Part shown: piece after piece, positions 1 through 64,000 of the stretch
Position numbering within the stretch: position 1 is the stretch's first letter
How the letters are laid out: every line of letters starts with the position of its first letter
NCBI RefSeq assembly: GCF_023721715.1
Contig: NZ_JAMDLG010000001.1
Span: 3,511,784-3,575,783 of the forward strand
DNA length: 64,000 nt
Reading direction: 5' to 3'
DNA from: Parasegetibacter sp. NRK P23
Lineage (GTDB): Bacteria > Bacteroidota > Bacteroidia > Chitinophagales > Chitinophagaceae
Translations under genes and position numbers: made by a program
Notes under the pieces: model-generated
Seen by the model: the letters and a program-made list of their open reading frames with translations, nothing else
Told to the model about the DNA's origin: nothing
Database searches by the model: none

Positions 1-1559
1 ACAACAGGAACTACCTGATCGAGAACTATCTTACCTACAAAGGTGAGTCCGGGAACCACCGCTATACCGCGCTGGCAGGACATTCTTTCCAAAAGATATT
101 CGTGCAGGGAAGGGGTACAAGCATCAATACTTTCCCTATTTCAGATGTAGAACCCATCTACAACCCCGGTATCGGAACGGAATTGACCCTCGCCAATAAC
201 CGTCCTTCCGGGTATGCACTCATCAACGAACTGCAATCTTTCTTTGGAAGACTGAACTACCAGTATGATGATAAGTATCTGTTCACCGCTACACTTCGTG
301 CCGACGGTTCTTCCAAGTTCGGCGACAACAAAAAGTACGGGATATTCCCCTCGTTCTCGGGTGCCTGGGTACTTTCAAAAGAGAACTTCCTCCGCAACTC
401 AGTATTCAGTAACCTGAAACTCCGGGCCGGTTGGGGAAGAACGGGTAACCAGGAAATTCCCGCCAAGATCACATTGGCACGCTTCACCTCCAGCACCGCC
501 GCCGGATACAGCTATCCGCTTTATCCCGGAACAGATTTCCCCAGCGGATCCGTTTACACCAGGTTGTACAATCCCGATATCCAGTGGGAAGTATCAGCCC
601 AAACTGATCTCGGGGTAGATTTCGAATTCATGAACGGCGCATTGAGCGGTACCGTGGATTATTTCAGGAAAGTAACCAACAACATCCTGCTGGTGGTGAT
701 TCCTGCCGATCCTATTCAACCCGTGAGTGAGCAATGGACCAACGTGAAAGACATGACCATTACCAACAAAGGTGTGGAAATCGACCTTAATTACAGGAAC
801 AAGACCAGCTTCGGTCTCGGCTATTCCATCGGCGGAAACATCACTTTCATAGACAACGTGGTGAAGAACTCTCCTTATACCGTTATTCCTTCCGGCTCCG
901 CGTCTGGTTCCGGACTTACTTCGGCTACCATTAACGGCTATATCAACAACGAAGCGATCGGTACTTTCTTCCTCCGTGAATTCACCGGGTTCGATGCCAA
1001 TGGTATCAGTACTTTCACCGATGTGAACAAGGACGGCGTAGTGAACGATCTGGACAGAAAACCATTGGGTTCCGCATTACCCACTACTATGTACAATGTG
1101 AATGGAACACTGTCCTACAAAGGGTTTGATCTTGCCGCTAATTTCAACGGCGTTTCCGGAAATAAGATATACGATAACACCGCAAATGCCAGTTTCTACA
1201 AACTCCTGCTTTCCAAAGGCGTGAATACTACACCTGCTGCGGTTGAGTTTCCTGAAGAATCCGTGAACAACTCAGCGCCCGTTTCTTCCCGCTATCTGAA
1301 GGATGGAAAATTCTTCCGCCTCAATAACCTTTCCCTGGGCTATAACTTCAATACCACGGCCCTTGGCATCTCTTCCTGGGTGAAGGCCATGCGCGTATCG
1401 CTCACAGGGCAGAACCTTTTCGTGATAACACCTTACGATGGTTATGATCCTGAAGTAAATACTGACCGCCAGATCGGTGGGGTATTGTCTTATGGAATTG
1501 ATTACCTCAGTTATCCTAAAGCCAGAACATTCCTGCTGGGCTTCAACTTCACCTTTTAA
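1..1559 (+). CDS. SusC/RagA-family TonB-dependent receptor, C-terminal part
   Basis: Open from the left edge (codon phase begins at base 3) to a TAA at 1557-1559, so the N-terminus, plug and most of the barrel start lie outside the window. The visible part is about 519 residues of alternating strands typical of a SusC barrel. It includes the family-typical stretch 'LRADGSSKFG..KKYGIFPSFSGAWVLS' and an end rich in aromatic barrel strands (final residues FNFTF). SusC proteins form an outer-membrane pore that works with a SusD lipoprotein lid to import oligomers using TonB energy. The SusD gene follows directly, 11 bases after the stop. The substrate cannot be told from sequence; no degradative enzyme is in the same operon inside the window. 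Confidence 0.95.
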   Translation, partial: NRNYLIENYLTYKGESGNHRYTALAGHSFQKIFVQGRGTSINTFPISDVEPIYNPGIGTELTLANNRPSGYALINELQSFFGRLNYQYDDKYLFTATLRADGSSKFGDNKKYGIFPSFSGAWVLSKENFLRNSVFSNLKLRAGWGRTGNQEIPAKITLARFTSSTAAGYSYPLYPGTDFPSGSVYTRLYNPDIQWEVSAQTDLGVDFEFMNGALSGTVDYFRKVTNNILLVVIPADPIQPVSEQWTNVKDMTITNKGVEIDLNYRNKTSFGLGYSIGGNITFIDNVVKNSPYTVIPSGSASGSGLTSATINGYINNEAIGTFFLREFTGFDANGISTFTDVNKDGVVNDLDRKPLGSALPTTMYNVNGTLSYKGFDLAANFNGVSGNKIYDNTANASFYKLLLSKGVNTTPAAVEFPEESVNNSAPVSSRYLKDGKFFRLNNLSLGYNFNTTALGISSWVKAMRVSLTGQNLFVITPYDGYDPEVNTDRQIGGVLSYGIDYLSYPKARTFLLGFNFTF

Positions 1560-1570
1560 TGTGTACTACC

Positions 1571-3271
1571 ATGAACAAGAAAAATAAACTATTCGGAATA
1601 CTGATGGCAACCCTCCTGCTGGGAACGGGTTGTACCAAACTGGATGAAAAAGTACTGGACGAATCCCTTACACCGGGATCAGGAACGGCCACTGATCTTG
1701 AAACAGCCGAAGGGGTAATCGCGCCTGTGTATGCGCAGCTTCCCGACCTGTTCCTGCATACCCGTTATTTCACCTTGCAGGAAATTTCCTCCGATGAGGC
1801 GATATTGCCTTACCGCGGTGGTACAGACTGGGGTGACAACGGTATTTACATTGCCATGCACACGCACAACTTCACTACTTCCGACGCGAACATCCGGGGC
1901 GTGTGGAACCTCCTTACGCAGGGCGTTTCGAGAACTGTTACGGCGATCAATACTTTGCCCACACTCAACGATCCTTCCGCAAAAACCTTCCTCGCAGAAG
2001 CCAGGGCCATGCGTGCATATTACAATATGCTGCTCCTCGATTTGTTCGGGATGTCTTTTGTAAAGGAAAACGGCGGGGAACTTTCAAAGATCATCCGCGG
2101 CAACGATGCGGTAGAATACATTAAAAGTGAACTGCTCGCCGTTGAGCCTGATCTATCTTCCGATGTTACCCACGGCCGCATGTCGAAGCAGGCTGCCTGG
2201 GGCATTCTGGCACGGCTGCACCTGAATGCAGCGGTATACCGCGATATCTACGGTACCCCGTCTTTCACCAATGAGGATATGGACAAAGTACTTGAGTATT
2301 GCGATAAGATCATCGCTTCCAACAAGTACCAGTTCTCCCCTGAATACTTCGATCTTTTCGATGACGATAATGACACCAACAAAGAGATCATCTTCGCTGT
2401 TGATCAGCGTGCGGAACTGAATGGCCACAACCGTCTGGCGTATTTCTCCCTTTCCGGCGACCAGTTCCCGCTGCCGCAATACACCGGCGCGAATGGTACC
2501 GATGGTCCCGCCATTACTTCAGATTTCTACCGTACATGGGTGAATGCTTATGCACCCGCTGACCCAGCAGCGGCAGACGCACGTTTCTACAAACAGAACT
2601 TTACCGTGGATCCCGTTACGGAAGAAGCCTGTATTCCCGCCGCTAATTTCCACATCAACCGCGGCATCCTCCGTGGACAACAATATGGTTTGAAAAGGGT
2701 AAGCGGTGTTTTCCAGAAATGTCCCAACGGCGATATGAAAGTATCCAAACTGTTTCACGATACCCGTAACCGTGGCGACCTGGCCGTGAATTTCACCGAA
2801 CAGGTGGATTACACCACAGCGGGCAGCAACTATCCCTCCGGTTTCCGCGTTTCCAAATATGAGTTCAGCCGCAAATCGGTGAGTGGAAGGAACTTTGGGG
2901 AAGCGAATATTGTCATCCTCCGTTTGGCCGATGTATACCTGATGCGGGCCGAAGCCAAACTCAGGAGAAACAACGATGCCGCCGGAGCATTGGCCGATGT
3001 GAACCTGGTACGCACATCAAGAACAGCCAGAACGCCTGTTCCAGCCGCGCTTACATCCATGAACCTGGAAACACTTTACCGGGAAAGAGGATTTGAACTG
3101 TACTGGGAAATGGTGCGCAGAACCGATATGATCCGCTTCGGAAAGTATGAAGGCACCTGGACCGAGAAGAATAATTCCAACCCTGAAAGAAGGTTGTTCC
3201 CTATCCCGCAGACTGCTATCGATGGCGCAAGTAATGTGAAGGATTATCTTGTGCAGAATAAGGGTTACTAG
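1571..3271 (+). CDS. SusD/RagB-family nutrient-binding outer-membrane lipoprotein
   Basis: 566 residues. I chose the ATG at 1571 because it gives a clean lipoprotein signal: MNKK, a hydrophobic run, then the lipobox LLGTGC with Cys21. An upstream in-frame ATG at 1559 overlaps the susC stop and would add four residues. The rest has SusD character: a TPR-rich region around residues 100-250 with 'EARAMRAYYNMLLLDLFG', and a C-terminal part with 'ILRLADVYLMRAEA' and 'LYRERGFELYWE'. SusD sits on the cell surface and hands ligand to the SusC pore. It is cotranscribed with the upstream receptor and ends just before a strong terminator. Substrate unknown. Confidence 0.95.
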   Translation: MNKKNKLFGILMATLLLGTGCTKLDEKVLDESLTPGSGTATDLETAEGVIAPVYAQLPDLFLHTRYFTLQEISSDEAILPYRGGTDWGDNGIYIAMHTHNFTTSDANIRGVWNLLTQGVSRTVTAINTLPTLNDPSAKTFLAEARAMRAYYNMLLLDLFGMSFVKENGGELSKIIRGNDAVEYIKSELLAVEPDLSSDVTHGRMSKQAAWGILARLHLNAAVYRDIYGTPSFTNEDMDKVLEYCDKIIASNKYQFSPEYFDLFDDDNDTNKEIIFAVDQRAELNGHNRLAYFSLSGDQFPLPQYTGANGTDGPAITSDFYRTWVNAYAPADPAAADARFYKQNFTVDPVTEEACIPAANFHINRGILRGQQYGLKRVSGVFQKCPNGDMKVSKLFHDTRNRGDLAVNFTEQVDYTTAGSNYPSGFRVSKYEFSRKSVSGRNFGEANIVILRLADVYLMRAEAKLRRNNDAAGALADVNLVRTSRTARTPVPAALTSMNLETLYRERGFELYWEMVRRTDMIRFGKYEGTWTEKNNSNPERRLFPIPQTAIDGASNVKDYLVQNKGY

Positions 3272-3290
3272 GAAAAGTAAACATAAAAAG

Positions 3291-3328
3291 AAAGAGGGTG
3301 TATCGTACTGTTGATACACCCTCTTTTT
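3291..3328 (+). terminator. Rho-independent terminator after susD
   Basis: Perfect 14-bp stem AAAGAGGGTGTATC (3291-3304) / GATACACCCTCTTT (3313-3326) with an 8-base loop, followed by Ts. It sits 20 bases after the SusD stop. The same hairpin recurs at 5449 and 12788 as the head of a longer dispersed repeat. Confidence 0.85.
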
Positions 3329-3407
3329 ATTCAGGTCCCTGATAGAGACAATTTTCGTTTATGCTATTCTCGGAGGCTTCATTTAATTTTTAAGACAGCC
3401 TCTTTTT
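3291..3407 (+). repeat. Dispersed ~112-bp intergenic repeat, copy 1
   Basis: Begins with the terminator hairpin and continues with a conserved unit GTCCCTGATRGAGACAATTT, CGTTTATGCTATTCTC and GCTTCATTTAAT. It ends in AAGACAGCCTCTTTTT (3392-3407), which resembles a degenerate second copy of the right stem arm. The same order and spacing occur at 5449-5560 and 12788-12902. It has no coding capacity. It could be a small non-autonomous mobile element or a conserved 3'-end/terminator module. Confidence 0.75.
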
Positions 3408-3424
3408 GGGGAGCCTCACCCCGC

Positions 3425-3445
3425 CCCCTCTCCGCAGGAGAGGGG
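3425..3445. repeat. Short GC-rich hairpin CCCCTCTCC-GCA-GGAGAGGGG
   Basis: Perfect 9-bp stem with a 3-base loop, preceded by CCTCACCCCGCCC, lying between convergent genes. From memory, this CTCACCCC...CTCTCC/GGAGAGGGG composition is a widespread intergenic repeat in Bacteroidota; I could not check that here. Its function is unknown. Confidence 0.5.
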
Positions 3446-3509
3446 TATAGTTTAAATTAGCGGAGAGAATTTATCTTCTTATGATGTTCCAGGTAAATGG
3501 GATGAATTG

Positions 3510-5333
3510 CTATTTCAGGTTCAGGGCCTTCAGTATTTTATGGAACACTTCCGTATTCTCGTAAGTTCCGGTAAACAACTGAGCGCCGGGGCCATAAGCG
3601 AAAACCGGTACCGGTAAAGCGGTGTGGTCGGTGGTGGCGAATTGTCCGGCAACGAAACCTGTTTTATAATCACCTCCCAACAGGGTAAGGCCACCAGTTT
3701 CATGATCTCCGGTAACAATTACCAGCGTTTCTCCGTTCGTATCGGCGAACGCCATCGCCTGTGCGATGGTTTGGTCGAAGTCGAGTACTTCAGTGACGAG
3801 ATAAGGGAGGTTGTTGGCGTGCCCTCCGTGATCTATTTGTGCGGCTTCGAGCATCATAAAGAAGCCCTGTTTGCCGGTTAAATGTTCCGTGGCTTTTTTA
3901 AAGGATTCCGCCAGCCATGCGCCTCTTCCATGTAGCATGGAGGTGCCGGCGCGTTTTTCCACCACCACATATTGTGTGGTGTTATTTTGAACAAGACTAT
4001 CGGCAGTGGAGATTACTTTGAACGGCGCTTTCATTTCGGCTAACGCTTTGCTGGTTTCTGTTCCTGCTGAACCCATTAAAAGATCGATGCCTGATTGTTG
4101 CAGGTCGCGGATAATGGCTGCGCTGCTGCTGCGTTCTGCCTGGTGCGCGTAAAAATCTGCAGGCGTGGCATCGCTGATGTCTCCGGACGTGATCAGTGCG
4201 GTGCGCATGCCTTTCTTCTTCAACAACGCGGGCAATTGCGGAATAGGCGCACCGGTGTGGTCCACACCCACGGAGCGGTTGTTCGTTTTTTCACCGGTGG
4301 CGAATGCGGTGGAACCCGGGGCGGAATCCGTGATGTAACTGTCGAATGAACTGGTTTTGCTGATGCCGGTGTATTTCATGCTGAACACGTTCAGGGCGCC
4401 GTGGTTGGCAGTATAACCGGCGTACCACTGCGGGAAGCTGGTGCCGTCACCAATCAGCAGGATGATGTTTTTGGGCGCTTTATGGGCGCCATCGTTTTTG
4501 TGCAGCGGCTGGTATAGTTGGTGTGGTGGTGTCGCCTGTTGAAAACTCCGCATGGGCAGGCTATTCATGAAGAAAGCGCTTTCCGTGACGTGGTCGGTAT
4601 TGATCCAGTCTGCATGTAAACGCATCAGCTGGTACCAGGTATTGATAATGTCGGGCGCGTTCCAGAAGCGGATTTTTTTGTTCAGCCGGTGCGCCACGCT
4701 TACCAGTGAATCAATGGTTTTTCTTTCTGCCGCCGGAATGATGCCCATGCCGTTCCACCGGGTATAAGCTTTCAGGTTATCGCTGAAAAGCGCTATTCTT
4801 TTCAGTGTTTCAGTATCATAAGCCTGAGTGAAAACACCATCAAAAAACAGATAGGAAGGATATCCTGTAAACGTGTTTACCGGTGGACGGTTACCGGATA
4901 TTACAATACTGATCTTATCGGATCCGGTGATGCGTGGATATTTTTCCAGCAGGCGGATCAGCGTGTCCAATGTAGGAACGGCTTCGGTTTTAATGTCAAT
5001 CAGCAATTGAAGTTTCCGGGTATGCGCGGTATCTATGTTACCGTTGTATTTTTTAAGGATGGAATCCAGCGGAGCGAGGTAAAGTTTTTCCAAGGTAATA
5101 TGCTGGTTCAGTTGTTGCTTTTCATGGGCCACCAGCAATGCTCCTTTTTCCAGGAATATATCCGCCTCGATAGAACCAAATCCGGCATGGTAGGCGTTCC
5201 AGAAGGGTATTGCTTTTTCATAATCATTGTGCGCGTGCAGTTGTGCCGGCGTGTAACGAAGCTGTTGCGCGGCCAGTTTATTTTCGACCAAATAAAAGGA
5301 GCCGGCCAGTACCAGGAATACGATTTTTTTCAT
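3510..5333 (-). CDS. Secreted two-domain enzyme: GDPD/PI-PLC-like domain fused to alkaline phosphatase
   Basis: 607 residues from the ATG at 5333, chosen because it starts a signal peptide (MKKIVFLVLAG...AAQ); 14 further upstream codons are open but unlikely. Residues 25-260 resemble the PI-PLC/glycerophosphodiesterase-type TIM barrel of AIM6-like proteins: HAHNDYEKAIPFWNAY, then 'SIEADIFL', 'VAHE' and 'LLIDIKTEA'. Residues 290-607 are a PhoA-type alkaline phosphatase: metal motif LLIGDGTSFP (about 292), nucleophile Ser337 in ITDSAPGSTAFATG, metal ligands in QIDHGGHANN and TGDHETGG. Likely periplasmic or surface located. The first domain could open a phosphodiester and the second remove the phosphate, but coupled activity is inference. 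Convergent with the SusCD pair, not in its operon. Confidence 0.88.
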   Translation of the reverse strand: MKKIVFLVLAGSFYLVENKLAAQQLRYTPAQLHAHNDYEKAIPFWNAYHAGFGSIEADIFLEKGALLVAHEKQQLNQHITLEKLYLAPLDSILKKYNGNIDTAHTRKLQLLIDIKTEAVPTLDTLIRLLEKYPRITGSDKISIVISGNRPPVNTFTGYPSYLFFDGVFTQAYDTETLKRIALFSDNLKAYTRWNGMGIIPAAERKTIDSLVSVAHRLNKKIRFWNAPDIINTWYQLMRLHADWINTDHVTESAFFMNSLPMRSFQQATPPHQLYQPLHKNDGAHKAPKNIILLIGDGTSFPQWYAGYTANHGALNVFSMKYTGISKTSSFDSYITDSAPGSTAFATGEKTNNRSVGVDHTGAPIPQLPALLKKKGMRTALITSGDISDATPADFYAHQAERSSSAAIIRDLQQSGIDLLMGSAGTETSKALAEMKAPFKVISTADSLVQNNTTQYVVVEKRAGTSMLHGRGAWLAESFKKATEHLTGKQGFFMMLEAAQIDHGGHANNLPYLVTEVLDFDQTIAQAMAFADTNGETLVIVTGDHETGGLTLLGGDYKTGFVAGQFATTDHTALPVPVFAYGPGAQLFTGTYENTEVFHKILKALNLK

Positions 5334-5448
5334 GCGTGAACTTTTCAGGTGTTCTCTAAAGGTATAAACGCACAAAGGTAAATTGAGGAAACGCTTGCTG
5401 ATATTATGTTTGCGTTACTTCATGGTGATTCAATACCATCATTAAAAC

Positions 5449-5485
5449 AAAAGAGGGTGTATCAAATACGATACACCCTCTTTTT
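5449..5485 (-). terminator. Terminator hairpin downstream of the NmrA gene
   Basis: AAAAGAGGGTGTATC / GATACACCCTCTTTTT stem with a 6-base loop. It carries Ts on both strands, so it can act in either direction; the gene it follows is on the minus strand and ends at 5582. It is the head of repeat copy 2. Confidence 0.75.
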
Positions 5486-5560
5486 GTTCGGTTCCCTGAT
5501 GGAGACAATTTTCGTTTATGCTATTCTCAGATACTTCATTTAATTTGAGACACCCTCTTT
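5449..5560 (+). repeat. Dispersed ~112-bp intergenic repeat, copy 2
   Basis: Same architecture as the element at 3291: hairpin, then TTCCCTGATGGAGACAATTT, CGTTTATGCTATTCTCAG and CTTCATTTAATTT, ending GAGACACCCTCTTT (5547-5560). This terminal arm differs from the hairpin's right arm (GATACACCCTCTTT) at one position, so the left arm could pair with either one. Confidence 0.75.
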
Positions 5561-5581
5561 AGTTTGTATAATGCCCTATTC

Positions 5582-6466
5582 CTAAACTACTGCAGGTGCA
5601 TACACTTTGCCCAGGAACAGTTCCAGTGTGGTGGATTTTCTGCCCAGCAAAGCTTCGCCATCATTGGTGTCGGTATCAAACTCACCTTGTTTGAACGCTT
5701 CCCCGAACCCGGCGAACATCTCCACATATTCCTGTGGAACACCCGCTTGTTGCAGCACATTTTTATAAGTAGCCACATCAGGTGATACAAAGGCGATGGA
5801 TTTTCCTGTAATTGCTGAAATGATATGCGCCACATCGCCAAAAGAGTAACCAACAGCTCCGGAAACATTGTATACTTTATTTTCATGTCCGTCCTGCGTG
5901 AGTACATTCGCGCCGATCTCGGCCATTTCGCTCCGCAGCATTACGTTAAGCTTACCTTCTCCGGAGGGGAAAAAAACGGTACCCGTTTCCAGTACTTTAT
6001 CACCGGTGAACATGGGGATAAAATCCATATAGATGTTGTGCCGGAGAAGGGTATAAGTAAGACCGGATTCTTTCAGCAGGCGCTCTGTTACAATATGCCC
6101 TTCCGCGAGTTGCGCGATCGGTGAATCCGCACTCTCATTCTTCCGTTGAAAACTCGTATAGAACACGTGTTTTACCCCGGCTTCCTGCGCCGCTTTCACC
6201 ACGTTCTCATGTTGAGTCACCCGTTTAACGATGTCGTTACCGGAGATGAAATAAAGCTTATCGATGTTCCTGAAAGCGGCAACTAGACTTTCATAATCAT
6301 CGTAATTGCCAGTGCGAACTTCTATCCCCTTTGCTTTGAAAGCCACCGCTTTGGCTTCATCCCTTACCAATACCGCGAGGTTGGAAGCTGCTGTTCTGTC
6401 CAGCAACTGCTTTACGATTTCCTGTCCTAAACTGCCCGTTGCTCCCGTAATTAAAATCTTTGCCAT
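5582..6466 (-). CDS. NmrA/QOR2-type SDR family NAD(P)-dependent oxidoreductase
   Basis: 294 residues, the normal length for the family. The N-terminal Rossmann motif ILITGATGSLGQEIV (residues 4-18) binds NAD(P). 'VRTGNYDDYESLVAAF', 'KLYFISGND' and 'GVKHVFYTSF' match NmrA-like quinone oxidoreductases such as E. coli QorB/YtfG. The likely role is NAD(P)H-dependent reduction of quinones or other electrophiles in the cytoplasm. It is divergent from an HxlR regulator 144 bases away, the usual arrangement for a redox- or electrophile-responsive pair. The exact substrate is not visible. Confidence 0.9.
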   Translation of the reverse strand: MAKILITGATGSLGQEIVKQLLDRTAASNLAVLVRDEAKAVAFKAKGIEVRTGNYDDYESLVAAFRNIDKLYFISGNDIVKRVTQHENVVKAAQEAGVKHVFYTSFQRKNESADSPIAQLAEGHIVTERLLKESGLTYTLLRHNIYMDFIPMFTGDKVLETGTVFFPSGEGKLNVMLRSEMAEIGANVLTQDGHENKVYNVSGAVGYSFGDVAHIISAITGKSIAFVSPDVATYKNVLQQAGVPQEYVEMFAGFGEAFKQGEFDTDTNDGEALLGRKSTTLELFLGKVYAPAVV

Positions 6467-6500
6467 GATCTGTCGTTTTAGATTATTTTAATGTATTTAG

Positions 6501-6513
6501 TTACTTTTAGTAA
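6501..6513. promoter_or_regulatory. Candidate HxlR operator, oxidoreductase side
   Basis: Palindrome TTACT-TTT-AGTAA, 35 bases upstream of the oxidoreductase start. TTAC...GTAA inverted repeats are, as I recall, the operators of HxlR/DUF24 regulators such as B. subtilis YodB and CatR. Assignment to the neighbouring regulator is inference. Confidence 0.5.
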
Positions 6514-6569
6514 GTCAAAGCTAAATAGTAACTTCGTTCCGGACAAGAAGGAACGCTGCCGTATCCAAC

Positions 6570-6583
6570 TTACTTTTTGGTAA
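6570..6583. promoter_or_regulatory. Candidate HxlR operator, regulator side
   Basis: TTACTTTTTGGTAA, a second TTAC...GTAA inverted repeat lying 28 bases upstream of the regulator's ATG. Its likeness to the 6501 site suggests one protein binds both and also controls itself. Confidence 0.5.
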
Positions 6584-6610
6584 CTATTGTTGAGTATCAA
6601 TCTTATAACA

Positions 6611-6973
6611 ATGAAAAAAGAACCGATAATTTTTTCGAGAACAGAGAACTGTCCGATCAGAACGGTATTGGACAGGCTTGGCGACAAATGGTCGATACTC
6701 GTGATCCTGACTTTGGGAGGTGTGGAGAAGATGCGTTTCAACGAATTGCAGAAAAGCATTGGCGATGTATCCCAACGCATGCTGGCGGTAACTTTGCGCA
6801 CGCTGGAAGCCGATGGCCTGGTAAAACGGACTATTTACCCGGAAATTCCGCCACGCGTGGAATACAATATTACGGAGCGGGGGCTTTCGCTGCTCCCGCA
6901 CATCCAGGGCTTAACAAAATGGGCGGATGAAAATATGCCCGCGATAAAGCGGTCGAGGAAGAAGTTTGTGTAA
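6611..6973 (+). CDS. HxlR-family winged-helix transcriptional regulator
   Basis: 120 residues from the ATG at 6611; the frame is open upstream only through TTG codons. Contains the HxlR pattern: a Cys near the N-terminus (ENCPIRTVLDRLGDKW, Cys14 or so), then 'MRFNELQKSIGDVSQRML' (recognition helix region), 'LRTLEADGLVKR' and 'RVEYNITERG'. In several family members the N-terminal Cys senses quinones, aldehydes or oxidants. Divergent from the NmrA oxidoreductase, with TTAC...GTAA palindromes between them. It probably represses both genes until an electrophile modifies the Cys; that is inferred from relatives. Confidence 0.92.
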   Translation: MKKEPIIFSRTENCPIRTVLDRLGDKWSILVILTLGGVEKMRFNELQKSIGDVSQRMLAVTLRTLEADGLVKRTIYPEIPPRVEYNITERGLSLLPHIQGLTKWADENMPAIKRSRKKFV

Positions 6974-7102
6974 GAAGGATTCATTTCTTTTCTGGAAGCG
7001 GCGTTATAATTTATTTCTGTTCTCCCCTATAACTTGCTAAATTCATTTATCCTTTCCGTCCCCATGTAAATGCTTCGTATTTATTCACCTAAATGGTAAA
7101 GG

Positions 7103-8650
7103 ATGAAGTGGTACAGCATTATTGCGGGCACAGTATTCCTGCTGCTTTTGTTGGCGGTTATTATCCTGATTCCTTGTCCTACAGGGCCGCAACTTAATTT
7201 TTTCCGCATATTCATCGCCATCGCGGCGGGCGCTTTCGCGGCTACTATTCCGGGTAAAATCACGGTAACGAATAAGTTTATTGTGGCCACCAGCGCCATC
7301 GGTGTTTTTGTGCTCGTGTACCTCGTGAATCCAGCCGGATGGAGCACCGGTGATGATTGCAAAGTGCGTATGTTAAAAGCGACGGTTTATGTGGATGAAC
7401 AACCCGCAGCCGGTGTGGAAATCACCATTCCCGACCTTGGACAGCAATTCAAGACAGATGATTTCGGCAACGTGCGCATCGACTATGCGGGTGCCCAGGT
7501 GACCTTCCCGTTAAGATTGATTTTCCGCTACAAATCTGCCGTGGATACTACGATACTGTTGGATCAACCTGAAAACAAAATGGAGTTCCGGCTGCAATCC
7601 AGGAAGACCGGTTCCTTCCGGATGAACGGTGAACAATCGCTTTCCTACCAGTTCAGGGACCTCGATTTTAATATCTCGTTGCTGAACCCCAACAAATTTG
7701 ATCCTGATCTTCCCATGCGGGACACCTTGAAATATTTCCTGCGCCAGCGGAACGATACCATCTTTATTCAACACGGGTCTACCTTACTCAATAAAATATA
7801 TGGAAACGAAGTTTTGAACGAGCGGTATGGTTTCGATGAAATGGCCCTGGGCATCAACCTCCCTTTGCTGGATGTCAAGTTCACGAATAATTCCGATGCC
7901 GCGGTTTTCTTCCACCAAGCGAGTCTGATGGTAGCGGAAAGCCAGCCCAATAACAATGCGCTGCTGATCCCTTCAGGTTTTGATGATTTCTGTATTTATA
8001 ATATAGGCTGGGGAAGCGCGAAAAATATCCGGGTCAATTATACATTGGTTCCTGCAAAGCAATACCAGGGCTGGAAGAATGAATTTGAACAACAACTGAA
8101 TTTTCCCGCCATTCCTTCCGGCAACAGCGGTGAGGGAGATGCTTATGTTTCCTGTAAAGGCGTGGAGCAAATCATCGCAAGGGGCGTGAGTCCGCGAATC
8201 TTCCAGGATGAATTCGGGGATCCGAATGACCTTGATCCGCAAAGAAAGAGATTGTACGATCAACTGGTTGGCGACTTTGATAAGGGCGCCATTTTTTTTG
8301 GAAAGATCACCTACACCAATACCGATAACAGCGTCCGGGAACAAAAATTTGAAACCTTCGTAAATGTGGGCGGCGGGTACGGCGCGGGCGTGGAAATTGA
8401 ATACAATTACAACGCGCAACTGAAGGCGGAAGGGAAAGCGTACGAAGTGATCGTACCCATCTCGCATGGCATCAAACCAAAAGATTTTGACCGCCTCTCT
8501 TTAACACTGGCGTCTCCACGAGCGGGGAAACATTTTTTCAGAATGGCGTTCAACTACAATAACGAACAGGTGGTATTCCCATTTGTTTTCTGCCTTGATT
8601 ATTTTATTACGCCTTCAGGAAGCGGGTTGTTGAAGAAGAAAGTAGGGTAA
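7103..8650 (+). CDS. Membrane-anchored protein of unknown function
   Basis: 515 residues, not recognised. Three hydrophobic segments near residues 5-24, 33-50 and 57-77 are followed by a large soluble part. Residues 88-150 (KVRMLKATVYVDEQPAAGVEITIPD...TDDFGNVRIDY) look like a carboxypeptidase-regulatory-like beta domain, which would place that part outside the cytoplasm. The remainder shows no motif I can name and ends in a beta-rich stretch with a LKKKVG tail. GGTAAAGG precedes the ATG as a plausible ribosome-binding site. It stands alone between the HxlR gene and the aldehyde oxidoreductase operon. Confidence 0.75.
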   Translation: MKWYSIIAGTVFLLLLLAVIILIPCPTGPQLNFFRIFIAIAAGAFAATIPGKITVTNKFIVATSAIGVFVLVYLVNPAGWSTGDDCKVRMLKATVYVDEQPAAGVEITIPDLGQQFKTDDFGNVRIDYAGAQVTFPLRLIFRYKSAVDTTILLDQPENKMEFRLQSRKTGSFRMNGEQSLSYQFRDLDFNISLLNPNKFDPDLPMRDTLKYFLRQRNDTIFIQHGSTLLNKIYGNEVLNERYGFDEMALGINLPLLDVKFTNNSDAAVFFHQASLMVAESQPNNNALLIPSGFDDFCIYNIGWGSAKNIRVNYTLVPAKQYQGWKNEFEQQLNFPAIPSGNSGEGDAYVSCKGVEQIIARGVSPRIFQDEFGDPNDLDPQRKRLYDQLVGDFDKGAIFFGKITYTNTDNSVREQKFETFVNVGGGYGAGVEIEYNYNAQLKAEGKAYEVIVPISHGIKPKDFDRLSLTLASPRAGKHFFRMAFNYNNEQVVFPFVFCLDYFITPSGSGLLKKKVG

Positions 8651-8801
8651 TTAATCCGGCTTCGGAACCTGAATCTGCGATAATGGTGTACATCGTGTTG
8701 CGGGAACGGAAATTATGTGAACACTCCTGGATTTGAGTACGGAAAAAGAACTAACTTTCCTTTGATTTCTGCGTTATCCATACTTAAAAATTTCTCCCGA
8801 T

Positions 8802-9392
8802 ATGAAAGAGATGCAACGATTCTCCCGGAGGTTCTTCATGCAAACCTCCGCGGCGCTGGGCGCACTCGCATTTATTCCCAGGGGCGTTAAGGCTTTTTAT
8901 GAACAGGTGAAAAACCTGGTTGTTCCCCAGAAAAAAACATTACCCCTCACCGTTACCATCAATAAAAAACAATACGCGGTTGACGCGGATACCCGTACCA
9001 CGCTCCTGGATTTGCTGCGCGAAAACCTGCAGCTTACCGGCGCGAAAAAAGGGTGTGACCACGGGCAATGCGGGGCCTGCACCGTACACGTAGATGGCGA
9101 AAGGGTGCTGAGTTGCCTTACTTTGGCTGCCATGGTGCCGGGGAAGAACGTCACCACAATTGAAGGACTGGCCGATGGCGAGACATTGCACCCGATGCAG
9201 CAGGCCTTCATTGAATGTGATGGTTTCCAGTGCGGCTATTGCACGCCCGGACAAATCATGTCTGCCGTGGCCTGTGTGAAAGAAGGGCATACAAAATCGG
9301 TGGCCGAAATTAAGGAGTTCATGAGCGGCAATCTTTGCCGCTGTGGCGCTTACAACGGAATTGTTGAATCCATTCAAAAAGTTGCCCGATGA
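8802..9392 (+). CDS. paoA: Aldehyde oxidoreductase iron-sulfur subunit (PaoA type), Tat-exported
   Basis: 196 residues. A twin-arginine signal (FSRRFFMQTSAALGALAF) points to Tat export of the folded complex to the periplasm. Residues 45-120 form a plant-type [2Fe-2S] ferredoxin fold with CDHGQCGACTVHVDGERVLSC. The C-terminal half carries the second cluster, CGYCTPGQ and NLCRCGAYN. This is the xanthine oxidase-family small subunit, passing electrons from the molybdenum centre. Its stop overlaps the next gene's ATG by 4 bases (ATGA). An alternative ATG three codons downstream is possible. Confidence 0.93.
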   Translation: MKEMQRFSRRFFMQTSAALGALAFIPRGVKAFYEQVKNLVVPQKKTLPLTVTINKKQYAVDADTRTTLLDLLRENLQLTGAKKGCDHGQCGACTVHVDGERVLSCLTLAAMVPGKNVTTIEGLADGETLHPMQQAFIECDGFQCGYCTPGQIMSAVACVKEGHTKSVAEIKEFMSGNLCRCGAYNGIVESIQKVAR

Positions 9393-10366
9393 AACCATTT
9401 GCATTTTCGAAACCCACGAATACTAACCAGGCTGTTACTGGTAAAAAGAGCGGAACGCAGTTCATAGCCGGAGGAACGAACCTGGTGGACCTGATGAAAA
9501 AACACATCGCGGATCCTGACGCTTTGCTCGATATTACCACTGCGGTTTCGGACCGTATTCAATCTGATGCTAAAAGCATCCGCATCGGCGCAATGGTGCG
9601 GAATACGGCCATCACCCTGCATCCTGAAGTACTTGCGAAGGCCCCGCTTATCGCAAAGGCCGTTCTTGCCGGCGCTTCGCCCCAAATCAGGAACATGGCC
9701 TCAACCGGCGGGAACCTGTTACAGCGCACGCGTTGTCCCTACTTCTACGATACCACCCTGCCCTGCAATAAACGCAACCCCGGAAGCGGTTGCGGCGCGA
9801 AAGATGGCGATAACCGCATGAGCGCCATCATAGGCTGGAGCGAACATTGCGTGGCGGTGCATCCTTCCGATCTTTGCGTGGCGCTTGCCGCGCTGGATGC
9901 CGTGGTGTGGTACACCGACCAGCAGCAAAAAACAAAGTCCATCCCATTCAAAGATTTTCACCGGTTGCCTGATGATACGCCGCAGAAAGACAACCACCTT
10001 CCTCAAAATGCGCTCATCACCGAAATAGAAATTCCACAGAACCGGTTCAATAAAAACTATGCTTACCTGAAAATCCGCGATCGTGATTCCTATGCGTTCG
10101 CACTGCTCTCCGTAGCAGCGGCATTGCAACTGGAAGGCAATACCATCCGGGCCGCAAGGCTCGCATCTGGCGGGGTGGCGCATAAGCCGTGGCGCTGGTA
10201 TGAAGCTGAAAAGTTCCTCGAAGGCAAAGCCGCAACCCCGGCTAACTTTCAGAAGGCGGCTGAAATTGCTGCCGGAGGAGTAAAACCTTTGTCGCACAAC
10301 GGGTTCAAAGTAGAAATGCTGAAAGGCGCCATAGAAACGGCGTTGCAAAATTGTTTAAAAGCCTAA
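9389..10366 (+). CDS. paoB: Aldehyde oxidoreductase FAD-binding subunit (PaoB type)
   Basis: 325 residues of the CO-dehydrogenase flavoprotein/FAD-binding PCMH family. FAD-contacting motifs include IAGGTNLVDLMK near residue 28 and 'ASPQIRNMASTGGNLLQRTRCPYF'. The Cys-rich insert (RCPYFYDTTLPCNKR.. PGSGCGAK) matches the region that holds an extra [4Fe-4S] cluster in E. coli PaoB; the cluster is inferred from those cysteines. It has no signal of its own, so it should be exported by hitch-hiking on the Tat-tagged small subunit. The start overlaps paoA. Confidence 0.93.
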   Translation: MKPFAFSKPTNTNQAVTGKKSGTQFIAGGTNLVDLMKKHIADPDALLDITTAVSDRIQSDAKSIRIGAMVRNTAITLHPEVLAKAPLIAKAVLAGASPQIRNMASTGGNLLQRTRCPYFYDTTLPCNKRNPGSGCGAKDGDNRMSAIIGWSEHCVAVHPSDLCVALAALDAVVWYTDQQQKTKSIPFKDFHRLPDDTPQKDNHLPQNALITEIEIPQNRFNKNYAYLKIRDRDSYAFALLSVAAALQLEGNTIRAARLASGGVAHKPWRWYEAEKFLEGKAATPANFQKAAEIAAGGVKPLSHNGFKVEMLKGAIETALQNCLKA

Positions 10367-10376
10367 TGTTATTACT

Positions 10377-12605
10377 ATGGGATTCTTCGACAATATGAAT
10401 ATGCCCGTAACGCCGCCGGATGGTCGGGTGGAAGGTGTGGCCAAAGTAACAGGAAAGGGAAAATACGCCGCGGAATACACCGTTGAAAACGTATGCTACG
10501 CGGTATTGGTGGGCAGTACAGTTCCTGCGGGCAGCATCAAAAGCATTGACTTGAGTACCGCGAAGCAGGTGCAGGGCGTGCTGGATATCATCACGCACCA
10601 GCATAAGCCTGTGGTGCCGGGTCTTTCAGATGAGAACAAAATTAAAGAGGCCCGTTTCGGACTCCCGGTTTTTCATACCGATAAAATTTATTTCAAGGGG
10701 CAACCCATCGCTATGGTGATCGCCGAAACACTGGAAGACGCCACTTATGCCGCTTCGCTGGTTTCCGCACAATACGACACCACTGCCTTTAATATTGATT
10801 TCGAAACGGCGCATCCCAACGTGCCCCTTTCTCCGGCCGGAAAGGAGCGCGGCAGTATGGATGCCTGGAAGGATGCACCTTTCACAATAGAATCGGAATA
10901 CAACATTGCACATGAAGTGCACAATCCCATGGAAATGCACGCCACCATTGCACATTGGGTTTCCGACAACAGACTAAAACTGTACGATAAAAACCAGGGG
11001 GTGAACAATGTGCAGCGCACCTTCTCCCGGTTATGGAGTATTCCTTCCGAGAACATCGAGGTGTTCAGTGAATTCGTGGGTGGGGGCTTCGGCTCCGGCC
11101 TACGGGTATGGCCACACGCACTGGCTGCCGTTATGGGGGCAAAGCAGGTGAACCGTCCCGTGAAGCTGATGCTCACCAGGCCGCAGATGTTCATGGCCGT
11201 GGGTTATAGGCCCGCTTCCTGGCAATGGATAAAGATCGGTGCCACTGCCGATGGACAATTTACAGGTGTTCACCACCAGGCCAAACACAGTACTTCGGTG
11301 TATGAAAATTTCGGTGATGGCATTACCCGTGTTACCCGGTTGATCTATAGCTTTCCCAACCTCAAAACGGAAGCATCTATTGTGCCCCTGAACATGAGTA
11401 CGCCCACCTGGATGCGAGGTCCTGGAGATTGTACCGGCGATTTCGCGGTGGAGAGCGCCATCGATGAACTGAGCTACAAACTGAAGATGGACCCGGTAGC
11501 ATTAAGGCTGAAAAACCTTGCCATCGAAAAGGATCCTGAAAGCGGCAAGCCCTGGTCCACCAACTTCCTCAACGAATGTGTGGAAAGAGGGGCCGCGAAA
11601 ATTCAATGGAAAAACCGGAAACCTGTTCCCGGCCAGTTGTCTGAAGGCGATTGGAAGATCGGCTACGGCATGGCGGTGGGTATGTGGAACGCGGGTCGTG
11701 GCAACGCGGGTGCGGGCATTGTGATGGAGAAGAACGGTACCATTACCGTGCAGACGGCCATGACCGATATCGGCACAGGCACAGGTACCGCCATGCAGAA
11801 CATCGCGCATGAAAGCACCGGCATCACTAAAAACAAGATCAAAATAGAACTGGGCAATTCTAATTTGCCCGCCGCCCCCAGTCAGGGCGGCAGTACGGGA
11901 CTATCCTCTATCAGTGGTGCGGTGGTGGCTACCTGCAACGCGCTCAAAAGCAAGCTGGCTTCCTATGCCGCTTTGCAGAACGATGCCTACAAACAAGTAA
12001 AGCCGGAAGAGGTGTTGCTTTCCGATACGGGCATATCCTTAAAAACTCCGGGCAACCAGGCCATTTCTTATGCGGAACTCTGGGAGAAGAACAACCTCTC
12101 TGTAGTTGAGGTGGAAGCGAGTTCAGGCCCCGGTGCGGAGCGGCAGCAGTATGCTTTCTGTTCCTCCGCGGCACATTTCTGCAAAGTACGTGTGCACACG
12201 AAAACCGGGAAAGTGAAAATAGAAAGAATGATTTGTGTGGCCGATGGCGGAAAAATAGTAAGCGAGAAAGCGGCTGCCAACCAGATGTCGGGCGCCGCCG
12301 TAGGCGGTATTGGCATGGCGCTGATGGAAGAACAGGCCGTGGACCTGAAAACAGGCAGCCTGGTGGGCAACGACCTTGCGGGATATCATTTCGCGGTGAA
12401 TGCCGATGCGCCAGTTATTGAAGTAGAATTTATTGGTAAACCCGATCCGAACATCAATCCTTCCGGTTCAAAGGGGCTGGGAGAAGTGGGTATTATCGGG
12501 TGTGCGGCAGCGATAGCTAACGCTATTTACAATGCTACCGGCAGAAGGCTTCGGGATTTGCCGATGACGCCGGATAAGGTGTTGCTGGCGAAGGTTTCGG
12601 GGTAG
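10377..12605 (+). CDS. paoC: Aldehyde oxidoreductase molybdenum-binding subunit (PaoC type)
   Basis: 742 residues, a full-length xanthine dehydrogenase-family large subunit. Visible motifs are the N-terminal 'DGRVEGVAKVTGKGKYAAEY', the molybdopterin-contact stretch EFVGGGFGSGLRVWPH, 'TAMTDIGTGTGTAMQNIAHE' and the C-terminal SKGLGEVGIIG with the catalytic-site Glu. Together with the two upstream genes it forms a periplasmic aldehyde-detoxifying oxidoreductase. No XdhC/PaoD-type cofactor-inserting gene lies in the window, so maturation must be encoded elsewhere. Eleven bases separate it from paoB. Confidence 0.94.
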   Translation: MGFFDNMNMPVTPPDGRVEGVAKVTGKGKYAAEYTVENVCYAVLVGSTVPAGSIKSIDLSTAKQVQGVLDIITHQHKPVVPGLSDENKIKEARFGLPVFHTDKIYFKGQPIAMVIAETLEDATYAASLVSAQYDTTAFNIDFETAHPNVPLSPAGKERGSMDAWKDAPFTIESEYNIAHEVHNPMEMHATIAHWVSDNRLKLYDKNQGVNNVQRTFSRLWSIPSENIEVFSEFVGGGFGSGLRVWPHALAAVMGAKQVNRPVKLMLTRPQMFMAVGYRPASWQWIKIGATADGQFTGVHHQAKHSTSVYENFGDGITRVTRLIYSFPNLKTEASIVPLNMSTPTWMRGPGDCTGDFAVESAIDELSYKLKMDPVALRLKNLAIEKDPESGKPWSTNFLNECVERGAAKIQWKNRKPVPGQLSEGDWKIGYGMAVGMWNAGRGNAGAGIVMEKNGTITVQTAMTDIGTGTGTAMQNIAHESTGITKNKIKIELGNSNLPAAPSQGGSTGLSSISGAVVATCNALKSKLASYAALQNDAYKQVKPEEVLLSDTGISLKTPGNQAISYAELWEKNNLSVVEVEASSGPGAERQQYAFCSSAAHFCKVRVHTKTGKVKIERMICVADGGKIVSEKAAANQMSGAAVGGIGMALMEEQAVDLKTGSLVGNDLAGYHFAVNADAPVIEVEFIGKPDPNINPSGSKGLGEVGIIGCAAAIANAIYNATGRRLRDLPMTPDKVLLAKVSG

Positions 12606-12633
12606 TATTTTCTGGTGGAGGCGGTAAGAGAGA

Positions 12634-13117
12634 TTTCACGCAAAGGGCGCAAAGGAGCAAGGGCGCAAAGCATTGTTTGTGTTTGGGGAGTTTCTGTTGG
12701 GGATTGACGTGAGTATTTTTATTTCACGCAACGACGCAAAGGCGCAACGTTAGCGCTTGAGTGAATTTCCTGACAATGATATGCAATAAGAGAGGGTGTA
12801 TCAAAAGTGCGATACACCCTCTTTTTATTAGGGTCCCTGATGGAGACAATTTTCGCTTATGCTCTTCTCAGATGCTTCATTTGATCTTTGGGACAGCCTC
12901 TCTTATCATTCTGGTCATTGATGAAGATAATTTTCGTCTGTACGATTCTTAAGCCATTCTACCTCAGGTTACATTTTAAATGTACATCCTGAAAACAAAG
13001 CAATGTTGAAATCAAACAAGGCGTTGCGTCGCCGCGTCGTTGCGAGAAATCCTTCCTCAGCAACCCGCACCTCAACCGCCCCTTGCGTCCTTGCTCCTTT
13101 GCGTCCTTTGCGTGAAA
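12634..13117. repeat. Nested inverted repeats of the ACGCAAAG type between convergent genes
   Basis: This gap holds no gene. Outer arms: TTTCACGCAAAGGGCGCAAA... (12634-12670) and its near-perfect inverse ending TTTGCGTGAAA (13082-13117). Inner arms: ATTTCACGCAACGACGCAAA... (12721-12749) and its inverse (13021-13050). Copy 3 of the 112-bp element lies inside. After that, a degenerate second version of the element's conserved unit (GGTCATTGATGAAGATAATT...) lies at 12913-12960. Such GCAAAG/GACGC repeats are, as I recall, common in Bacteroidota gaps. A related set lies at 29041-29400. Confidence 0.7.
12788..12902 (+). repeat. Dispersed ~112-bp intergenic repeat, copy 3, with terminator
   Basis: Hairpin AGAGGGTGTATC / GATACACCCTCT plus T5 (12788-12826), then GTCCCTGATGGAGACAATTT, CGCTTATGCTCTTCTCAGAT and GCTTCATTTGAT, ending GGGACAGCCTCTC. 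Lies after paoC and before the convergent DUF1579 gene, so it can end transcription of the aldehyde oxidoreductase operon. Confidence 0.75.
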
Positions 13118-13151
13118 CCTACTCCTCCCACACTTTTGCGTGAAATAAAAC

Positions 13152-13808
13152 CTATTTCTTATTCTTCCGCGTCAGCAGAATCTCCATCGTTTTATACTGC
13201 TCTCCCGTTTTGGAATCCGGCCCGAACATCTCCATTTTGGCCGTGTTGGCATCCATGAAAGTGAAGATCTCTTTCATCTCGCATTCCATTCCGTTTGAGG
13301 GGCTGACCATGGTACCATAATAGGTGATGGCGTTGGTGGTGGAATCCCAGGTGCCTTCCATCTTCATCATGCCGGTACCCATGTTGTCGAACCAGGTGCT
13401 GAAGAACTTTTTGAGGTGGTTGTCGTAGCCGCCGATGGACATGCCTTCAAACGGCATTCCCATAAAATCGCCTTTATAGGTGCCCATTTGGTAGCGTCCG
13501 CCGAGGATCATTTTGTTGGTCATGGTAGAGGTACTGGTGGCGGGCGGAGCGTCTTTGCTCATCCACATCGTGTTCTGGCCAATCCATTCGCCATCGTCTT
13601 TCGCGAGCATGGCGTGGGCCGAACCGGGCGTGGAGTAGTCCATCCAGGCTTTCATTTCAGTGGCGGAATCAACGGCTATCCAGGCTTTTTTTTCTGTGGA
13701 TGAAGTGGTGGAATCCGAGGCGGTGGTCTCTTTAGGTGTGTTTTCGGTGTTGTTGCAGGCTGCCAGCAGCAAGGCGGCAGAACAAACGTAGAAGCTGATC
13801 TTTTTCAT
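13152..13808 (-). CDS. DUF1579-family lipoprotein
   Basis: 218 residues. A lipoprotein signal ends at LLLAAC (Cys18), followed by a Thr/Ser-rich linker to about residue 42. The body (residues 45-215) matches DUF1579, with 'GEWIGQNTMWMSKDAP', 'GGRYQMGTYKGDFMGMPFEG', 'SIGGYDNHLKKFFSTW' and 'FTFMDANTAKMEMF'. The family is predicted to have a lipocalin-like beta fold; its biochemical role is not known. Transcribed alone, with the repeat-filled gap downstream. Confidence 0.88.
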   Translation of the reverse strand: MKKISFYVCSAALLLAACNNTENTPKETTASDSTTSSTEKKAWIAVDSATEMKAWMDYSTPGSAHAMLAKDDGEWIGQNTMWMSKDAPPATSTSTMTNKMILGGRYQMGTYKGDFMGMPFEGMSIGGYDNHLKKFFSTWFDNMGTGMMKMEGTWDSTTNAITYYGTMVSPSNGMECEMKEIFTFMDANTAKMEMFGPDSKTGEQYKTMEILLTRKNKK

Positions 13809-13897
13809 GTTGGAGCATTTTGTATAAAAGTAAATAAAAACGAATGCCCTGTGGATACCACGTTTGTGGTAGGTGGAAGGCCGAAGCTGTTCCTGTT

Positions 13898-14287
13898 TCA
13901 GACCAATCTTTCCAGTACGCCCTTTCTTTTCACGATGTTTTTATAATCCCACTGGATGGTCCTCGCTTTCCCAAGCCAGCGTTTCAGCGCTTTCTTATCT
14001 ATCTGTGCCACATCGGTATAACGTGCTTCGGCGGCTTTAAAACTCCCTTCCGGCAGTAAACCGGGTTCTTCAAAGGATTGTCCGCTCCAGAACAGCAGGC
14101 GGATACAGTTTTTCAATTTGCTGTAACCCGCCACGGGGTTACCGTTGAGGAACCAGACAGGGTGCCGGTGCCATATCTTGCTTTCCGCTTCCGGGAGCTG
14201 GCGGTCGATCTCTTCGGCCAGGGCCGTACAAATCTGTTCGTCTTCCGGAAGCTGCGCGGCGTTATACAATGCGATGTCCTGGTGCAT
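13898..14287 (-). CDS. DUF1801-family protein
   Basis: 129 residues, cytoplasmic. Features of the DUF1801 (YdhG/YobT-like) fold are 'ESKIWHRHPVWFLNGNPVAGYSKLKNCIRLLFWSG' split over residues 36-70, 'GSFKAAEARYTDV' and 'KALKRWLGKAR'. No enzymatic role is established for the family. The start ATG at 14287 is divergent from the ankyrin-repeat operon; the 214-base gap between them should hold both promoters. Confidence 0.82.
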   Translation of the reverse strand: MHQDIALYNAAQLPEDEQICTALAEEIDRQLPEAESKIWHRHPVWFLNGNPVAGYSKLKNCIRLLFWSGQSFEEPGLLPEGSFKAAEARYTDVAQIDKKALKRWLGKARTIQWDYKNIVKRKGVLERLV

Positions 14288-14501
14288 GTGGAAAAGCTTG
14301 TCCTTTAAAGTTAGGGATTATTTCAGGCTGGAAACAGGCTACGTGGTGGGGAATTTCAACCTTCTCATCGGGAATTTCCGCTTTTCGTAACCGTTCTACC
14401 CGATTATCAGGCTAATTTTGCGGCTCAGACAATAATAATTAACAGGCTGCCGCGCGAAGGGTTTCTGCCCAATCAGCGTCTGGTAGTACAATCAGCATAA
14501 T

Positions 14502-15971
14502 ATGAAGTACGCGATCCTGGGATTGATGCTCGCTGTAAGCGGTGGCATCAGGGCACAACAAAATGTTTTTCTGGACCAGTCTTACTGGCAATCGGCCACT
14601 ATTGAAAAAATTAAGGCCGATATCGCGAAAGGGAACAGTCCTTCCGCTTACAATGCGGGCAACTTTGATCCCGTGGTGATGGCCATTAACGGAGGGGCCT
14701 CCAACGAAGCAGTGAAGTTCCTGCTCTCCCAGGATGGAAATGATGTGAACAAACTCACCCACGACGGGCGTACTTATATCTTTTGGGCCGCCTCCAAAGG
14801 AAATACCGAACTGATGGAGTACCTGGTGTCGAAAGGAGCAAAGCTGAAAATGGAAGACAACCACGGGTACACCCCGCTCAATTTCGCCGCCAATGGCGGA
14901 CAGAAGAATACTCAGGTATATGATATCTGCCTGAAAGCCGGGGCCGATCTGCAAAAAGACCTTACCCACGACGGTGCCAACGCGCTCCTGCTGGCCATCC
15001 CCTCCGATGCCGATGGAACACTCACCGAATATTTCGTTTCCAAAGGACTCAGTCTGAAAAGTACCGATGCCAACGGCAGCACCGCCTTCGATTATACGGC
15101 ACGTACCGGGAACATCGAAGGGATGAAAGCGCTCCGCGCGAAAGGTGTACCCTTCACCAACAACGCCATGTTGCTGGCCGCACAGGGTGGCCGCCGCGGC
15201 GGAAACAAACTGGAAGTGTTTCAATACCTGGAATCGATCGGTATTCCCGCCACAGTAGTGGGGAAGAATGGCGATAATGTGTTGCATGCTTTGGTGCGTC
15301 GCCCGGGGCAGGAAGAGACCATAAAATATTTCCTCTCCAAAGGTGTGAAAGTGGACCAGGCCAATAAAGAAGGCAATACCGTTTTCATGAACGCGGCCGC
15401 CTCCAACCGTGACCTTGCCACACTGGAGCTGCTCCGTGCGCAGGTGAAAGACATCAACAAAGCCAATGCTGAAGGTGCCACCGCGCTTACCATGGCGGTA
15501 CGCGATAATTCACCCGAAGTGGTGCAGTACCTTATTGAAAAAGGAGCCAATGTGAATGTGGTGAACAAAAAAGGCGAAAACCTTACCGCGTTTCTGTTTG
15601 ATTCATACAATCCCCGGAACGCGAAAGATTTTGAAGGAAAACTGGATGTGCTGAAAAAAGCGGGACTGGATATTGCCAAACCACTCGAAAACGGCAACAC
15701 GCTTTACCACCTGGCCACGGCAAAAAATGATGTGGCGCTGCTGAAAATGGTGGTCGCCTATAACGTGGATGTAAATGCGAAGAACAAAGAAGGCTATACT
15801 GCTTTGCACAAAGCGGCCATGATTGCTAAAGATGATGCCGTGCTGAAATACCTGCTTTCCATCGGTGCTAAAAAAGAAGTGAAAACAGGCTTCGATGAAA
15901 CCGCTTTTGATCTTGCGGGAGAAAACGAGAACTTCGCACGTCAGAACCTATCTATTGATTTTCTAAAATAA
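14502..15971 (+). CDS. Secreted ankyrin-repeat protein, first gene of a flavin redox operon
   Basis: 489 residues with a signal peptide (MKYAILGLMLAVSGGIRAQ). From about residue 45 to the end it is built of roughly ten to twelve ankyrin repeats, for example 'DGRTYIFWAASKGNTELMEYLVSKGAKLK', 'GNTVFMNAAASNRDLATLELL' and 'EGYTALHKAAMIAKDDAVLKYLLSIGA' (each given in part). It should act as a periplasmic binding scaffold. Only 4 bases separate it from the DUF2271 gene, and the PepSY flavoreductase follows, so it is probably a partner or assembly factor for that electron-transfer chain. That role is inferred from operon position only. Confidence 0.88.
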   Translation: MKYAILGLMLAVSGGIRAQQNVFLDQSYWQSATIEKIKADIAKGNSPSAYNAGNFDPVVMAINGGASNEAVKFLLSQDGNDVNKLTHDGRTYIFWAASKGNTELMEYLVSKGAKLKMEDNHGYTPLNFAANGGQKNTQVYDICLKAGADLQKDLTHDGANALLLAIPSDADGTLTEYFVSKGLSLKSTDANGSTAFDYTARTGNIEGMKALRAKGVPFTNNAMLLAAQGGRRGGNKLEVFQYLESIGIPATVVGKNGDNVLHALVRRPGQEETIKYFLSKGVKVDQANKEGNTVFMNAAASNRDLATLELLRAQVKDINKANAEGATALTMAVRDNSPEVVQYLIEKGANVNVVNKKGENLTAFLFDSYNPRNAKDFEGKLDVLKKAGLDIAKPLENGNTLYHLATAKNDVALLKMVVAYNVDVNAKNKEGYTALHKAAMIAKDDAVLKYLLSIGAKKEVKTGFDETAFDLAGENENFARQNLSIDFLK

Positions 15972-15975
15972 CCAT

Positions 15976-16461
15976 ATGGCTCAGTTGAAAAAGGCGCTGG
16001 TAGCGGTATTTGTAATTTGTATCCTTAGTCCGGCAATCTCTTTTGGTCAGAACGCGAAGTACAAGTGTATGGTGCAGATGACGAACTACATGGGTGAAGG
16101 CGCCTATATCGTGGTGTCACTCATCAATCCAAAAGGTGGGTACGATAAAACATTGTATGTGATGGGCTCCGATAAGAAGTGGTATCCTGATCTTAAAGAA
16201 TGGCACAAGGCGATGGGCAAGAAACCCGAAAACCTGAGCGCTGTTACGGGCGCTTCCGTTGCCGGTGGCGACAGAAGCGTGGTGAACCTCGAACTGGAGA
16301 AAGCAAAACTCAACGCGGGATATAAACTCCGTTTTGAAACGGCGGTAGAGGACAAACAGTACCACCTGAAAGACGTGGAGATTCCCCTTACCACCGAAGG
16401 ACTGGCTGCTAAAACGGAAGGTACGGGCTATATCCGCTACGTTCGTTTCAGCGCACTTTAA
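15976..16461 (+). CDS. DUF2271 periplasmic protein, candidate flavinylated carrier
   Basis: 161 residues with a signal peptide (KKALVAVFVICILSPAISFGQ). The body is DUF2271-like: 'AYIVVSLINPKGGYDKTLYV', 'KWYPDLKEWHKAMGK' and a C-terminal 'GYIRYVRF'. DUF2271 genes commonly neighbour PepSY and ApbE genes. Residues 91-94, in AVTGASVAGGD, read T-G-A-S, close to the S/T-G-A-S/T core that ApbE enzymes modify with FMN, but the usual Thr two residues later is Ala here. I regard it as a candidate FMN acceptor, unproven. Tightly coupled to genes on both sides (4 and 17 bases). Confidence 0.82.
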   Translation: MAQLKKALVAVFVICILSPAISFGQNAKYKCMVQMTNYMGEGAYIVVSLINPKGGYDKTLYVMGSDKKWYPDLKEWHKAMGKKPENLSAVTGASVAGGDRSVVNLELEKAKLNAGYKLRFETAVEDKQYHLKDVEIPLTTEGLAAKTEGTGYIRYVRFSAL

Positions 16462-16478
16462 CCGAACGATCTTTTATA

Positions 16479-18665
16479 ATGATCATATCTGTATGGAGAT
16501 ACAGCCACCTCGCACTGGCCGTATCTTCTTTTTTATTGCTCCTCCTCGCCTCCGTTACAGGAATTGTACTGGCTTTCGATCCTTTGACCGATAAGGCCGC
16601 CACACACCGTGTGCAGGACCCTTCAACTGTTCGTTTATCCGAAGCCGTTCCCCTGCTGAAAGAAAAGTATGGGGATGTGCATGAACTCCGGATGGAGAAA
16701 GGTGCACTCGTGCTGCATTGGACCGATGAAGCCGGTAACGGGGAAAAGTCGTACGTGGATGCCCGTAATGGTAAAGAACTGGGTGCGGTGGAAGAACAAT
16801 CTTCCTTTTTCCAATGGGTGACCGCTTTGCACCGTTCCCTTTTTTTACATGAAACGGGACGGTTATTGATGGGCATTACCTGCTTTTTGCTAATGCTCAT
16901 TGTCATCTCAGGGATCATCCTGGTGGTCCAGCGGCAGAAAGGTATCCTTCGTTTTTTCGCAAGGGTAGGGCATGAATCAGGGGCGCAATACTTTCACGTG
17001 GTATTTGGCCGGATAGCGCTTTTCCCGATACTGCTCATCGCTTTTACCGGCGCGTATCTTTCAGCGACGGGATTTGGTTGGATCAGGGCGGAAACACCTT
17101 CGGTGGAAGTGGATTTCGCTGCCATTAAAGCTGAACCTGAATTGGATTGGAATAGTTTCACAGTTTTTAAAAATCATTCACTCGCCGACCTGCAAACCCT
17201 GGAGTTCCCGTTCTCGGAGGATGTGGAAGATTATTTCACGGTAAAGTTCCATGACAGCACCATCGCCATCAACCAGGTGACTGGCGAATTGCTGGCAAAG
17301 GCGGAACACAGTTCAGCGGCGAAACTCAACGCCTGGAGCCTCGATTGGCATACGGGCAGATCGGGCGCCGTATGGGCCATCATCCTGGCCATCTCCTGCG
17401 GGTATATTTTGTTCTTTATCGGCTCGGGTTTCCTGATCACTTTCCGGAGAAGGGCCAATAAAAAGAAGAATAAGTTCAGGGCCGACGAATGCACCACCGT
17501 TATACTGGTGGGTTCCGAGAACGGCAGCACATTGCGTTGCGCTGTTTCGGTTTCCAAACAATTGTCGGCGAAAGGGGAGAAGGTATGGCTCACAGATATG
17601 AACAATTATAAGGTGTTCCCGGCCATGCAGCAACTGATCGTTTTCACGAGTACGCATGGCCTGGGCGATCCACCTTCCAATGCTGGAAAGTTCCTTTCAC
17701 GGCTTCCAAAAATGCCACAACCGCAACACGTAAATTTTACTGTGCTGGCATTTGGTTCGCGCAGTTACGATGATTTTTGCCGCTTTGGTCTTGAAGTAGA
17801 TGCCGCGTTAAGAAAACAGGAATGGGCACAACCCATAATGGACGTTCATACTGTAAATGACCGTTCCCCTGAAGACTACGCCACCTGGTGCAAACTGTAT
17901 ACAGCGGTTTCCGGGCAATTCATAGAACCGGATGCAAAACTGTTTCCCGCGCACCACCTTCACCTGCCGTCATTTACCGTTGTACAAAAAAGCGACGCGA
18001 CGGAACCCGACTATGCTTTCGAAATTACCTTACTGCCCAAAAAGAAAATGAAGGTCCGCTCCGGCGACCTGCTGGCCATCTATCCCGCCAATGACCACCG
18101 GGAAAGGTTGTATTCGATCGGTATGTTGGGAGATGCCATTCACCTTAGTCTCAAACTGCATCCGGAAGGACTGGGTTCAACATTCCTGCACCAACTCCAG
18201 GTGGAGGATACATTGAAGGCGCGTATCGTGGAGAACCGGCATTTCCATTTTCCAGGCGGTAAAAATCCTGTTATCATGATCTCGAACGGAACGGGTATCG
18301 CCCCCTTCCTGGGCATGATCGGGGAAAATAAAAAGGGAAGAATAGTGCATCTTTATACCGGGTTCAGGTACAGATATTCGCTTGACCGTTACCGTGAATT
18401 ATTGTCTGGTTACGAAGCGGGAGGCCGCTTGTCGGGCCTGCATGAAGCCTATTCGAGAGAAGCATCGCGCATGTATGTGACCGATATACTCGCAAGGGAC
18501 ACGGAGGAAATTACGGAACTGCTTCGTGCAGGTGCGGTGGTTATGTTATGCGGTTCCCTGGCCATGCAGAAGGATGTGTGCGCGCTGCTTAGTAATATAT
18601 GCCGTGAAAAAGGGTTAGGCGACATTTTACTGGAGAAAGGAAGGCTGCTGACCGATTGTTATTGA
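16479..18665 (+). CDS. PepSY membrane protein fused to flavodoxin and FNR-type reductase domains
   Basis: 728 residues. The N-terminal half is a PepSY-associated membrane module with helices near 9-31, 128-150, 173-195 and 297-321; His10, His118, His124, His173 and His291 lie at membrane edges and could bind heme. A basic stretch (RRRANKKKNK, about 323) leads to a cytoplasmic flavodoxin domain (339-485; VGSENGSTLRCA, 'STHGLGDPPSNAGKF'). Then comes a ferredoxin-NADP reductase unit with the FAD motif RLYSIG (about 543) and the NADP motif NGTGIAPFLG (about 606). It resembles a sulfite-reductase flavoprotein joined to a membrane anchor. It likely moves electrons from NAD(P)H through FAD/FMN across the membrane to periplasmic acceptors. 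Convergent with apbE, 8 bases apart. Confidence 0.9.
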   Translation: MIISVWRYSHLALAVSSFLLLLLASVTGIVLAFDPLTDKAATHRVQDPSTVRLSEAVPLLKEKYGDVHELRMEKGALVLHWTDEAGNGEKSYVDARNGKELGAVEEQSSFFQWVTALHRSLFLHETGRLLMGITCFLLMLIVISGIILVVQRQKGILRFFARVGHESGAQYFHVVFGRIALFPILLIAFTGAYLSATGFGWIRAETPSVEVDFAAIKAEPELDWNSFTVFKNHSLADLQTLEFPFSEDVEDYFTVKFHDSTIAINQVTGELLAKAEHSSAAKLNAWSLDWHTGRSGAVWAIILAISCGYILFFIGSGFLITFRRRANKKKNKFRADECTTVILVGSENGSTLRCAVSVSKQLSAKGEKVWLTDMNNYKVFPAMQQLIVFTSTHGLGDPPSNAGKFLSRLPKMPQPQHVNFTVLAFGSRSYDDFCRFGLEVDAALRKQEWAQPIMDVHTVNDRSPEDYATWCKLYTAVSGQFIEPDAKLFPAHHLHLPSFTVVQKSDATEPDYAFEITLLPKKKMKVRSGDLLAIYPANDHRERLYSIGMLGDAIHLSLKLHPEGLGSTFLHQLQVEDTLKARIVENRHFHFPGGKNPVIMISNGTGIAPFLGMIGENKKGRIVHLYTGFRYRYSLDRYRELLSGYEAGGRLSGLHEAYSREASRMYVTDILARDTEEITELLRAGAVVMLCGSLAMQKDVCALLSNICREKGLGDILLEKGRLLTDCY

Positions 18666-18673
18666 GCCTGCTT

Positions 18674-19675
18674 TTAATCGTTATTCTTTACCCGATATGT
18701 TTCCAGCGGAATAGTTTCTGAATGAATGAATTTGCCTTTATCGGTGGCCATAATGTAGGTATAGCCCGGAAATTTTTTCAGCAGTTTTTTACCTTTCTTA
18801 CTGCCCAACACCATAATGGAAGTGCTGAAACCATTCGCCAGTTCCGCACTGGGTCCGAATACGGTTACACTGGATAACCCTGTGGCCGGGTAGCCTGTCG
18901 CCGGGTTGATGATGTGCGAATACCGTTTTCCATTGATCTCCGCGAACTTTTCATAACTGCCGGAAGTAACGGCCGCCCCGGATTTTTCGAGTGGAATGAT
19001 GGCGTACAGGTCACCGCGGTGGAACGGATGCGCAAGCCCGATCATCCAGGGTTTGCCATCGGGTTTTCTGCCCCAGGTATTCATATCGCCCGATCCGTTC
19101 ACGATACCCGCTTTCACCCCGCGTGCCAGCATCATTTCACGGCACCTGTCTGCCGCGTAACCTTCTCCCAGTGCGCCAAAGCCGATCTTCATTCCTTTTA
19201 GCTTCAGGAAGATGGTGGACTGCACGGTGTCAATTTCAATGTTCCGGTAGCTCACTTTGGCCTTCGCTTTTTTCACCGCTGCGCGGGAAGGCATTTCCAT
19301 TTCGGAGCCATCGAATTTCCAGATTTTTTCCATGGCCGCGAAACTGATATCGAAGGCACCGTTCGTTAGTTTAGATAGTTCCAGCGCCCGTTGTGTGAGG
19401 GCGATCACTTCTTGGTCCACTTTCACCGGCGCGATGCCCGCCTGTTGGTTCACGTGTGAAACCTGCGTGGTATCTATCCAGTCCGAGATCAGGTATTCTA
19501 TCCTTTTTATTTCCGCGATAGCGTCATCAATATGTTTTTCCGCTTTCAGGGAATCTTCCGCTACAATCGTAATGTCGAATCTTGCACCCATCAGCTTTAC
19601 GGTGCGGCTGCGCAGGGTTTGTGCTTCGGAAATATGGCAGAAGCAAACACCCAGGATCAAAATGAAATATCTCAT
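18674..19675 (-). CDS. apbE: ApbE family FAD:protein FMN transferase, exported (copy 1)
   Basis: 333 residues with a signal peptide (MRYFILILGVCFCHISEAQ). ApbE motifs: MGARFDITI near 29, 'SDWIDTTQVSHVNQQAG', 'TNGAFDISF', 'GFGALGEGYAADR', 'GIVNGSGDMNTWG' and 'YSHIINPATGYPA' with the Mg-site residues. It cleaves FAD and attaches FMN by a phosphoester bond to Thr/Ser of exported proteins. Convergent with the PepSY flavoreductase operon and presumably its maturation enzyme. On its own strand it follows the MocR gene by 26 bases, so it may be partly read from that promoter. Confidence 0.95.
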   Translation of the reverse strand: MRYFILILGVCFCHISEAQTLRSRTVKLMGARFDITIVAEDSLKAEKHIDDAIAEIKRIEYLISDWIDTTQVSHVNQQAGIAPVKVDQEVIALTQRALELSKLTNGAFDISFAAMEKIWKFDGSEMEMPSRAAVKKAKAKVSYRNIEIDTVQSTIFLKLKGMKIGFGALGEGYAADRCREMMLARGVKAGIVNGSGDMNTWGRKPDGKPWMIGLAHPFHRGDLYAIIPLEKSGAAVTSGSYEKFAEINGKRYSHIINPATGYPATGLSSVTVFGPSAELANGFSTSIMVLGSKKGKKLLKKFPGYTYIMATDKGKFIHSETIPLETYRVKNND

Positions 19676-19701
19676 GGTGCGAAGTTGGGAAGAAAAAACG
19701 A

Positions 19702-21117
19702 TCAGTACATGTTTTTAATGAGCCTGCCCAATTTTTTCAGGGCCTGCTCTGTTTTCGGGTTCCAATGTATGCCGTAACTGAGCCGCATGCAATTGTTGAA
19801 CTGGTTGTGCAGCGTGAACATTCTTCCCGGTGCGATACTGATGTTCTGCTTTAACGCGGCATGGTATACATCCACGGTATCTATTTTCCGGTCGAGTTCC
19901 AGCCAGAGGATGAAACCACCGTTGGGACGGCTCACTTTGGTGGTATCGGGGAAATGGTCTCCGATGGCGCTGATGAACCGCAAACTGTTGTGGTGCAGTG
20001 TTCTTCTGAGGTTCCGGAGATGGTGTTCATAGCGACCTTTCTCCAGAAAGTTCGCCACTACTTCCTGGGTGATGGTGGTGGAAGAAATGGAATGCGTCAT
20101 TTTCAGGTGTATGATCTTCTCTTTGAATTTTCCTGGCGCCACCCAGCCCACACGGTAACCCGGCGCCAGCGTTTTGGAAACGGAACCGCACCACAAAACA
20201 AGTCCGGCCTCATCAAATGCTTTGCAGGGTTTCGGACGGGAGGCGCCGAAATAAACTTCTCCGTAAAGATCATCCTCAATCAGCGGGATGCCTTTCTCCG
20301 CAAGCATGCGCACCACGGCTTTCTTGTTTTCCTCTGGCATACAGGATCCCAGCGGGTTGTTGAAATTGCTGATGAGCAGGCATACATTGATATGGGGCAG
20401 CACTTTTTTCAGGGCATCGGGGTCAACGCCGGTGAGCGGGTGCGTGGGCAATTCCAGCACATTCAGTTGGAGGCTCTTCGCGAGTTGAAGGATACCGAAA
20501 TACACCGGGCTCTCCACCGCGATGGTATCGCCGGGTTTGGTGGTGGCCATCATACAATAGGAGAGCGCGTTCATCGTGCCCGCGGTGGTCACCACTTCTT
20601 CATCGGTAAGACTACCACCCCAGGTGAAGGACCAGCGGGCGATGTCGCGACGCAGCTTCAGGTTACCCTGGATGTCTTCATAACCTGTTCCGCCTCCGGG
20701 CAAGCTGCGCAAGGCCTCCACAAAGCCTTTGTTCAGTTTGGCCACGGGCAGCAGTTGTTCATCGGGCACGCCAAGCGATAGACGGACTATAGACGGATCG
20801 TTCAACGAATGGTACACTTTCCCGATCAGGGCTTCCGTATCGGAGAAGTTCACGGTAGCCGAAGGCGTGCTCATGCCCGGAATGGAAAGTTTTTTCTTGA
20901 GCGCAGCACTCACAAAGAACCCGGATTGCGGCCTGGATTCAATCATACCCTTCCGCTCTAGTTCAAGATAGGCTTGCGTTGCGGTGTTCATGCTTACACC
21001 CTGTTCGCTGCATACCGTGCGGAGGGAGGGAAGTTTGTCGCCGGGTTTCAATACCTCGTTCCGGATCTGTTTTTCCAGCGCCATGGCGATGCCTTCGTAT
21101 AAAAGTTCTTTTTTCAT
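19702..21117 (-). CDS. MocR/PdxR-type GntR regulator with aminotransferase domain
   Basis: 471 residues. Residues 1-75 are a GntR winged helix (LKPGDKLPSLRTVCSEQGVS, 'TATQAYLELERKGMIESRP'). Residues about 110-465 are a class I aminotransferase fold with 'VTTAGTMNALSYCMMATTKPGD' in part, 'LIEDDLYGEV' and the PLP lysine motif SVSKTLAPGYRVGW. Such proteins use PLP or an amino-acid adduct as effector. Divergent from an EamA exporter gene, the typical target arrangement for this family, so control of that exporter is likely. Confidence 0.93.
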   Translation of the reverse strand: MKKELLYEGIAMALEKQIRNEVLKPGDKLPSLRTVCSEQGVSMNTATQAYLELERKGMIESRPQSGFFVSAALKKKLSIPGMSTPSATVNFSDTEALIGKVYHSLNDPSIVRLSLGVPDEQLLPVAKLNKGFVEALRSLPGGGTGYEDIQGNLKLRRDIARWSFTWGGSLTDEEVVTTAGTMNALSYCMMATTKPGDTIAVESPVYFGILQLAKSLQLNVLELPTHPLTGVDPDALKKVLPHINVCLLISNFNNPLGSCMPEENKKAVVRMLAEKGIPLIEDDLYGEVYFGASRPKPCKAFDEAGLVLWCGSVSKTLAPGYRVGWVAPGKFKEKIIHLKMTHSISSTTITQEVVANFLEKGRYEHHLRNLRRTLHHNSLRFISAIGDHFPDTTKVSRPNGGFILWLELDRKIDTVDVYHAALKQNISIAPGRMFTLHNQFNNCMRLSYGIHWNPKTEQALKKLGRLIKNMY

Positions 21118-21238
21118 ATTTTAAACTGTACCCATTAAAAGTAGGAAAATTGTATCTGTTATTGTTTTGATTTTTTGAAGAATTTTGAATTCGGATAAGT
21201 ACGATAGCTGCCGGGAAAGACTTTATAAATCGAGCATT

Positions 21239-22171
21239 ATGAACAAAGCATTAACGCGTGCGTACCTTGCGCTGGCATTGGTATGTGTGGTTTGGGGCAC
21301 CACTTATTTCTTCCTCCGGATCGGCGTGGAAACCATTCCCCCGTTTCTATTTTCAGGCGTGCGGCAAATGATCGCGGGCGGACTGCTCATCGCGCTCCTG
21401 GTACTCAGTGGTCATTTAAAAGGATTCAACTGGAAGGTGTTGATGCACCAATCCATTCCGGGCATCCTGATGATTTCGTTGGGCAATGGCGTGGTGGGGT
21501 GGAGCGAACAGTTCATCCCCAGCGGACTTGCGGCGCTCATCGTTTCTATTATGCCCGTGTATATCGTGTTCATCGCATTTGTTTCCGGGGCCGACCGCCG
21601 CGCATTGAATGGCAGTATTCTGTTGGGGTTGTTCCTGGGTTCTTTGGGCATCGTGCTCATGTTCAGCGATAACCTTTCCGACCTTGCCAACCCCAGCTAT
21701 TTCTCAGGCATGGTAATGGCTTTTATCGCCGCGCTGGCCTGGGCTTCGGGTAGTGTGTACTCCAAATACAGGCCTTCCGGCGCGGGCGCTATGGTGAACG
21801 CAGCCGCGCAAATGATTTCCGGCGGCTTCTTCCTGCTGCTGATGAGTTTTTTCCTGGATGATTATTCCAGGCTGGCGCATGTTTCTTCAGAAAGTATCTG
21901 GTCGCTCATATATCTTATTGTGGCAGGATCATTGTTAACCTATCCCTGCTTCATTTATGCGCTGGAAAAATTACCGGTAGGACTTTCTTCCATCTATGCC
22001 TATATCAATCCCTTCATCGCTTTGTTGCTGGGGTTCTTTTTCCTGGGAGAGAAATTAACCTGGATCACATCGCTCGCCTTGCTGGCCGCGGTGGGCGGCG
22101 TGTTCTTCATCAACAGGGGATACCGCGTTCCACGCATTGGAAAGAATAAAATAGCCGTGAGTAAAATCTAA
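21239..22171 (+). CDS. EamA/DMT-family transporter
   Basis: 310 residues from the ATG at 21239; the frame extends upstream only to a TTG. Ten hydrophobic helices in two EamA halves, starting MNKALTRAYLALALVCVVWG and including 'GLAALIVSIMPVYIVF' and 'GLSSIYAYINPFIALLLGFF', followed by a basic tail. Members export amino acids, metabolites or drugs; the substrate is not visible. Divergent from the MocR regulator and followed after 4 bases by a GNAT acetyltransferase, probably cotranscribed. Confidence 0.92.
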   Translation: MNKALTRAYLALALVCVVWGTTYFFLRIGVETIPPFLFSGVRQMIAGGLLIALLVLSGHLKGFNWKVLMHQSIPGILMISLGNGVVGWSEQFIPSGLAALIVSIMPVYIVFIAFVSGADRRALNGSILLGLFLGSLGIVLMFSDNLSDLANPSYFSGMVMAFIAALAWASGSVYSKYRPSGAGAMVNAAAQMISGGFFLLLMSFFLDDYSRLAHVSSESIWSLIYLIVAGSLLTYPCFIYALEKLPVGLSSIYAYINPFIALLLGFFFLGEKLTWITSLALLAAVGGVFFINRGYRVPRIGKNKIAVSKI

Positions 22172-22175
22172 TGAT

Positions 22176-22670
22176 ATGCAAACTGATCTTACCATAAAAG
22201 AAACAATACCAGCCGAATTGGTGCTGGAAGATTTTCAACCTGAATTCGCCATTCATTTTGAACGCCTGAACAAGGCATGGCTGAACAAATATTTTGTAGT
22301 GGAACCCATTGATGAATATGTGCTAACGCATCCTGAGGAAGCGATCCTGAACGAAGGTGGCGCGATACTTTTCGCCCGTTACGGGAAAGACATCATCGGA
22401 ACCGTAGGATTGAAAAACCTGGGAAACCGCATGATGGAGCTCACAAAAATGGCCGTGGATGACAGGTTCCAGGGACTTGGGGCGGGAAAGTTCCTATGCA
22501 GAAATGCGATTGAAAAAGCGAGGAACATGAAAGCGGAGAAACTCATATTGTACTCACAAACAAAGTTGGAAACGGCGCTGGCTATTTACCGTAAGCACGG
22601 GTTTGTGTACATTCCTTTGGAGCCGGGAAAATATAAAAGAGCGGATGTGATGATGGAATTGGTGTTGTGA
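22176..22670 (+). CDS. GNAT family N-acetyltransferase
   Basis: 164 residues. The acetyl-CoA motif A is visible in 'LTKMAVDDRFQGLGAGKFLC' (the Q/RxxGxG pattern is QGLGAG, around 107-112), followed by 'LILYSQTKLETALAIYRKHGF', typical of the family's C-terminal half. It begins 4 bases after the exporter stop, so the two may act on the same compound (acetylate and export); that link is inference. Substrate unknown. Confidence 0.9.
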   Translation: MQTDLTIKETIPAELVLEDFQPEFAIHFERLNKAWLNKYFVVEPIDEYVLTHPEEAILNEGGAILFARYGKDIIGTVGLKNLGNRMMELTKMAVDDRFQGLGAGKFLCRNAIEKARNMKAEKLILYSQTKLETALAIYRKHGFVYIPLEPGKYKRADVMMELVL

Positions 22671-22686
22671 AATTGTCTTAACCGAA

Positions 22687-22713
22687 GCGGGCGTATTTTT
22701 TAGATACGCCCGC
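22687..22713. terminator. Hairpin between convergent genes
   Basis: Perfect 10-bp stem GCGGGCGTAT / ATACGCCCGC with a 7-base loop between the GNAT gene and the NHL-repeat gene. T-runs are weak on both sides (the loop itself is T-rich), so it probably works as a bidirectional terminator of moderate strength. Confidence 0.65.
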
Positions 22714-22735
22714 AAAACCATAGGATAGAACTATT

Positions 22736-24469
22736 TTATTTTTGAATGATAATTTTACTGTTGTAGAGCATATTTTCCCCATCGTGCAATTGTGCGAAGT
22801 ACATGCCATTCTTAATACTTTCCGGCAGGGTAACCTGTAGCAAAGCTGCTCCCGCCTGCGTATTCAGTTGTTTTGAGCATATTTTCTTCCCCATAGCATC
22901 ATAGAGGTTCAGCACCAGGGTTTTATTTTTATCGCTGTTCACCTGCACCTGCATAAGATTTCCCGTAACGGGGTTCGGCGTGATCTGCGCGGATGTACTG
23001 CCATCAAGGGATATTTTTACTATTTTGCTGTATTCGAAAGAGCCGTCTGTATCTATGGATTTCAGCCGGTAAAAATTGTTTCCTTTCATGGGTGATGGGT
23101 CTGTCCAGCTATAATTGAATTCGTTCAGGCCGTTTGCGACTGCGGGAACCGTTCCCACTTTAATAAACCTGCGACTGTTTTCGCTTCTTTCCACATCATA
23201 GGTGAGCACATTACTTTCGTTGAAAGCCGTCCATTTCAGGTCTATTTCATTCTCCCTTTTATTTGCGCGCAGGTTGGCGATATCCACCGGCAGGATGCCG
23301 AGGTTCACCATACGCACCACCTGGTTACCGTATTCAACTATATACATGTTGCCCAGCGAATTAAATGCCAGTCCAAAGGGGTTAGACAACTGAGCTGAAG
23401 TAGCCAGACCTCCTTCCCCGCAAGGCGCCGCGCCACAACTGCTTTTGGTAATACCTGCGACTGTGGTAATGATTCCGGTAGCTTTATCAATTTTTCTTAT
23501 GGCGGCATTGGAAGCGTCAGCCACGTAAAGGTTATCATCAGGGCCAACACGCAGTGAGAAGGGGGAGGTATGCCGGGCTGCTGTTGCCAGTCCGCCATCA
23601 CCACAGGGTGAAGTACTGCAACTCGACCGTAGAACACCGGAATAGGTGGATATAATGCCTGTGGTCATGTTGATTTTCCTGACGGAGTGGTTATTGTATT
23701 CCGCGACATATAAGTTACCTTCGGAGTCAAAATCCAGCCCGGAAGGGCCACTTAATTGCGCCGATGTGGCGGCGCCTCCGTCTCCGCAAGGGGCTGTTGC
23801 ACAGGAAGATTTCGTTGTGCCCGCCACTGTGGTAATAATCCCGGTTGTCTTATCCACTTTCCGGATCACATGGTTACCGTAATCGGCGATGAACATGTTT
23901 CCATTGGCGTCGAATGCTACCCCTATAGGGCTGTTCAATTGCGCCGAGGTGGCCAGTCCGCCATTCCCGCAGGGAGCGGAGGCACAGGAGCTTCTTAGTG
24001 TGCCAGCAACTGTGGTAATGATTCCAGTGTTTTTATCGATTTTTCTTATGGCATGGTTACTGAAATCTGCTATATAAATATTTCCATCGCCATCTAATGC
24101 AATCCCTCTTGGCCCGTTCAGTCGTGCGGCGGTGGCCAGCCCGCCATCACCACAAGGCGCCTCTGTGCAGTTTGTTCTTTGCTGGCCTGCAATGGTAGTA
24201 ATGATGCCTGTAGCGTAATTAATTTTTCGAATAACATGGTTACTGTATTCCGCGATGTAAATGTTGTTGTCGGCATCTATTGCAATGGCATTGGGGCTAT
24301 AAAGTTTGGCATCCGTAGCGAGCCCTCCATCGCCACAAGGTGCGGTTGAGCAGGATGTCCTCATCGTTCCGGCAACTGTAGTAATGATCTGTGCATAAGG
24401 TTTGTAATAAAAAAGCAGTACGCATAAAACTGCCACAAGCATTTTGCTTTTGCATGTAAAGTTGTTCAT
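22736..24469 (-). CDS. Secreted NHL-repeat beta-propeller protein with T9SS sorting domain
   Basis: 577 residues. After a signal segment (residues 8-26, ending YAQ) come six NHL repeats of exactly 61 residues each (about 30-390), each with the blade pattern 'GIAxDxxGNxYIADxxNHxIRKI'. Each repeat also contains C-x4-C in a [TS]-x-C-x4-C-G-[DNE]-GG loop (Cys40/45, 101/106, 162/167, 223/228, 284/289, 345/350). A fibronectin-like stretch follows, then a type A T9SS C-terminal domain (ITPNPVTGNLMQVQV..., ending KIIIQK). Predicted to be exported by type IX secretion and fixed at, or released from, the surface. Six units would close one six-bladed propeller. Ligand unknown. Confidence 0.9.
   Translation of the reverse strand: MNNFTCKSKMLVAVLCVLLFYYKPYAQIITTVAGTMRTSCSTAPCGDGGLATDAKLYSPNAIAIDADNNIYIAEYSNHVIRKINYATGIITTIAGQQRTNCTEAPCGDGGLATAARLNGPRGIALDGDGNIYIADFSNHAIRKIDKNTGIITTVAGTLRSSCASAPCGNGGLATSAQLNSPIGVAFDANGNMFIADYGNHVIRKVDKTTGIITTVAGTTKSSCATAPCGDGGAATSAQLSGPSGLDFDSEGNLYVAEYNNHSVRKINMTTGIISTYSGVLRSSCSTSPCGDGGLATAARHTSPFSLRVGPDDNLYVADASNAAIRKIDKATGIITTVAGITKSSCGAAPCGEGGLATSAQLSNPFGLAFNSLGNMYIVEYGNQVVRMVNLGILPVDIANLRANKRENEIDLKWTAFNESNVLTYDVERSENSRRFIKVGTVPAVANGLNEFNYSWTDPSPMKGNNFYRLKSIDTDGSFEYSKIVKISLDGSTSAQITPNPVTGNLMQVQVNSDKNKTLVLNLYDAMGKKICSKQLNTQAGAALLQVTLPESIKNGMYFAQLHDGENMLYNSKIIIQK
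23300..24382 (-). repeat. Six tandem 183-bp coding repeats
   Basis: The DNA under the NHL propeller repeats with a constant period of 183 bases and no spacing drift, judged from the equal spacing of the Cys codons. Such an array can expand or contract by recombination. Confidence 0.8.
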
Positions 24470-24650
24470 TCGGTTGGGTTTAGTTATTTCTATGGTTTGA
24501 TTTACAGCAACTACCGAATAAACTATGGTTGATTTTGTCTATTGTATATTAGGTAAATATATTCGCTTAAATAAGTGTTTTTTCTTATTAAAATTTAATG
24601 GGTAACGTTAAAGAGCAAACGTTCTAAACAAATTGGCTGATGGAAGATAT

Positions 24651-24677
24651 AAAAAAAGCGTACCATTTCTGATACGC
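24651..24677 (-). terminator. Terminator of the orphan response regulator gene
   Basis: On the minus strand: GCGTATCA-GAAA-TGGTACGC, an 8-bp stem with one G-T pair and a GAAA tetraloop, followed by TTTTTTT. It lies 29 bases after the stop codon at 24706. Confidence 0.85.
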
Positions 24678-24705
24678 CTTGTTTCTAAACTAAGATTAAG
24701 CGGGA

Positions 24706-25404
24706 TTACACCGGAACCACCAGCCTGAACCCATTTCCATGGATGTTCACGATTTCAATATTGCTGTCGTCCTTCAGGTATTTCCTGAGTTTGGCGATAT
24801 ACACATCCATACTCCTGCCGTTAAAATAAGTATCGCTGCCCCATATTTTCTTAAGTGCCTGTTCGCGTGGGAGCAAGTCGTTTTTGTGTTCGGCAAGCAT
24901 TTTCAGCAATTCGTTTTCTTTGGGAGAAAGCGTTTGCATGATGCCGTTATGACTCAATTCCCTGAGTTTTGGGTTGAAATGATAGCTGCCGAGGTCGAAC
25001 TCCTGGTTCTCGTTCTCTTTGGTTACTTCCTCGTTTCTTTTGAGGATCGCCTTTATTTTAAGCAGCAGTACTTCGCTGTCGAAGGGCTTCGTAATATAAT
25101 CATCGGCACCGAGTTTGTACCCGTTGATGATGTCTTCTTTCATGGTCTTCGCGGAGAGGAAGAACAGGGGAATATCGGGGTCCACATCGCGGATTTCTTC
25201 GGCGAGGGTGAAGCCGTCCATGTTCGGCATCATCACATCCAGGAGGCAGAGGTCAAACTTCTCCCTGCGGAAAGCCGCCAGTCCGAGGATGCCATCTCTT
25301 TCCAGGATCACTTCGTAATCGTTCAGTTCGAGGTAATTCTTCAGTACCATTCCCAGGTTGGTATCGTCTTCAACCAATAAAATCTTGCCCTTGGTTCCTT
25401 CCAT
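24706..25404 (-). CDS. OmpR-family response regulator, no kinase adjacent
   Basis: 232 residues. Receiver domain 8-123 with acidic pair ED (LLVEDD), phospho-acceptor Asp in LCLLDVMMPNMDG (about 56), Thr/Ser switch FLSAKT and Lys in DDYITKPF. The C-terminal winged helix (about 135-230) has 'LSPKENELLKMLAEH' and 'RSMDVYIAKLRKYL'. The protein resembles the RprY-type regulators of Bacteroidota. No histidine kinase gene is next to it here, so its partner is encoded elsewhere. Divergent from the HerA-like ATPase gene. Confidence 0.93.
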   Translation of the reverse strand: MEGTKGKILLVEDDTNLGMVLKNYLELNDYEVILERDGILGLAAFRREKFDLCLLDVMMPNMDGFTLAEEIRDVDPDIPLFFLSAKTMKEDIINGYKLGADDYITKPFDSEVLLLKIKAILKRNEEVTKENENQEFDLGSYHFNPKLRELSHNGIMQTLSPKENELLKMLAEHKNDLLPREQALKKIWGSDTYFNGRSMDVYIAKLRKYLKDDSNIEIVNIHGNGFRLVVPV

Positions 25405-25524
25405 AATATGATGATGTTTTAACTGTTACAAATAAAGTTAATTCATTTTTTTACAAGCACGGCAGGCGGATAATGTTTTGTTAAGAGTTGGCTGAAACCT
25501 TAACTTGGTGGAAAATAAGTATCT

Positions 25525-27075
25525 ATGTCGAAAAAGGAAGCTTTTTTGCAGTCCATACAACAGGGATATACTTTTAAGGGGGAATTCGTTCCCATTGGCG
25601 CGGGGATGTTTGAAGGAGAAGTGGTGCCGGGCGCAACGATCAATCTCCCGTTGAAAACACTGAACCGTCACGGACTGATCGCCGGCGCAACGGGAACAGG
25701 GAAAACAAAGACCCTCCAGGTGCTGGCCGAAGCGTTAAGTGACGCGAGTGTACCCGTTTTGCTGATGGACATTAAAGGCGACCTAAGTGGTATTGCCGCC
25801 GCCGGAACCAGCAACGCGAAAATCGAAGAAAGACACCAGAAGATCAATATTCCCTACAAGCCCACGGCTTTCCCGGTTGAATTGCTTACACTCAGCGAAC
25901 AAAAAGGCGCCAGGCTCCGGGCCACGGTCAGCGAATTCGGCCCCGTACTATTGAGTAAAATATTGGGTTTGAACGATACCCAGGGTGGCCTCGTGGCCAT
26001 GATCTTCAAATACTGTGACGACCATAAACTCCCGTTGCTCGACCTGAAAGATTTTATCAAAGTACTCCAGTACATCGGCAACGAGGGTAAGGCTGAACTT
26101 GAAAAAGAGTACGGAAAAATATCCACTACTTCCACCGGCACCATCCTCCGGAAGGTGGTGGAGTTGCAACAACAGGGCGCAGATATTTTCTTCGGCGAAA
26201 AAAGCTTCGAAGTCGACGATCTGATGCGCATCTCCGATGATGGCCGCGGGGTGATCAGTGTTTTGCGGGTAACCGATCTCCAGGACCGGCCCAAGTTGTT
26301 CTCCACGTTCATGCTGCAACTGCTCGCGGAACTGTATGCCTCCAGTCCGGAGGAAGGGGATCTCGATAAACCCAAACTGGTGCTGTTCATCGATGAGGCC
26401 CATCTTATTTTCCAGGAAGCGAGCGACGCCTTGTTGCAGCAAATCGAGACCATCATCAAACTGATCCGCTCCAAAGGCATCGGTATCTTCTTTTGCACGC
26501 AGAACCCGATGGATGTGCCTCCGGCTGTACTCTCCCAACTGGGTTTAAAGGTACAGCATGCCCTGCGGGCCTTCACGGCCGCCGACCGGAAAGTGATCAA
26601 ACAAACCGCGGAAAACTATCCTACGACCGAGTTTTATAAAACCGATGAAGTCCTCACCCAGATAGGGATTGGTGAAGCGCTTATCACCGTGCTCAATGAA
26701 AAGGGTATCCCCACGCCGTTGGCGCATATCATGCTCTCCGCTCCACGGAGCAGGATGGATGTGCTTACGGAGGCTGAAATTGACGCAGTGGTAAGTAAAT
26801 CGAAACTGGCCGCCAAATACAACCAGGTGATCGATTCCGAAAGCGCTTACGAATTGCTTACCGAAAAGCTGAATGAAGCGGCGGAAAAGTCTGCGGAAAT
26901 GGAAACCGAAAAGAAAACCTCCAAACGAAAAGCTGAACCCAAAGAGGAGAGTATTTTTGATAACCCTACGGTAAAGCAGGTGGGCAGAACGGCGGCGAGC
27001 ATCATCACCCGCACGCTGCTGGGCGCGCTGGGATTGGGGGGCAGAAGTTCTTCTAAAAAGAAGAGCTGGTTCTGA
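25525..27075 (+). CDS. HerA-like ATPase (DUF853, YjgR type)
   Basis: 516 residues. Walker A GATGTGKTKTLQ near residue 54, Walker B LVLFIDEAHLIF near 290, and the DUF853 pattern 'LLMDIKGDLSGIAAAG', 'FCTQNPMDVP' and 'LGLKVQHALRAFTAADRKV'. The C-terminal 70 residues are charged and low-complexity, ending in a GGRSSSKKKSWF tail. The family resembles hexameric DNA-translocating ATPases, but its cellular role is not settled. Convergent with recQ, only 6 bases apart. Confidence 0.9.
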   Translation: MSKKEAFLQSIQQGYTFKGEFVPIGAGMFEGEVVPGATINLPLKTLNRHGLIAGATGTGKTKTLQVLAEALSDASVPVLLMDIKGDLSGIAAAGTSNAKIEERHQKINIPYKPTAFPVELLTLSEQKGARLRATVSEFGPVLLSKILGLNDTQGGLVAMIFKYCDDHKLPLLDLKDFIKVLQYIGNEGKAELEKEYGKISTTSTGTILRKVVELQQQGADIFFGEKSFEVDDLMRISDDGRGVISVLRVTDLQDRPKLFSTFMLQLLAELYASSPEEGDLDKPKLVLFIDEAHLIFQEASDALLQQIETIIKLIRSKGIGIFFCTQNPMDVPPAVLSQLGLKVQHALRAFTAADRKVIKQTAENYPTTEFYKTDEVLTQIGIGEALITVLNEKGIPTPLAHIMLSAPRSRMDVLTEAEIDAVVSKSKLAAKYNQVIDSESAYELLTEKLNEAAEKSAEMETEKKTSKRKAEPKEESIFDNPTVKQVGRTAASIITRTLLGALGLGGRSSSKKKSWF

Positions 27076-27081
27076 GCATAT

Positions 27082-28986
27082 TTATTTCAACTGAACATAG
27101 CCATCGGGTGTAAGGCGTATCAGCAGTTCTGATTCGAGGCACCGGATGGCGCTTTCAGCGGCGCGTTCTCCAAATCGCGCTTCCAATTTCCTCAGGCATT
27201 CCTGCAACAACAATGGTTCCTTCCTCAACTCCGCCATAAGGTATTGCTCCGCCGTGATTGCCACGGAAGGTTGTTCCTTTTTCTTCGCGATACAATTGTC
27301 GCAGATACCACATGCCGTAATGGTATCATCCCCGAAATAAACTCCTATTGAAACCGCCCTGCAGGTTTGTTTCCCTATTGTGAACGCGATCATTTCGGTT
27401 ATTCTTCTCCGGTATGTTTCCTTTCTTTCGAAGTGCCGGGCCGCATTCAGCCTGAATTGTTCCACTGGTACCCGGTTTTTCAGAAAGAACACCTGTGGCA
27501 TTTCAGGCGCGGGTTCATATTTCACGACGCCGGCGGAATGCAGGCGTTCCAGCTTTTGCACCAGTTCCTCCAAAGGCAGTTCACACAACTTTGCCAGTTT
27601 TTTTTCCCTGATCGTTACCTGGTGGTCGAATATGCCCTCATAGTTCCGGAGCAGGGCCAGCATCACTTCGTTCCATTCCGGTTTCGTTTCCTGCACTTCA
27701 CGCAGATAGCTCCGGGTGCAGATGAAACCCAGTTTGGAGGGCCTGCCTGTTTTTTCATTCAGTTGAATCCAGCCGTCCTGTGCCAGTGCCTGCAAGGCAT
27801 GCGCCGTTGTTTGCGGCGACAGAGAGAAGCGTTCCGTAAATGCTGCCAGGTCGAAATCATAATACTTCCCTTCTCCGCTGCCTGCCGGAATCTGGAGGTA
27901 GTTGACCAATGCGCGGTACACTTCGGTGATCGTTGATTCCGGTGGGTAACGGATATCGGGTTGCGCTTCCAGGTCGCTGATGTCTTTGGCGTTGTACAAC
28001 AGCGCGGCGTATGCGCGTTGAAGGTCCCTGCCCGCTCTTCCGGCTTCCTGGTAATAATTCTCCAGGGTGTCCGGTACATCATAATGCACCACGATGCGCA
28101 CATCTGGTTTGTCAATGCCCATCCCGAAGGCATTGGTGCACACCATAATCCTTGTTTTCCCGGCGATCCAGTCCTCTTGTTTGGTACTGCGCTCGTCGGC
28201 AGACAATCCCGCATGGTAAAAGTCTACGGAAATAGATTGCTGCTGTAACAGCAGCGCGATATCCTTTGTCCTTTTCCTGCTTTTACAGTATACGATACCT
28301 GATCCCGGAACTTTGTTCAGGATATGCACCAGTTCCGGCAACTTGGCATAGGTTTCCTTCACGCTGTACGAGAGGTTCGGCCTGGCGAAAGAGGTTTGAA
28401 AAACAGCCTCTTTCCTGAACATCAGTTTCTCACAAATATCCGTTTGCACTTCCGGCGTAGCCGAAGCCGTTAGTGCCAGTATGGGTGCTTCGGGGATCAT
28501 TTCCCTGATTTCCGCTATCTGGAGGTAAGGCGGCCGGAAATCATATCCCCATTGCGAGATGCAATGCGCCTCATCCACCGCGATCAACCGGATGGGGAGG
28601 GCAGGAAGGTATTCCCTGAACAACGCGGTGGTTAATCGTTCGGGGGATACGTACAAAAACTTACAATTGGAATGTACGGCCAATTCCAGTGTTTTAATTA
28701 CTTCCTGGAACTCCATACCACTCACAATGGCAAAAGCGGTGATGCCTCTTTTCCGGAGATTGCTCACCTGGTCTTTCATGAGGGCAATCAGCGGACTCAC
28801 CACCAGGCACAATCCATCCATTGCCATGGCCGGTACCTGGAAGCAGATGGATTTTCCACCACCTGTGGGCAGCAGGGCAAGCGCATCTCCACCGGCCAGT
28901 ATATGGCGGATAATGGCTTCCTGTTGCGGGCGGAAGGTATCGTAACCCCAGTGCTTTTTGAGTATCTCGTGGATGTCGGGAGGCAT
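27082..28986 (-). CDS. recQ: RecQ-family ATP-dependent DNA helicase
   Basis: 634 residues from the ATG at 28986 (MPPDIHEILKKHWGYDTFRP); 33 upstream codons are open but look non-coding. Helicase motifs: 'RPQQEAIIRHIL', Walker A LLPTGGGKSICFQVPA, DEAH box with RecQ aromatic-rich loop AVDEAHCISQWGYDFRP, 'GIVYCKSRKRT' and 'MVCTNAFGMGIDKPDVR', then 'YYQEAGRAGRD'. The C-terminal zinc-type cysteines (CRAV..CGICDNC) are in the RQC region. No HRDC domain is apparent. It unwinds DNA 3'-5' in recombination and repair. Bacteroidota usually carry more than one RecQ; this looks like the shorter paralogue. Confidence 0.93.
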   Translation of the reverse strand: MPPDIHEILKKHWGYDTFRPQQEAIIRHILAGGDALALLPTGGGKSICFQVPAMAMDGLCLVVSPLIALMKDQVSNLRKRGITAFAIVSGMEFQEVIKTLELAVHSNCKFLYVSPERLTTALFREYLPALPIRLIAVDEAHCISQWGYDFRPPYLQIAEIREMIPEAPILALTASATPEVQTDICEKLMFRKEAVFQTSFARPNLSYSVKETYAKLPELVHILNKVPGSGIVYCKSRKRTKDIALLLQQQSISVDFYHAGLSADERSTKQEDWIAGKTRIMVCTNAFGMGIDKPDVRIVVHYDVPDTLENYYQEAGRAGRDLQRAYAALLYNAKDISDLEAQPDIRYPPESTITEVYRALVNYLQIPAGSGEGKYYDFDLAAFTERFSLSPQTTAHALQALAQDGWIQLNEKTGRPSKLGFICTRSYLREVQETKPEWNEVMLALLRNYEGIFDHQVTIREKKLAKLCELPLEELVQKLERLHSAGVVKYEPAPEMPQVFFLKNRVPVEQFRLNAARHFERKETYRRRITEMIAFTIGKQTCRAVSIGVYFGDDTITACGICDNCIAKKKEQPSVAITAEQYLMAELRKEPLLLQECLRKLEARFGERAAESAIRCLESELLIRLTPDGYVQLK

Positions 28987-29040
28987 CGGGATCAAAATTA
29001 GGGTATTTGTTTTGGGATTGCGGAGAGTGTTTTCACGGAA

Positions 29041-29400
29041 GGGAATACGTTTTTTCACGCGATTGCTTCGTACCTCGCAACGCAAGGAGGCAAGGGACGC
29101 AAGGCGTTAGTTTGTTGGCTGGGGATTATTCTTTTAGGATGATTTTTTTATTTCACGCTACGACGCGGCGACGCGACGGGCTGTTTTATGCGGGAAGGCT
29201 GGTTATTATTTGATATTCCTCTTTTGTTGGGATGATTCTAAAGTAGGATAACTGCGCCGGGAATCGGACGAATGCAAACAGTTTCTATCCTTGCTGGTAA
29301 GAATAAATACGAACAGAAATCAATCAACAGCAAAATAAGTCGGGGTCTAACGTTGCGTCTCCGCGTCGTGGCGAGACATAACATATCCATACCCGTTGCG
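29041..29400. repeat. Gene-free gap with ACGCAA/GACGC inverted repeats
   Basis: The 420-base gap between recQ and ald holds no convincing gene. It contains CTCGCAACGCAAGGAGGCAA... (29074-29110) and TTTCACGCTACGACGCGGCG... (29150-29180). The inverse TAACGTTGCGTCTCCGCGTC... lies at 29348-29376 and a CCCGTTGCGTGAG end at about 29392. These belong to the same repeat class as 12634-13117 but are more degraded. Confidence 0.6.
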
Positions 29401-29406
29401 TGAGTG

Positions 29407-30624
29407 CTACCTCCTGCTCGCAATCAGCAAATTCAGATCGGTATACTTCAACTGGAAACGTTCACTTAAATAGAAGTTGGTCAGTGCTCCCTTATAAAGA
29501 TAAATACCGCTCCGCATGTTCACCCTGTGCCAGAGCAGGTTTTCAAAGCCGCCATCTTCGGAAACCTCGAGCAGCAGCGGCATCAGCACGTTGCTGATAG
29601 CCTGGGAAGCTGTTCTGGCAAACCCGGAGGGGATATTCGGAACACAATAATGTATTACGCCATACTTCTTATAAACCGGCTCTTCGTGCGAAGTAATCTC
29701 GGAGGTTTCGAAGCAGCCGCCGCGGTCGATGCTCACGTCGATGATCACACTGCCGGGACGCATATTGCTCACCATTTCTTCCGTTACCACCACGGGCGTT
29801 CTTCCGCCTGGGGCCGTGAGGGCGCCAACGGCGATCTCGCAGGTTTTGAGTTGTTTGGCGAGTATCTTGGGTTCTATCACGGAGGTGTAGATACGGAAAC
29901 CGATATTGGTTTGGAGTCGCTTCAGTTTATAAACGCTGCTGTCAAAAACTTTTACGGAGGCGCCGAGGGCAAGGGCCGCACGGGCCGCGCATTCACCTAC
30001 GATACCAGCACCGAGGATAATCACTTTTGTGGGGGGGATACCTGATATGCCGCCCAGCAATACGCCTTTGCCGCAATTCGAGGAACTGAGGTATTGACCT
30101 GCGATCAGCATCACAGCGCTGCCGGCAATCTCGCTCATGCTGCGCACGATGGGGTAGTTGCCGGAATCATCTTTCAGGTTCTCAAAAGATAAGGCGGTGA
30201 TGCGTTTTTCCATCATCTTTTCCAGCAACTCCGCTTTCAGGGCGGAAAGGTGGAGGGGAGAAACCACGATCTGGTTGGTTTGCAACAAAGGCACATCCTC
30301 TTCCACGATCGGCGCTGATTTCACCAGAATAGGCGCTTTGAATACTTCGGCTTTTTCATAGACGATCTGCGCGCCGGCTTCTGAATAGTCCCGGTCGGTA
30401 TAATGGGAGCCCTCTCCGGCGTTGTGTTCGATCACCACTTCGTGTCCGTTGTTCACGAGCACGCTTACGGAATCGGGTGTTAAAGCGATCCGGTTCTCCT
30501 GGAAGGCGGTTTCCTTGGGAATGCCGATGTGCAGTTTGGCCCCTTTGGGCTTTATATCCAGCGTTTCTTCCAGTGTTTCATAACTGAAGGAACGGCTGAT
30601 GAAAGGCTTATTTGATGATGACAT
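29407..30624 (-). CDS. ald: Alanine dehydrogenase / PntA-family NAD(P)-dependent dehydrogenase
   Basis: 405 residues from the ATG at 30624. After a roughly 30-residue N-terminal extension it has the family signature IGIPKETAFQENRIALTP, pyruvate/substrate residues in this region, and the NAD-binding Rossmann core VIILGAGIVGECAARAALALG (in part, about 205-225). Also 'GSVIIDVSIDRGGCFETS' and 'HYCVPNIPSGFARTAS'. It interconverts alanine and pyruvate plus ammonia; relatives with this extended N-terminus are usually called alanine dehydrogenase in Bacteroidota. Lies 25 bases after tsaE on the same strand, a likely operon. Confidence 0.88.
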   Translation of the reverse strand: MSSSNKPFISRSFSYETLEETLDIKPKGAKLHIGIPKETAFQENRIALTPDSVSVLVNNGHEVVIEHNAGEGSHYTDRDYSEAGAQIVYEKAEVFKAPILVKSAPIVEEDVPLLQTNQIVVSPLHLSALKAELLEKMMEKRITALSFENLKDDSGNYPIVRSMSEIAGSAVMLIAGQYLSSSNCGKGVLLGGISGIPPTKVIILGAGIVGECAARAALALGASVKVFDSSVYKLKRLQTNIGFRIYTSVIEPKILAKQLKTCEIAVGALTAPGGRTPVVVTEEMVSNMRPGSVIIDVSIDRGGCFETSEITSHEEPVYKKYGVIHYCVPNIPSGFARTASQAISNVLMPLLLEVSEDGGFENLLWHRVNMRSGIYLYKGALTNFYLSERFQLKYTDLNLLIASRR

Positions 30625-30649
30625 ATTTCTCCAGGCTGAGTGGCACAAG

Positions 30650-31078
30650 TTACGACTTTTCTCCCGGCATCACCGCGCGCAACTTACGGGTATTGTTCAA
30701 ACCGGGCTCAAGGTATATATGAACAGTGTCTTCAGGCAGCAAATGGCCCGCTTTTTCAGGCCACTCCACGAAGCAGATATTGCCTGAATACAGCGCGTCT
30801 TCTATCCCGGCGCCAATCGCTTCCTGTTCATCCCGGAGGCGATAAAGGTCCATATGGTAAATGGCGCCCCGGGGCGAATCGTATTCATTAATGAGTGAAA
30901 ACGTTGGGCTGCTTACGGCGTCTTCCACCTGCATTTCTGCGCACAGCGCATGGATGAAGGTGGTTTTTCCGGCTCCCATAGGGCCATGGAACGCGAAAAC
31001 CCGGTAAGGCGCCCAGGCTTCCAGGCATTTTTTAACCAGCGCGGGCAGTTCCGGTAACGAAAAGATTTTAGCCATCAT
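30650..31078 (-). CDS. tsaE: tRNA threonylcarbamoyladenosine biosynthesis ATPase TsaE
   Basis: About 142 residues. Two adjacent ATGs (31078 and 31075) precede AKIFSLPEL, and further upstream codons are open to 31096. Walker A GPMGAGKTTFIHAL, switch region 'AVSSPTFSLINEY', 'YHMDLYRL' and 'CFVEWPEKAGHLLP' are diagnostic of TsaE. It hydrolyses ATP as part of the TsaBDE complex that makes t6A on ANN-decoding tRNAs; an essential cytoplasmic function. Divergent from the copper ATPase. Confidence 0.95.
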   Translation of the reverse strand: MMAKIFSLPELPALVKKCLEAWAPYRVFAFHGPMGAGKTTFIHALCAEMQVEDAVSSPTFSLINEYDSPRGAIYHMDLYRLRDEQEAIGAGIEDALYSGNICFVEWPEKAGHLLPEDTVHIYLEPGLNNTRKLRAVMPGEKS

Positions 31079-31153
31079 GATGCAAAGATATTCCATAACC
31101 GTGTAAGGCGGCTCTAACGGGATGGGGTAACTTTGTAATGAAATGATTAAGAT

Positions 31154-33265
31154 ATGGAAACCGTAAACTGGAAAGTGGAAGGGATGACCTGCTCGAACTG
31201 CGCCCTTACCATCTCAAAATACCTGGAAAAAGAAGGATTGGAAAACGTCATGGTGAACCCTATTGATGGTGATGTACGTTTCGATGCCCCTGAACAGACT
31301 TCCAAAGAACAGCTCGCCAAAGGCATCAACGCCCTGGGCTACCAGGTGACCGGTGAGCAACTCGCGTTAAAGGAACGGAAACCGTTTTTTAAAGGGCACC
31401 TGCAACGCTTTTTGTTCTGCCTGGTGTTTACATTGCCTTTGTTGATGCACATGTTTGTGCACGTGCATTGGCTCATGAATCCATGGGTACAGTTCGCGCT
31501 TACTTTGCCGGTATATATGGTAGGAATGTCTTATTTCGGGGTGAGCGCGGTGAAAAGTATCCGAAATGGCGTGCCCAATATGAATGTGCTGATCGCGTTG
31601 GGTGCCACGGCCGCTTTCTTCTACAGTTTAGCCGGGGCGATCCTTAACCTCGGAGCCGATTTCCTGTTTTTTGAAACCGCCGCCACCATTATTACCCTCG
31701 TGTTCCTGGGGTATTATATGGAAGATGCTTCTATTCAATCCACACAGAAAGCGCTGAACAAACTGGTGAAATCGCAGAAGGTGATGGCGAATATGATCGC
31801 TTTTGACGACCAGCACCAGGAGGTGGTTTTCCCGGTGGAGAATACGCAACTCCGTTCCGGCGACCTGGTCCTGATCAAATCCGGTGACCAGGTGCCCGCG
31901 GATTGTAAGATACTCTGGGGAGAAGGTTCCGTGGATGAGTCCATTATCACCGGGGAGAGTTTACCACTGGAAAAAGGACCGAAAGATCACTTAATCGGCG
32001 GCAGTATTTTAACGGATGGAACGGTGAAAGCACAGGTGACCAGCGCTGCCGATGCTTCCGTATTGTCCAATATCATCAATCTCGTGAAGCGTGCGCAAGG
32101 GGAGAAGCCGCCTGTGCAGCGTATGGCCGACCGGATCAGCGCGGTATTTATTCCCGCAGTACTCGTGATCGCGGTACTCACCTTTGTTATTACATGGATC
32201 GTATTGAATGATCCCGGTTCTGCGCTCAAACACAGCATCGCGGTACTCGTGATTGCTTGTCCCTGCGCGATGGGGCTTGCCACACCGGCCGCCATCGCGG
32301 TAGGATTGGGGCGTGCGGCCAGAAACGGTATTCTTTTCCGCAACGCAAAAAGCCTGGAATCATTTAAAAGTATCCGTCAGGTGGTGTTCGATAAAACCGG
32401 TACGCTTACCACCGGTAAGTTCGTGGTCAGCAATTTTGCAGTAACAGGTATTTTAACGGAGGAAGAAGCGTTTAAAAACATGGTATTCTCCCTGGAAAAA
32501 TACTCCAACCACCCCATTGCCAGCGCCATCAGAGATACATGGAAAACAAGGAACGAAACCCGCTGGGCCTCTATCCGGGAGATCAAAGGGCTGGGTATGG
32601 AAGGAAAAACCAAAGAAGGAGATGTGTGGATGGCGGGTTCTTATGCAGCCGCGGCCCATGCCACTACGGATGATTCGCGCAATGTATACCTGTTGAAGAA
32701 CAATGCACTTGTAGGCTGGGTGGATGTAAAAGATGAAATCAGGCCGGAAGCCGCAAAAGTGATCGCCTACCTCCACAAGAAAAACATCAGCACGATTCTC
32801 CTGAGCGGAGACAGAAAACAGAAGTGCGATGCGCTGGCCACACAACTGGGCATCATGGAGGTGCATGCTGAAAAAACACCGGAACAGAAACTTCAACTGA
32901 TAGAGCAACTCGCGCATCAAACACCTACCGCGATGGTGGGTGATGGCATCAACGATGCGCCCGCGCTTGCTAAAGCCACCATCGGTATCTCGTTGAGTGA
33001 CGCATCTCAGGTCGCTATGCAAACCGCTGATGTGGTGCTGATGAACAAGGGACTTACCATGCTGCCCGAAGCTTTGGGCTTGGGAAAGCACACTTTCCTG
33101 ACCATCAAACAGAACCTGTTCTGGGCATTTCTTTATAATATCATCGCTATACCTGTTGCGGCATTCGGTTTCCTCACGCCTACCGTAGGGGCACTGGTGA
33201 TGGGGTTAAGTGATGTGGTGTTGGCCGGAAATTCTGTGCGGTTATTTGTGAAGAAAGTGCAATAA
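31154..33265 (+). CDS. copA: Copper-translocating P1B-type ATPase
   Basis: 703 residues. One N-terminal heavy-metal-associated domain with the Cu ligand motif GMTCSNC (Cys13, Cys16), eight predicted membrane helices, and the membrane metal site ACPCAMGLATP (CPC). Then the phosphorylation motif DKTGTLTTGK, 'HPIASAI' and GDGINDAPAL. The CPC motif and GMTCxxC domain indicate Cu(I) export rather than Zn/Cd. No copper sensor or chaperone lies next to it. Confidence 0.93.
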   Translation: METVNWKVEGMTCSNCALTISKYLEKEGLENVMVNPIDGDVRFDAPEQTSKEQLAKGINALGYQVTGEQLALKERKPFFKGHLQRFLFCLVFTLPLLMHMFVHVHWLMNPWVQFALTLPVYMVGMSYFGVSAVKSIRNGVPNMNVLIALGATAAFFYSLAGAILNLGADFLFFETAATIITLVFLGYYMEDASIQSTQKALNKLVKSQKVMANMIAFDDQHQEVVFPVENTQLRSGDLVLIKSGDQVPADCKILWGEGSVDESIITGESLPLEKGPKDHLIGGSILTDGTVKAQVTSAADASVLSNIINLVKRAQGEKPPVQRMADRISAVFIPAVLVIAVLTFVITWIVLNDPGSALKHSIAVLVIACPCAMGLATPAAIAVGLGRAARNGILFRNAKSLESFKSIRQVVFDKTGTLTTGKFVVSNFAVTGILTEEEAFKNMVFSLEKYSNHPIASAIRDTWKTRNETRWASIREIKGLGMEGKTKEGDVWMAGSYAAAAHATTDDSRNVYLLKNNALVGWVDVKDEIRPEAAKVIAYLHKKNISTILLSGDRKQKCDALATQLGIMEVHAEKTPEQKLQLIEQLAHQTPTAMVGDGINDAPALAKATIGISLSDASQVAMQTADVVLMNKGLTMLPEALGLGKHTFLTIKQNLFWAFLYNIIAIPVAAFGFLTPTVGALVMGLSDVVLAGNSVRLFVKKVQ

Positions 33266-33522
33266 CGATAAGGCTTTCTGTAGATAGTATATAGGAATAC
33301 CTGAGTGGTTTTTGGTAACAGTTGATGTGGTGAAACGCCAAGCTTCTATTTTGATCCGTGAAGGAAATTGAGGTTGATCTGCCTACGCATTGTGAAAGAA
33401 TGTACCTGCCGCCATTCCTCTCATCATTGCCATCCCCCATTCATCCTATTGTGGATTTCCTCATTTCCTGTTCGCTTTGTTATCAGTAACTTTAAAGTCG
33501 CTTTTAACTAAACACACGATTT

Positions 33523-36500
33523 ATGAAAAAACTTGTTTGGTCGGCATTCACCCTGCTGGCCTGTTTTTCTGCATTCGCGCAAACGGATCCTTTGTGGATG
33601 CGCTACCCGTCCATCTCTCCTGATGGAAGCACCATTGTTTTCAGCTACAAGGGGGACCTTTATAAAGTACCATCCGCCGGAGGCGATGCCATTCCCCTTA
33701 CCCTCCACGAGGCCCACGATTACATGCCCGTATGGAGCCACGATGGCAAACAGATAGCTTTCGCCAGCGACCGCTACGGGAACTTCGATGTATTCGTGAT
33801 GCCTGCTACCGGAGGAGAACCCACCAGGCTTACGTACCACTCCGCCAACGATTTTCCTTACGATTTCTCTAACGACAGCAAACAGGTGCTTTTCGGCAGC
33901 GCAAGGAATATCCCGGAGAAAAATGTCCGGTTCTACAGCCCGCGCCTTTTCCAGAACCTGTACACGGTTCCCGCTACCGGTGGCCGTTCTGTACTGATCA
34001 CCTCCGCCGGGGTGGAGAACGCGCATTATAACAGTAAAGGTACACAGGTGGTGTTCCAGGACAGAAAAGGCTATGAAGATCCCTGGCGCAAACACCAGAC
34101 ATCTTCCGTGAGCCGCGACATCTGGCTGATGGACGTGAAAGGCAATACCTACCGAAAAATAAGTGGTTATCAGGGGGAGAACAGGGAACCCATTTTCAGC
34201 AACGACGACCAGTTCATCTACTACCTCAGTGAAAAAGACGGTATTCAGAATATTTACCAGGCACCCGTCCTGAACCGCATGGCTGAACGCCGCCTCACCG
34301 ATTTCAAAACACATCCCGTAAGGCACCTCAGCGCCAGCAACAACAATACGCTCTGCTTTACCTGGAATGGTGAAATATATACTTTGAAGGAAGGAAGCAC
34401 GCCACAGAAAGTAGCCATCAGGATTACCAACGATGGCCGCGCAGGCGTAGAAAAGAACGTGTCCATCAACGGGAACGTTACACAGTTTGAACTTTCTCCC
34501 AACGGTAAAGAAATCGCTTTCGTTACCCGCGGGGAAATATTCGTGACCAGCGTGGAAGGCGGACAAACCAAACGCATCACCAATACACCCCAACAGGAAC
34601 GTATGGTGCAATGGAGTCCCGATGGCAGAAGCCTGGTGTACGCCGCTGAAAGGAACAATAGCTGGGATATTTACAAAGCCAGCATTTCCCGGAAGGAAGA
34701 ACCTTATTTTTACGCGTCCACGGTAATTAATGAAGAGCCGTTGATTGCCACGAAAGCAGAAGAGTTCCAGCCGAAATTCTCTCCCGATGGCAAGGAAATC
34801 GCTTATGTGGAAGAAAGAAATATCCTGAAAGTGTACAATATCGCTTCAAAGCAAACCCGCACGTTGCTGCCCGTGGGAAGGAACTATTCTTATTCCGATG
34901 GCGACTGGGATTTTAACTGGAGCCCCGATGGCAAATGGATCGTTTCCGATGACAGCGAAGGCAACTGGTTCACAGGAAACGCCGCCATCATTAAGGCAGA
35001 CGCTTCCGCAGGTATTCAACATCCGTTGAAAAGCGGCTTCGGCCAGGGTAATCCTAAATGGGCCATGAAAGGAAAGGTCCTCACCTGGACCAGTGCCCGC
35101 GAAGGCCGTAAATCGCTCGCCAACCAGGGCAGCAGGGAAGTAGACATCTACGCCGGATTCTTCGATAAAGAATTGTACGACAGGTTCAACCTGAGCAAAG
35201 AAGATTATGCATTACTGAAAGAAAAAGAAGAGAAGGAGAAAACCGATAAAGAGAAGACCGATAAAGAAACGCCGGCCGCCGATAAGAAAGGGACGAAAAC
35301 AACCGAGCCGAAGAAAGAAGAAAAGGCATGGTCGCCCGATTTGGAAAACTTCGAGAACCGAGTGGCGCGCCTTACCATCAACAGCTCTTCCGTTTCCGAT
35401 TATGTGTTGAATGAAGATGGCAGTAAATTGTATTACCTCGCTTCCTTCGAGAAAGGCTTCGACCTTTGGGTAACCGATACGCGTACCCACGATACGAAGA
35501 TTCTCGCTAAACTGGGCGGTTCTCCCAGCGGTATTGAAATGAGCAAGGACGGTAAAACACTGTTCGTGACCAACCGTGGCTCTCTGGTGAAAGTGGATGA
35601 ATCCGGCAAAGTATCGCCTATCGGTATCAATGGCGAGATGGTGCTGAACCAGGCGAAGGAGAGGGAATATATTCTTGACCACGCCGTGCGCCAGGTGGAA
35701 AAGAAATTCTACGATCCCAAACTGCATGGCCTCGATTGGGCAGCTTTGCACAAGAACTACGCCAGGTTCCTGCCGCATATTTCCAACAATTACGATTTCC
35801 AGGAACTGCTGAGTGAAATACTCGGCGAACTGAACGCTTCGCATACAGGAGGACGTTATTCTCCCCAAATGCAGAATCCCGACGCGACCGCCGTACTTGG
35901 TTTATTGTACGACGAAAGTATTGGTGGAAACGGGCTGAAGGTGACCGAAGTGATTGCCGGCGGCCCGCTCGATAAATCGTCCAGCAGGGTAAAAGCCGGA
36001 ACGGTGATCGAGAAGATAGATGGAGAATCCATTACCGATGGAGCCGACTGGGCTAAGTTCCTGAACAGGAAAACAGGTAAGAATACCTTGCTGAGCCTGT
36101 ATGATCCAACCACCAAAACACGTTGGGAGGAAACCGTTCAACCGATTTCCTTCGGAGAAGAAGCCTCATTGATGTACAAACGCTGGTTGAAAATGATGGA
36201 TGATATGGTACGCAAACTGAGCGATGGAAAAATCGGTTACGTACATGTTCAGGGTATGAACGACGGCAGTTTCCGCAACACCTTCGATGTGGTGCTGGGT
36301 AAGAATTTCGATAAAGAAGCATTGATTGTGGACACCCGCTTTAATGGCGGCGGCTGGTTGCACGACGACCTGAACACTTTCCTCAGCGGCAAACAATACC
36401 TGAGCTTCGCACCCCAGGGTAACCGGCTGAAAGACGGTGAACCCATGGGCCGCTGGAGCAAACCAAGTGTGGTATTGATGAGCGAAGGCAATTACAGCGA

Positions 36501-36801
36501 CGCCTTTATTTTCCCTTATATCTATAAGCAGAATGGCATCGGTAAACTGGTAGGTATGCCGGTTCCGGGTACAGGTACCGCGGTTTGGTGGGAAACCCAG
36601 ATCGATCCTACCTTAGTATTCGGTATCCCCATGGTGGCTACGATTGGCAAGGAAAATCGTCCTACCGAAAATCTCCAACTGGAACCAGATATCCGTGTTC
36701 CGCTTCCTTACGAAGACTTCCTGAATGGAAGGGATCCGCAGATAGAAGCGGCCGTGAAAGAGATGCTGAAAGAGATCAGTGAGAAGAAGAAAGGATTTTA
36801 A
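33523..36801 (+). CDS. Tricorn-like S41 family protease with N-terminal beta-propellers
   Basis: 1092 residues with a signal peptide (MKKLVWSAFTLLACFSAFAQ). Residues about 25-690 are WD40-like/TolB-like propeller repeats ('PSISPDGSTIVFSYKGDLY', 'PVWSHDGKQIAFASDRYGN'). They are interrupted near 565-605 by a Lys/Glu/Thr-rich charged linker. A PDZ-like domain (about 770-850) and the S41/tricorn catalytic domain follow: 'LIVDTRFNGGGWLHDDL', nucleophile Ser probably in EGNYSDAF, and Glu in GKENRPTENLQLEPDI. It degrades peptides in the periplasm. The 257 bases upstream contain no gene I can see. Confidence 0.93.
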   Translation: MKKLVWSAFTLLACFSAFAQTDPLWMRYPSISPDGSTIVFSYKGDLYKVPSAGGDAIPLTLHEAHDYMPVWSHDGKQIAFASDRYGNFDVFVMPATGGEPTRLTYHSANDFPYDFSNDSKQVLFGSARNIPEKNVRFYSPRLFQNLYTVPATGGRSVLITSAGVENAHYNSKGTQVVFQDRKGYEDPWRKHQTSSVSRDIWLMDVKGNTYRKISGYQGENREPIFSNDDQFIYYLSEKDGIQNIYQAPVLNRMAERRLTDFKTHPVRHLSASNNNTLCFTWNGEIYTLKEGSTPQKVAIRITNDGRAGVEKNVSINGNVTQFELSPNGKEIAFVTRGEIFVTSVEGGQTKRITNTPQQERMVQWSPDGRSLVYAAERNNSWDIYKASISRKEEPYFYASTVINEEPLIATKAEEFQPKFSPDGKEIAYVEERNILKVYNIASKQTRTLLPVGRNYSYSDGDWDFNWSPDGKWIVSDDSEGNWFTGNAAIIKADASAGIQHPLKSGFGQGNPKWAMKGKVLTWTSAREGRKSLANQGSREVDIYAGFFDKELYDRFNLSKEDYALLKEKEEKEKTDKEKTDKETPAADKKGTKTTEPKKEEKAWSPDLENFENRVARLTINSSSVSDYVLNEDGSKLYYLASFEKGFDLWVTDTRTHDTKILAKLGGSPSGIEMSKDGKTLFVTNRGSLVKVDESGKVSPIGINGEMVLNQAKEREYILDHAVRQVEKKFYDPKLHGLDWAALHKNYARFLPHISNNYDFQELLSEILGELNASHTGGRYSPQMQNPDATAVLGLLYDESIGGNGLKVTEVIAGGPLDKSSSRVKAGTVIEKIDGESITDGADWAKFLNRKTGKNTLLSLYDPTTKTRWEETVQPISFGEEASLMYKRWLKMMDDMVRKLSDGKIGYVHVQGMNDGSFRNTFDVVLGKNFDKEALIVDTRFNGGGWLHDDLNTFLSGKQYLSFAPQGNRLKDGEPMGRWSKPSVVLMSEGNYSDAFIFPYIYKQNGIGKLVGMPVPGTGTAVWWETQIDPTLVFGIPMVATIGKENRPTENLQLEPDIRVPLPYEDFLNGRDPQIEAAVKEMLKEISEKKKGF

Positions 36802-36812
36802 TAGCCTTCAAT

Positions 36813-36847
36813 AAAAAATGCCCCGGTAATTTACCGGGGCATTTTTT
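36813..36847. terminator. Bidirectional terminator between the protease and tig
   Basis: Perfect 17-bp arms AAAAAATGCCCCGGTAA / TTACCGGGGCATTTTTT around a single central base (in practice a small loop), with T6 on both strands. It serves the two convergent genes. Confidence 0.92.
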
Positions 36848-36866
36848 ATTATTTAAATCAGAAGCA

Positions 36867-38228
36867 TTAGTGCTTATGCTCCTGCACCAGCTTTGTAAAA
36901 GCATCGGTGCTGATCTTCTCTTCTTTAGGTTTCACCTGTGTTTCCGCCCATCCGAAAACTTTTTCGGTCTGGATGCGGTGGAAGCTGTCTTCCACAAATT
37001 TGCGGTCTTTCAGCATACGGTTCACGTAATCTTCGATCCAGGGTTGGTCATCACCTGAAGTGGGCATGCCCATGTAACCGAAAAGCTGTTGTTTGGCGAA
37101 AGCTTTGATATCTTCCGGACCAACTTCGATCTTGTTGTCTTTCACGATCTGGTCAACGATCAGGGTCCATTTCAACTGGTTCTTAAACGCGGGGAACTCG
37201 GCTTCGGCCTGTTCTGCGGTTTTGGGTTGTTCCTGGTTGAACTGCATCCAGCGTTTCAGGAAAGTTTCGGGGAAATCGATCTGCGTGTCATCCACCAGTG
37301 CGTGAAAGATCTGGTCGTGCAGTTGGTTGCGGGTTTGAGCGGCCCAGTGTTGTTCGATCTCAGCTTTCACCTGCGCACGGAATTCGTCCGCGGAGTTGAT
37401 CTCGATGGCGGGATATACCTGCTTGAAGAATTCTTCATTCAGTTCAGAACGTTCTACCAGTCCAACTTTGGTTACTTCCAGTATGAAGTTTTTACCGGCA
37501 TCAGCGGCTGTAAGACCGAGATCGCCCAGTACCCATTCCTGCTCTTTACCCTCGAACGCGTTGGCTATGGTGGTGGTGAAAGTAGCTCCTGCCGCGATGC
37601 CCATCAGTTGGGGGCGGAAAGCTTCGGAGAAATATTTTACCAGGAGGGAGTTGTCTTTTGTGATGCCACCTTCCACTGCGTTACCTGCTTCATCGGCTTC
37701 TTTAAAAGTGATGTTCAGCACATTATCGTCGGAGGTAACTGTTTCGGGGTCGGTCATTTTTCCGTGGCGGAGTTGGAGCCTGCTCACTTCTTCGTCGATC
37801 ATCTCTTCGGTGATGTCCACTTTGTAACCGATGAATTTTCCTTTGGAAAGATCGGTGATGGAGAAGTTGGGTTTCAGGCCGATCTCGAACGCAAACGCGT
37901 ATTCAGCGGGGTTGTTCAGATCGAGCTGGCGGGCATCGTTCTCGGGCATGGGGAGGGGCTGCGCGAAAATCTCCAGTTGCTCGGTGGTCATGTAATCGTT
38001 CAGTTGTTTTTCAACGGAACGCAATACTTCGTCGGTGAACACCGACTGGCCGTGCATTTTGCGGATAAGTCCTGCGGGTACCATTCCTTTCCTGAAGCCA
38101 GGTATATTAGCTGTTTTGCTGTATGTTTTCAGCGCTTTTTCAAAGGAAGGAAGATAGTCTTCTCCGGCTACTTTTACTGTGATCTTGTCGTTCAGTAAAC
38201 CGATATTTTCCCTCGTAACGGTTGCCAT
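36867..38228 (-). CDS. tig: Trigger factor
   Basis: 453 residues. The N-terminal ribosome-binding domain carries a variant of the signature loop, GFRKGMVPAGLIRKMHG (about 40-56; consensus GFRxGKxP). The middle part, including 'EEMIDEEVSRLQLRHG' and 'ADEAGNAVEGG', corresponds to the PPIase domain. The helical C-terminal chaperone arms follow with 'LNEEFFKQVYP' and 'FAKQQLFGYMG'. It is the cytoplasmic chaperone that meets nascent chains at the ribosome exit. Sequence divergence from proteobacterial TF is normal for Bacteroidota. No clpP/clpX follows in the window. Confidence 0.93.
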   Translation of the reverse strand: MATVTRENIGLLNDKITVKVAGEDYLPSFEKALKTYSKTANIPGFRKGMVPAGLIRKMHGQSVFTDEVLRSVEKQLNDYMTTEQLEIFAQPLPMPENDARQLDLNNPAEYAFAFEIGLKPNFSITDLSKGKFIGYKVDITEEMIDEEVSRLQLRHGKMTDPETVTSDDNVLNITFKEADEAGNAVEGGITKDNSLLVKYFSEAFRPQLMGIAAGATFTTTIANAFEGKEQEWVLGDLGLTAADAGKNFILEVTKVGLVERSELNEEFFKQVYPAIEINSADEFRAQVKAEIEQHWAAQTRNQLHDQIFHALVDDTQIDFPETFLKRWMQFNQEQPKTAEQAEAEFPAFKNQLKWTLIVDQIVKDNKIEVGPEDIKAFAKQQLFGYMGMPTSGDDQPWIEDYVNRMLKDRKFVEDSFHRIQTEKVFGWAETQVKPKEEKISTDAFTKLVQEHKH

Positions 38229-38353
38229 TATCAGTTATTTAAGTGTATAAAATGAATTCTAAACCCTGTTTGGGGGCTGCAAAGGTACAATTTTTTACAC
38301 TATGGGAACGGGCGAAACGGAAATAGCGGTCCTTTCTTTTAAATGATTGATAA

Positions 38354-39166
38354 CTAGTGTTTTTGATGGATCACGAGCAAGGGGATCGGGGTATTGAAAG
38401 CCATTTTCCGGGTTTGACTGGTGTGGAAAAGTCCTTCCAGGAAGGGATGGGGTTGCGCCACCATCACCAGCAGGTCGGCAGGTTGCTGTTCCAGGTAATG
38501 GAGGATGCCGTCCACCACTTTGTTTTCCTGGATTTCGTGGTATTCGTGGGGCACATTGCTTAATACCGCGGACATTCTTATTTTACCAGCGGCTTCTTCG
38601 GAACTCAGTTCATCCTGTTTGGAAACATGGAGTACATCAAGTGTGCTTTGAAAATGTTCGGATAGTTCAAATATTCTGTCATACACGTTCTGGGGCAGGG
38701 ATGGATTGAAATCGGTGGCGAAGGCGATCTTTTGCAAAGGGCGGAAGGAGCATCCTTCGGGAACCACGATTACCGGAACTTTTACCTTTTTCAATGTATT
38801 GGTGGTGGTGCTGCCGATCAGTTTTTCCAGTCCGTTTTCACCTTTCATACCCATCACCACCCAACCGATGTTTTTTTCTTCCGTAAGCACATCCACTTCC
38901 GCTGAAGGAACACCGATGCGAACGGTCCATTCCACGGGCACCTGGTAAAGGTTGTTCAGCCTTTGCGCTTCTTTGGCGGCCATCTTTTCATTTTCTTCCT
39001 GCAAGGCGTCGGCGGTTACCATCACGTACGGCAGGTCCGATACGGGCGTTGGTAACATATAAGCATGAAACAACAACAGGCTCTGTTTTGTGGCGGCGGC
39101 AAGTTGAGCGGCATATTCCGCTGCTGCTCTTGCGGCATTGGAGAAATCGGTGGGAACGAGTATCAT
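38354..39166 (-). CDS. Tandem universal stress protein (UspA)
   Basis: 270 residues from the ATG at 39166 (MILVPTDFSNAARAAAEYAAQ in part). Two Usp domains in tandem, about 1-145 and 146-270. The first has the ATP-binding pattern GMKGENGLEKLIGSTTN followed by 'KVKVPVIVVPEG'. The second begins 'KIAFATDFNPSL' and has a weaker G-x2-G site, so it may not bind nucleotide. Cytoplasmic; lies 31 bases after the RelA/SpoT gene on the same strand and may be cotranscribed with it, which would fit a stress theme. Confidence 0.93.
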   Translation of the reverse strand: MILVPTDFSNAARAAAEYAAQLAAATKQSLLLFHAYMLPTPVSDLPYVMVTADALQEENEKMAAKEAQRLNNLYQVPVEWTVRIGVPSAEVDVLTEEKNIGWVVMGMKGENGLEKLIGSTTTNTLKKVKVPVIVVPEGCSFRPLQKIAFATDFNPSLPQNVYDRIFELSEHFQSTLDVLHVSKQDELSSEEAAGKIRMSAVLSNVPHEYHEIQENKVVDGILHYLEQQPADLLVMVAQPHPFLEGLFHTSQTRKMAFNTPIPLLVIHQKH

Positions 39167-39197
39167 AAAATATAGTTTTGAATGAATAAGATCAACG

Positions 39198-41441
39198 TTA
39201 TTTCTCTTCCGTATCGTAGCGGTCCACGCGTTCAATACCGGGGAGTTTCAGCAAGCGCGTTACCAGTTCCTCCAGCTCTTCCTTGTCGTGCACGTATACT
39301 TTGATGTTCCCTTCAAACAAGCCTTCCCGCGCCTCAATAGTAATGGCATTGATGTTTATCCTCAGTTCCCCGGAAATCAGGTTGGTAATGCGGTTCACCA
39401 CGCCCACATCATCCAGTCCTACAATTTTCAGGCCCGTAAGAAAGGAGATTTCCTTGTTCTTCGCCCATTTGGTTTTCACCACCCTGTGACCGTAGTTGGC
39501 CATCAGTTTAGCGGCATTCGGGCAATTGGTTCTGTGGATGGTAAGGCCCTTTCCAGTGGTCACGAAACCAAACACGTCATCGCCGGGAATGGGTTTACAG
39601 CAGTTGGCGAGGTTGTAGACGATGCGGTCGCTGCTTTCCCCGAAAATAATCAGCTCCGTATCCTTCCGGTTGATGTTCGACGCCTGCTCGTTGTATTCCG
39701 GTTTGTGTTCTATAACCGGTTTTGGTGGTTTGGGCGGTTCCAGTTTATCACCCAGTACCTGGAACTCTTTCAGTTCCTTCAGGTCGATGGATTTGATGGA
39801 AACCTGGTAGAAAAAATCCAGTGTGGATGCCTGTTTGTAGAAGGCCGTGAGCACATCAATATTGTATTGATTGTATGCGGCGCCCATACCTTCCAACTTT
39901 CGTTGCACCGTATATTTTCCTTCTTCGGCGATCTTTCTTTTTTCTTCTTTCAGCGCGTCTTTGATCTTGGTTTTCGCCTTTGCGGTCACCACAATGTTCA
40001 GCCAGTCTTCGTTGGGACGTTGCTTATTGGAAGTGATGATTTCCACCTGGTCGCCACTGCGCAGCTTGTGGCTCAGCGGAACGAGTTTGTGGTTCACCTT
40101 CGCGCCGATACATTTGGAGCCGATGGCGCTGTGGATGGAGAAAGCGAAATCGAGGGAGGTGGAGCCGACGGGCAGCATCTTCACATCGCCTTTCGGGGTA
40201 TATACATATATTTCTTCCGCGAGGAAACTCGTTTTGAAGTCCTGGAGGAAATCGACGGTATCGGCTTCCTGGTTGGCGAGCACTTCGCGGATCTGGTGGA
40301 ACCATTTGTCGAAGCGGGATTCATCGTTGGTGCCTTCCTTGTATTTCCAGTGGGCGGCGAGTCCTTTTTCGGCGATTTCGTTCATGCGGTGGGTGCGTAT
40401 CTGCACTTCCACCCATTTGCCCTGCGGTCCCATCACGGTGGTATGGAGCGCTTCGTATCCGTTCGATTTCGGGTTGCTGAGCCAGTCGCGGAGGCGTTCG
40501 GGGCTGGGTGTGTACTGGTCGGTGATGAGGGAATACACTTTCCAGCATTCTTCCTTTTCTTTTTCGGGAGAAGAATTAAGGATCACGCGGATGGCGAAAA
40601 GATCGTACACTTCTTCGAAGGCCACGCCTTTTTTCTTCATTTTATTCCAGATGGAATGAATGCTTTTCGGACGCCCGTGGATTTCGAAATGAAAGCCTGT
40701 TTTCTCCAACTGATCGCGGAGCGGGCGGATAAATTCGTTGATGTATCGGGTTCTTTCGCGTTTGGTCTCGGCCAGTTTCCGGGCGATTTCGCGGTAGGTA
40801 TCAGGTTCCAGGTATTTCATGGAAAGATCTTCCAGTTCGGTCTTGATGTTGTAAAGCCCCATGCGGTGGGCGAGGGGGGCGTATACCCAAACCGTTTCTG
40901 ATGCGATCTTCAGTTGTTTTTCCCGCTTCATGCTGTCGAGGGTACGCATGTTGTGGAGGCGGTCACTCAGTTTGATGAGGATCACCCGCGGATCGTCGGT
41001 GAGTGTGAGGAGTATCTTTTTGAAATTCTCCGCCTGTTGGGAAGAATTGGCATCTATTACGTTGGATATTTTAGTGAGTCCATCCACGATACGGGCGATT
41101 TCGGGACCGAACTCCCTTTCAATGTCTTCCAGGGTGATATCGGTATCTTCCACTGTATCATGGAGCAGGGCGCAAATAGAAGAACGTACCCCCAGCCCGA
41201 TCTCCTCCACACAGATGTGCGACACGGCAATAGGATGCAGAATATACGGTTCCCCGCTTTTCCTTCGCATCGATTTATGCGCCTCAACGGCCATTTCAAA
41301 AGCGGTACGGATCAGTTCTTTATCGCCTTTTTTCAGTTTTGTTTTCAGGGCCCTCAACAATGACCGGTATTCCCGGAGAATCAGCTTTTTTTCTTCTTCC
41401 TCGTTCAGATTGTACTTAGGTTGCGCAACTACGGTATCCAT
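39198..41441 (-). CDS. rsh: RelA/SpoT homologue, bifunctional (p)ppGpp synthetase/hydrolase
   Basis: 747 residues with the full long-RSH layout. HD hydrolase domain: 'SGEPYILHPIAVSHI' and ALLHDTVEDTDIT, with the HD and ED residues intact. Synthetase domain: 'GRPKSIHSIWNKM', 'DLFAIRVIL' and 'SNGYEALHTTV'. TGS domain: 'VYTPKGDVKMLPVGSTSLD' in part. Then the zinc-finger region (NCCKPIPGDD) and a C-terminal ACT domain ('TGLKIVGLDDVGVVNRITN'). With both catalytic halves intact it should make and remove (p)ppGpp. Divergent from tRNA-Leu. Confidence 0.95.
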   Translation of the reverse strand: MDTVVAQPKYNLNEEEEKKLILREYRSLLRALKTKLKKGDKELIRTAFEMAVEAHKSMRRKSGEPYILHPIAVSHICVEEIGLGVRSSICALLHDTVEDTDITLEDIEREFGPEIARIVDGLTKISNVIDANSSQQAENFKKILLTLTDDPRVILIKLSDRLHNMRTLDSMKREKQLKIASETVWVYAPLAHRMGLYNIKTELEDLSMKYLEPDTYREIARKLAETKRERTRYINEFIRPLRDQLEKTGFHFEIHGRPKSIHSIWNKMKKKGVAFEEVYDLFAIRVILNSSPEKEKEECWKVYSLITDQYTPSPERLRDWLSNPKSNGYEALHTTVMGPQGKWVEVQIRTHRMNEIAEKGLAAHWKYKEGTNDESRFDKWFHQIREVLANQEADTVDFLQDFKTSFLAEEIYVYTPKGDVKMLPVGSTSLDFAFSIHSAIGSKCIGAKVNHKLVPLSHKLRSGDQVEIITSNKQRPNEDWLNIVVTAKAKTKIKDALKEEKRKIAEEGKYTVQRKLEGMGAAYNQYNIDVLTAFYKQASTLDFFYQVSIKSIDLKELKEFQVLGDKLEPPKPPKPVIEHKPEYNEQASNINRKDTELIIFGESSDRIVYNLANCCKPIPGDDVFGFVTTGKGLTIHRTNCPNAAKLMANYGHRVVKTKWAKNKEISFLTGLKIVGLDDVGVVNRITNLISGELRININAITIEAREGLFEGNIKVYVHDKEELEELVTRLLKLPGIERVDRYDTEEK

Positions 41442-41506
41442 GCTTCAAATTTACAGTATTCAAAAGTTAAGGAAAAAAGTTGTAATATTGCGCCCTGCTT
41501 TCGATT

Positions 41507-41588
41507 GCGGATGTGGCGAAACTGGCAGACGCACCAGACTTAGGATCTGGCGGGGTGACCCATGTAGGTTCGATTCCTATCATCCGCA
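41507..41588 (+). tRNA. tRNA-Leu (anticodon TAG)
   Basis: Acceptor stem GCGGATG (41507-41513) pairs with CATCCGC (41581-41587), discriminator A at 41588, no encoded CCA. Anticodon stem CCAGA/TCTGG around loop CTTAGGA gives anticodon TAG at 41541-41543. A variable arm follows (from 41551) and T-arm TAGG-TTCGATT-CCTA. All parts of a class II leucine tRNA are present. Confidence 0.95.
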
Positions 41589-41630
41589 CGCGATGAAATT
41601 TTTCCCAGGTGGGAAGAACTCACAGAAATT

Positions 41631-41662
41631 AAAACGGCTATTCTTTAGGGGATGGCCGTTTT
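41631..41662 (+). terminator. Probable terminator after tRNA-Leu
   Basis: AAAACGGC (41631-41638) / GCCGTTTT (41655-41662) with a 16-base loop and a following GTTGTT. The rest of the gap to 41893 shows no gene or structure that I could support. Confidence 0.6.
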
Positions 41663-41893
41663 GTTGTTCAGAAAGTTCGCTATATCTGGAACAGCACTCC
41701 TGGATTTATAAATGAACGGTTTAAACTCTGTCCAGATTGGATGAGTAGTAAGGCTGAAAAGTAGCTAAGCTTTTGTCTGGCCATAGCCACCGGCGAACTG
41801 AGTTATCTCTTGATTAACCGCATTTTCAATCCAGCAGTGTTTTTTCTATTCCCGTTTTTCAGTTTATTGGAAAAAGCGCTGATAAATTCCCCA

Positions 41894-43336
41894 TTAATCA
41901 AACAAATCCTCCATTTTCACTTCCCGTAGCACTCTACCCGTATAATAATTGTTTTTCCGAACACCATAGGTTGTAATCATGGAAAGAAATAGTGATTTCT
42001 TTGTACCAGTCTCCCGTTTGAATACATTTAGCTTGCTGTCTAACTCCTCCGCATATTTCTTATCAATTACGAATTCATCACCTGCGAATTTCATCTCGCA
42101 AACATTAATTGTCCGATCCTGCCGATCCAGCAACAAGTCAATCTGTGCTCCCTGCATTCCGCTTCCTTTTGGTGGAAGATATCGCCAGGAGGACTCTTCT
42201 GTTAGAACATCCCCTATCCCAAGTGCCTTTTTAATTTGCTTGCTGTGCTTATGGCAAACAGATTCAAATGCGAATCCACTCCAGCTTTTATATGATTGCG
42301 TTTGGATTTGTCTGAGCCAGGTTCCGTCACCAGTAGCTTTGGCATTTTCAATAAATTTCTGATAAAAAAGAGCGTATTCATCGGATAGCCTATAGATATT
42401 TTCATTCACGGATTTGCCAAACGGAATATAGCTTGAAATAAACCCTGACTCTTCGAGTTCTTTGAGCATTTTTGTGGTGCCACCGCCGGTCGTGAAACCA
42501 CATTCATTAATAATTTCGTCTCTTGTCAAACCCTTGGCTCTTTTTACAAGCGCGCGTATTACTTTTTCGTGTTGATCAGAATGTATAAACAATGATTCAA
42601 ATAAATTTTTAAACTCGGTTCGTAACGGTCCGTTCGTGGTGAAACAGAGACGATCTATTATTTGCGCGGCACTTTCTCCAGGTAAAATATGTTGTAAATA
42701 GTATGGAATGCCACCGATAGCCATATAGACCTGCAGCGTTTGGTAATGATCCAGTTGGACTCCTTTGTACTTTAAATACATGTCCGTTTCACTCAATGTA
42801 AATGGCAGAAGCCTTATTGTTTGGGTGACCCGGTTGTGAAGGCCTCCCTTGTCATTTAAAATTTTCTCAATCATCCAGGAAGCTGCTGATCCGCATATCA
42901 CCACTTTGAGATTAGGGCGTTTTGTCCCAGAGCTATTCCACCAATGATCAAACGCGCGAAGAAAATTTGACCTGTGTGTATGCAGCCAGGGAAACTCATC
43001 AAAAAAAAGAACCGCTGGCTTTTCCGGATCGATTTTATCCAATAGATATTTATCCAGATCATAAAATGCTTCCAGCCAGCTATTGGCAGTTGCTATTGGC
43101 GCAGGGCTGTTGATTGCTCTCCCCAGTGCCAGGCTAAAGTTCTTCAACTGGTCGCCCATCTTAGCGCCATGAATACCGGCCAGTTCAAATACAATATTTT
43201 TTTTCAAATAAGTGCGAATCAGATAGGTCTTTCCGACCCGTCTTCTTCCATACACAGCGATTAATTCCGGGCTGCCTGTAGAAAGCTTATGGTCTAAGAT
43301 TCTCATTTCTTCTTTCCTCCCTATAACCATTTCCAT
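41894..43336 (-). CDS. AAA ATPase of the archaeal-type/DUF234 family
   Basis: 480 residues. N-terminal 'FIGRKEEM'-like start (VIGRKEEMRIL), Walker A VYGRRRVGKTYLIR (about 28-41) and Walker B with VLFFDEFPWL (about 108-117) form the P-loop ATPase. A winged-helix segment (about 260-310, 'LTRDEIINECGFTTGGGTTK') follows. The C-terminal DUF234 part has 'GAQIDLLLDRQDRTINVCEMKF', shaped like the D...E-x-K core of PD-(D/E)XK nucleases (given in part: IDLLLD and CEMKF). The role of the family is poorly known; defence or mobile-element links have been suggested. Clearly more AT-rich than its neighbours and next to a tRNA, which suggests acquisition by transfer. Confidence 0.88.
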   Translation of the reverse strand: MEMVIGRKEEMRILDHKLSTGSPELIAVYGRRRVGKTYLIRTYLKKNIVFELAGIHGAKMGDQLKNFSLALGRAINSPAPIATANSWLEAFYDLDKYLLDKIDPEKPAVLFFDEFPWLHTHRSNFLRAFDHWWNSSGTKRPNLKVVICGSAASWMIEKILNDKGGLHNRVTQTIRLLPFTLSETDMYLKYKGVQLDHYQTLQVYMAIGGIPYYLQHILPGESAAQIIDRLCFTTNGPLRTEFKNLFESLFIHSDQHEKVIRALVKRAKGLTRDEIINECGFTTGGGTTKMLKELEESGFISSYIPFGKSVNENIYRLSDEYALFYQKFIENAKATGDGTWLRQIQTQSYKSWSGFAFESVCHKHSKQIKKALGIGDVLTEESSWRYLPPKGSGMQGAQIDLLLDRQDRTINVCEMKFAGDEFVIDKKYAEELDSKLNVFKRETGTKKSLFLSMITTYGVRKNNYYTGRVLREVKMEDLFD

Positions 43337-43370
43337 AATTTCTTAATTATGAAGCAAAAATATTAATTTC

Positions 43371-43487
43371 CCAAATTATGGCGAGTATTATATTTTATTA
43401 CTCTCCAAAATAAGTTAAAATATGACTATTTTGGCGGATAATAATGCTTCATAATCTCCAAAATATGCTTAAAAAGGAGGATTTTGG
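43371..43487. promoter_or_regulatory. Iterated CCAAAATA / TATTTTGGCGG sites upstream of the ATPase
   Basis: Three related sites: CCAAATTATGGCG at 43371, CTCCAAAATA (43403-43412) facing TATTTTGGCGG (43427-43437), and CTCCAAAAT (43456-43464) facing ATTTTGGCGG (43481-43490). They are spaced through the AT-rich 120 bases upstream of the ATPase start. They look like repeated operators, possibly for self-regulation. The remaining sequence to 43699 shows nothing else. Confidence 0.5.
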
Positions 43488-43699
43488 CGGCACTTAAAAA
43501 CTCTTACCGATTTTCAGATGAGGTGAAATGGGAAGCTAGAAGTGAAGGCAAAGAAGAAAATCCTATAAGGTTATTTAAATGCAACCCATTATGAATATTC
43601 CCCGATTTAAACGGAGACCACATATGGATAGGCATATTTGAGCGTATACTGTTTCTGAGAAAAACGAGCACACAACTCTCAGGCACCCAAACGAAATCT

Positions 43700-43933
43700 T
43701 TATTCTGTTTCCTGTACGCGTTGCTTTACAGCAGCGGCCGCTTTGGGTGTTGTGTCCTTAGGGGATGACTTTTGTTTTGCCGTGCCAATTCCTGCAGCAA
43801 GGATCTTCCCGGCTTTTTTGATCTTTTTCCTGAATTTCTTTTCCCCGATTTCCTTTTCCAGACTCGCGAAAGCTTTAGTTAGCTTTTGTTGTATCAGCAA
43901 CCGTGCAGTATTCTTTTTACGTTCTTTGGGCAT
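43700..43933 (-). CDS. Small lysine-rich protein of unknown function
   Basis: 77 residues, strongly basic in the first two thirds (MPKERKKNTARLLIQQK, 'KKFRKKIKKAGKILAAG') and Ala/Lys/Thr-rich towards the end. The composition recalls small nucleoid or histone H1-like proteins, but there is no recognised domain. An A/G-rich stretch precedes the ATG. Codon use is coherent and the frame is not a shadow of another gene. Cytoplasmic. Confidence 0.55.
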   Translation of the reverse strand: MPKERKKNTARLLIQQKLTKAFASLEKEIGEKKFRKKIKKAGKILAAGIGTAKQKSSPKDTTPKAAAAVKQRVQETE

Positions 43934-44072
43934 ACCATTTTCTTATTCAACAAACTTAACAATTAGATAATGCAGCCAGTGTTAAGTTTTTTAAAGGCAG
44001 AGGATTTTATCGTTAGGTAGAAACTGGTCTCGAACAGTTACAGTAATTTTATGTACACAAAATACAGCCGCA

Positions 44073-44243
44073 ATGACTAATACGCAGCTTCTTTCGGTAG
44101 TGCTTGTTGGAGTGGCCGGTGCGGCACTGGTGTTGTTCCTGTTTATCAGGAATAACCGCGACAAAAAAAATCTTCCATCTGATGTTTCTGATCCAACCAG
44201 TGAGTTGAAGGAAAGGCAGCGCAGTGAGCGCGACAGGACCTGA
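44073..44243 (+). CDS. Small single-pass membrane protein
   Basis: 56 residues, ATG at 44073 and TGA at 44241-44243. A hydrophobic helix covers residues 6-25 (LLSVVLVGVAGAALVLFLFI), followed by a basic stop-transfer (RNNRDKK) and a charged, Arg/Glu-rich cytoplasmic tail ending ERDRT. The N-out/C-in layout is typical of small stress or regulatory membrane proteins. It lies 135 bases before the sigma factor gene on the same strand. Not recognised by name. Confidence 0.55.
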   Translation: MTNTQLLSVVLVGVAGAALVLFLFIRNNRDKKNLPSDVSDPTSELKERQRSERDRT

Positions 44244-44378
44244 CCCGCATAGTCCCTATAATAAAGTCGAAAATAAAATTCGGAAGCTTCTTACGCTTTT
44301 GCTTTTATAGAACTGCTGGAAACAAAACGATAATATACCGCGCAAGTGTTTTCCTGCCACATTCTATAATTTTACGCC

Positions 44379-44969
44379 ATGCGGAAGGACATGGACATAG
44401 CGCAACTGTTTTACCGGATATGCCAGGACCAATGTGTGCATTCGTATGAGGCCTTGTTCTCTTCGCTGTCGCCGAAACTTATTCATTTTTCCGCGGCGAT
44501 TCTGGGTTCCTTTGTTCAGGCGGAGGAGATTGTTTCAGATGTATTTATTATGGTTTGGCAGAAACGCCACCAGTTGACCCATATTACCCGCCCGCTTCCT
44601 TATCTGTACACCTGCACCAGAAACAGGTCGCTTAATGAGTTGTCGCAGAAAAAGAATTTTATCTCCTTTGATGAACTGGATACGGATGCGCTTGCCGTTG
44701 TACCGGCTGTGGAACACCACCTGGTGTCCAGGGAGGTACAGCTTGCGCTTGAAAAGGCCATCAGCGAATTGCCGCCCCGCTGCCAGTTGATATTCCGGCT
44801 TATACGCATGGATGGTCTTTCTTACAATGAGGTGGCGGAACTGCTTCATATTTCTTCCAAAACCGTAGATGCGCAACTCGCAGTCGCGTTAAAAAAATTG
44901 TCCCTTGCCATTAAGTTGAATATGTCTGCTGAAATCGCGCATTGTTACCTGGCTGAAAAAAATTGCTGA
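44379..44969 (+). CDS. FecI-like ECF sigma factor
   Basis: 196 residues. Region 2 includes 'SYEALFSSLSPKLIHFSAAILGS' and 'AEEIVSDVFIMVWQKR' (about 20-65); region 4 has 'ISELPPRCQLIFRLIRMDGLSYNEVAELLHISSKTVDAQL' (given as family pattern, about 128-170). It redirects RNA polymerase to the downstream surface-uptake genes. The following FecR gene and STN-containing SusC receptor complete a transenvelope signalling set. A second ATG four codons in (44391) is an alternative start. Confidence 0.94.
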   Translation: MRKDMDIAQLFYRICQDQCVHSYEALFSSLSPKLIHFSAAILGSFVQAEEIVSDVFIMVWQKRHQLTHITRPLPYLYTCTRNRSLNELSQKKNFISFDELDTDALAVVPAVEHHLVSREVQLALEKAISELPPRCQLIFRLIRMDGLSYNEVAELLHISSKTVDAQLAVALKKLSLAIKLNMSAEIAHCYLAEKNC

Positions 44970-45018
44970 ATTCTTTTAGGGATTTTGTTTCCATAATCTG
45001 TTTATGTAGGTACAGGTT

Positions 45019-46125
45019 ATGAAAGAAAAGATAAACGACCGCATCTGGCAACTCCTTGCACGCAGAACGGCGGGAGAGATACTCCCGGAAGAAGCGGAAG
45101 AACTTGACCGGTTGATGCAGGAACATCCTGATGCGTCTTTTGTTGCTGAAGTATTGCAATATGGCTGGACCGACAAGTTCCGGCCTTATAGTAAACCCGA
45201 GGCCGAAAGGTTGATGGCACGACACAAAGAACGGCTTGCGGCTGCGGAAGCTTTAAAGGAGGTGGTTGACGGTATCGAGGTTTCAATTGAAAAATCGAAT
45301 ACAGTCCGTTGGCTTCGGTATAGCAGCGTGGCCGCGGCTGTGGTACTGGTTTTTTTTGCTACGTGGAAATTCGCGTTCCGGCACAAGCATCATCAGGATA
45401 CCGATACCGTGCATTTTGCCAAGGCAACTTCAACACCAAAGGGTAAAAAAACACGGCTTAACCTGCCCGATGGCTCCACCGTATGGCTCAATGCATCCAG
45501 TACCCTTGAATATGAAAACACATTCAGCGGCCCTACCAGAAACGTGCGCCTGAGCGGAGAGGCGTATTTCGAAATCGCCAAAGACAGTAACCGTCCCTTT
45601 TTTGTGCATACCAATGCTTTTAAACTGCGTGTACTTGGAACGGGGTTTAATGTGAGGGCTTATCCGGACGAAGACAGCGCCACGGCTTCGCTGGTCCACG
45701 GATCGGTTGAGGTGATTGCTGCCGTGAGCAGGGAACGCATCATGCTGAAGCCAAATGAGCAGGTAATATTGCCTTCGGGTACAGCGGATAAAAAAGACGT
45801 AAGCGCCGCGGCAAAACCGGCCTCCGGAATTAAAGCGACTGTGCAGAGCAGATCGATGATGACTACTATCCAGGATTCAATTTTAGTAGAAACCGCCTGG
45901 AAAAACAACACGATCGCTTTTAAGAAGATGCCACTGGAGCGGGTGGCGGTTATGCTGGAAAACTGGTTTAACGTGGTCATACGATTCAGGAAGGCGGAGC
46001 GAAAAACACTTTTGTTTACCGGTGTTTTCAAAGGTGAATCACTGAACGGCATTCTTGAAACACTGGAAGCAACAGGCTCCTTCCACTATACGATGGATAA
46101 AGAAGGAACTATCTGGATCGAATAA
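45019..46125 (+). CDS. FecR-family anti-sigma factor
   Basis: 368 residues. Cytoplasmic N-terminal sigma-binding region 1-95, membrane helix about 100-120 (WLRYSSVAAAVVLVFFATW), then the periplasmic FecR domain with 'TRLNLPDGSTVWLNASSTLEY', 'VRLSGEAYFEIAKD' and 'VLGTGFNVRAYPD'. A C-terminal STN-like/DUF4974 segment follows ('MPLERVAVMLENWFNVVIRF', 'GVFKGESLNGILETL'). It holds the ECF sigma factor inactive until the ligand-loaded receptor signals. 49 bases after the sigma gene. Confidence 0.95.
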   Translation: MKEKINDRIWQLLARRTAGEILPEEAEELDRLMQEHPDASFVAEVLQYGWTDKFRPYSKPEAERLMARHKERLAAAEALKEVVDGIEVSIEKSNTVRWLRYSSVAAAVVLVFFATWKFAFRHKHHQDTDTVHFAKATSTPKGKKTRLNLPDGSTVWLNASSTLEYENTFSGPTRNVRLSGEAYFEIAKDSNRPFFVHTNAFKLRVLGTGFNVRAYPDEDSATASLVHGSVEVIAAVSRERIMLKPNEQVILPSGTADKKDVSAAAKPASGIKATVQSRSMMTTIQDSILVETAWKNNTIAFKKMPLERVAVMLENWFNVVIRFRKAERKTLLFTGVFKGESLNGILETLEATGSFHYTMDKEGTIWIE

Positions 46126-46209
46126 ACAGTTTGTTCATTTTTAACCAAAACAAATCAACATGCAAAGGAAACCTGTAGTCTGATCATCAAGCGGCACGCC
46201 CAATAAAAA

Positions 46210-46233
46210 CGGGAAATGTTGGTCCATTTCCCG
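46210..46233 (+). promoter_or_regulatory. Leader hairpin between fecR and susC
   Basis: CGGGAAATG (46210-46218) / CATTTCCCG (46225-46233), a perfect 9-bp stem with a 6-base loop, 70 bases before the SusC ATG. It has no T-run, so it is not a classic terminator. It could be an mRNA processing or stability element that uncouples receptor from regulator expression, or an operator near the sigma-dependent promoter. Confidence 0.45.
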
Positions 46234-46302
46234 CGGTCGTTGGCTTGTGCTATTGTTTCACTTTAGGACGTGTACAACATCATTCACCAACAAAATAAAG
46301 GT

Positions 46303-49300
46303 ATGCAAAAAAGCTTACTTCAAAAATGGTTTTGTCCTCACCGAAGCCATCTTAAACTGTTTCTGTATATGAAACTTTCCGTGTTTTTCCTGTTCGTATG
46401 TTGTGTGCAGATTCACGCAAACGGACATGCGCAAAAAATAACCTTATCAGCCTCAAAGCTCAGTCTTGAAAAGGTTTTTCATTGTATTGAAGCACAGACG
46501 GAATACCGATTTGTGTATAATGATGACTATGTGCCATTGAACCGGAAGATAAACCTGGAAGCCGGGGAGCTGAGCGTACAGCAACTGCTGGGAAAGGCCC
46601 TTGCCGGTACCACACTTGGTTTCCGTATGATGAAAGGGAACCTGGTGTTGATAGCACCTCGTGGTAATGAGTATAAAGATATGGCTGTTACGGGAAGGGT
46701 GCTGAATGCCCTGGGTGAGCCGCTTCAGGGCGTAAGTGTACAATTGAAGAATGCTTCCGTAGGAACCGCTACGGATGAAGCCGGCAGGTTTGAGTTGACT
46801 ATACCGGAGCAGGGCGTGCTGGTGTTTTCCTTTGTTGGGTATAACCAACAGGAAGTTCCGTTGGAAGGGCGCTCATCGATTACCGTTACACTCAATGCGA
46901 TTGAAAATTCAATGAACGAAGTTGTGGTGGTAGGTTACGGCGCGCAGAAAAAAATCAGCGTAACCGGCGCCGTGGACCAGATCGCTGGCAAAGAACTTGC
47001 GAAACGCCCTATCGCCAATGTTTTCCAGGGGTTGCAGGGATTGAGTCCCGGACTGAATATTACTTATCCCGGCGGAAGGCCCGGTGCCACGCCATCCATC
47101 AATGTGCGCGGTGTTACAACGCTGACTGGCGGCGGCGCGGCGCCACTGATTATTATTGATGGTATTGCCGGCACCACTGATGACCTGCTGCGTGTGAGTC
47201 CGGCTGATATCGCCTCCATCACCGTACTCCGTGATGCTGCTTCCGCGGCGATTTATGGCGCCAGAGCGGCGTTTGGCGTAGTCCTTATCACCACGAAGCA
47301 GGGTGCGGGTAACGGCAAGCAGCGCGTGAGTTACAACAACTACTTCTCCAGGTCGCGCAGTACCGTGTTGCCCGACCAGGTTACTGATCCGTACATTTAT
47401 TCCAGGGTGCTGGAGACATCTACAGACAATACACCCTGGGACTATGTAAACTATACGGACTACCAGTACCAGTGGGCAAAGGAGCGTTCCGAAAATCCTG
47501 CTGTTGAGGACACCAGGATTGATCCCAATAATCCCAATCGCTGGATTTATATGGGCAGCAACAACTGGAATGATTATTTTTTCAACAGGTCAAGTTCGTC
47601 ACAAAACCATAACATCAGTTTCAGCGGCGGTGCCGATATGGGAAAGGGAAAGCCTTTCGGTTACCTGATTTCAGCGGATTACACCAAAGAAAACGGCCTG
47701 AACAAACTCGCCAGGGACGACTGGAACAGGTATGCCCTGCGCGCAAGGATGAACTTTAGTCCGGTAAAGGGATTGAAAATAGACAACAACCTGAATGTCT
47801 ATCAGACCATCACTTCCTCTCCCAGTTATTCAATCACTGACCTGTATTACCTGCAGCCCACACAGGTGGCAAAAAATCCTGATGGAACATGGGCCAACAC
47901 CGGTGCCGGGCGACTTGGCGCGCAACTGACAGACGGCGGTCGCAACGAACAGACACGATTTGGTTTCCAGAATATTTTCCGCGGCGTGGCCAGTTTTCTT
48001 GACAACAGCCTGACGATAACCGGAAGCGCCAGCATGAAACGAGAACTATGGCGCTACAACACGGATTTTCAGAAATACAAGATCGGATTCGGTCCTGAAG
48101 ATATCCGCGAAGAGGGGGGAAGCGGCTCTGTGAGTGTGCGGAACGGAACGGTGAAGCATGATGTATATGATCTTTACGCCAACTATAGCAAAACACTGGG
48201 AGCTGACCATGACCTGAAGTTGATGGCCGGTTTTAACCAGGAAGAGTACGTATGGTCCTATGAACAGGCCGCGCGGGACGTATTGATATCTTCGGCCCTG
48301 CCTTATCTTTCGCTTACTACCGGAACCGCCACGCTGAGTGCGGATTACACCACTTACGCTTTGCGTAGTTTTTTCGGAAGGCTTAACTATACCTACAAAG
48401 GCAGGTATATCCTGGAGGCCAATGGCCGCCGCGACGGCTCTTCCCGATTCCCCAGGCAAAGAAGGTACGGCTTCTTTCCATCTGTATCCGCTGCCTGGAT
48501 CGCCAGCGAAGAGGACTTTATGCGCGGGCTCAGTTTATTGTCCACGCTTAAATTGAGGGTTTCCTATGGTGATCTCGGTAACCAGAATGTAAGTGATTTC
48601 GGATATATTCAAACGCTTCCAACCGGAAGGTCGTCCTACATCATCAACAACGCGTTTCCTACTATAGTAACTGGCGCGCCTTCACTGGCCATTGATCCGG
48701 ACACTTATACCTGGGAAAAGGTAAACACCTTCAACCTGGGCACCGATATCGGTTTGCTGAACAACAGGGTCCAGATCGGATTCGATTATTTCATCCGAAA
48801 TACCACTGGTATGCTTGGCCCCGTGGCTGAACTGCCGGCTGTACTGGGTGCAGCCGCACCGGTTCAGAATGTGGCGGACCTCTCTACGCGGGGCTTTGAA
48901 CTGACCGCGGGTTACCGCAACACGTTTAACCTCGGTTCCAAACCATTTACATTTGGTACCAGGGTAATCCTCTCTGATTCGCGCAGTAAAATAACACGCT
49001 ATAAAAATGACCTGTCTCTGTTGAACAATTACAGGGTGGGGCAATACATCGGGGAAATCTGGGGGCTGGAAAACGATGGCTATTTTGAATCCGCCGATGC
49101 GGTAAGCAAGCTTGACCAGTCGGCGATCGTTCCCTGGGGCGCATTGGAAGTGGTGGAAGGATGGCCACGGTATGTGGACCAGAACAAGGATGGCAAGATT
49201 ACCATGGGCAATACGGAAACAGCGCCCGGCGATCTTAAAAAAATCGGCAACAGCAGCACCCGTTACCGGTTTGGGGTGAACCTGGATATGGAATGGCGCG

Positions 49301-49821
49301 GTTTCGATTTGTCCGTGTTCCTTCAGGGCGTGGGCAAGCAGGATTTTTACCCGCAGCATTACCTTTTCTGGGGGCCCTACCAACAACCTTACGCCGGGAT
49401 TTATCCCTGGAACCTGGACTATTACCGTGGAGAATCTGAAACAGGCACTGACCGCGACAGGCATTCGGCTTCTTACCTCGCCGCGGGGCTCGCCGATGAA
49501 AATAAGGGCGCTTATTTCCCTATCCTGCAATCCTGGATGGCCGATAACAACTACGGAGCCGGACTGGATATTCCGCAAACGAAATACATGCTGAACGCGG
49601 CTTACCTGCGTGTTAAAAATCTCACGTTGGGCTATACGCTGCCTGCGTCGGTGACCAGGAGCATAAAAGCAAGTCGTGTCCGCGTATTTTTCACCGGAGA
49701 GAACCTGTTTGAATTCTCCTCCATCAAAAAGTACTTTGATCCGGAAGCGGTGGCGGATGGATACGGCTGGGCCTACCCTTTCCAACGGAAGTACGCTGCC
49801 GGTGTAAACCTTGATTTCTAA
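46303..49821 (+). CDS. STN-domain SusC/RagA TonB-dependent receptor (signal transducing)
   Basis: 1172 residues from the ATG at 46303 (eleven upstream codons open from a GTG). Signal segment about 25-44 (MKLSVFFLFVCCVQIHANGHAQ region). STN domain about 45-115 ('LSLEKVFHCIEAQTEYRFVY'), carboxypeptidase-regulatory-like domain about 125-205 ('VTGRVLNALGEPLQGVSVQL'), TonB-box-like 'NEVVVVGYGAQKK', plug with 'IDGIAG' and 'LRDAASAAIYGARAAFGVVLITTK' in part, then the barrel to the C-terminal VNLDF. The STN domain contacts the FecR protein, so ligand binding can switch on the operon. Works with the SusD encoded 19 bases later. Confidence 0.96.
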   Translation: MQKSLLQKWFCPHRSHLKLFLYMKLSVFFLFVCCVQIHANGHAQKITLSASKLSLEKVFHCIEAQTEYRFVYNDDYVPLNRKINLEAGELSVQQLLGKALAGTTLGFRMMKGNLVLIAPRGNEYKDMAVTGRVLNALGEPLQGVSVQLKNASVGTATDEAGRFELTIPEQGVLVFSFVGYNQQEVPLEGRSSITVTLNAIENSMNEVVVVGYGAQKKISVTGAVDQIAGKELAKRPIANVFQGLQGLSPGLNITYPGGRPGATPSINVRGVTTLTGGGAAPLIIIDGIAGTTDDLLRVSPADIASITVLRDAASAAIYGARAAFGVVLITTKQGAGNGKQRVSYNNYFSRSRSTVLPDQVTDPYIYSRVLETSTDNTPWDYVNYTDYQYQWAKERSENPAVEDTRIDPNNPNRWIYMGSNNWNDYFFNRSSSSQNHNISFSGGADMGKGKPFGYLISADYTKENGLNKLARDDWNRYALRARMNFSPVKGLKIDNNLNVYQTITSSPSYSITDLYYLQPTQVAKNPDGTWANTGAGRLGAQLTDGGRNEQTRFGFQNIFRGVASFLDNSLTITGSASMKRELWRYNTDFQKYKIGFGPEDIREEGGSGSVSVRNGTVKHDVYDLYANYSKTLGADHDLKLMAGFNQEEYVWSYEQAARDVLISSALPYLSLTTGTATLSADYTTYALRSFFGRLNYTYKGRYILEANGRRDGSSRFPRQRRYGFFPSVSAAWIASEEDFMRGLSLLSTLKLRVSYGDLGNQNVSDFGYIQTLPTGRSSYIINNAFPTIVTGAPSLAIDPDTYTWEKVNTFNLGTDIGLLNNRVQIGFDYFIRNTTGMLGPVAELPAVLGAAAPVQNVADLSTRGFELTAGYRNTFNLGSKPFTFGTRVILSDSRSKITRYKNDLSLLNNYRVGQYIGEIWGLENDGYFESADAVSKLDQSAIVPWGALEVVEGWPRYVDQNKDGKITMGNTETAPGDLKKIGNSSTRYRFGVNLDMEWRGFDLSVFLQGVGKQDFYPQHYLFWGPYQQPYAGIYPWNLDYYRGESETGTDRDRHSASYLAAGLADENKGAYFPILQSWMADNNYGAGLDIPQTKYMLNAAYLRVKNLTLGYTLPASVTRSIKASRVRVFFTGENLFEFSSIKKYFDPEAVADGYGWAYPFQRKYAAGVNLDF

Positions 49822-49840
49822 CCACAGTAAAGTTGACAAA

Positions 49841-51640
49841 ATGAAAAAGCATCATATCTGTCTCTTCCTCTGCATGGCATTTGTTATGGCATCATGCAAG
49901 AAAGACTTCATGGACCGTTTCCCCCAAACTTCCATTCCACCTGACCTGTTTTTCAATACTGAAGAAGACCTTCAGTTATACGTGAATGGCCTGGTATCCA
50001 TACCTGGCCGCGGTAATTACCTGGCCGATCAGAACACCGATGATAAGGCCACCACCGGCGCGCAGGAAATCAAATCCATGATGACCGGTACGCCGAATTC
50101 GCAGAACATCACCAGCGGCTGGAGTTGGGGACGGCTCCGGAACATTAATTATTTTCTGGAAAATTATGACCGCGCCGCGGTTCCCCAGGCTACCAAAAAC
50201 CACTATGCCGGATTGGCGCGCTATTACCGGGCTGAATTTTATATGGGCATGGTAAAACGTTTTTCTAATGTGCCCTGGTATTCAACCACATTGACGCCAG
50301 GAGATGACCAGGCCCTTTACAAAGCACGGGATCCAAGGGCTCTGGTGATCGACAGCATCATGGCCGATCTTGCATTCGCGTCTGCCCATGTCCGTGAAAC
50401 CGTGCCCACCGGCACCCCCGGGAAATGGGTCGTAAAGCTGGTTTATGCCAGACACGCCTTGTATGAGGGTACTTACCGCCGTTACCATCCCGAACTCAAC
50501 CTGCAGAGCACCGCCGCCTCTTTTCTGGAGAAAGCGGCCGAAGTAGCCAATGAAATCATGGTATCTGGTAAGTTCGCCCTGCACAACACGGGTGCGCCGC
50601 AAAGCGATTATGCGACCCTGTTCAACAGCGCCAGTCTTGCGAACAACAAAGAAGTATTGCTGGCCAGTATTTACGACCAGGATCAGAACAGGAACGGCAA
50701 CAACAACAGCAATGTGATCGACTATGAAATGTCACCCTCCCGCGATCTGGTGCAATCCTATCTTATGAAAGATGGTAAACGCTTTACAAGCCAGCCCGGG
50801 TACGAAACTTTTGGTTTCGTGAAAGAGTTTGAGAACAGGGATCCGCGCTTGTCGCAAACGTTGATGTATCCTGGCTTTATAATGGCCGGCAATACTGCGC
50901 CCTATGTGCAGCGGTTGAATAAAAACTTTACCGGATACCACCAACTGAAGGGCTATATCAACACTACGGATACCAAGGTAAACAACAGCGTGGACTTTCC
51001 GGCTTACCGCTATGCTGAGGCCCTGCTGATTTATGCTGAAGCCAAAGCGGAACTTGAAACGCTTACACTGGCGGACCTGGATAAATCCATCAACCTGCTT
51101 CGTGCACGCGCAGGCATGCCGTCGTTGTTGATGATGGTGGCGAATGCGGATGTTGATCCCCTGATGGCGGGAAAGTATCCTGCTGTAGCGGGCGCTAATA
51201 AAGGGGTGATCCTCGAAATAAGACGGGAACGAAGGGTTGAGTTTGCAGCAGAAGGTTACCGGTTCGATGATCTCATGCGTTGGCACGCCGGGAAAGCGCT
51301 GGAGAAAATCCCGGAAGGCATGTATTTCCCGGGTCTCGGCAAATACGACCTTACGGGTGATGGCGTGGAGGATATTATTCTGATCAGTGAGTCCGCGTCG
51401 ATCCCACCGGCAAGCGCGCAGGAAACGAATTCCCTGGGCGTACGGTTGGTGTATTATAAAGCGGGGAATTTCGGCGAAAACGTAACGGTATACTTGAAGA
51501 ATGGGCAGAACGGCGGGGCGATTGTAACCGATAACAGGATGCGCACGTTCATTGAACCGCAATACTATTACCGTCCTATACCTTTTAACCAACTTACCCT
51601 GAATCCAAAACTGGCCCCGCAGCTTTTCGGCTGGGAATAG
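49841..51640 (+). CDS. SusD/RagB-family lipoprotein of the phosphoesterase locus
   Basis: 599 residues from ATG 49841 with lipoprotein signal (MKKHHICLFLCMAFVMASC, Cys19). SusD features: 'RYYRAEFYMGMVKRFSNVPW', 'AYRYAEALLIYAEAKAEL' and 'IRRERRVEFAAEGYRFDDLMRW' (in part). It is slightly longer than the 566-residue SusD at the start of the window. It should bind the ligand at the cell surface for the preceding SusC. Two phosphoesterases follow in the same direction. Confidence 0.95.
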   Translation: MKKHHICLFLCMAFVMASCKKDFMDRFPQTSIPPDLFFNTEEDLQLYVNGLVSIPGRGNYLADQNTDDKATTGAQEIKSMMTGTPNSQNITSGWSWGRLRNINYFLENYDRAAVPQATKNHYAGLARYYRAEFYMGMVKRFSNVPWYSTTLTPGDDQALYKARDPRALVIDSIMADLAFASAHVRETVPTGTPGKWVVKLVYARHALYEGTYRRYHPELNLQSTAASFLEKAAEVANEIMVSGKFALHNTGAPQSDYATLFNSASLANNKEVLLASIYDQDQNRNGNNNSNVIDYEMSPSRDLVQSYLMKDGKRFTSQPGYETFGFVKEFENRDPRLSQTLMYPGFIMAGNTAPYVQRLNKNFTGYHQLKGYINTTDTKVNNSVDFPAYRYAEALLIYAEAKAELETLTLADLDKSINLLRARAGMPSLLMMVANADVDPLMAGKYPAVAGANKGVILEIRRERRVEFAAEGYRFDDLMRWHAGKALEKIPEGMYFPGLGKYDLTGDGVEDIILISESASIPPASAQETNSLGVRLVYYKAGNFGENVTVYLKNGQNGGAIVTDNRMRTFIEPQYYYRPIPFNQLTLNPKLAPQLFGWE

Positions 51641-51651
51641 CGGGCCTTCAT

Positions 51652-51689
51652 ACAGCAGGCTTGCGGGCTTAAGCCTGCACGCCTGCTGT
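51652..51689 (+). repeat. Long imperfect palindrome between susD and the phosphoesterase gene
   Basis: Outer arms ACAGCAGGC (51652-51660) / GCCTGCTGT (51681-51689), inner arms GCGGGCTT / AAGCCTGC, forming an almost continuous 19-bp stem. No strong T-run follows. It probably caps the susCD message or partly terminates it, giving less of the enzymes than of the surface proteins. Confidence 0.55.
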
Positions 51690-51707
51690 TCTATATAAGC
51701 TGAACAC

Positions 51708-52622
51708 ATGAAAAGAAGAACACTCATCAAAACCGCCGGAACCCTACTTACAGGATCCGCCATGATGGCGGGCGAGGGGGGAGTGTTTCCGGAACGTACC
51801 GGCGGCGGAACAAAGAGAAAACTCGCCCTGACGGTGGCCCATATTACGGACGTGCATTTGCCGGGGTCCGACAGTACTGCAGCCGAACGTTTTACAAAAT
51901 GCCTGGCAGATATCAGGAAATCTAAGGTTGATTTTTTCCTGAATGGGGGCGATTCTATCATGGATGCATCTTACAAGGATGTAACCCGGGAAAAGATGCT
52001 GCAGCAGTGGGATGCCTGGGACAGGGCGATGGAAACGATTAAAGGTGATGCGTTCTACAGTTGTATAGGCAACCACGACCCCTGGTGGTCCGTGCCGGAT
52101 AAAGGAGATGCGATGTATGGAAAGGATTATGTGGTGAAACGCCTGAGGATGCCTGCACGGTATTACAGCTTTTCAAGGAACGGCTGGCATTTTATTGTGC
52201 TGGATGGCAACAACAAAGATATTTCCCTTGATGATACCCAGTACCTGTGGCTTGAAAAGGAACTGGAGCAGCTTCCCGCCAACACGCCCACACTGCTGAT
52301 GTCGCATTTCCCCGTTTTCGGCGCCACACCATTGCTGGTTGGCGGTAACCATTCCGACAACAGGAAGCTCAAGGACCTGTTTTATAAACATCGCGACAAG
52401 GTAAAGGTGATGCTGAGCGGCCATAATCATTTGTATGACAAAACGCTCTACAATGGTGTTCTCTATTGCTGTAACGGCGCCATGAGCGGGTTTTGGTGGG
52501 GAAAGGGAGACAAGGATTCCGCCGGCCCCTGTTACTACCTGGAAACGCCGCCGGGATATGCCATTCTGAAACTTTACAGTGACGGGTGGGTGGAGAACGA
52601 GTACATTGCCCACGGACACTAA
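51708..52622 (+). CDS. Secreted calcineurin-like metallophosphoesterase
   Basis: 304 residues. The N-terminus MKRRTLIKTAGTLLTGSAMM looks like a Tat-type signal (RR pair at 3-4, although the usual RRxFLK is not exact). All metallophosphoesterase motifs are visible: ITDVHLPG (D-x-H), 'NGGDSIMD' (GD), 'CIGNHDPWW' (GNHD), 'LLMSHFPVFG' and 'LSGHNHLYD' (GHxH). The two-metal site should hydrolyse phosphomono- or diesters outside the cytoplasm. Follows the SusD gene after 67 bases and precedes another phosphoesterase by 40. Confidence 0.93.
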   Translation: MKRRTLIKTAGTLLTGSAMMAGEGGVFPERTGGGTKRKLALTVAHITDVHLPGSDSTAAERFTKCLADIRKSKVDFFLNGGDSIMDASYKDVTREKMLQQWDAWDRAMETIKGDAFYSCIGNHDPWWSVPDKGDAMYGKDYVVKRLRMPARYYSFSRNGWHFIVLDGNNKDISLDDTQYLWLEKELEQLPANTPTLLMSHFPVFGATPLLVGGNHSDNRKLKDLFYKHRDKVKVMLSGHNHLYDKTLYNGVLYCCNGAMSGFWWGKGDKDSAGPCYYLETPPGYAILKLYSDGWVENEYIAHGH

Positions 52623-52662
52623 TCAACTGTTTATTCAAATCATTCTTTTATATCTTCAGAAG

Positions 52663-53907
52663 ATGAACAAAATAACCATAACAATAATCAGCGCGACGCT
52701 GCTGTATTTCACAGCTGCGGCGCAGCCCGCCCGCAAAGCCATGTTTGTGATTGTGGATGGCATTTCAGCCGATGTAATTGAAAAAATTGCTACACCCGCC
52801 CTTGATAGCATTGCCGCGGTGGGCGGATACACCCGTGCGCATGTTGGTGGAGGGAAGGGAGACTACACGCAAACGCCAACGATCTCAGCCGTTGGTTACA
52901 ATAGTCTGCTTACGGGAACCTGGGTGAACAAACACAATGTATGGGGCAACGACATTAAGCGCCCGAATTATCATTACCCCACCATCTTCCGCTTATTCAA
53001 ATCCCATTATCCACAGAAGAAAACAGCGATTTTCTCCAGTTGGGAGGACAACAGAACCAAACTCATTGGGGAAGGTCTCCCCGAAACAGGGGGCATCGTG
53101 CTGGACCATCATTTTGATGGACTGGAGCACGATACGGTGCGCTACCCGCACGACAAAGCGCGGGATTTTATGCACAGGATAGATGAGACGGTCGTAAATG
53201 CCGCCGCGGAGCATATACGCAAGGAAGCGCCCGATCTTTCCTGGGTATACCTGGAATACACCGATGATATGGGACACGCGTACGGCGACAGTGAAGCGTT
53301 CTACCGTGCGGTCCGTTTAATGGACGCACAGATCGGAAGACTGTGGGAGGCGATACAATACCGGATAAAAAACCACGATGAAGACTGGGTGATCTATATT
53401 ACCACCGACCATGGCAGGGACGCTAAAACCGGCAAAGGGCATGGCGGCCAGTCCGACAGGGAAAGAAGCACCTGGATCGTGAGCAACGCAAAAGGATTGA
53501 ATACCTATTACCGCACCGGAAATCCCGGCATTGTCGACATCATGCCCACGCTGGCCGGATTCCTGAACATTGCTGTTCCCAGGCCCATCCTCATGGAGGT
53601 TGACGGCATCCCGCTCACCGGTAAAGTATATGCTTCTGACCTTTCTGCCAATTGGGAAAATGAGGATACACTGCAAGTGAAATGGAACGTACTGGAAAAA
53701 CAAGGTACCGCGGGTGTATGGGTGAGTTTCAGCAACCATTTCAATAAGGGCGGGGAGGACAAATATGAGTTGCTGATGAAGGTGCCCGTTGAGAACGGCG
53801 CTGCGCTTATTCCGCTAAAAAAGAAACAAGCCCCTTTTGTAAAGGTCGTGCTGGAAACGCCTACACATTTTCTGAACCGGTGGGTTGGCGCGGAAGAAGG
53901 ACGGTAA
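52663..53907 (+). CDS. Secreted alkaline-phosphatase-superfamily phosphodiesterase (NPP type)
   Basis: 414 residues from the ATG at 52663 with signal peptide (MNKITITIISATLLYFTAAAQ in part). Superfamily metal site: 'MFVIVDGISADVIEKI' (Asp), candidate nucleophile Thr in TQTPTISAVGYNSLLTG, 'YTDDMGHAYGDS' (Asp/His), 'ITTDHGRDAKTGKGHGGQS' (Asp/His and His). This pattern fits type I phosphodiesterases/nucleotide pyrophosphatases. The C-terminal 80 residues look like a beta-sandwich add-on. Last gene of the SusCD operon, so it probably acts on the same phosphate-bearing nutrient. Confidence 0.9.
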   Translation: MNKITITIISATLLYFTAAAQPARKAMFVIVDGISADVIEKIATPALDSIAAVGGYTRAHVGGGKGDYTQTPTISAVGYNSLLTGTWVNKHNVWGNDIKRPNYHYPTIFRLFKSHYPQKKTAIFSSWEDNRTKLIGEGLPETGGIVLDHHFDGLEHDTVRYPHDKARDFMHRIDETVVNAAAEHIRKEAPDLSWVYLEYTDDMGHAYGDSEAFYRAVRLMDAQIGRLWEAIQYRIKNHDEDWVIYITTDHGRDAKTGKGHGGQSDRERSTWIVSNAKGLNTYYRTGNPGIVDIMPTLAGFLNIAVPRPILMEVDGIPLTGKVYASDLSANWENEDTLQVKWNVLEKQGTAGVWVSFSNHFNKGGEDKYELLMKVPVENGAALIPLKKKQAPFVKVVLETPTHFLNRWVGAEEGR

Positions 53908-54139
53908 GTGTTTTATTTGTAGCCCATCAGCCAACAGCTCACCTTGCCAGCTTTTTTTAAGCCTGCTTTTTTAATAAGACTTTCAACTGATAATTTGATT
54001 TAGGTGATATGGGCAATTGACGTTAAGTGCCTTAGAAGAAAAAGGATAATGCGCTGGAGTTATTTTTAAACTGAAGAAGGTTCAAAGCTGCCATTACTCC
54101 GATTTTATGTTTCTTACGAAACTAAGCACCAACACCAAT

Positions 54140-54167
54140 GGTTCGATTCCACACCTATTATCCGCAC
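54140..54167 (+). other. tRNA-Leu-like 3' end remnant (possible attachment-site scar)
   Basis: GGTTCGATTCC, then ACACC, then TATTATCCGCAC. Apart from the 5-base insertion and one substitution this equals the T-arm/acceptor end of tRNA-Leu at 41567-41589. No tRNA body lies upstream. A terminator follows immediately, as after a real tRNA. The surrounding 533-base gap (53908-54440) has no convincing gene. Confidence 0.5.
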
Positions 54168-54170
54168 TTA

Positions 54171-54200
54171 GTGGGACTTTCGGGTCCCACTTCTTTTTTT
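54171..54200 (+). terminator. Strong terminator after the tRNA-like remnant
   Basis: GTGGGAC (54171-54177), loop TTTCGG, GTCCCAC (54184-54190), then TTCTTTTTTT. A textbook Rho-independent terminator with no intact gene directly upstream. Confidence 0.85.
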
Positions 54201-54440
54201 CATCAATTTCCAGTAGTACTTTCTTTTACAAAATCAAGAGGTTAGTGGCAATGGCAGTACAACGCCAGCCTACGGCACCCTCCAAGCAACAAACACAGAA
54301 AAAAGCATACCCACAGGAAATTTAAAAGGCAAGAGAACCAGCCCCACCCAGCACCCCAAACTCACTTTTTGCCAAATGACAAATAATCCCATTTTTTATT
54401 AACCCAGCTTTGCACCATTAATATTTAAAAAAATAAAATA

Positions 54441-55253
54441 ATGGCAAAGACGGTTCTGATAACAGGTGCTTCGGCAGGAATTGGAAAAGCAACAGCAATT
54501 TATCTCGCACAAAACGGCTACAACGTTTATGGTGCGGCACGCAGAACAGAGAAAATGCAAGACTTAAAAACACACGGCATAAAACCAATTTCTTTGGACG
54601 TTACCAAGGAAGAAAGCCTTGTTTCATGTGTTCAACAAATTTTGAAAGAAGCAGGAAGCATCGATGTTTTAATCAACAATGCAGGTTCAGGATACTACGG
54701 CGCGTTGGAAGATATGCCAATGTCTGACGCAAAATATCAGTTGGACGTAAACGTTTTTGGTGCGGCGCGTTTAATACAATTGGTATTGCCCGCTATGCGA
54801 AAAAACAACTATGGTAAAATTGTAAACATTTCATCCATTGGTGGTAAAGTAACCTTGCCGATGGGCGTGTGGTATCACGCAAGCAAATTCGCTATTGAAG
54901 GATTGAGTGATGCGCTTCGCAAAGAAGTTAAGTCGTTTGGAATTGACGTAATAGTAATTGAACCGGGCGGCACAAAATCAGAAATGACAGGACTTGGAAC
55001 TGAATATATGTCAAGAGTTTCGGGGAATACCGCATACAGCGCTTTGGCGAAAGGCGTAATCAATATGTACGCGGCAGTAGAAAAAAATGCCGCCAACCCG
55101 ATTGTTATTGCTAAACTTATCAAAAAAGGCATTGAGGCAAATCATCCGAAAACAAGATATGTCGGTGCTTCGGGAGCGAAAATGATGTTATTTTTCAGAA
55201 AAATTCTGTCCGATAAAATGTTTGACAAACTGATAATGAGCCAAATGAAATAA
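54441..55253 (+). CDS. SDR-family NAD(P)-dependent oxidoreductase
   Basis: 270 residues. Classical short-chain dehydrogenase: cofactor motif TGASAGIGKATA (7-18), 'VLINNAGSGYYG', catalytic Ser in VNISSIGGKV and Y-x3-K in WYHASKFAIEG. The Tyr is shifted one residue from the usual YxASK, reading YHASK. 'VIVIEPGGTKSEM' follows. Cytoplasmic; substrate unknown. The gene and its partner are visibly more AT-rich than most of the window, with codons such as AAA and ATT favoured, suggesting recent transfer. Two bases before the regulator gene. Confidence 0.93.
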   Translation: MAKTVLITGASAGIGKATAIYLAQNGYNVYGAARRTEKMQDLKTHGIKPISLDVTKEESLVSCVQQILKEAGSIDVLINNAGSGYYGALEDMPMSDAKYQLDVNVFGAARLIQLVLPAMRKNNYGKIVNISSIGGKVTLPMGVWYHASKFAIEGLSDALRKEVKSFGIDVIVIEPGGTKSEMTGLGTEYMSRVSGNTAYSALAKGVINMYAAVEKNAANPIVIAKLIKKGIEANHPKTRYVGASGAKMMLFFRKILSDKMFDKLIMSQMK

Positions 55254-55255
55254 CT

Positions 55256-55825
55256 ATGAAAGAATTGATCAATTACTTATTGCAATTCGGAAATTTGAAC
55301 GAACAGCAAATTGATTTCATTATAAGTAAGTCAACGGAAGTAACACTTCGCAAAGAAGACTATTTTTCAGAAGCCGGCAAAATTGCAAAACAAGTCGGGT
55401 TCATATTGGATGGCATTCTCCGGGTTTGTTATTACAACAATAAAGGGGAAGAAATTACCAAGTATTTCATCGACGAAAATAATTTTGTGGTGGACCTGGA
55501 CAGTTTCGATAACAAAATTCCATCTTCAGGATATGTGCAAGCCGTTACGGACTGCAAACTAATCGTGTTTCCCAAAAAGGACTGGGAAGAAATAGGCAAT
55601 ACCATTGTGGGTTGGGAAAGTATGGTAAACAAGATCATCAAAAAATCATTAATCCAAAAGATAGAAAGAAGAAGTCCCCTGGTTTCGGAAGATGCTACAA
55701 CGCGCTACCTGGCGTTTATAGAGAAATACCCGCTACTTGTGAATCGTATTCCGCTTTCCTATTTGGCTTCTTACCTGGGGGTTACACAATCATCGTTGAG
55801 CAGGATCAGGAAAAATATCCGTTAA
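55256..55825 (+). CDS. Crp/Fnr-family transcriptional regulator
   Basis: 189 residues. Cyclic-nucleotide-binding-like beta roll 10-115 ('VGFILDGILRVCYYNNKGEEI', 'FPKKDWEEIG') and a C-terminal helix-turn-helix ('IPLSYLASYLGVTQSSLSRIRKNIR', in part, about 160-189). It lacks Fnr-type cysteine ligands. The 2-base spacing to the SDR gene means they share one transcript; it probably regulates the SDR. Confidence 0.92.
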   Translation: MKELINYLLQFGNLNEQQIDFIISKSTEVTLRKEDYFSEAGKIAKQVGFILDGILRVCYYNNKGEEITKYFIDENNFVVDLDSFDNKIPSSGYVQAVTDCKLIVFPKKDWEEIGNTIVGWESMVNKIIKKSLIQKIERRSPLVSEDATTRYLAFIEKYPLLVNRIPLSYLASYLGVTQSSLSRIRKNIR

Positions 55826-55995
55826 TTCCCCTGCTTTTTTTAACGCATATACTACCTGGCGTGGCTGGCAGGTGGTTTGTTTACTTTTACTACAATTTCA
55901 ATCTGCAAGAATCGTAACATTCGTTAAACATTCCGGGGCGAATGAACTGGTTGGTGGTGGCACAATATTTTTACCACTGATGAAAAACATCCCAC

Positions 55996-56361
55996 ATGAT
56001 TACTACCATTGCTGCACCCGATAACATGGTCGCCTTTCGTGCCACCGGCGAGGTGACCAAAGAGGATTTTGCAAACATTGTTATTCCACGCGCCAAAGAG
56101 GCCATAGATAAGAACGGCGAACTGAATTACCTGCTGGTGCTGGATACCGATCTGAAAAACTTCACCATGGGTGCCTGGATCCAGGATGCCGCACTGGGGT
56201 TAAAAGCCCTCACCAAATGGAACCGTGCCGCGATAGTGAGCGACAAAGAAGCCGTGAGAACCTTTACCGATGTGTTCAGCAAGTTTGTTCCCGGCGAATT
56301 CCGTGGATTTGAACACGATGAACTGGAGGAAGCGATCGCCTGGGTTTCCGGGGTTAGGTAA
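55996..56361 (+). CDS. SpoIIAA-like (STAS-fold) protein
   Basis: 121 residues of the SpoIIAA-like/DUF3478 family. Features are 'MVAFRATGEVTKEDFANIV', 'NYLLVLDTDLKNFTMGAW', 'WNRAAIVSDKEAVRTFTDVF' and a C-terminal 'FRGFEHDELEEAIAWV'. The fold resembles STAS and lipid-binding domains; biochemical role unknown. Normal base composition again after the AT-rich pair. Stands alone. Confidence 0.85.
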   Translation: MITTIAAPDNMVAFRATGEVTKEDFANIVIPRAKEAIDKNGELNYLLVLDTDLKNFTMGAWIQDAALGLKALTKWNRAAIVSDKEAVRTFTDVFSKFVPGEFRGFEHDELEEAIAWVSGVR

Positions 56362-56461
56362 ATGAAACAACTGCGCAATCACCCCTCTTTTTTGACGCGA
56401 TTATACCCTGTACGGTTTAAGGTTTAGCTGTAAGTTTGAATACAAAAATCAACTCAGCTAT

Positions 56462-56890
56462 ATGGCCGTGCTCAACCTTCATATTAACTTCAATGGCAAT
56501 GCCGAAGAAGCGTTCAATTTTTACAAATCAGTATTTGGTGGAACATTCACCAAAATAATACGTTTCAAAGACCTCGCAGGTCCCGAATTTCCCATATCGG
56601 AAAAAGAGGCGGATAAGATCATGTACATCGCTTTGCCCATCGGTAAAAATAGGTTGATCGCTAACGATGTTCCTGAATTTATGGGTAAGACAAACGAAAA
56701 CGAACACAGGTCAAAAATCTCCATCAGTGCGGAAAGTAAAGATGAAGCCGATCAGCTCTTCAACGGACTTTCAGCGGGTGGTCAGGTTGAAATGCCCATG
56801 GACAACAGTCCATGGGGCACTTACTTCGGGATGTTCAGAGACAAGTACGGCATTGAGTGGATCATTGATTTTGACCCAACCAGGGATTAA
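56462..56890 (+). CDS. VOC-superfamily (PhnB-like) protein
   Basis: 142 residues. Vicinal-oxygen-chelate layout: 'LHINFNGNAEEAFNFYKSVFGG' at the start and a C-terminal WGTYFGMFRDKYGIEWIIDF. PhnB-type glyoxalase-like proteins have no proven reaction; the middle part 'LSAGGQVEMPMDNSPWG' is typical. Convergent with the DUF3570 gene, 24 bases apart. Confidence 0.9.
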   Translation: MAVLNLHINFNGNAEEAFNFYKSVFGGTFTKIIRFKDLAGPEFPISEKEADKIMYIALPIGKNRLIANDVPEFMGKTNENEHRSKISISAESKDEADQLFNGLSAGGQVEMPMDNSPWGTYFGMFRDKYGIEWIIDFDPTRD

Positions 56891-56914
56891 TACCACAAAA
56901 GATGTTTCCTGCTG

Positions 56915-58099
56915 CTACTTGAACTTCAAATGCAGGGAAACAATATTCGCGTTCATATCAATGCTTTTATTATAGTGCCCATAACGCAGTTCCAGAGACT
57001 GAACATGTTGCATACCCAATACGCCTTTGGGTGGCGCCAACCGGATACCTCCTCCGAAGAACGCGCTGTTAAACGTGGAAAGATCATAGTTGCTGGTGTA
57101 AAACTGGTCCGCCAAACTATGCGCTTGGTATGGCGCGAAGTACCGGGTGCCGGTCTGGTTGTAATACCGGTAGAATGGTGTTACAGACACAAAGGGTGTT
57201 AATTTCACCGTGGTCTCCAGTTGTGCGGTATGCGATGCAATGCCCCAGTCGTCTTTGTAATAGCGGTACCATCCTTTTAATATGAGCGCGTCTCCGGCGA
57301 AATAACTGGCACGAATGCCTACGGGTATTTTAAACCTGGAATCGGGCAGGTGCTCTATGTTCACGGATTGGTCCTTGAAGTAAACCCTGTTGAAGGGCAG
57401 GCTGAGGAAGCCCTGCTGGTAAACGAGTTCAGTTTCCAGCATCACTTGCAGGTTGCGGTTGATGATCTGTGACCAGGAGACCGTGCCGCTGAATGTTTTT
57501 CTGCCATTTGCCGGTCGTTTGGTGATGCTGCCCCGGAGTTCAATCGGGTAGATCAGGTTCACCTGGTCAATATAAGTTTGTAGTTTGGCGTACAGTTCCC
57601 CGTTCCTGTTCTTTGTTTTCCTGCTGAAATTGACATTTGCCCCGGTGGAGATGTAATCGTATTCCGCGGAAGTATAAATACCGCCACCGATGGTGGTACC
57701 TTTCTCGGTGTTCTCTCTCGTCCAGTTGATGGAAGGGTAGATGCGGGTATCTGAATAAGAGGCGGAGCTCACGGTAGAGGGATCGATTTTATCAGAAGAA
57801 GCGGAAGTGTAATGATCTATCCCGATATCAATGGTGAACGTGTTCTTCCTGTTTTTCCAGTCGTATTTACTTAGTTTAAGGTCGAAGGAGTTGGAGATGT
57901 CGGTAAGCTTCTGGGAGCCGATACCGCCGGTAACGGCCGCATTGTTGCCGTTCTGGCTGTAGTAGCTGGAAACGATGTTCGCTTCTTCAAACTTCAGTTT
58001 ACGGCGCTTGTAGGTGGAATCGCCACCGGAAACTGATTGGGAGAATGCGGCGAGGATGCTGAGGTAGAGGCCGAGTGTGAGCAGACTGATCTTTTTCAT
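56915..58099 (-). CDS. DUF3570 predicted outer-membrane beta-barrel protein
   Basis: 394 residues with signal peptide (MKKISLLTLGLYLSILAAFSQ). DUF3570 features: N-terminal 'KRRKLKFEEANIVSSYYSQNGNNAAVTGG' (about 30-58, in part), then many amphipathic beta strands such as 'TFTIDIGIDHYTSAS' and 'GIRASYFAGDALILKGWYRYY', ending in VSLHLKFK. This is consistent with a barrel in the outer membrane. Last gene of the thioredoxin/ApbE/DUF4266 operon, 18 bases after DUF4266. DUF3570 and DUF4266 occur together next to ApbE in many genomes; a role in moving electrons or metals through the outer membrane is inference. Confidence 0.88.
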   Translation of the reverse strand: MKKISLLTLGLYLSILAAFSQSVSGGDSTYKRRKLKFEEANIVSSYYSQNGNNAAVTGGIGSQKLTDISNSFDLKLSKYDWKNRKNTFTIDIGIDHYTSASSDKIDPSTVSSASYSDTRIYPSINWTRENTEKGTTIGGGIYTSAEYDYISTGANVNFSRKTKNRNGELYAKLQTYIDQVNLIYPIELRGSITKRPANGRKTFSGTVSWSQIINRNLQVMLETELVYQQGFLSLPFNRVYFKDQSVNIEHLPDSRFKIPVGIRASYFAGDALILKGWYRYYKDDWGIASHTAQLETTVKLTPFVSVTPFYRYYNQTGTRYFAPYQAHSLADQFYTSNYDLSTFNSAFFGGGIRLAPPKGVLGMQHVQSLELRYGHYNKSIDMNANIVSLHLKFK

Positions 58100-58117
58100 G
58101 CAGGGGAGGTTTAGGTG

Positions 58118-58342
58118 TTAGTTGCAACCGCAGCCGCCGCCGGTTTTGCCGCCGTTGGCGCCGGAAGAACCTTCGCGGTATGACTGGAAGCTGAGTTCTG
58201 TTTTTTCGATTTTACGTGCGGAAAGGCTCATTTCCGCATCGTTCAGTTTGTTCATCTGGTAAGCTTTTACCGTGGTGCAGGAGGCGCCGAACAGAAGGGT
58301 GGCACAACCCAGTACGGTGCGTAATAATGTTTGCTGCTTCAT
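58118..58342 (-). CDS. DUF4266 small Cys-tailed lipoprotein
   Basis: 74 residues from ATG 58342, which overlaps the apbE stop by 4 bases (ATGA). Lipoprotein signal with lipobox FGASC (Cys22), the DUF4266 body 'VKAYQMNKLNDAEMSLSARK' and a C-terminal Gly/Cys tail GGGCGCN. The two tail cysteines could bind a metal or heme-like group or form a disulfide, which would fit the thioredoxin in the same operon. The gene is small but well supported by motif, overlap and order. Confidence 0.88.
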   Translation of the reverse strand: MKQQTLLRTVLGCATLLFGASCTTVKAYQMNKLNDAEMSLSARKIEKTELSFQSYREGSSGANGGKTGGGCGCN

Positions 58343-59292
58343 ATGATGTGTATGTTTTTTGAGGTATGTATCTTGTTGTTGTCGTCCACAATAATGCAGG
58401 CCATTCCTTTCAACTGGTTCACCAGGTACAGCCCTGCGCTGATGCCCATAATCGTAACCGGGGTGGCCATGGCATCGGCCATTTCCGCGTTCGGACAAAT
58501 GATGGTGACGCTTTTTATACCGGTCACGGGCATGCCTGTTTTGGGGTCGATCGTGTGGGAGTATTTCTTTCCCCCGATCACCACGAATTTTTCATAGTTC
58601 CCTGAAGTGGCCACGGAATTGTTGGAGATGTCCAGTGACGAAAACACCTGTTCCGCGGCGTTGGGGTTGGCGATGCCGATGGTCCAGGGGCTGCCGTCGG
58701 CCTGGTTTCCCCAGGTGGTAAGGTCTCCGGAGGCATTTACCACACCACCTTTCGCACCTTTTTCTATCAGCACCAGTTTGGCCATTTCAGCGGCGTATCC
58801 TTTCCCGATGCCGCCAAAGCCGATACGCATGCCGCGTTCTTTGAGGAAAACGGTATGGTTGATTTCGTCCACCACCACATTCCGGTAATTGATCAGGGCC
58901 ACTTTTTTCCGCGCTTCTGCCGGGTCGGGAAGGGTAGTCATCTGCTGGTCGAAGTTCCAGAAGCGCTTATCTATTGATCCATAGCTAAGGTCGAAGGCGC
59001 CCTGGGTGAGTACCGAAATGTTTGCTGCTCTTTTTACGAGGTGGAGAAACTCGCTGCTTACTTTTACCGGGGCGATGCCGGCCTGTTCGTTTACGGCGTA
59101 AGTTTCACTTGTATCACTGAAAGTGGTGAGCATGCGTTCTATTCTACTGATCTCCTCCACACCCGCTGCGATCCATTCGGCCCCTACAGATTCATCCGGG
59201 GCGATCACCGTTAATTCGAAGCGGTTGCCCATCAGCTTATGGACTTCGCTCACTTTAACGGAAGCAGGGGCCAGTGTGCTATTTTGCTGCAT
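58339..59292 (-). CDS. apbE: ApbE family FMN transferase, no visible signal peptide (copy 2)
   Basis: 317 residues from the ATG at 59292 (MQQNSTLAPASVKVSEVHK). ApbE motifs: HKLMGNRFELTV, 'TQGAFDLSYGSI', 'GIGKGYAAEMAK', 'GVVNASGDLTTWG', 'YSHTIDPKTGMPVTG' and 'MADAMATPVTIMG'. The start lies 14 bases inside the upstream thioredoxin gene. Unlike the copy at 18674 it has no hydrophobic N-terminal segment, and upstream codons do not supply one. It may act in the cytoplasm or be exported differently, or the true start may be misjudged. 4-base overlap with DUF4266 downstream. Confidence 0.93.
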   Translation of the reverse strand: MQQNSTLAPASVKVSEVHKLMGNRFELTVIAPDESVGAEWIAAGVEEISRIERMLTTFSDTSETYAVNEQAGIAPVKVSSEFLHLVKRAANISVLTQGAFDLSYGSIDKRFWNFDQQMTTLPDPAEARKKVALINYRNVVVDEINHTVFLKERGMRIGFGGIGKGYAAEMAKLVLIEKGAKGGVVNASGDLTTWGNQADGSPWTIGIANPNAAEQVFSSLDISNNSVATSGNYEKFVVIGGKKYSHTIDPKTGMPVTGIKSVTIICPNAEMADAMATPVTIMGISAGLYLVNQLKGMACIIVDDNNKIHTSKNIHII

Positions 59293-59719
59293 GGCACGCG
59301 GCTTTGAGCTGATCGGTAAATGCTTCCGGCGTTGTATTCGGAACGCCTTCCCAGGTATGCAGCACTCTTCCTTCTTCATTCAACAACAGGGTTAGTGGAA
59401 AGGCGCCCTTCTGGTTGTATCGTTCGGCCAGTGCATCATTCTTTTTTTGTTGCGCGTTGGGAAGCCGGTTTTTCTTGAGCCTTGGAAAATCGGCATTCAC
59501 CAATACCAGTTCATCTGATGCCAGGGCGGTAAATGAAGGTGAGGTGAAGAAGGTGCTGTGTAAACGGATGCATGGACCACACCAGTCGGAACCCGAGAAA
59601 TTAAGTAAAATCAGTTTGTGTTCTTCTTTTGCCTGGCGTGCGGCGGCCTCGAAATCGGTCTGCCATTTTGGTTCACCGGTCGCGGAAAAAAGGAAGGCAA
59701 ACAGGAGTATTATTTTCAT
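59279..59719 (-). CDS. Exported thioredoxin-family protein
   Basis: 146 residues with a short signal peptide (MKIILLFAFLFSATGEP). Thioredoxin fold of the Thioredoxin_7 type: 'AKEEHKLILLNFSGSDWCGPC' (in part) with active site WCGPC (about 47), 'LVNADFPRLKKNRLP', the cis-Pro region GAFPLTLLLNEEG. First gene of the apbE/DUF4266/DUF3570 operon; its start follows an operator-like repeat by 33 bases. It may reduce the cysteines of the DUF4266 tail; inference from context. Confidence 0.92.
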   Translation of the reverse strand: MKIILLFAFLFSATGEPKWQTDFEAAARQAKEEHKLILLNFSGSDWCGPCIRLHSTFFTSPSFTALASDELVLVNADFPRLKKNRLPNAQQKKNDALAERYNQKGAFPLTLLLNEEGRVLHTWEGVPNTTPEAFTDQLKAACHAAK

Positions 59720-59751
59720 ACAAGGATTTTAGCTTGCATGCAAATTCTCCT

Positions 59752-59775
59752 TCAATTCTGAATACTTTCTGAATT
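59752..59775 (-). promoter_or_regulatory. Candidate response-regulator binding site upstream of the thioredoxin operon
   Basis: TTCAATTCTGAAT-N5-CTGAAT on the plus strand (ACTTT as N5), that is a CTGAAT direct repeat with an 11-bp period, as expected for a dimer of an OmpR-type regulator. The same 13 + 6 bases and spacing occur at 61770-61793 before the response regulator gene. It ends 33 bases upstream of the thioredoxin ATG. Confidence 0.7.
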
Positions 59776-59802
59776 TTATGCGTTCCCGGGATTAATCAAT
59801 CG

Positions 59803-61074
59803 TTAATATGCGGGGAAACTGATCCTGAAATGGTGCCATCCTTCTTCAAAAGAATAGGATAGCGAAAAGCCGCTCGACGAGGCGATTTTTTTAACGATTT
59901 CAAGGCCCAGCCCAATACTTGCCGGGTCATCACTTTCTTTTCTGAAGCGCCGGAACATCAGCGTTTCATTCAGCGCATCCTGCTTGCCTGTATTGGACAC
60001 TTCCAGGAAAGCCGCATTGGAACGAATCTTTATTTTTCCGCCGTTAATATTGTGGCGGATGGCGTTGGTGAGCAGGTTGGCGATCATGATTTCCAGCAGG
60101 GTCCTGTTGCAGGAAAGCGTTACCGGTTCATGTTGTTCTACTGAAACATCAATTTGTTTCCGTTCAATCGGGTCTTTGTACAGGGCCAGTTGTTCGGTAA
60201 CTTCTTTGTTGAGTGCAATGGTTTCTCTGGCAAAGAACTGGTTGTTGTCCATTCTGGCGAGGAGCAGCAGCGAACGGGTAAGCCTGGAAAGCCTTTGATT
60301 GGCCGCGGCAATGGAAGAGATCAGGGCCGATTGTTCCTCCGTAATGGGCTGCGTTTGCATGAGCAGTTCCAGTTTCGACTGGGAAATCGCCAGCGGGGTT
60401 TGCATTTCATGGGAAGCGTTTTCCGCAAACTCCCGCTGTGCGATAAAAGCGTTCCTGCTTCTTTCCATGAGTTGATCAAGCGCCTGGTTGAGGTGCCTGA
60501 ACTCTTCCACATTTGAAACTTCCAACTTCGGTTTTTCCTGCGCTTCCACCTGGTACGCGGCCACCTGCTGCACGGTCCGCAAAAAGGGACGCCATATGTT
60601 GCCCGCCAGTCTGTGGTTCACCAACTGTAGTGCCGCGAACAGCAACAGGACCAGTACCACTTCCATCACGAGTACCGCTTCAATAAGTCCTTCGGTATCT
60701 ACCAGAGAAGTGCGGAGCGTAAGCTGGTAAAACCGGCCCGCCTCTTCAAAAGTGGTTTCCAATACGCGGTGCGGAACGTTTTCACTGGTGGCGGTGTCCG
60801 GGATGATGATGGTATAGATGGTATCGGAAGATCGTTTTTGGGAGGAAGGAGAGAAGCTCACGTTATGGTCGAGGAAACGAAACTGGGTTTCGGTGCCCTC
60901 CCGGATGGATTTCTTCAGTTCTGGAAGCATTTGTGCACGGGCGGAACGGATGTCTTCATCAATATCTTCCTGCACAATCATTTTCAGCACAAAATAAAAA
61001 ACCGGTAACGCGATGAGTAACGTAACCAGGGTGGAAACCAGGTATTGCCTTCCTGTTTTTTGCAGTAATTTCAT
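59803..61074 (-). CDS. Sensor histidine kinase of the flavin-locus two-component system
   Basis: 423 residues. Membrane helices about 12-33 and 132-153 flank a sensory loop of about 100 residues. H-box FAENASHEMQTPLAISQSKL (His about 218), N-box NLLTNAIRHN, and G-boxes 'SIGLGLEIVKKIASSSG'. It should sense a periplasmic signal and phosphorylate the regulator encoded just upstream; their genes overlap by 4 bases. Its sensory domain has no recognised motif. 83 bases separate it from the thioredoxin operon. Confidence 0.94.
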   Translation of the reverse strand: MKLLQKTGRQYLVSTLVTLLIALPVFYFVLKMIVQEDIDEDIRSARAQMLPELKKSIREGTETQFRFLDHNVSFSPSSQKRSSDTIYTIIIPDTATSENVPHRVLETTFEEAGRFYQLTLRTSLVDTEGLIEAVLVMEVVLVLLLFAALQLVNHRLAGNIWRPFLRTVQQVAAYQVEAQEKPKLEVSNVEEFRHLNQALDQLMERSRNAFIAQREFAENASHEMQTPLAISQSKLELLMQTQPITEEQSALISSIAAANQRLSRLTRSLLLLARMDNNQFFARETIALNKEVTEQLALYKDPIERKQIDVSVEQHEPVTLSCNRTLLEIMIANLLTNAIRHNINGGKIKIRSNAAFLEVSNTGKQDALNETLMFRRFRKESDDPASIGLGLEIVKKIASSSGFSLSYSFEEGWHHFRISFPAY

Positions 61075-61745
61075 GCGGATAGCTTGTAGCCCATGCCATA
61101 CACGGCCCTGATGTAGTCCGCGCAGCCGGCTTCCTGCAATTTACGTTTCAGGTTTTTCATGTGCGCGTAAATAAAGTCGAAGCTGTCAAAAAAAGCTGCG
61201 CTATCGCCTGCAAGGTTTTCAGCGATCGCGTTCTTGGATACCACGCGGTTCCTGTTGGCGGCCAGGTACAGCAACAGGTCATATTCCTTCCTGGTGAGTT
61301 CCACGGGGTGGTCGTTTACAAAAACCGTTTTGGCGATCAGGTCTATTGTCAGTTCGTTGATGGTGATGGTATTGCTGCCATTATACCGGCGTCTTCTGAT
61401 CACCGCTGCGGTACGGGCGTACAGTTCAGAAAGGTGGAAGGGTTTGGCGAGGTAGTCGTCGGCGCCGAGGTTCAGTCCGTACACCCGGTCTTCAATGGCG
61501 TCTTTCGCCGAAATGATGATAACGCCATCCATTTTATGGCTGGCTTTCATTTCTTTCAGGATATCCAGGCCGTTTCCATCGGGAAGGGTAATATCCAACA
61601 ACACACAATCATAATCGAAGGATTCCATCATTGCCATTCCATGCCGGAAATTGTCCGCCACTTCGCACACCAGGTTCTCCCTTTCCAGGTAGGTCCGCAT
61701 GGCGCTGGCAAGTTCTTTTTCGTCTTCCACAATGAGTACTTTCAT
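61071..61745 (-). CDS. OmpR-family response regulator of the flavin-locus two-component system
   Basis: 224 residues. Receiver: VLIVEDEKELA, phospho-Asp in CVLLDITLPDGNG (Asp51 or so), IISAKD, and DDYLAKPF (Lys). Winged-helix DNA-binding domain from about 125 with 'ELTRKEYDLLLYLAANRNRVVS', 'DFIYAHMKNLKRKL' and 'YIRAVYGMGYKL'. Translationally coupled to the kinase (ATGA overlap). The 24-bp site upstream of its own start equals the one before the thioredoxin operon, so it most likely controls both. Confidence 0.94.
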   Translation of the reverse strand: MKVLIVEDEKELASAMRTYLERENLVCEVADNFRHGMAMMESFDYDCVLLDITLPDGNGLDILKEMKASHKMDGVIIISAKDAIEDRVYGLNLGADDYLAKPFHLSELYARTAAVIRRRRYNGSNTITINELTIDLIAKTVFVNDHPVELTRKEYDLLLYLAANRNRVVSKNAIAENLAGDSAAFFDSFDFIYAHMKNLKRKLQEAGCADYIRAVYGMGYKLSA

Positions 61746-61769
61746 ATGGATGTTTGGTCAAAGTAACGA

Positions 61770-61793
61770 TTCAATTCTGAATGAAAACTGAAT
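61770..61793 (-). promoter_or_regulatory. Candidate autoregulatory binding site of the response regulator
   Basis: TTCAATTCTGAAT-N5-CTGAAT (N5 = GAAAA), 25 bases upstream of the response regulator ATG. 19 of 19 defined positions match the site at 59752-59775; only the five spacer bases differ. Confidence 0.7.
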
Positions 61794-61842
61794 GCGTAAA
61801 AAGCTTTTCTCCGGTGTGTGAAAGAAAAACCGGGATAAAATG

Positions 61843-61882
61843 AAAAGCGGGTTACCTGCGTTTTTCAAGGCAACCCGCTTTT
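61843..61882 (-). terminator. Terminator of the surface-protein operon
   Basis: AAAAGCGGGTT (61843-61853) / AACCCGCTTTT (61872-61882), an 11-bp stem with an 18-base loop, 17 bases after the stop of the minus-strand gene ending at 61900. A T-run follows on the minus strand. Confidence 0.8.
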
Positions 61883-61899
61883 GAAATATTGGCCATATC

Positions 61900-62655
61900 T
61901 TACATTATCCTGAACCATTTGCTTATGCCATCGGTCACCATCCTGAAGTTGTTACCGGCACCGAGGGCTACCGGGTTCATCGTCAAACCATTGCTGTTGA
62001 GCGCACTGTAAGTAGCTCCTGAACTTGTAATGTTCCACGATGGGTTCGAGGTAATAAAGGCGGTGGGGATAAAATAGATCACATGTCCCGCCGGGTAGCT
62101 GCTGGCTGCTGGAAGTGTTACGTTGATGGTGGAGGTGCCCGCAGCGCTACCTCCGAAGTTTACCACGACGGCGCTGACATTAACATCCGTGATGGTGATG
62201 TTGGTGGTGCCGCCAACCGTAGCGTTAGTAAATGAAACGCCGCCGCTCAGTCCGCCGGAAGTTTTGGCGTAGAGTGCATAGGGTACACTCAGGAGCTGGC
62301 TGGTGCCGGTGATGCTGTAGCTGGTACCGCCGGCGGGGTCGGTTTCAGTTTTCACATAATAAGAGTCGTTGGCCCAGTTGATGGCGGAAAAAGTACCTGA
62401 AACCACTGAGCCTCCGCCGATCTGTATGCTCACAAGTCCGTTAGCGTTGGTGGTAGGTGTTTGTGTTTCCACATATACTGCCGTGCCCGAGGAAGAGCCT
62501 TTGAGGATGCTGATGCGCATCCCAACTGTTTGATTGGTCACGAGGTTGTTGCCTGCGTTTCTTACGATGGCCTGGTAGCTCATGCTGTTAGGGGCCTGTG
62601 CGAATAACTGTGCGGATAGAATGAAAGCTGAAAGGAGTAATGTTATTTTTTTCAT
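61900..62655 (-). CDS. Secreted beta-rich protein of unknown function
   Basis: 251 residues with signal peptide (MKKITLLLSAFILSAQLFAQ). The N-terminal part after the signal ('APNSMSYQAIVRNAGNNLV', 'VGMRISILKGSSSGTAVYVE', 'YYVKTETDPAGGTSYSITG') matches a common conserved Bacteroidota surface/fibre-associated module. The C-terminal half is Gly/Thr/Ser-rich with low complexity, up to a final KWFRIM. No enzyme motif. It follows the T9SS protein gene after 5 bases and probably works with it. Confidence 0.8.
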   Translation of the reverse strand: MKKITLLLSAFILSAQLFAQAPNSMSYQAIVRNAGNNLVTNQTVGMRISILKGSSSGTAVYVETQTPTTNANGLVSIQIGGGSVVSGTFSAINWANDSYYVKTETDPAGGTSYSITGTSQLLSVPYALYAKTSGGLSGGVSFTNATVGGTTNITITDVNVSAVVVNFGGSAAGTSTINVTLPAASSYPAGHVIYFIPTAFITSNPSWNITSSGATYSALNSNGLTMNPVALGAGNNFRMVTDGISKWFRIM

Positions 62656-62660
62656 GGAAC

Positions 62661-63413
62661 TTAGTTTTTAGTAATCTTAAAGGATTGTACCGTTTTGTTG
62701 TCGTGGATGATGTTGATGATGTACATGGCGGGGGTAAGCCTGCTGATATCGATTTGCATGTTACCTGACGTAACGGGCCTGCTTTCCAGGACCCTGCCGT
62801 TGAGGTCAAGGATCTGGTATACTTTTGAAAGCGGTTGCTTTGTTTGCAGGATCAGCATTCCGGCCGTGGGATTGGGAGAAAGGGTGACCGTATTTTCCAG
62901 GGCAAGCACGCGGATGCTTTTTATTTCAGAATAAGCGATGGTGCCGTCGAAATCCTGTTGCCTGATCCTGTAAAAATTAAGGCCCGTTGCGGGCTGGTTG
63001 TCATGGGCGGCATAGTCCGTTACGCTGGTGGCGTAGCCCTTACCCTTTACCTGGGCGAAGGGTTTAAAGGTTCTGCTGTCGGTACTTTTTTCCAGGATGA
63101 ACCGGTCGTTGTGCTGTTCCATGGCTGTTCGCCAACTCAGCAGTACCCTGTTGTCTGTTTCCAGCCTGAGCTGGAAATCCATCAAGGTCACGGGTAGTAC
63201 CTGGTCGATCACGATGGCCTGTATGCCTTGTTGCATAGAGCCACCCGCATCATTCACCACGGTGTAAAAAGCCTGTCCGATAGAGTAATTGACCTGTCCG
63301 CCGCTTCCGGTGGCATCTGCTCCCCCGGCATTAACGACCTCCTGCGCAAATGCGGCCGAGCAGGAGGTGCCCATCAGCGTGATAAGAAAGCACGATCGTA
63401 GTTTGTTGATCAT
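62661..63413 (-). CDS. Small T9SS-exported protein with type A sorting domain
   Basis: 250 residues from the ATG at 63413 with signal peptide (MINKLRSCFLITLMGTSCSAAFA in part). Short N-terminal part 'GGADATGSGGQVNYSIGQAFYTVV', then a fibronectin-like segment ('LSWRTAMEQHNDRFILEKS', 'FYRIRQQDFDGTIAYSEIK'). A T9SS C-terminal domain beginning TLSPNPTAGMLIL and ending FKITKN (about 177-250) follows. The same first part precedes sorting domains in many Bacteroidota proteins. Operon with the downstream secreted protein. Confidence 0.88.
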   Translation of the reverse strand: MINKLRSCFLITLMGTSCSAAFAQEVVNAGGADATGSGGQVNYSIGQAFYTVVNDAGGSMQQGIQAIVIDQVLPVTLMDFQLRLETDNRVLLSWRTAMEQHNDRFILEKSTDSRTFKPFAQVKGKGYATSVTDYAAHDNQPATGLNFYRIRQQDFDGTIAYSEIKSIRVLALENTVTLSPNPTAGMLILQTKQPLSKVYQILDLNGRVLESRPVTSGNMQIDISRLTPAMYIINIIHDNKTVQSFKITKN

Positions 63414-63619
63414 AGTAGAGGTTTTTGTTAAAGCGAATTTAACAAAATTCATATGCAAACTTTTAACTGTTTTCGGCTTTCTTCTGCTGTTCGGTTCCGT
63501 TGGTAGCGATTGCTTGCGTAAGAAGGCTATTGATTCAGCGTTGATGGCCGCAAGCAAAAAAGCATTCTTTTATTAAGCAATGGAGCCGAAGAACTGCGCG
63601 GAGCGGTGTCTATAAAACA

Positions 63620-63660
63620 GTAACGGAGTCAGCATTTAAATTAAACGCTGACTCCGTTAC
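63620..63660 (-). terminator. Terminator of the gene entering from the right edge
   Basis: GTAACGGAGTCAGC (63620-63633) / GCTGACTCCGTTAC (63647-63660), a perfect 14-bp stem with a 13-base loop; on the minus strand it is followed by TGTTTTAT. It lies 19 bases after the stop at 63680. Confidence 0.88.
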
Positions 63661-63679
63661 TTATGATTTCAAACAATTA

Positions 63680-64000
63680 TTACCTGATAATGATCTTCAA
63701 CACCTGTTTATCGTAACTCAGCAGGTAAGTGCCTGAAGGCAGGTGCTGTACATCCATTTGGTTTACACCTGCGGCGGCATCCATCTCTTTGATTAGCCTT
63801 CCGTCGGTGGCCCTTAATACAACGGTGGTTTTGCTCGTTGACCTGAATTTAAGCTGGCCGTTCACTACAGGGTTACCCATAATCGTGATCGTTGGCGCGT
63901 CGTCGCTTATCCGCAGGTAGAGGGTTTTACTGAACTGTGAGCTGCCGTCATTATCTTTCTGGAGCAGCCTGTAATAGTGGGTGCCCGCGTTGGCGCCGGT
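63680..64000 (-). CDS. T9SS-exported surface protein, C-terminal end only
   Basis: The frame is open to the right edge; at least 106 residues are visible. It starts in a fibronectin-like end (GTHYYRLLQKDNDGSSQFSK) and continues into a type A T9SS sorting domain ('IMGNPVVNGQLKFRS', 'LRATDGRLIKEM', 'LPSGTYLLSY', ending LKIIIR). The functional part lies outside the window. This is the third sorting-domain protein seen here. Confidence 0.85.
   Translation of the reverse strand, partial: TGANAGTHYYRLLQKDNDGSSQFSKTLYLRISDDAPTITIMGNPVVNGQLKFRSTSKTTVVLRATDGRLIKEMDAAAGVNQMDVQHLPSGTYLLSYDKQVLKIIIR

Follow-up and report, generated by a model that had tools for sequence, protein, structure and literature searches.

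Does a compact four-gene operon encode a redox system of the cell envelope with a flavin-bearing outer-membrane component, and if so, where is the flavin attached and which way do the electrons run? The first-pass annotation of the window (the whole stretch of DNA that was analysed, 64,000 nucleotides) had read four overlapping or nearly touching genes as such a system, under a dedicated two-component system. Here, we take up its claims with comparative, alignment, and structure-prediction results.

Operon structure, conservation, and known relatives

The genes for a thioredoxin-like protein (Trx), the FMN transferase ApbE, a DUF4266 lipoprotein, and a DUF3570 barrel do follow one another in the same orientation on the minus strand, from 59719 to 56915 (Table 1), with overlaps of 14 nt (Trx/ApbE) and 4 nt (ApbE/DUF4266) and an 18-nt gap between DUF4266 and DUF3570. 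In the direction of reading, they follow a response regulator and a histidine kinase gene. All four Pfam matches score above their cut-offs. The annotation would have abandoned its reading if these genes were not kept together elsewhere; the neighbourhood survey that it called for found the four families together in a single run on one strand in 128 of 158 unique DUF3570 loci, which were sampled for holding DUF3570 and some of which lie on stretches that end at contig ends. ApbE shares the run with DUF3570 in 146/158. Some relatives have further neighbours, VIT1 (34/158), Rieske (17/158), and cytochrome b561 (11/158), the families being confirmed on representatives; within the window, none of these three stands beside the operon. 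Throughout, Bacteroidia refers to loci L041-L099 and L123-L202, an assignment that is assumed for records labelled "Bacteroidetes bacterium" or "Bacteroidota bacterium."

Table 1. Features of the operon, its regulators, and the second flavinylation system of the window
Feature	Coordinates	Strand	Basis
Secreted thioredoxin-like protein (Trx), Thioredoxin_7, WCGPC	59279..59719	-	PF13899 48.8 bits; leader score 2.98
ApbE FMN transferase, leaderless, predicted cytosolic	58339..59292	-	PF02424 260.4 bits; leader score 0.12-0.14
DUF4266 lipoprotein, 74 aa, mature length 53 from lipobox Cys	58118..58342	-	PF14086 63.3 bits; leader and lipobox read from sequence
GGGCGCN C-terminal dithiol tail of DUF4266	58121..58141	-	Sequence; conserved in relatives
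DUF3570, predicted 16-stranded outer-membrane beta-barrel with signal peptide	56915..58099	-	PF12094 104 bits; leader score 2.08
Predicted FMN site 1, D-H-Y-T-S-A-S (TSAS, residues 98-101; acceptor S101)	57797..57808	-	Aligned with green sulfur D-x-x-[ST]-G-A-S
Predicted FMN site 2 (SSAS, residues 111-114; acceptor S114)	57758..57769	-	Alignment
Sensor histidine kinase, NCBIfam "PorY family"	59803..61074	-	NF052314 440.8 bits, cut-off 350
OmpR-type response regulator	61071..61745	-	Response_reg + Trans_reg_C
Predicted operator ATTCAG-N5-ATTCAGAATTGAA upstream of Trx	59751..59774	-	Sequence
Predicted operator ATTCAG-N5-ATTCAGAATTGAA upstream of response regulator	61770..61793	-	Sequence
PepSY–DUF2271–ApbE flavinylation system	15976-19675

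The operon is a variant of an already published flavinylation gene set. Méheust et al. (2021; PMC8238504) describe ApbE–DUF3570–Thioredoxin_7–DUF4266 clusters with and without DsbD and report 316 without it. As in those clusters, the four families are adjacent here, DUF4266 ends in a CXC (GGGCGCN), and DsbD is unlinked. The single DsbD_TM match in the genome is on contig C23 and the operon is on C1, so DsbD is encoded outside the cluster, and the operon does not classify operationally as a DsbD flavinylation system. It does fall under the selection rule given in the same source, a signal peptide in at least one target gene (DUF3570 scores 2.08, ApbE 0.14). Unlike the published cluster as described there, the operon has a leaderless ApbE and a linked kinase/regulator pair with a shared predicted operator, and TSAS and SSAS stand at the places aligned with the two [S/T]GA[S/T] motifs. 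By term search, the main text of PMC8238504, taken apart from its figures and supplements, names no Rieske protein and no regulatory two-component system, and the passages considered here do not mention a leaderless ApbE beside DUF3570. What we add is the leaderless ApbE, the altered acceptor motifs, a barrel model, the fixed-length DUF4266, the operator pair, and the redox and metal neighbours in relatives.

Thioredoxin, DUF4266, and the direction of electron flow

The best NCBIfam match of Trx is DsbH (72.7 bits, under the cut-off of 190), and its best solved relative is 2ju5, named Thioredoxin Disulfide Isomerase. The GGGCGCN tail that the annotation had picked out in DUF4266 is almost invariant in relatives, and among the 115 unique Bacteroidia copies in which a lipobox was matched, the mature lipoprotein is 53 residues long in 114. 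To see whether the tail sits inside the barrel, a DUF4266–DUF3570 read-through fusion was modelled (27 alignment rows); it reached a mean pLDDT of 72.2, with the DUF4266 tail unplaced and residues 40-90 below 50, and so speaks neither for nor against contact.

We prefer a flow of electrons from these thiols towards flavins at the outer membrane that would pass them on to a surface substrate. It is unlikely, in our view, that the system instead makes disulfides, with the flavins taking electrons from the DUF4266 and Trx thiols to O2 or another oxidant, in the manner of the FAD, CxxC, and shuttle cysteines of the Erv/Ero oxidases. A flexible tail that ends in CGC next to a flavin does resemble Erv-type shuttle cysteines (Erv2 has a CGC), and the best solved relative of Trx carries the name of an isomerase. 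Reversal is also possible in principle in flavinylation systems, according to Méheust et al. (PMC8238504), but the same paper proposes DsbD as the donor, DsbH is a disulfide reductase (albeit a match below cut-off), and the b561 and Rieske genes found beside the operon in some relatives belong to the quinol side.

ApbE enzymes without signal peptides

The catalytic triad of FmnB (chain positions 237, 253, and 281 of 7esa/7f39; with an offset of 20, the Ser257, His273, and Asp301 named in PMC12052999) is matched in the alignment by ApbE residues S230, H246, and D273, and on this basis the protein is a predicted ApbE enzyme. It has no recognizable leader, and this is the common state in DUF3570 loci: 116/130 Bacteroidia and 12/12 green sulfur bacterial ApbEs are leaderless, as are 0/3 in the remaining families, while 14/130 in Bacteroidia have a leader. 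These counts come from a corrected scoring that leaves out three duplicates, two fragments, and one ApbE cut by a contig end (L138), and leaders were scored by a home-made rule based on hydrophobicity rather than by SignalP. In the first scoring, the share that scored as exported was 11% of 151 linked ApbEs and 3% of 31 response regulators, and 95% of 169 Trx, 98% of 171 DUF3570, and 96% of 158 DUF4266 proteins; the rule missed the leader of the window's own DUF4266, since its reading frame stays open a long way upstream. Among control ApbEs, namely the unlinked copies of 30 genomes and the second ApbE of the window, 23/26 score as exported; of the three below threshold, L248 and L258 resemble leaders without an early charge, and L265 is leaderless.

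Judging from the reading frames, the leaderless state is mostly not an error in the start codon. No more than 25 codons separate the upstream in-frame stop from the conserved MGN motif in 99 of 128 leaderless ApbEs, and the 49 codons at this place in the window's ApbE hold no hydrophobic stretch. The lack of a signal peptide suggests that DUF3570 probably receives its FMN in the cytosol, ahead of export, and that ApbE is probably not an envelope member. The annotated redox system of the envelope, with its outer-membrane part carrying flavin, fits the literature and our results in all but its FMN transferase, which has no signal peptide and probably works outside the envelope.

Other ApbEs bear on this placement. 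Against it stands one, recounted in PMC12052999, that fails to function when retained in the cytosol and that we take to be the ApbE of Salmonella. The cytosolic ApbE that acts on a soluble fumarate reductase in Klebsiella (PMC12052999) likewise has no signal peptide, but its target stays in the cytosol, whereas the target proposed here is an outer-membrane barrel with a signal peptide. The second system of the window, PepSY–DUF2271–ApbE, resembles the operon in pairing ApbE with a substrate without an FMN-binding domain on an envelope electron route (Méheust et al. 2021). Unlike the operon, it has an exported-scoring ApbE, a TGAS substrate, and an inner-membrane PepSY/flavodoxin/reductase donor.

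The DUF3570 barrel and its predicted flavin sites

The annotation had predicted an outer-membrane barrel, and the AlphaFold2 model of DUF3570 (pLDDT 91.1, pTM 0.84) agrees: it is a closed antiparallel barrel of 16 strands, an even number as counted on DSSP, in a protein with a signal peptide. VIA-align against outer-membrane barrels gave Z scores of 15.8-21.3. With Foldseek, the similarity was to barrels in general (TM to query 0.35-0.48 among the 50 matches listed), and we claim no particular barrel family; no MtrB-like chain was among the matches listed by either program.

The annotation also held that the DUFs lack a biochemical role, which is out of date for DUF3570: the Chlorobium luteolum protein is flavinylated by its cognate ApbE, and it takes replacement of the serines in both motifs to abolish this (PMC8238504). 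The consensus acceptor is D-x-x-[S/T]-G-A-[S/T], in which a Gly to Ala change roughly halves flavinylation (PMC12052999). In our DUF3570, both acceptor serines are kept and the consensus Gly is replaced, and in the model a single loop, at the face predicted to point outward, holds both predicted sites. The serines are nearly invariant among relatives (S101 in 142/142 unique Bacteroidia DUF3570, alongside Asp95 in 131/142), yet the full D-x-x-[ST]-G-A-[ST] motif occurs in 0/142 of these proteins vs 21/21 from green sulfur bacteria. A further candidate, STGAN (residues 151-155), was dropped: S151 and G153 are conserved, but Asn stands here in place of the acceptor, and both A154 and N155 are variable. 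Three proteins (L048, L065, and L070) have TAAS at site 1 and no site-2 motif, and four others carry SSPS or STPS at site 2, which counts against site 2 being essential.

Site 2 reads [ST]GAS in 11, SPS in 3, and [ST]SAS in 0 proteins beside an exported ApbE, and [ST]SAS in 105, [ST]GAS in 13, SPS in 1, and none of these in 2 beside a leaderless one; Fisher tests on such leader/motif counts take no account of shared descent and serve only as description. Motif type thus tracks ApbE type, as expected of an enzyme adapted to its substrate, but few changes are needed on the tree (labelled by an earlier count of 118 leaderless and 13 with leader in Bacteroidia), so this is little independent evidence.

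Could flavinylation of DUF3570 have been lost in this branch, leaving TSAS and SSAS as structural remnants and the leaderless ApbE with a cytosolic target? The missing full motif and the Klebsiella precedent (PMC12052999) would fit, but besides the tracking of motif and enzyme, the near-invariant serines and the frequent sharing of a run by ApbE and DUF3570 make such a loss improbable. The annotation had staked its reading on a flavinylated target being linked to these genes; C. luteolum supplies one (PMC8238504), though not for the present branch, with its different motif. Least probable of all, and very much so, is that flavinylation is periplasmic as usual, with ApbE exported by riding along or fused by frameshift to the upstream Trx, as the 14-nt overlap in the window might hint, since ApbE is leaderless also where it precedes Trx (L056 and L198) and in green sulfur bacteria, whose ApbE is located 3' of DUF3570 in 12/12 stretches holding it.

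Two-component system and predicted operator

In favour of a two-component system dedicated to the operon, as the annotation claimed, a predicted operator stands upstream of both the regulator gene and Trx, a direct repeat with an 11-bp period that has exactly two exact sites in the 4.83-Mb genome. The kinase is the only gene of this genome above the NF052314 cut-off. PorX differs in architecture from an OmpR-type regulator; the adjacent regulator combines Response_reg and Trans_reg_C, so the pair, with a PorY-family kinase and no PorX partner, was not filed as PorXY. Predicted operator pairs also occur in Sphingobacteriaceae, with equivalents in Pedobacter. Among 13 loci examined (L097 and L201 being one contig), L196 and L198 keep the regulator-side copy only, and the predicted operator is absent at L190, L199, L097, and L201. 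A generally conserved two-component system was rejected: a kinase is in the same run in only 17/158 unique loci, six of which (class family f5) have a regulator–kinase pair downstream of DUF3570 that matches the window's pair weakly (kinase 75-93 bits).

Proposed mechanism and implications

Altogether, we give about an even chance to the full mechanism, in which the operon and the kinase/regulator pair form an envelope module that transfers electrons under the control of a signal. In the cytosol, the site of FAD synthesis, the leaderless ApbE would place FMN on two serines of the precursor of DUF3570. Sec would export this precursor, which would enter the outer membrane as a 16-stranded barrel and display both flavin sites in a single loop on the modelled outer face. 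Secreted Trx, re-reduced by the genome's single DsbD, would hand electrons to the Cys-Gly-Cys tail of DUF4266, which may act as a fixed-length dithiol arm that relays them to the FMNs. The flavins would then reduce a surface substrate, most likely a metal, Fe(III) or Cu(II), to judge from the neighbours in relatives. The conserved direct repeat suggests that the kinase/regulator pair would activate both its own genes and the operon. The electron direction and the acceptor are guesses.

Porin–cytochrome conduits such as MtrCAB carry electrons from the periplasm to the surface via an outer-membrane barrel, using hemes. The route proposed here would likewise reach the surface through such a barrel; it differs in using FMN and dithiols in place of hemes, and contact between the DUF4266 arm and the flavins is a proposal. 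More tentatively, and with some doubt, we suggest that a barrel that receives two FMNs in the cytosol, is exported by Sec while carrying them, is shown at the surface, and is fed by a dithiol-tailed lipoprotein may be a heme-free counterpart of these conduits that is independent of FAD export.

If the flavin is attached before export, outer-membrane flavoproteins could be delivered without FAD crossing the inner membrane. The view that exported proteins are flavinylated outside the cytosol would then need an exception, in most sampled Bacteroidia DUF3570 loci and in green sulfur bacteria. The regulator–operator pair offers a handle for finding the signal, and the proposal makes testable what could bring electrons to the surface of bacteria where no multiheme cytochromes take part.

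A conserved, probable flavinylation operon

The operon encoding DUF3570 in Parasegetibacter sp. NRK P23 is a real, widely conserved system that has been published in outline before. Its branch is a variant, with a probably cytosolic ApbE, a changed flavinylation motif and, in the Parasegetibacter genome, a dedicated regulator. The first-pass annotation had read a compact set of secreted Thioredoxin_7 protein (Trx), ApbE, DUF4266 and DUF3570 genes, and this was borne out by Pfam matches and by the spacing on one strand: Trx and ApbE overlap by 14 nt and ApbE and DUF4266 by 4 nt, with an 18-nt gap before DUF3570. Upstream, that strand also encodes a histidine kinase and a regulator of the OmpR type. 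The genome holds single copies of DUF3570, DUF4266 and DsbD, and two ApbE genes.

Coordinates of the four operon genes in the window
Gene	Position	Strand	Pfam match
Trx	59279-59719	minus	over cut-off
ApbE	58339-59292	minus	over cut-off
DUF4266	58118-58342	minus	over cut-off
DUF3570	56915-58099	minus	over cut-off

Of 98 genomes from the same family, 36 encode DUF3570, as do 86 of 296 from a phylum sample. We combined 80 fetched neighbourhoods, 80 named loci from a genome scan (the best 80 of at least 553 relative-encoding stretches, among at least 593 pattern matches) and the window into 158 loci unique by DUF3570 sequence. This gene-neighbourhood survey, which had been proposed as a check, found ApbE in the same run as DUF3570 in 146 loci, DUF4266 in 145, Trx in 143 and all four families in 128. 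Bacteroidia loci with all four genes almost always keep the order Trx–ApbE–DUF4266–DUF3570; ApbE precedes Trx in loci L056 and L198. One class-level family (f17) represents green sulfur bacteria, since the FMO bacteriochlorophyll protein is encoded in 16/16 genomes tested. There, ApbE lies downstream of DUF3570 in 12 of 16 stretches, which are all that hold ApbE, and DUF3570 is often in tandem. Several of these stretches repeat Trx and DUF4266 beside tandem DUF3570, and green sulfur genomes (e.g. G288, G354) have up to nine DUF3570 profile matches, some being two pieces of one gene.

Among the papers searched, DUF3570 and DUF4266 each lead to a single one, the same for both (Méheust et al., eLife 2021, PMC8238504). 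Its text counts 285 flavinylation clusters linked to DsbD, in which ApbE, DUF3570, Thioredoxin_7 and DUF4266 are typical, and 316 clusters with the same four families without DsbD; VIT1 is present in 25 clusters, and the ApbE of C. luteolum flavinylates the DUF3570 of that species at two [S/T]GA[S/T] motifs. The window operon belongs to the DsbD-less kind described in that text, so the gene set is no discovery. DUF3570 is not named in the main text of a later paper (PMC11334425).

Regulation

ATTCAG-N5-ATTCAGAATTGAA is present both in the 83-bp gap upstream of Trx and in the region upstream of the regulator; its 11-bp period would fit a dimer of the OmpR family. With this pattern, derived from those same two sites, the window has no matches besides them at up to three mismatches, against 0.04 expected; genome-wide, the two remain the sole exact sites and three more have 3 mismatches, where a reversed control pattern gave 1. 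A looser TTCA-N7-TTCA[GA] lies upstream of both regulator and redox operon in the window locus and in L078, L083, L189, L191, L192 and L202. In L196 and L198 the sole copy precedes the regulator, and L190, L199, L097 and L201 (the last two on one contig) lack it. There were 3 off-target matches on the strand of the operon and 8 on the opposite one.

Kinases of L189, L191 and L202 score over the same NCBIfam cut-off as the window kinase, whose 'PorY' family name is a label; judged against PorX architecture, the window regulator is unlike PorX. The window kinase (59803-61074) and three Pedobacter kinases pass the 'PorY family' cut-off and adjoin the same redox operon, so annotators of type IX secretion regulation may be misled by the name.

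Neighbouring genes and possible function

Across the 158 loci, genes that share the run include VIT1 (34), a 130-aa family (24), CusB-like HlyD_D23 (21) and Rieske (17) proteins and, more rarely, CusA-like ACR_tran (13), Haem_bd (11) and cytochrome b561 (11); Pfam names come from representatives, 'Cus-like' is our label, and each family is missing from most loci. Three loci (L078, L083, L192) share the order response regulator–histidine kinase–b561–VIT1–Rieske–Trx–ApbE–DUF4266–DUF3570. These neighbours point to metal-linked envelope electron transfer that is thiol-fed and in some species perhaps quinol-fed. Gene content, motif columns, the missing ApbE leader and the operator repeats are direct observations, and the barrel and the side on which its loop lies come from modelling. 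DUF3570 of this branch would be flavinylated; we infer the place and time of that step, as well as a relay through the C-terminal dithiol tail (CGC) of DUF4266, the direction of electrons and their acceptor.

The 130-aa family (e.g. L057:5362-5751) is often directly upstream of Trx and His-rich in the copy read; its representative had no Pfam match. Two further families of this phylum (L100:6659-7387, L104:7216-7902) have, between DUF3570 and ApbE, a protein with NusG domain II that contains C[GR]HKTC and is a possible further component of the flavinylation system. At L102:5263-7533, a protein matching the hydrazine synthase alpha middle domain is followed by DUF4266/DUF3570, with no ApbE in the fetched stretch.

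DUF3570, DUF4266 and the predicted flavin sites

Known outer-membrane barrels have both termini in the periplasm. The AlphaFold2 model of DUF3570 (71 sequences; mean pLDDT 91.1, pTM 0.84) is a predicted barrel with 16 strands counted. Among the 50 VIA-align matches listed (Z 15.8-21.3), all are outer-membrane barrels by title, except one titled as an artificial zinc metalloprotein. With the termini placed as in known barrels, the low-confidence loop that carries both flavin motifs (mature residues 78-94) is predicted on the outer face, which is also the side with most long loops. DUF4266 is a lipoprotein. A lipobox match was obtained for 115 unique Bacteroidia copies (two further copies, without one, fall outside this set), and the mature part is 53 residues long in 114 of them; in green sulfur bacteria it has 53 in 5/14 and 56 in the other 9. 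It ends in GGGCGCN in 111/115 and 14/14 copies, respectively; a fusion model left this tail unplaced.

The two predicted FMN acceptor sites of the window DUF3570 are TSAS (S101, site 1) and SSAS (S114, site 2). D-x-x-[ST]-G-A-[ST] is present in all 21 unique DUF3570s of green sulfur bacteria and in none of 142 from Bacteroidia. Aligned Bacteroidia site 1 reads TSAS (109), SSAS (24), TAAS (6) or ASAS (3), keeping the acceptor Ser in 142/142 and an Asp three residues upstream of the motif in 131. Site 2 reads SSAS (105), SGAS (12), GASK/R/N (12; the same motif displaced one alignment column), TSAS (5), SSPS or STPS (4), TGAS (1) or none (3). A review (PMC12052999) gives the consensus as D-x-x-[S/T]-G-A-[S/T] and reports that replacing its Gly by Ala lowers flavinylation to about half, which makes the Bacteroidia motif plausible but unproven as a flavin site.

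A leaderless ApbE

The window ApbE has 49 codons of frame upstream of its conserved MGN motif, and no start there yields a hydrophobic leader. By a crude leader score (threshold 1.6), first scoring called 95% of Trx, 98% of DUF3570 and 96% of DUF4266 exported, along with 3% of response regulators and 11% of linked ApbEs (n=151). After removal of 3 duplicates, 2 fragments and 1 ApbE truncated at a contig end, leaderless/leadered counts were 116/14 in Bacteroidia, 12/0 in green sulfur bacteria and 0/3 in the remaining families. In 99/128 leaderless ApbEs, the upstream stop lies within 25 codons of MGN. Controls were 25 over-cut-off ApbE matches outside the operon, from 30 operon-bearing genomes, plus the window's second ApbE (ApbE2); 23/26 scored as exported, and one of the other three was clearly leaderless.

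A 100-member ApbE tree included a subsample of 46 leaderless Bacteroidia enzymes; 45/46 of these and the leaderless unlinked ApbE from the controls form one 46-row clade (100/97), with L061 outside it. The ApbEs of green sulfur bacteria make up a separate clade (100/100), and 13 leadered linked Bacteroidia ApbEs (as labelled at tree-building) cluster with ApbE2 and six other unlinked ApbEs (93/92).

Enzyme type and flavin site go together. With exported ApbE, site 2 is [ST]GAS in 11, SPS in 3 and [ST]SAS in 0; with leaderless ApbE it is [ST]SAS in 105, [ST]GAS in 13, SPS in 1 and none in 2, counts that rest on few evolutionary changes (7 more DUF3570s, from stretches without a scorable ApbE, lie outside this table). 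One genome, G347, carries both types (loci L095 and L096), exported ApbE with SSGAS and leaderless ApbE with SSAS, a natural comparison pair. The same contrast occurs inside the window, between exported ApbE2 with DUF2271 (TGAS) and leaderless ApbE with DUF3570 (TSAS/SSAS). Positions 15976-19675 hold this second, different flavinylation system, comprising DUF2271, a PepSY_TM–flavodoxin–oxidoreductase fusion and the exported-scoring ApbE.

Cytosolic ApbEs are known, with cytosolic targets, according to passages of the same review (PMC12052999). Among titles and abstracts on flavinylated barrels and on flavinylation in the cytosol or by leaderless enzymes, with subscription literature mostly outside, no leaderless ApbE with an exported target was recognisable; PMC8238504 marks secretion in its figures, and our comparison is with its text. 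The operon ApbE of this branch is probably cytosolic, and what merits a test is whether an outer-membrane protein is loaded in the cytosol.
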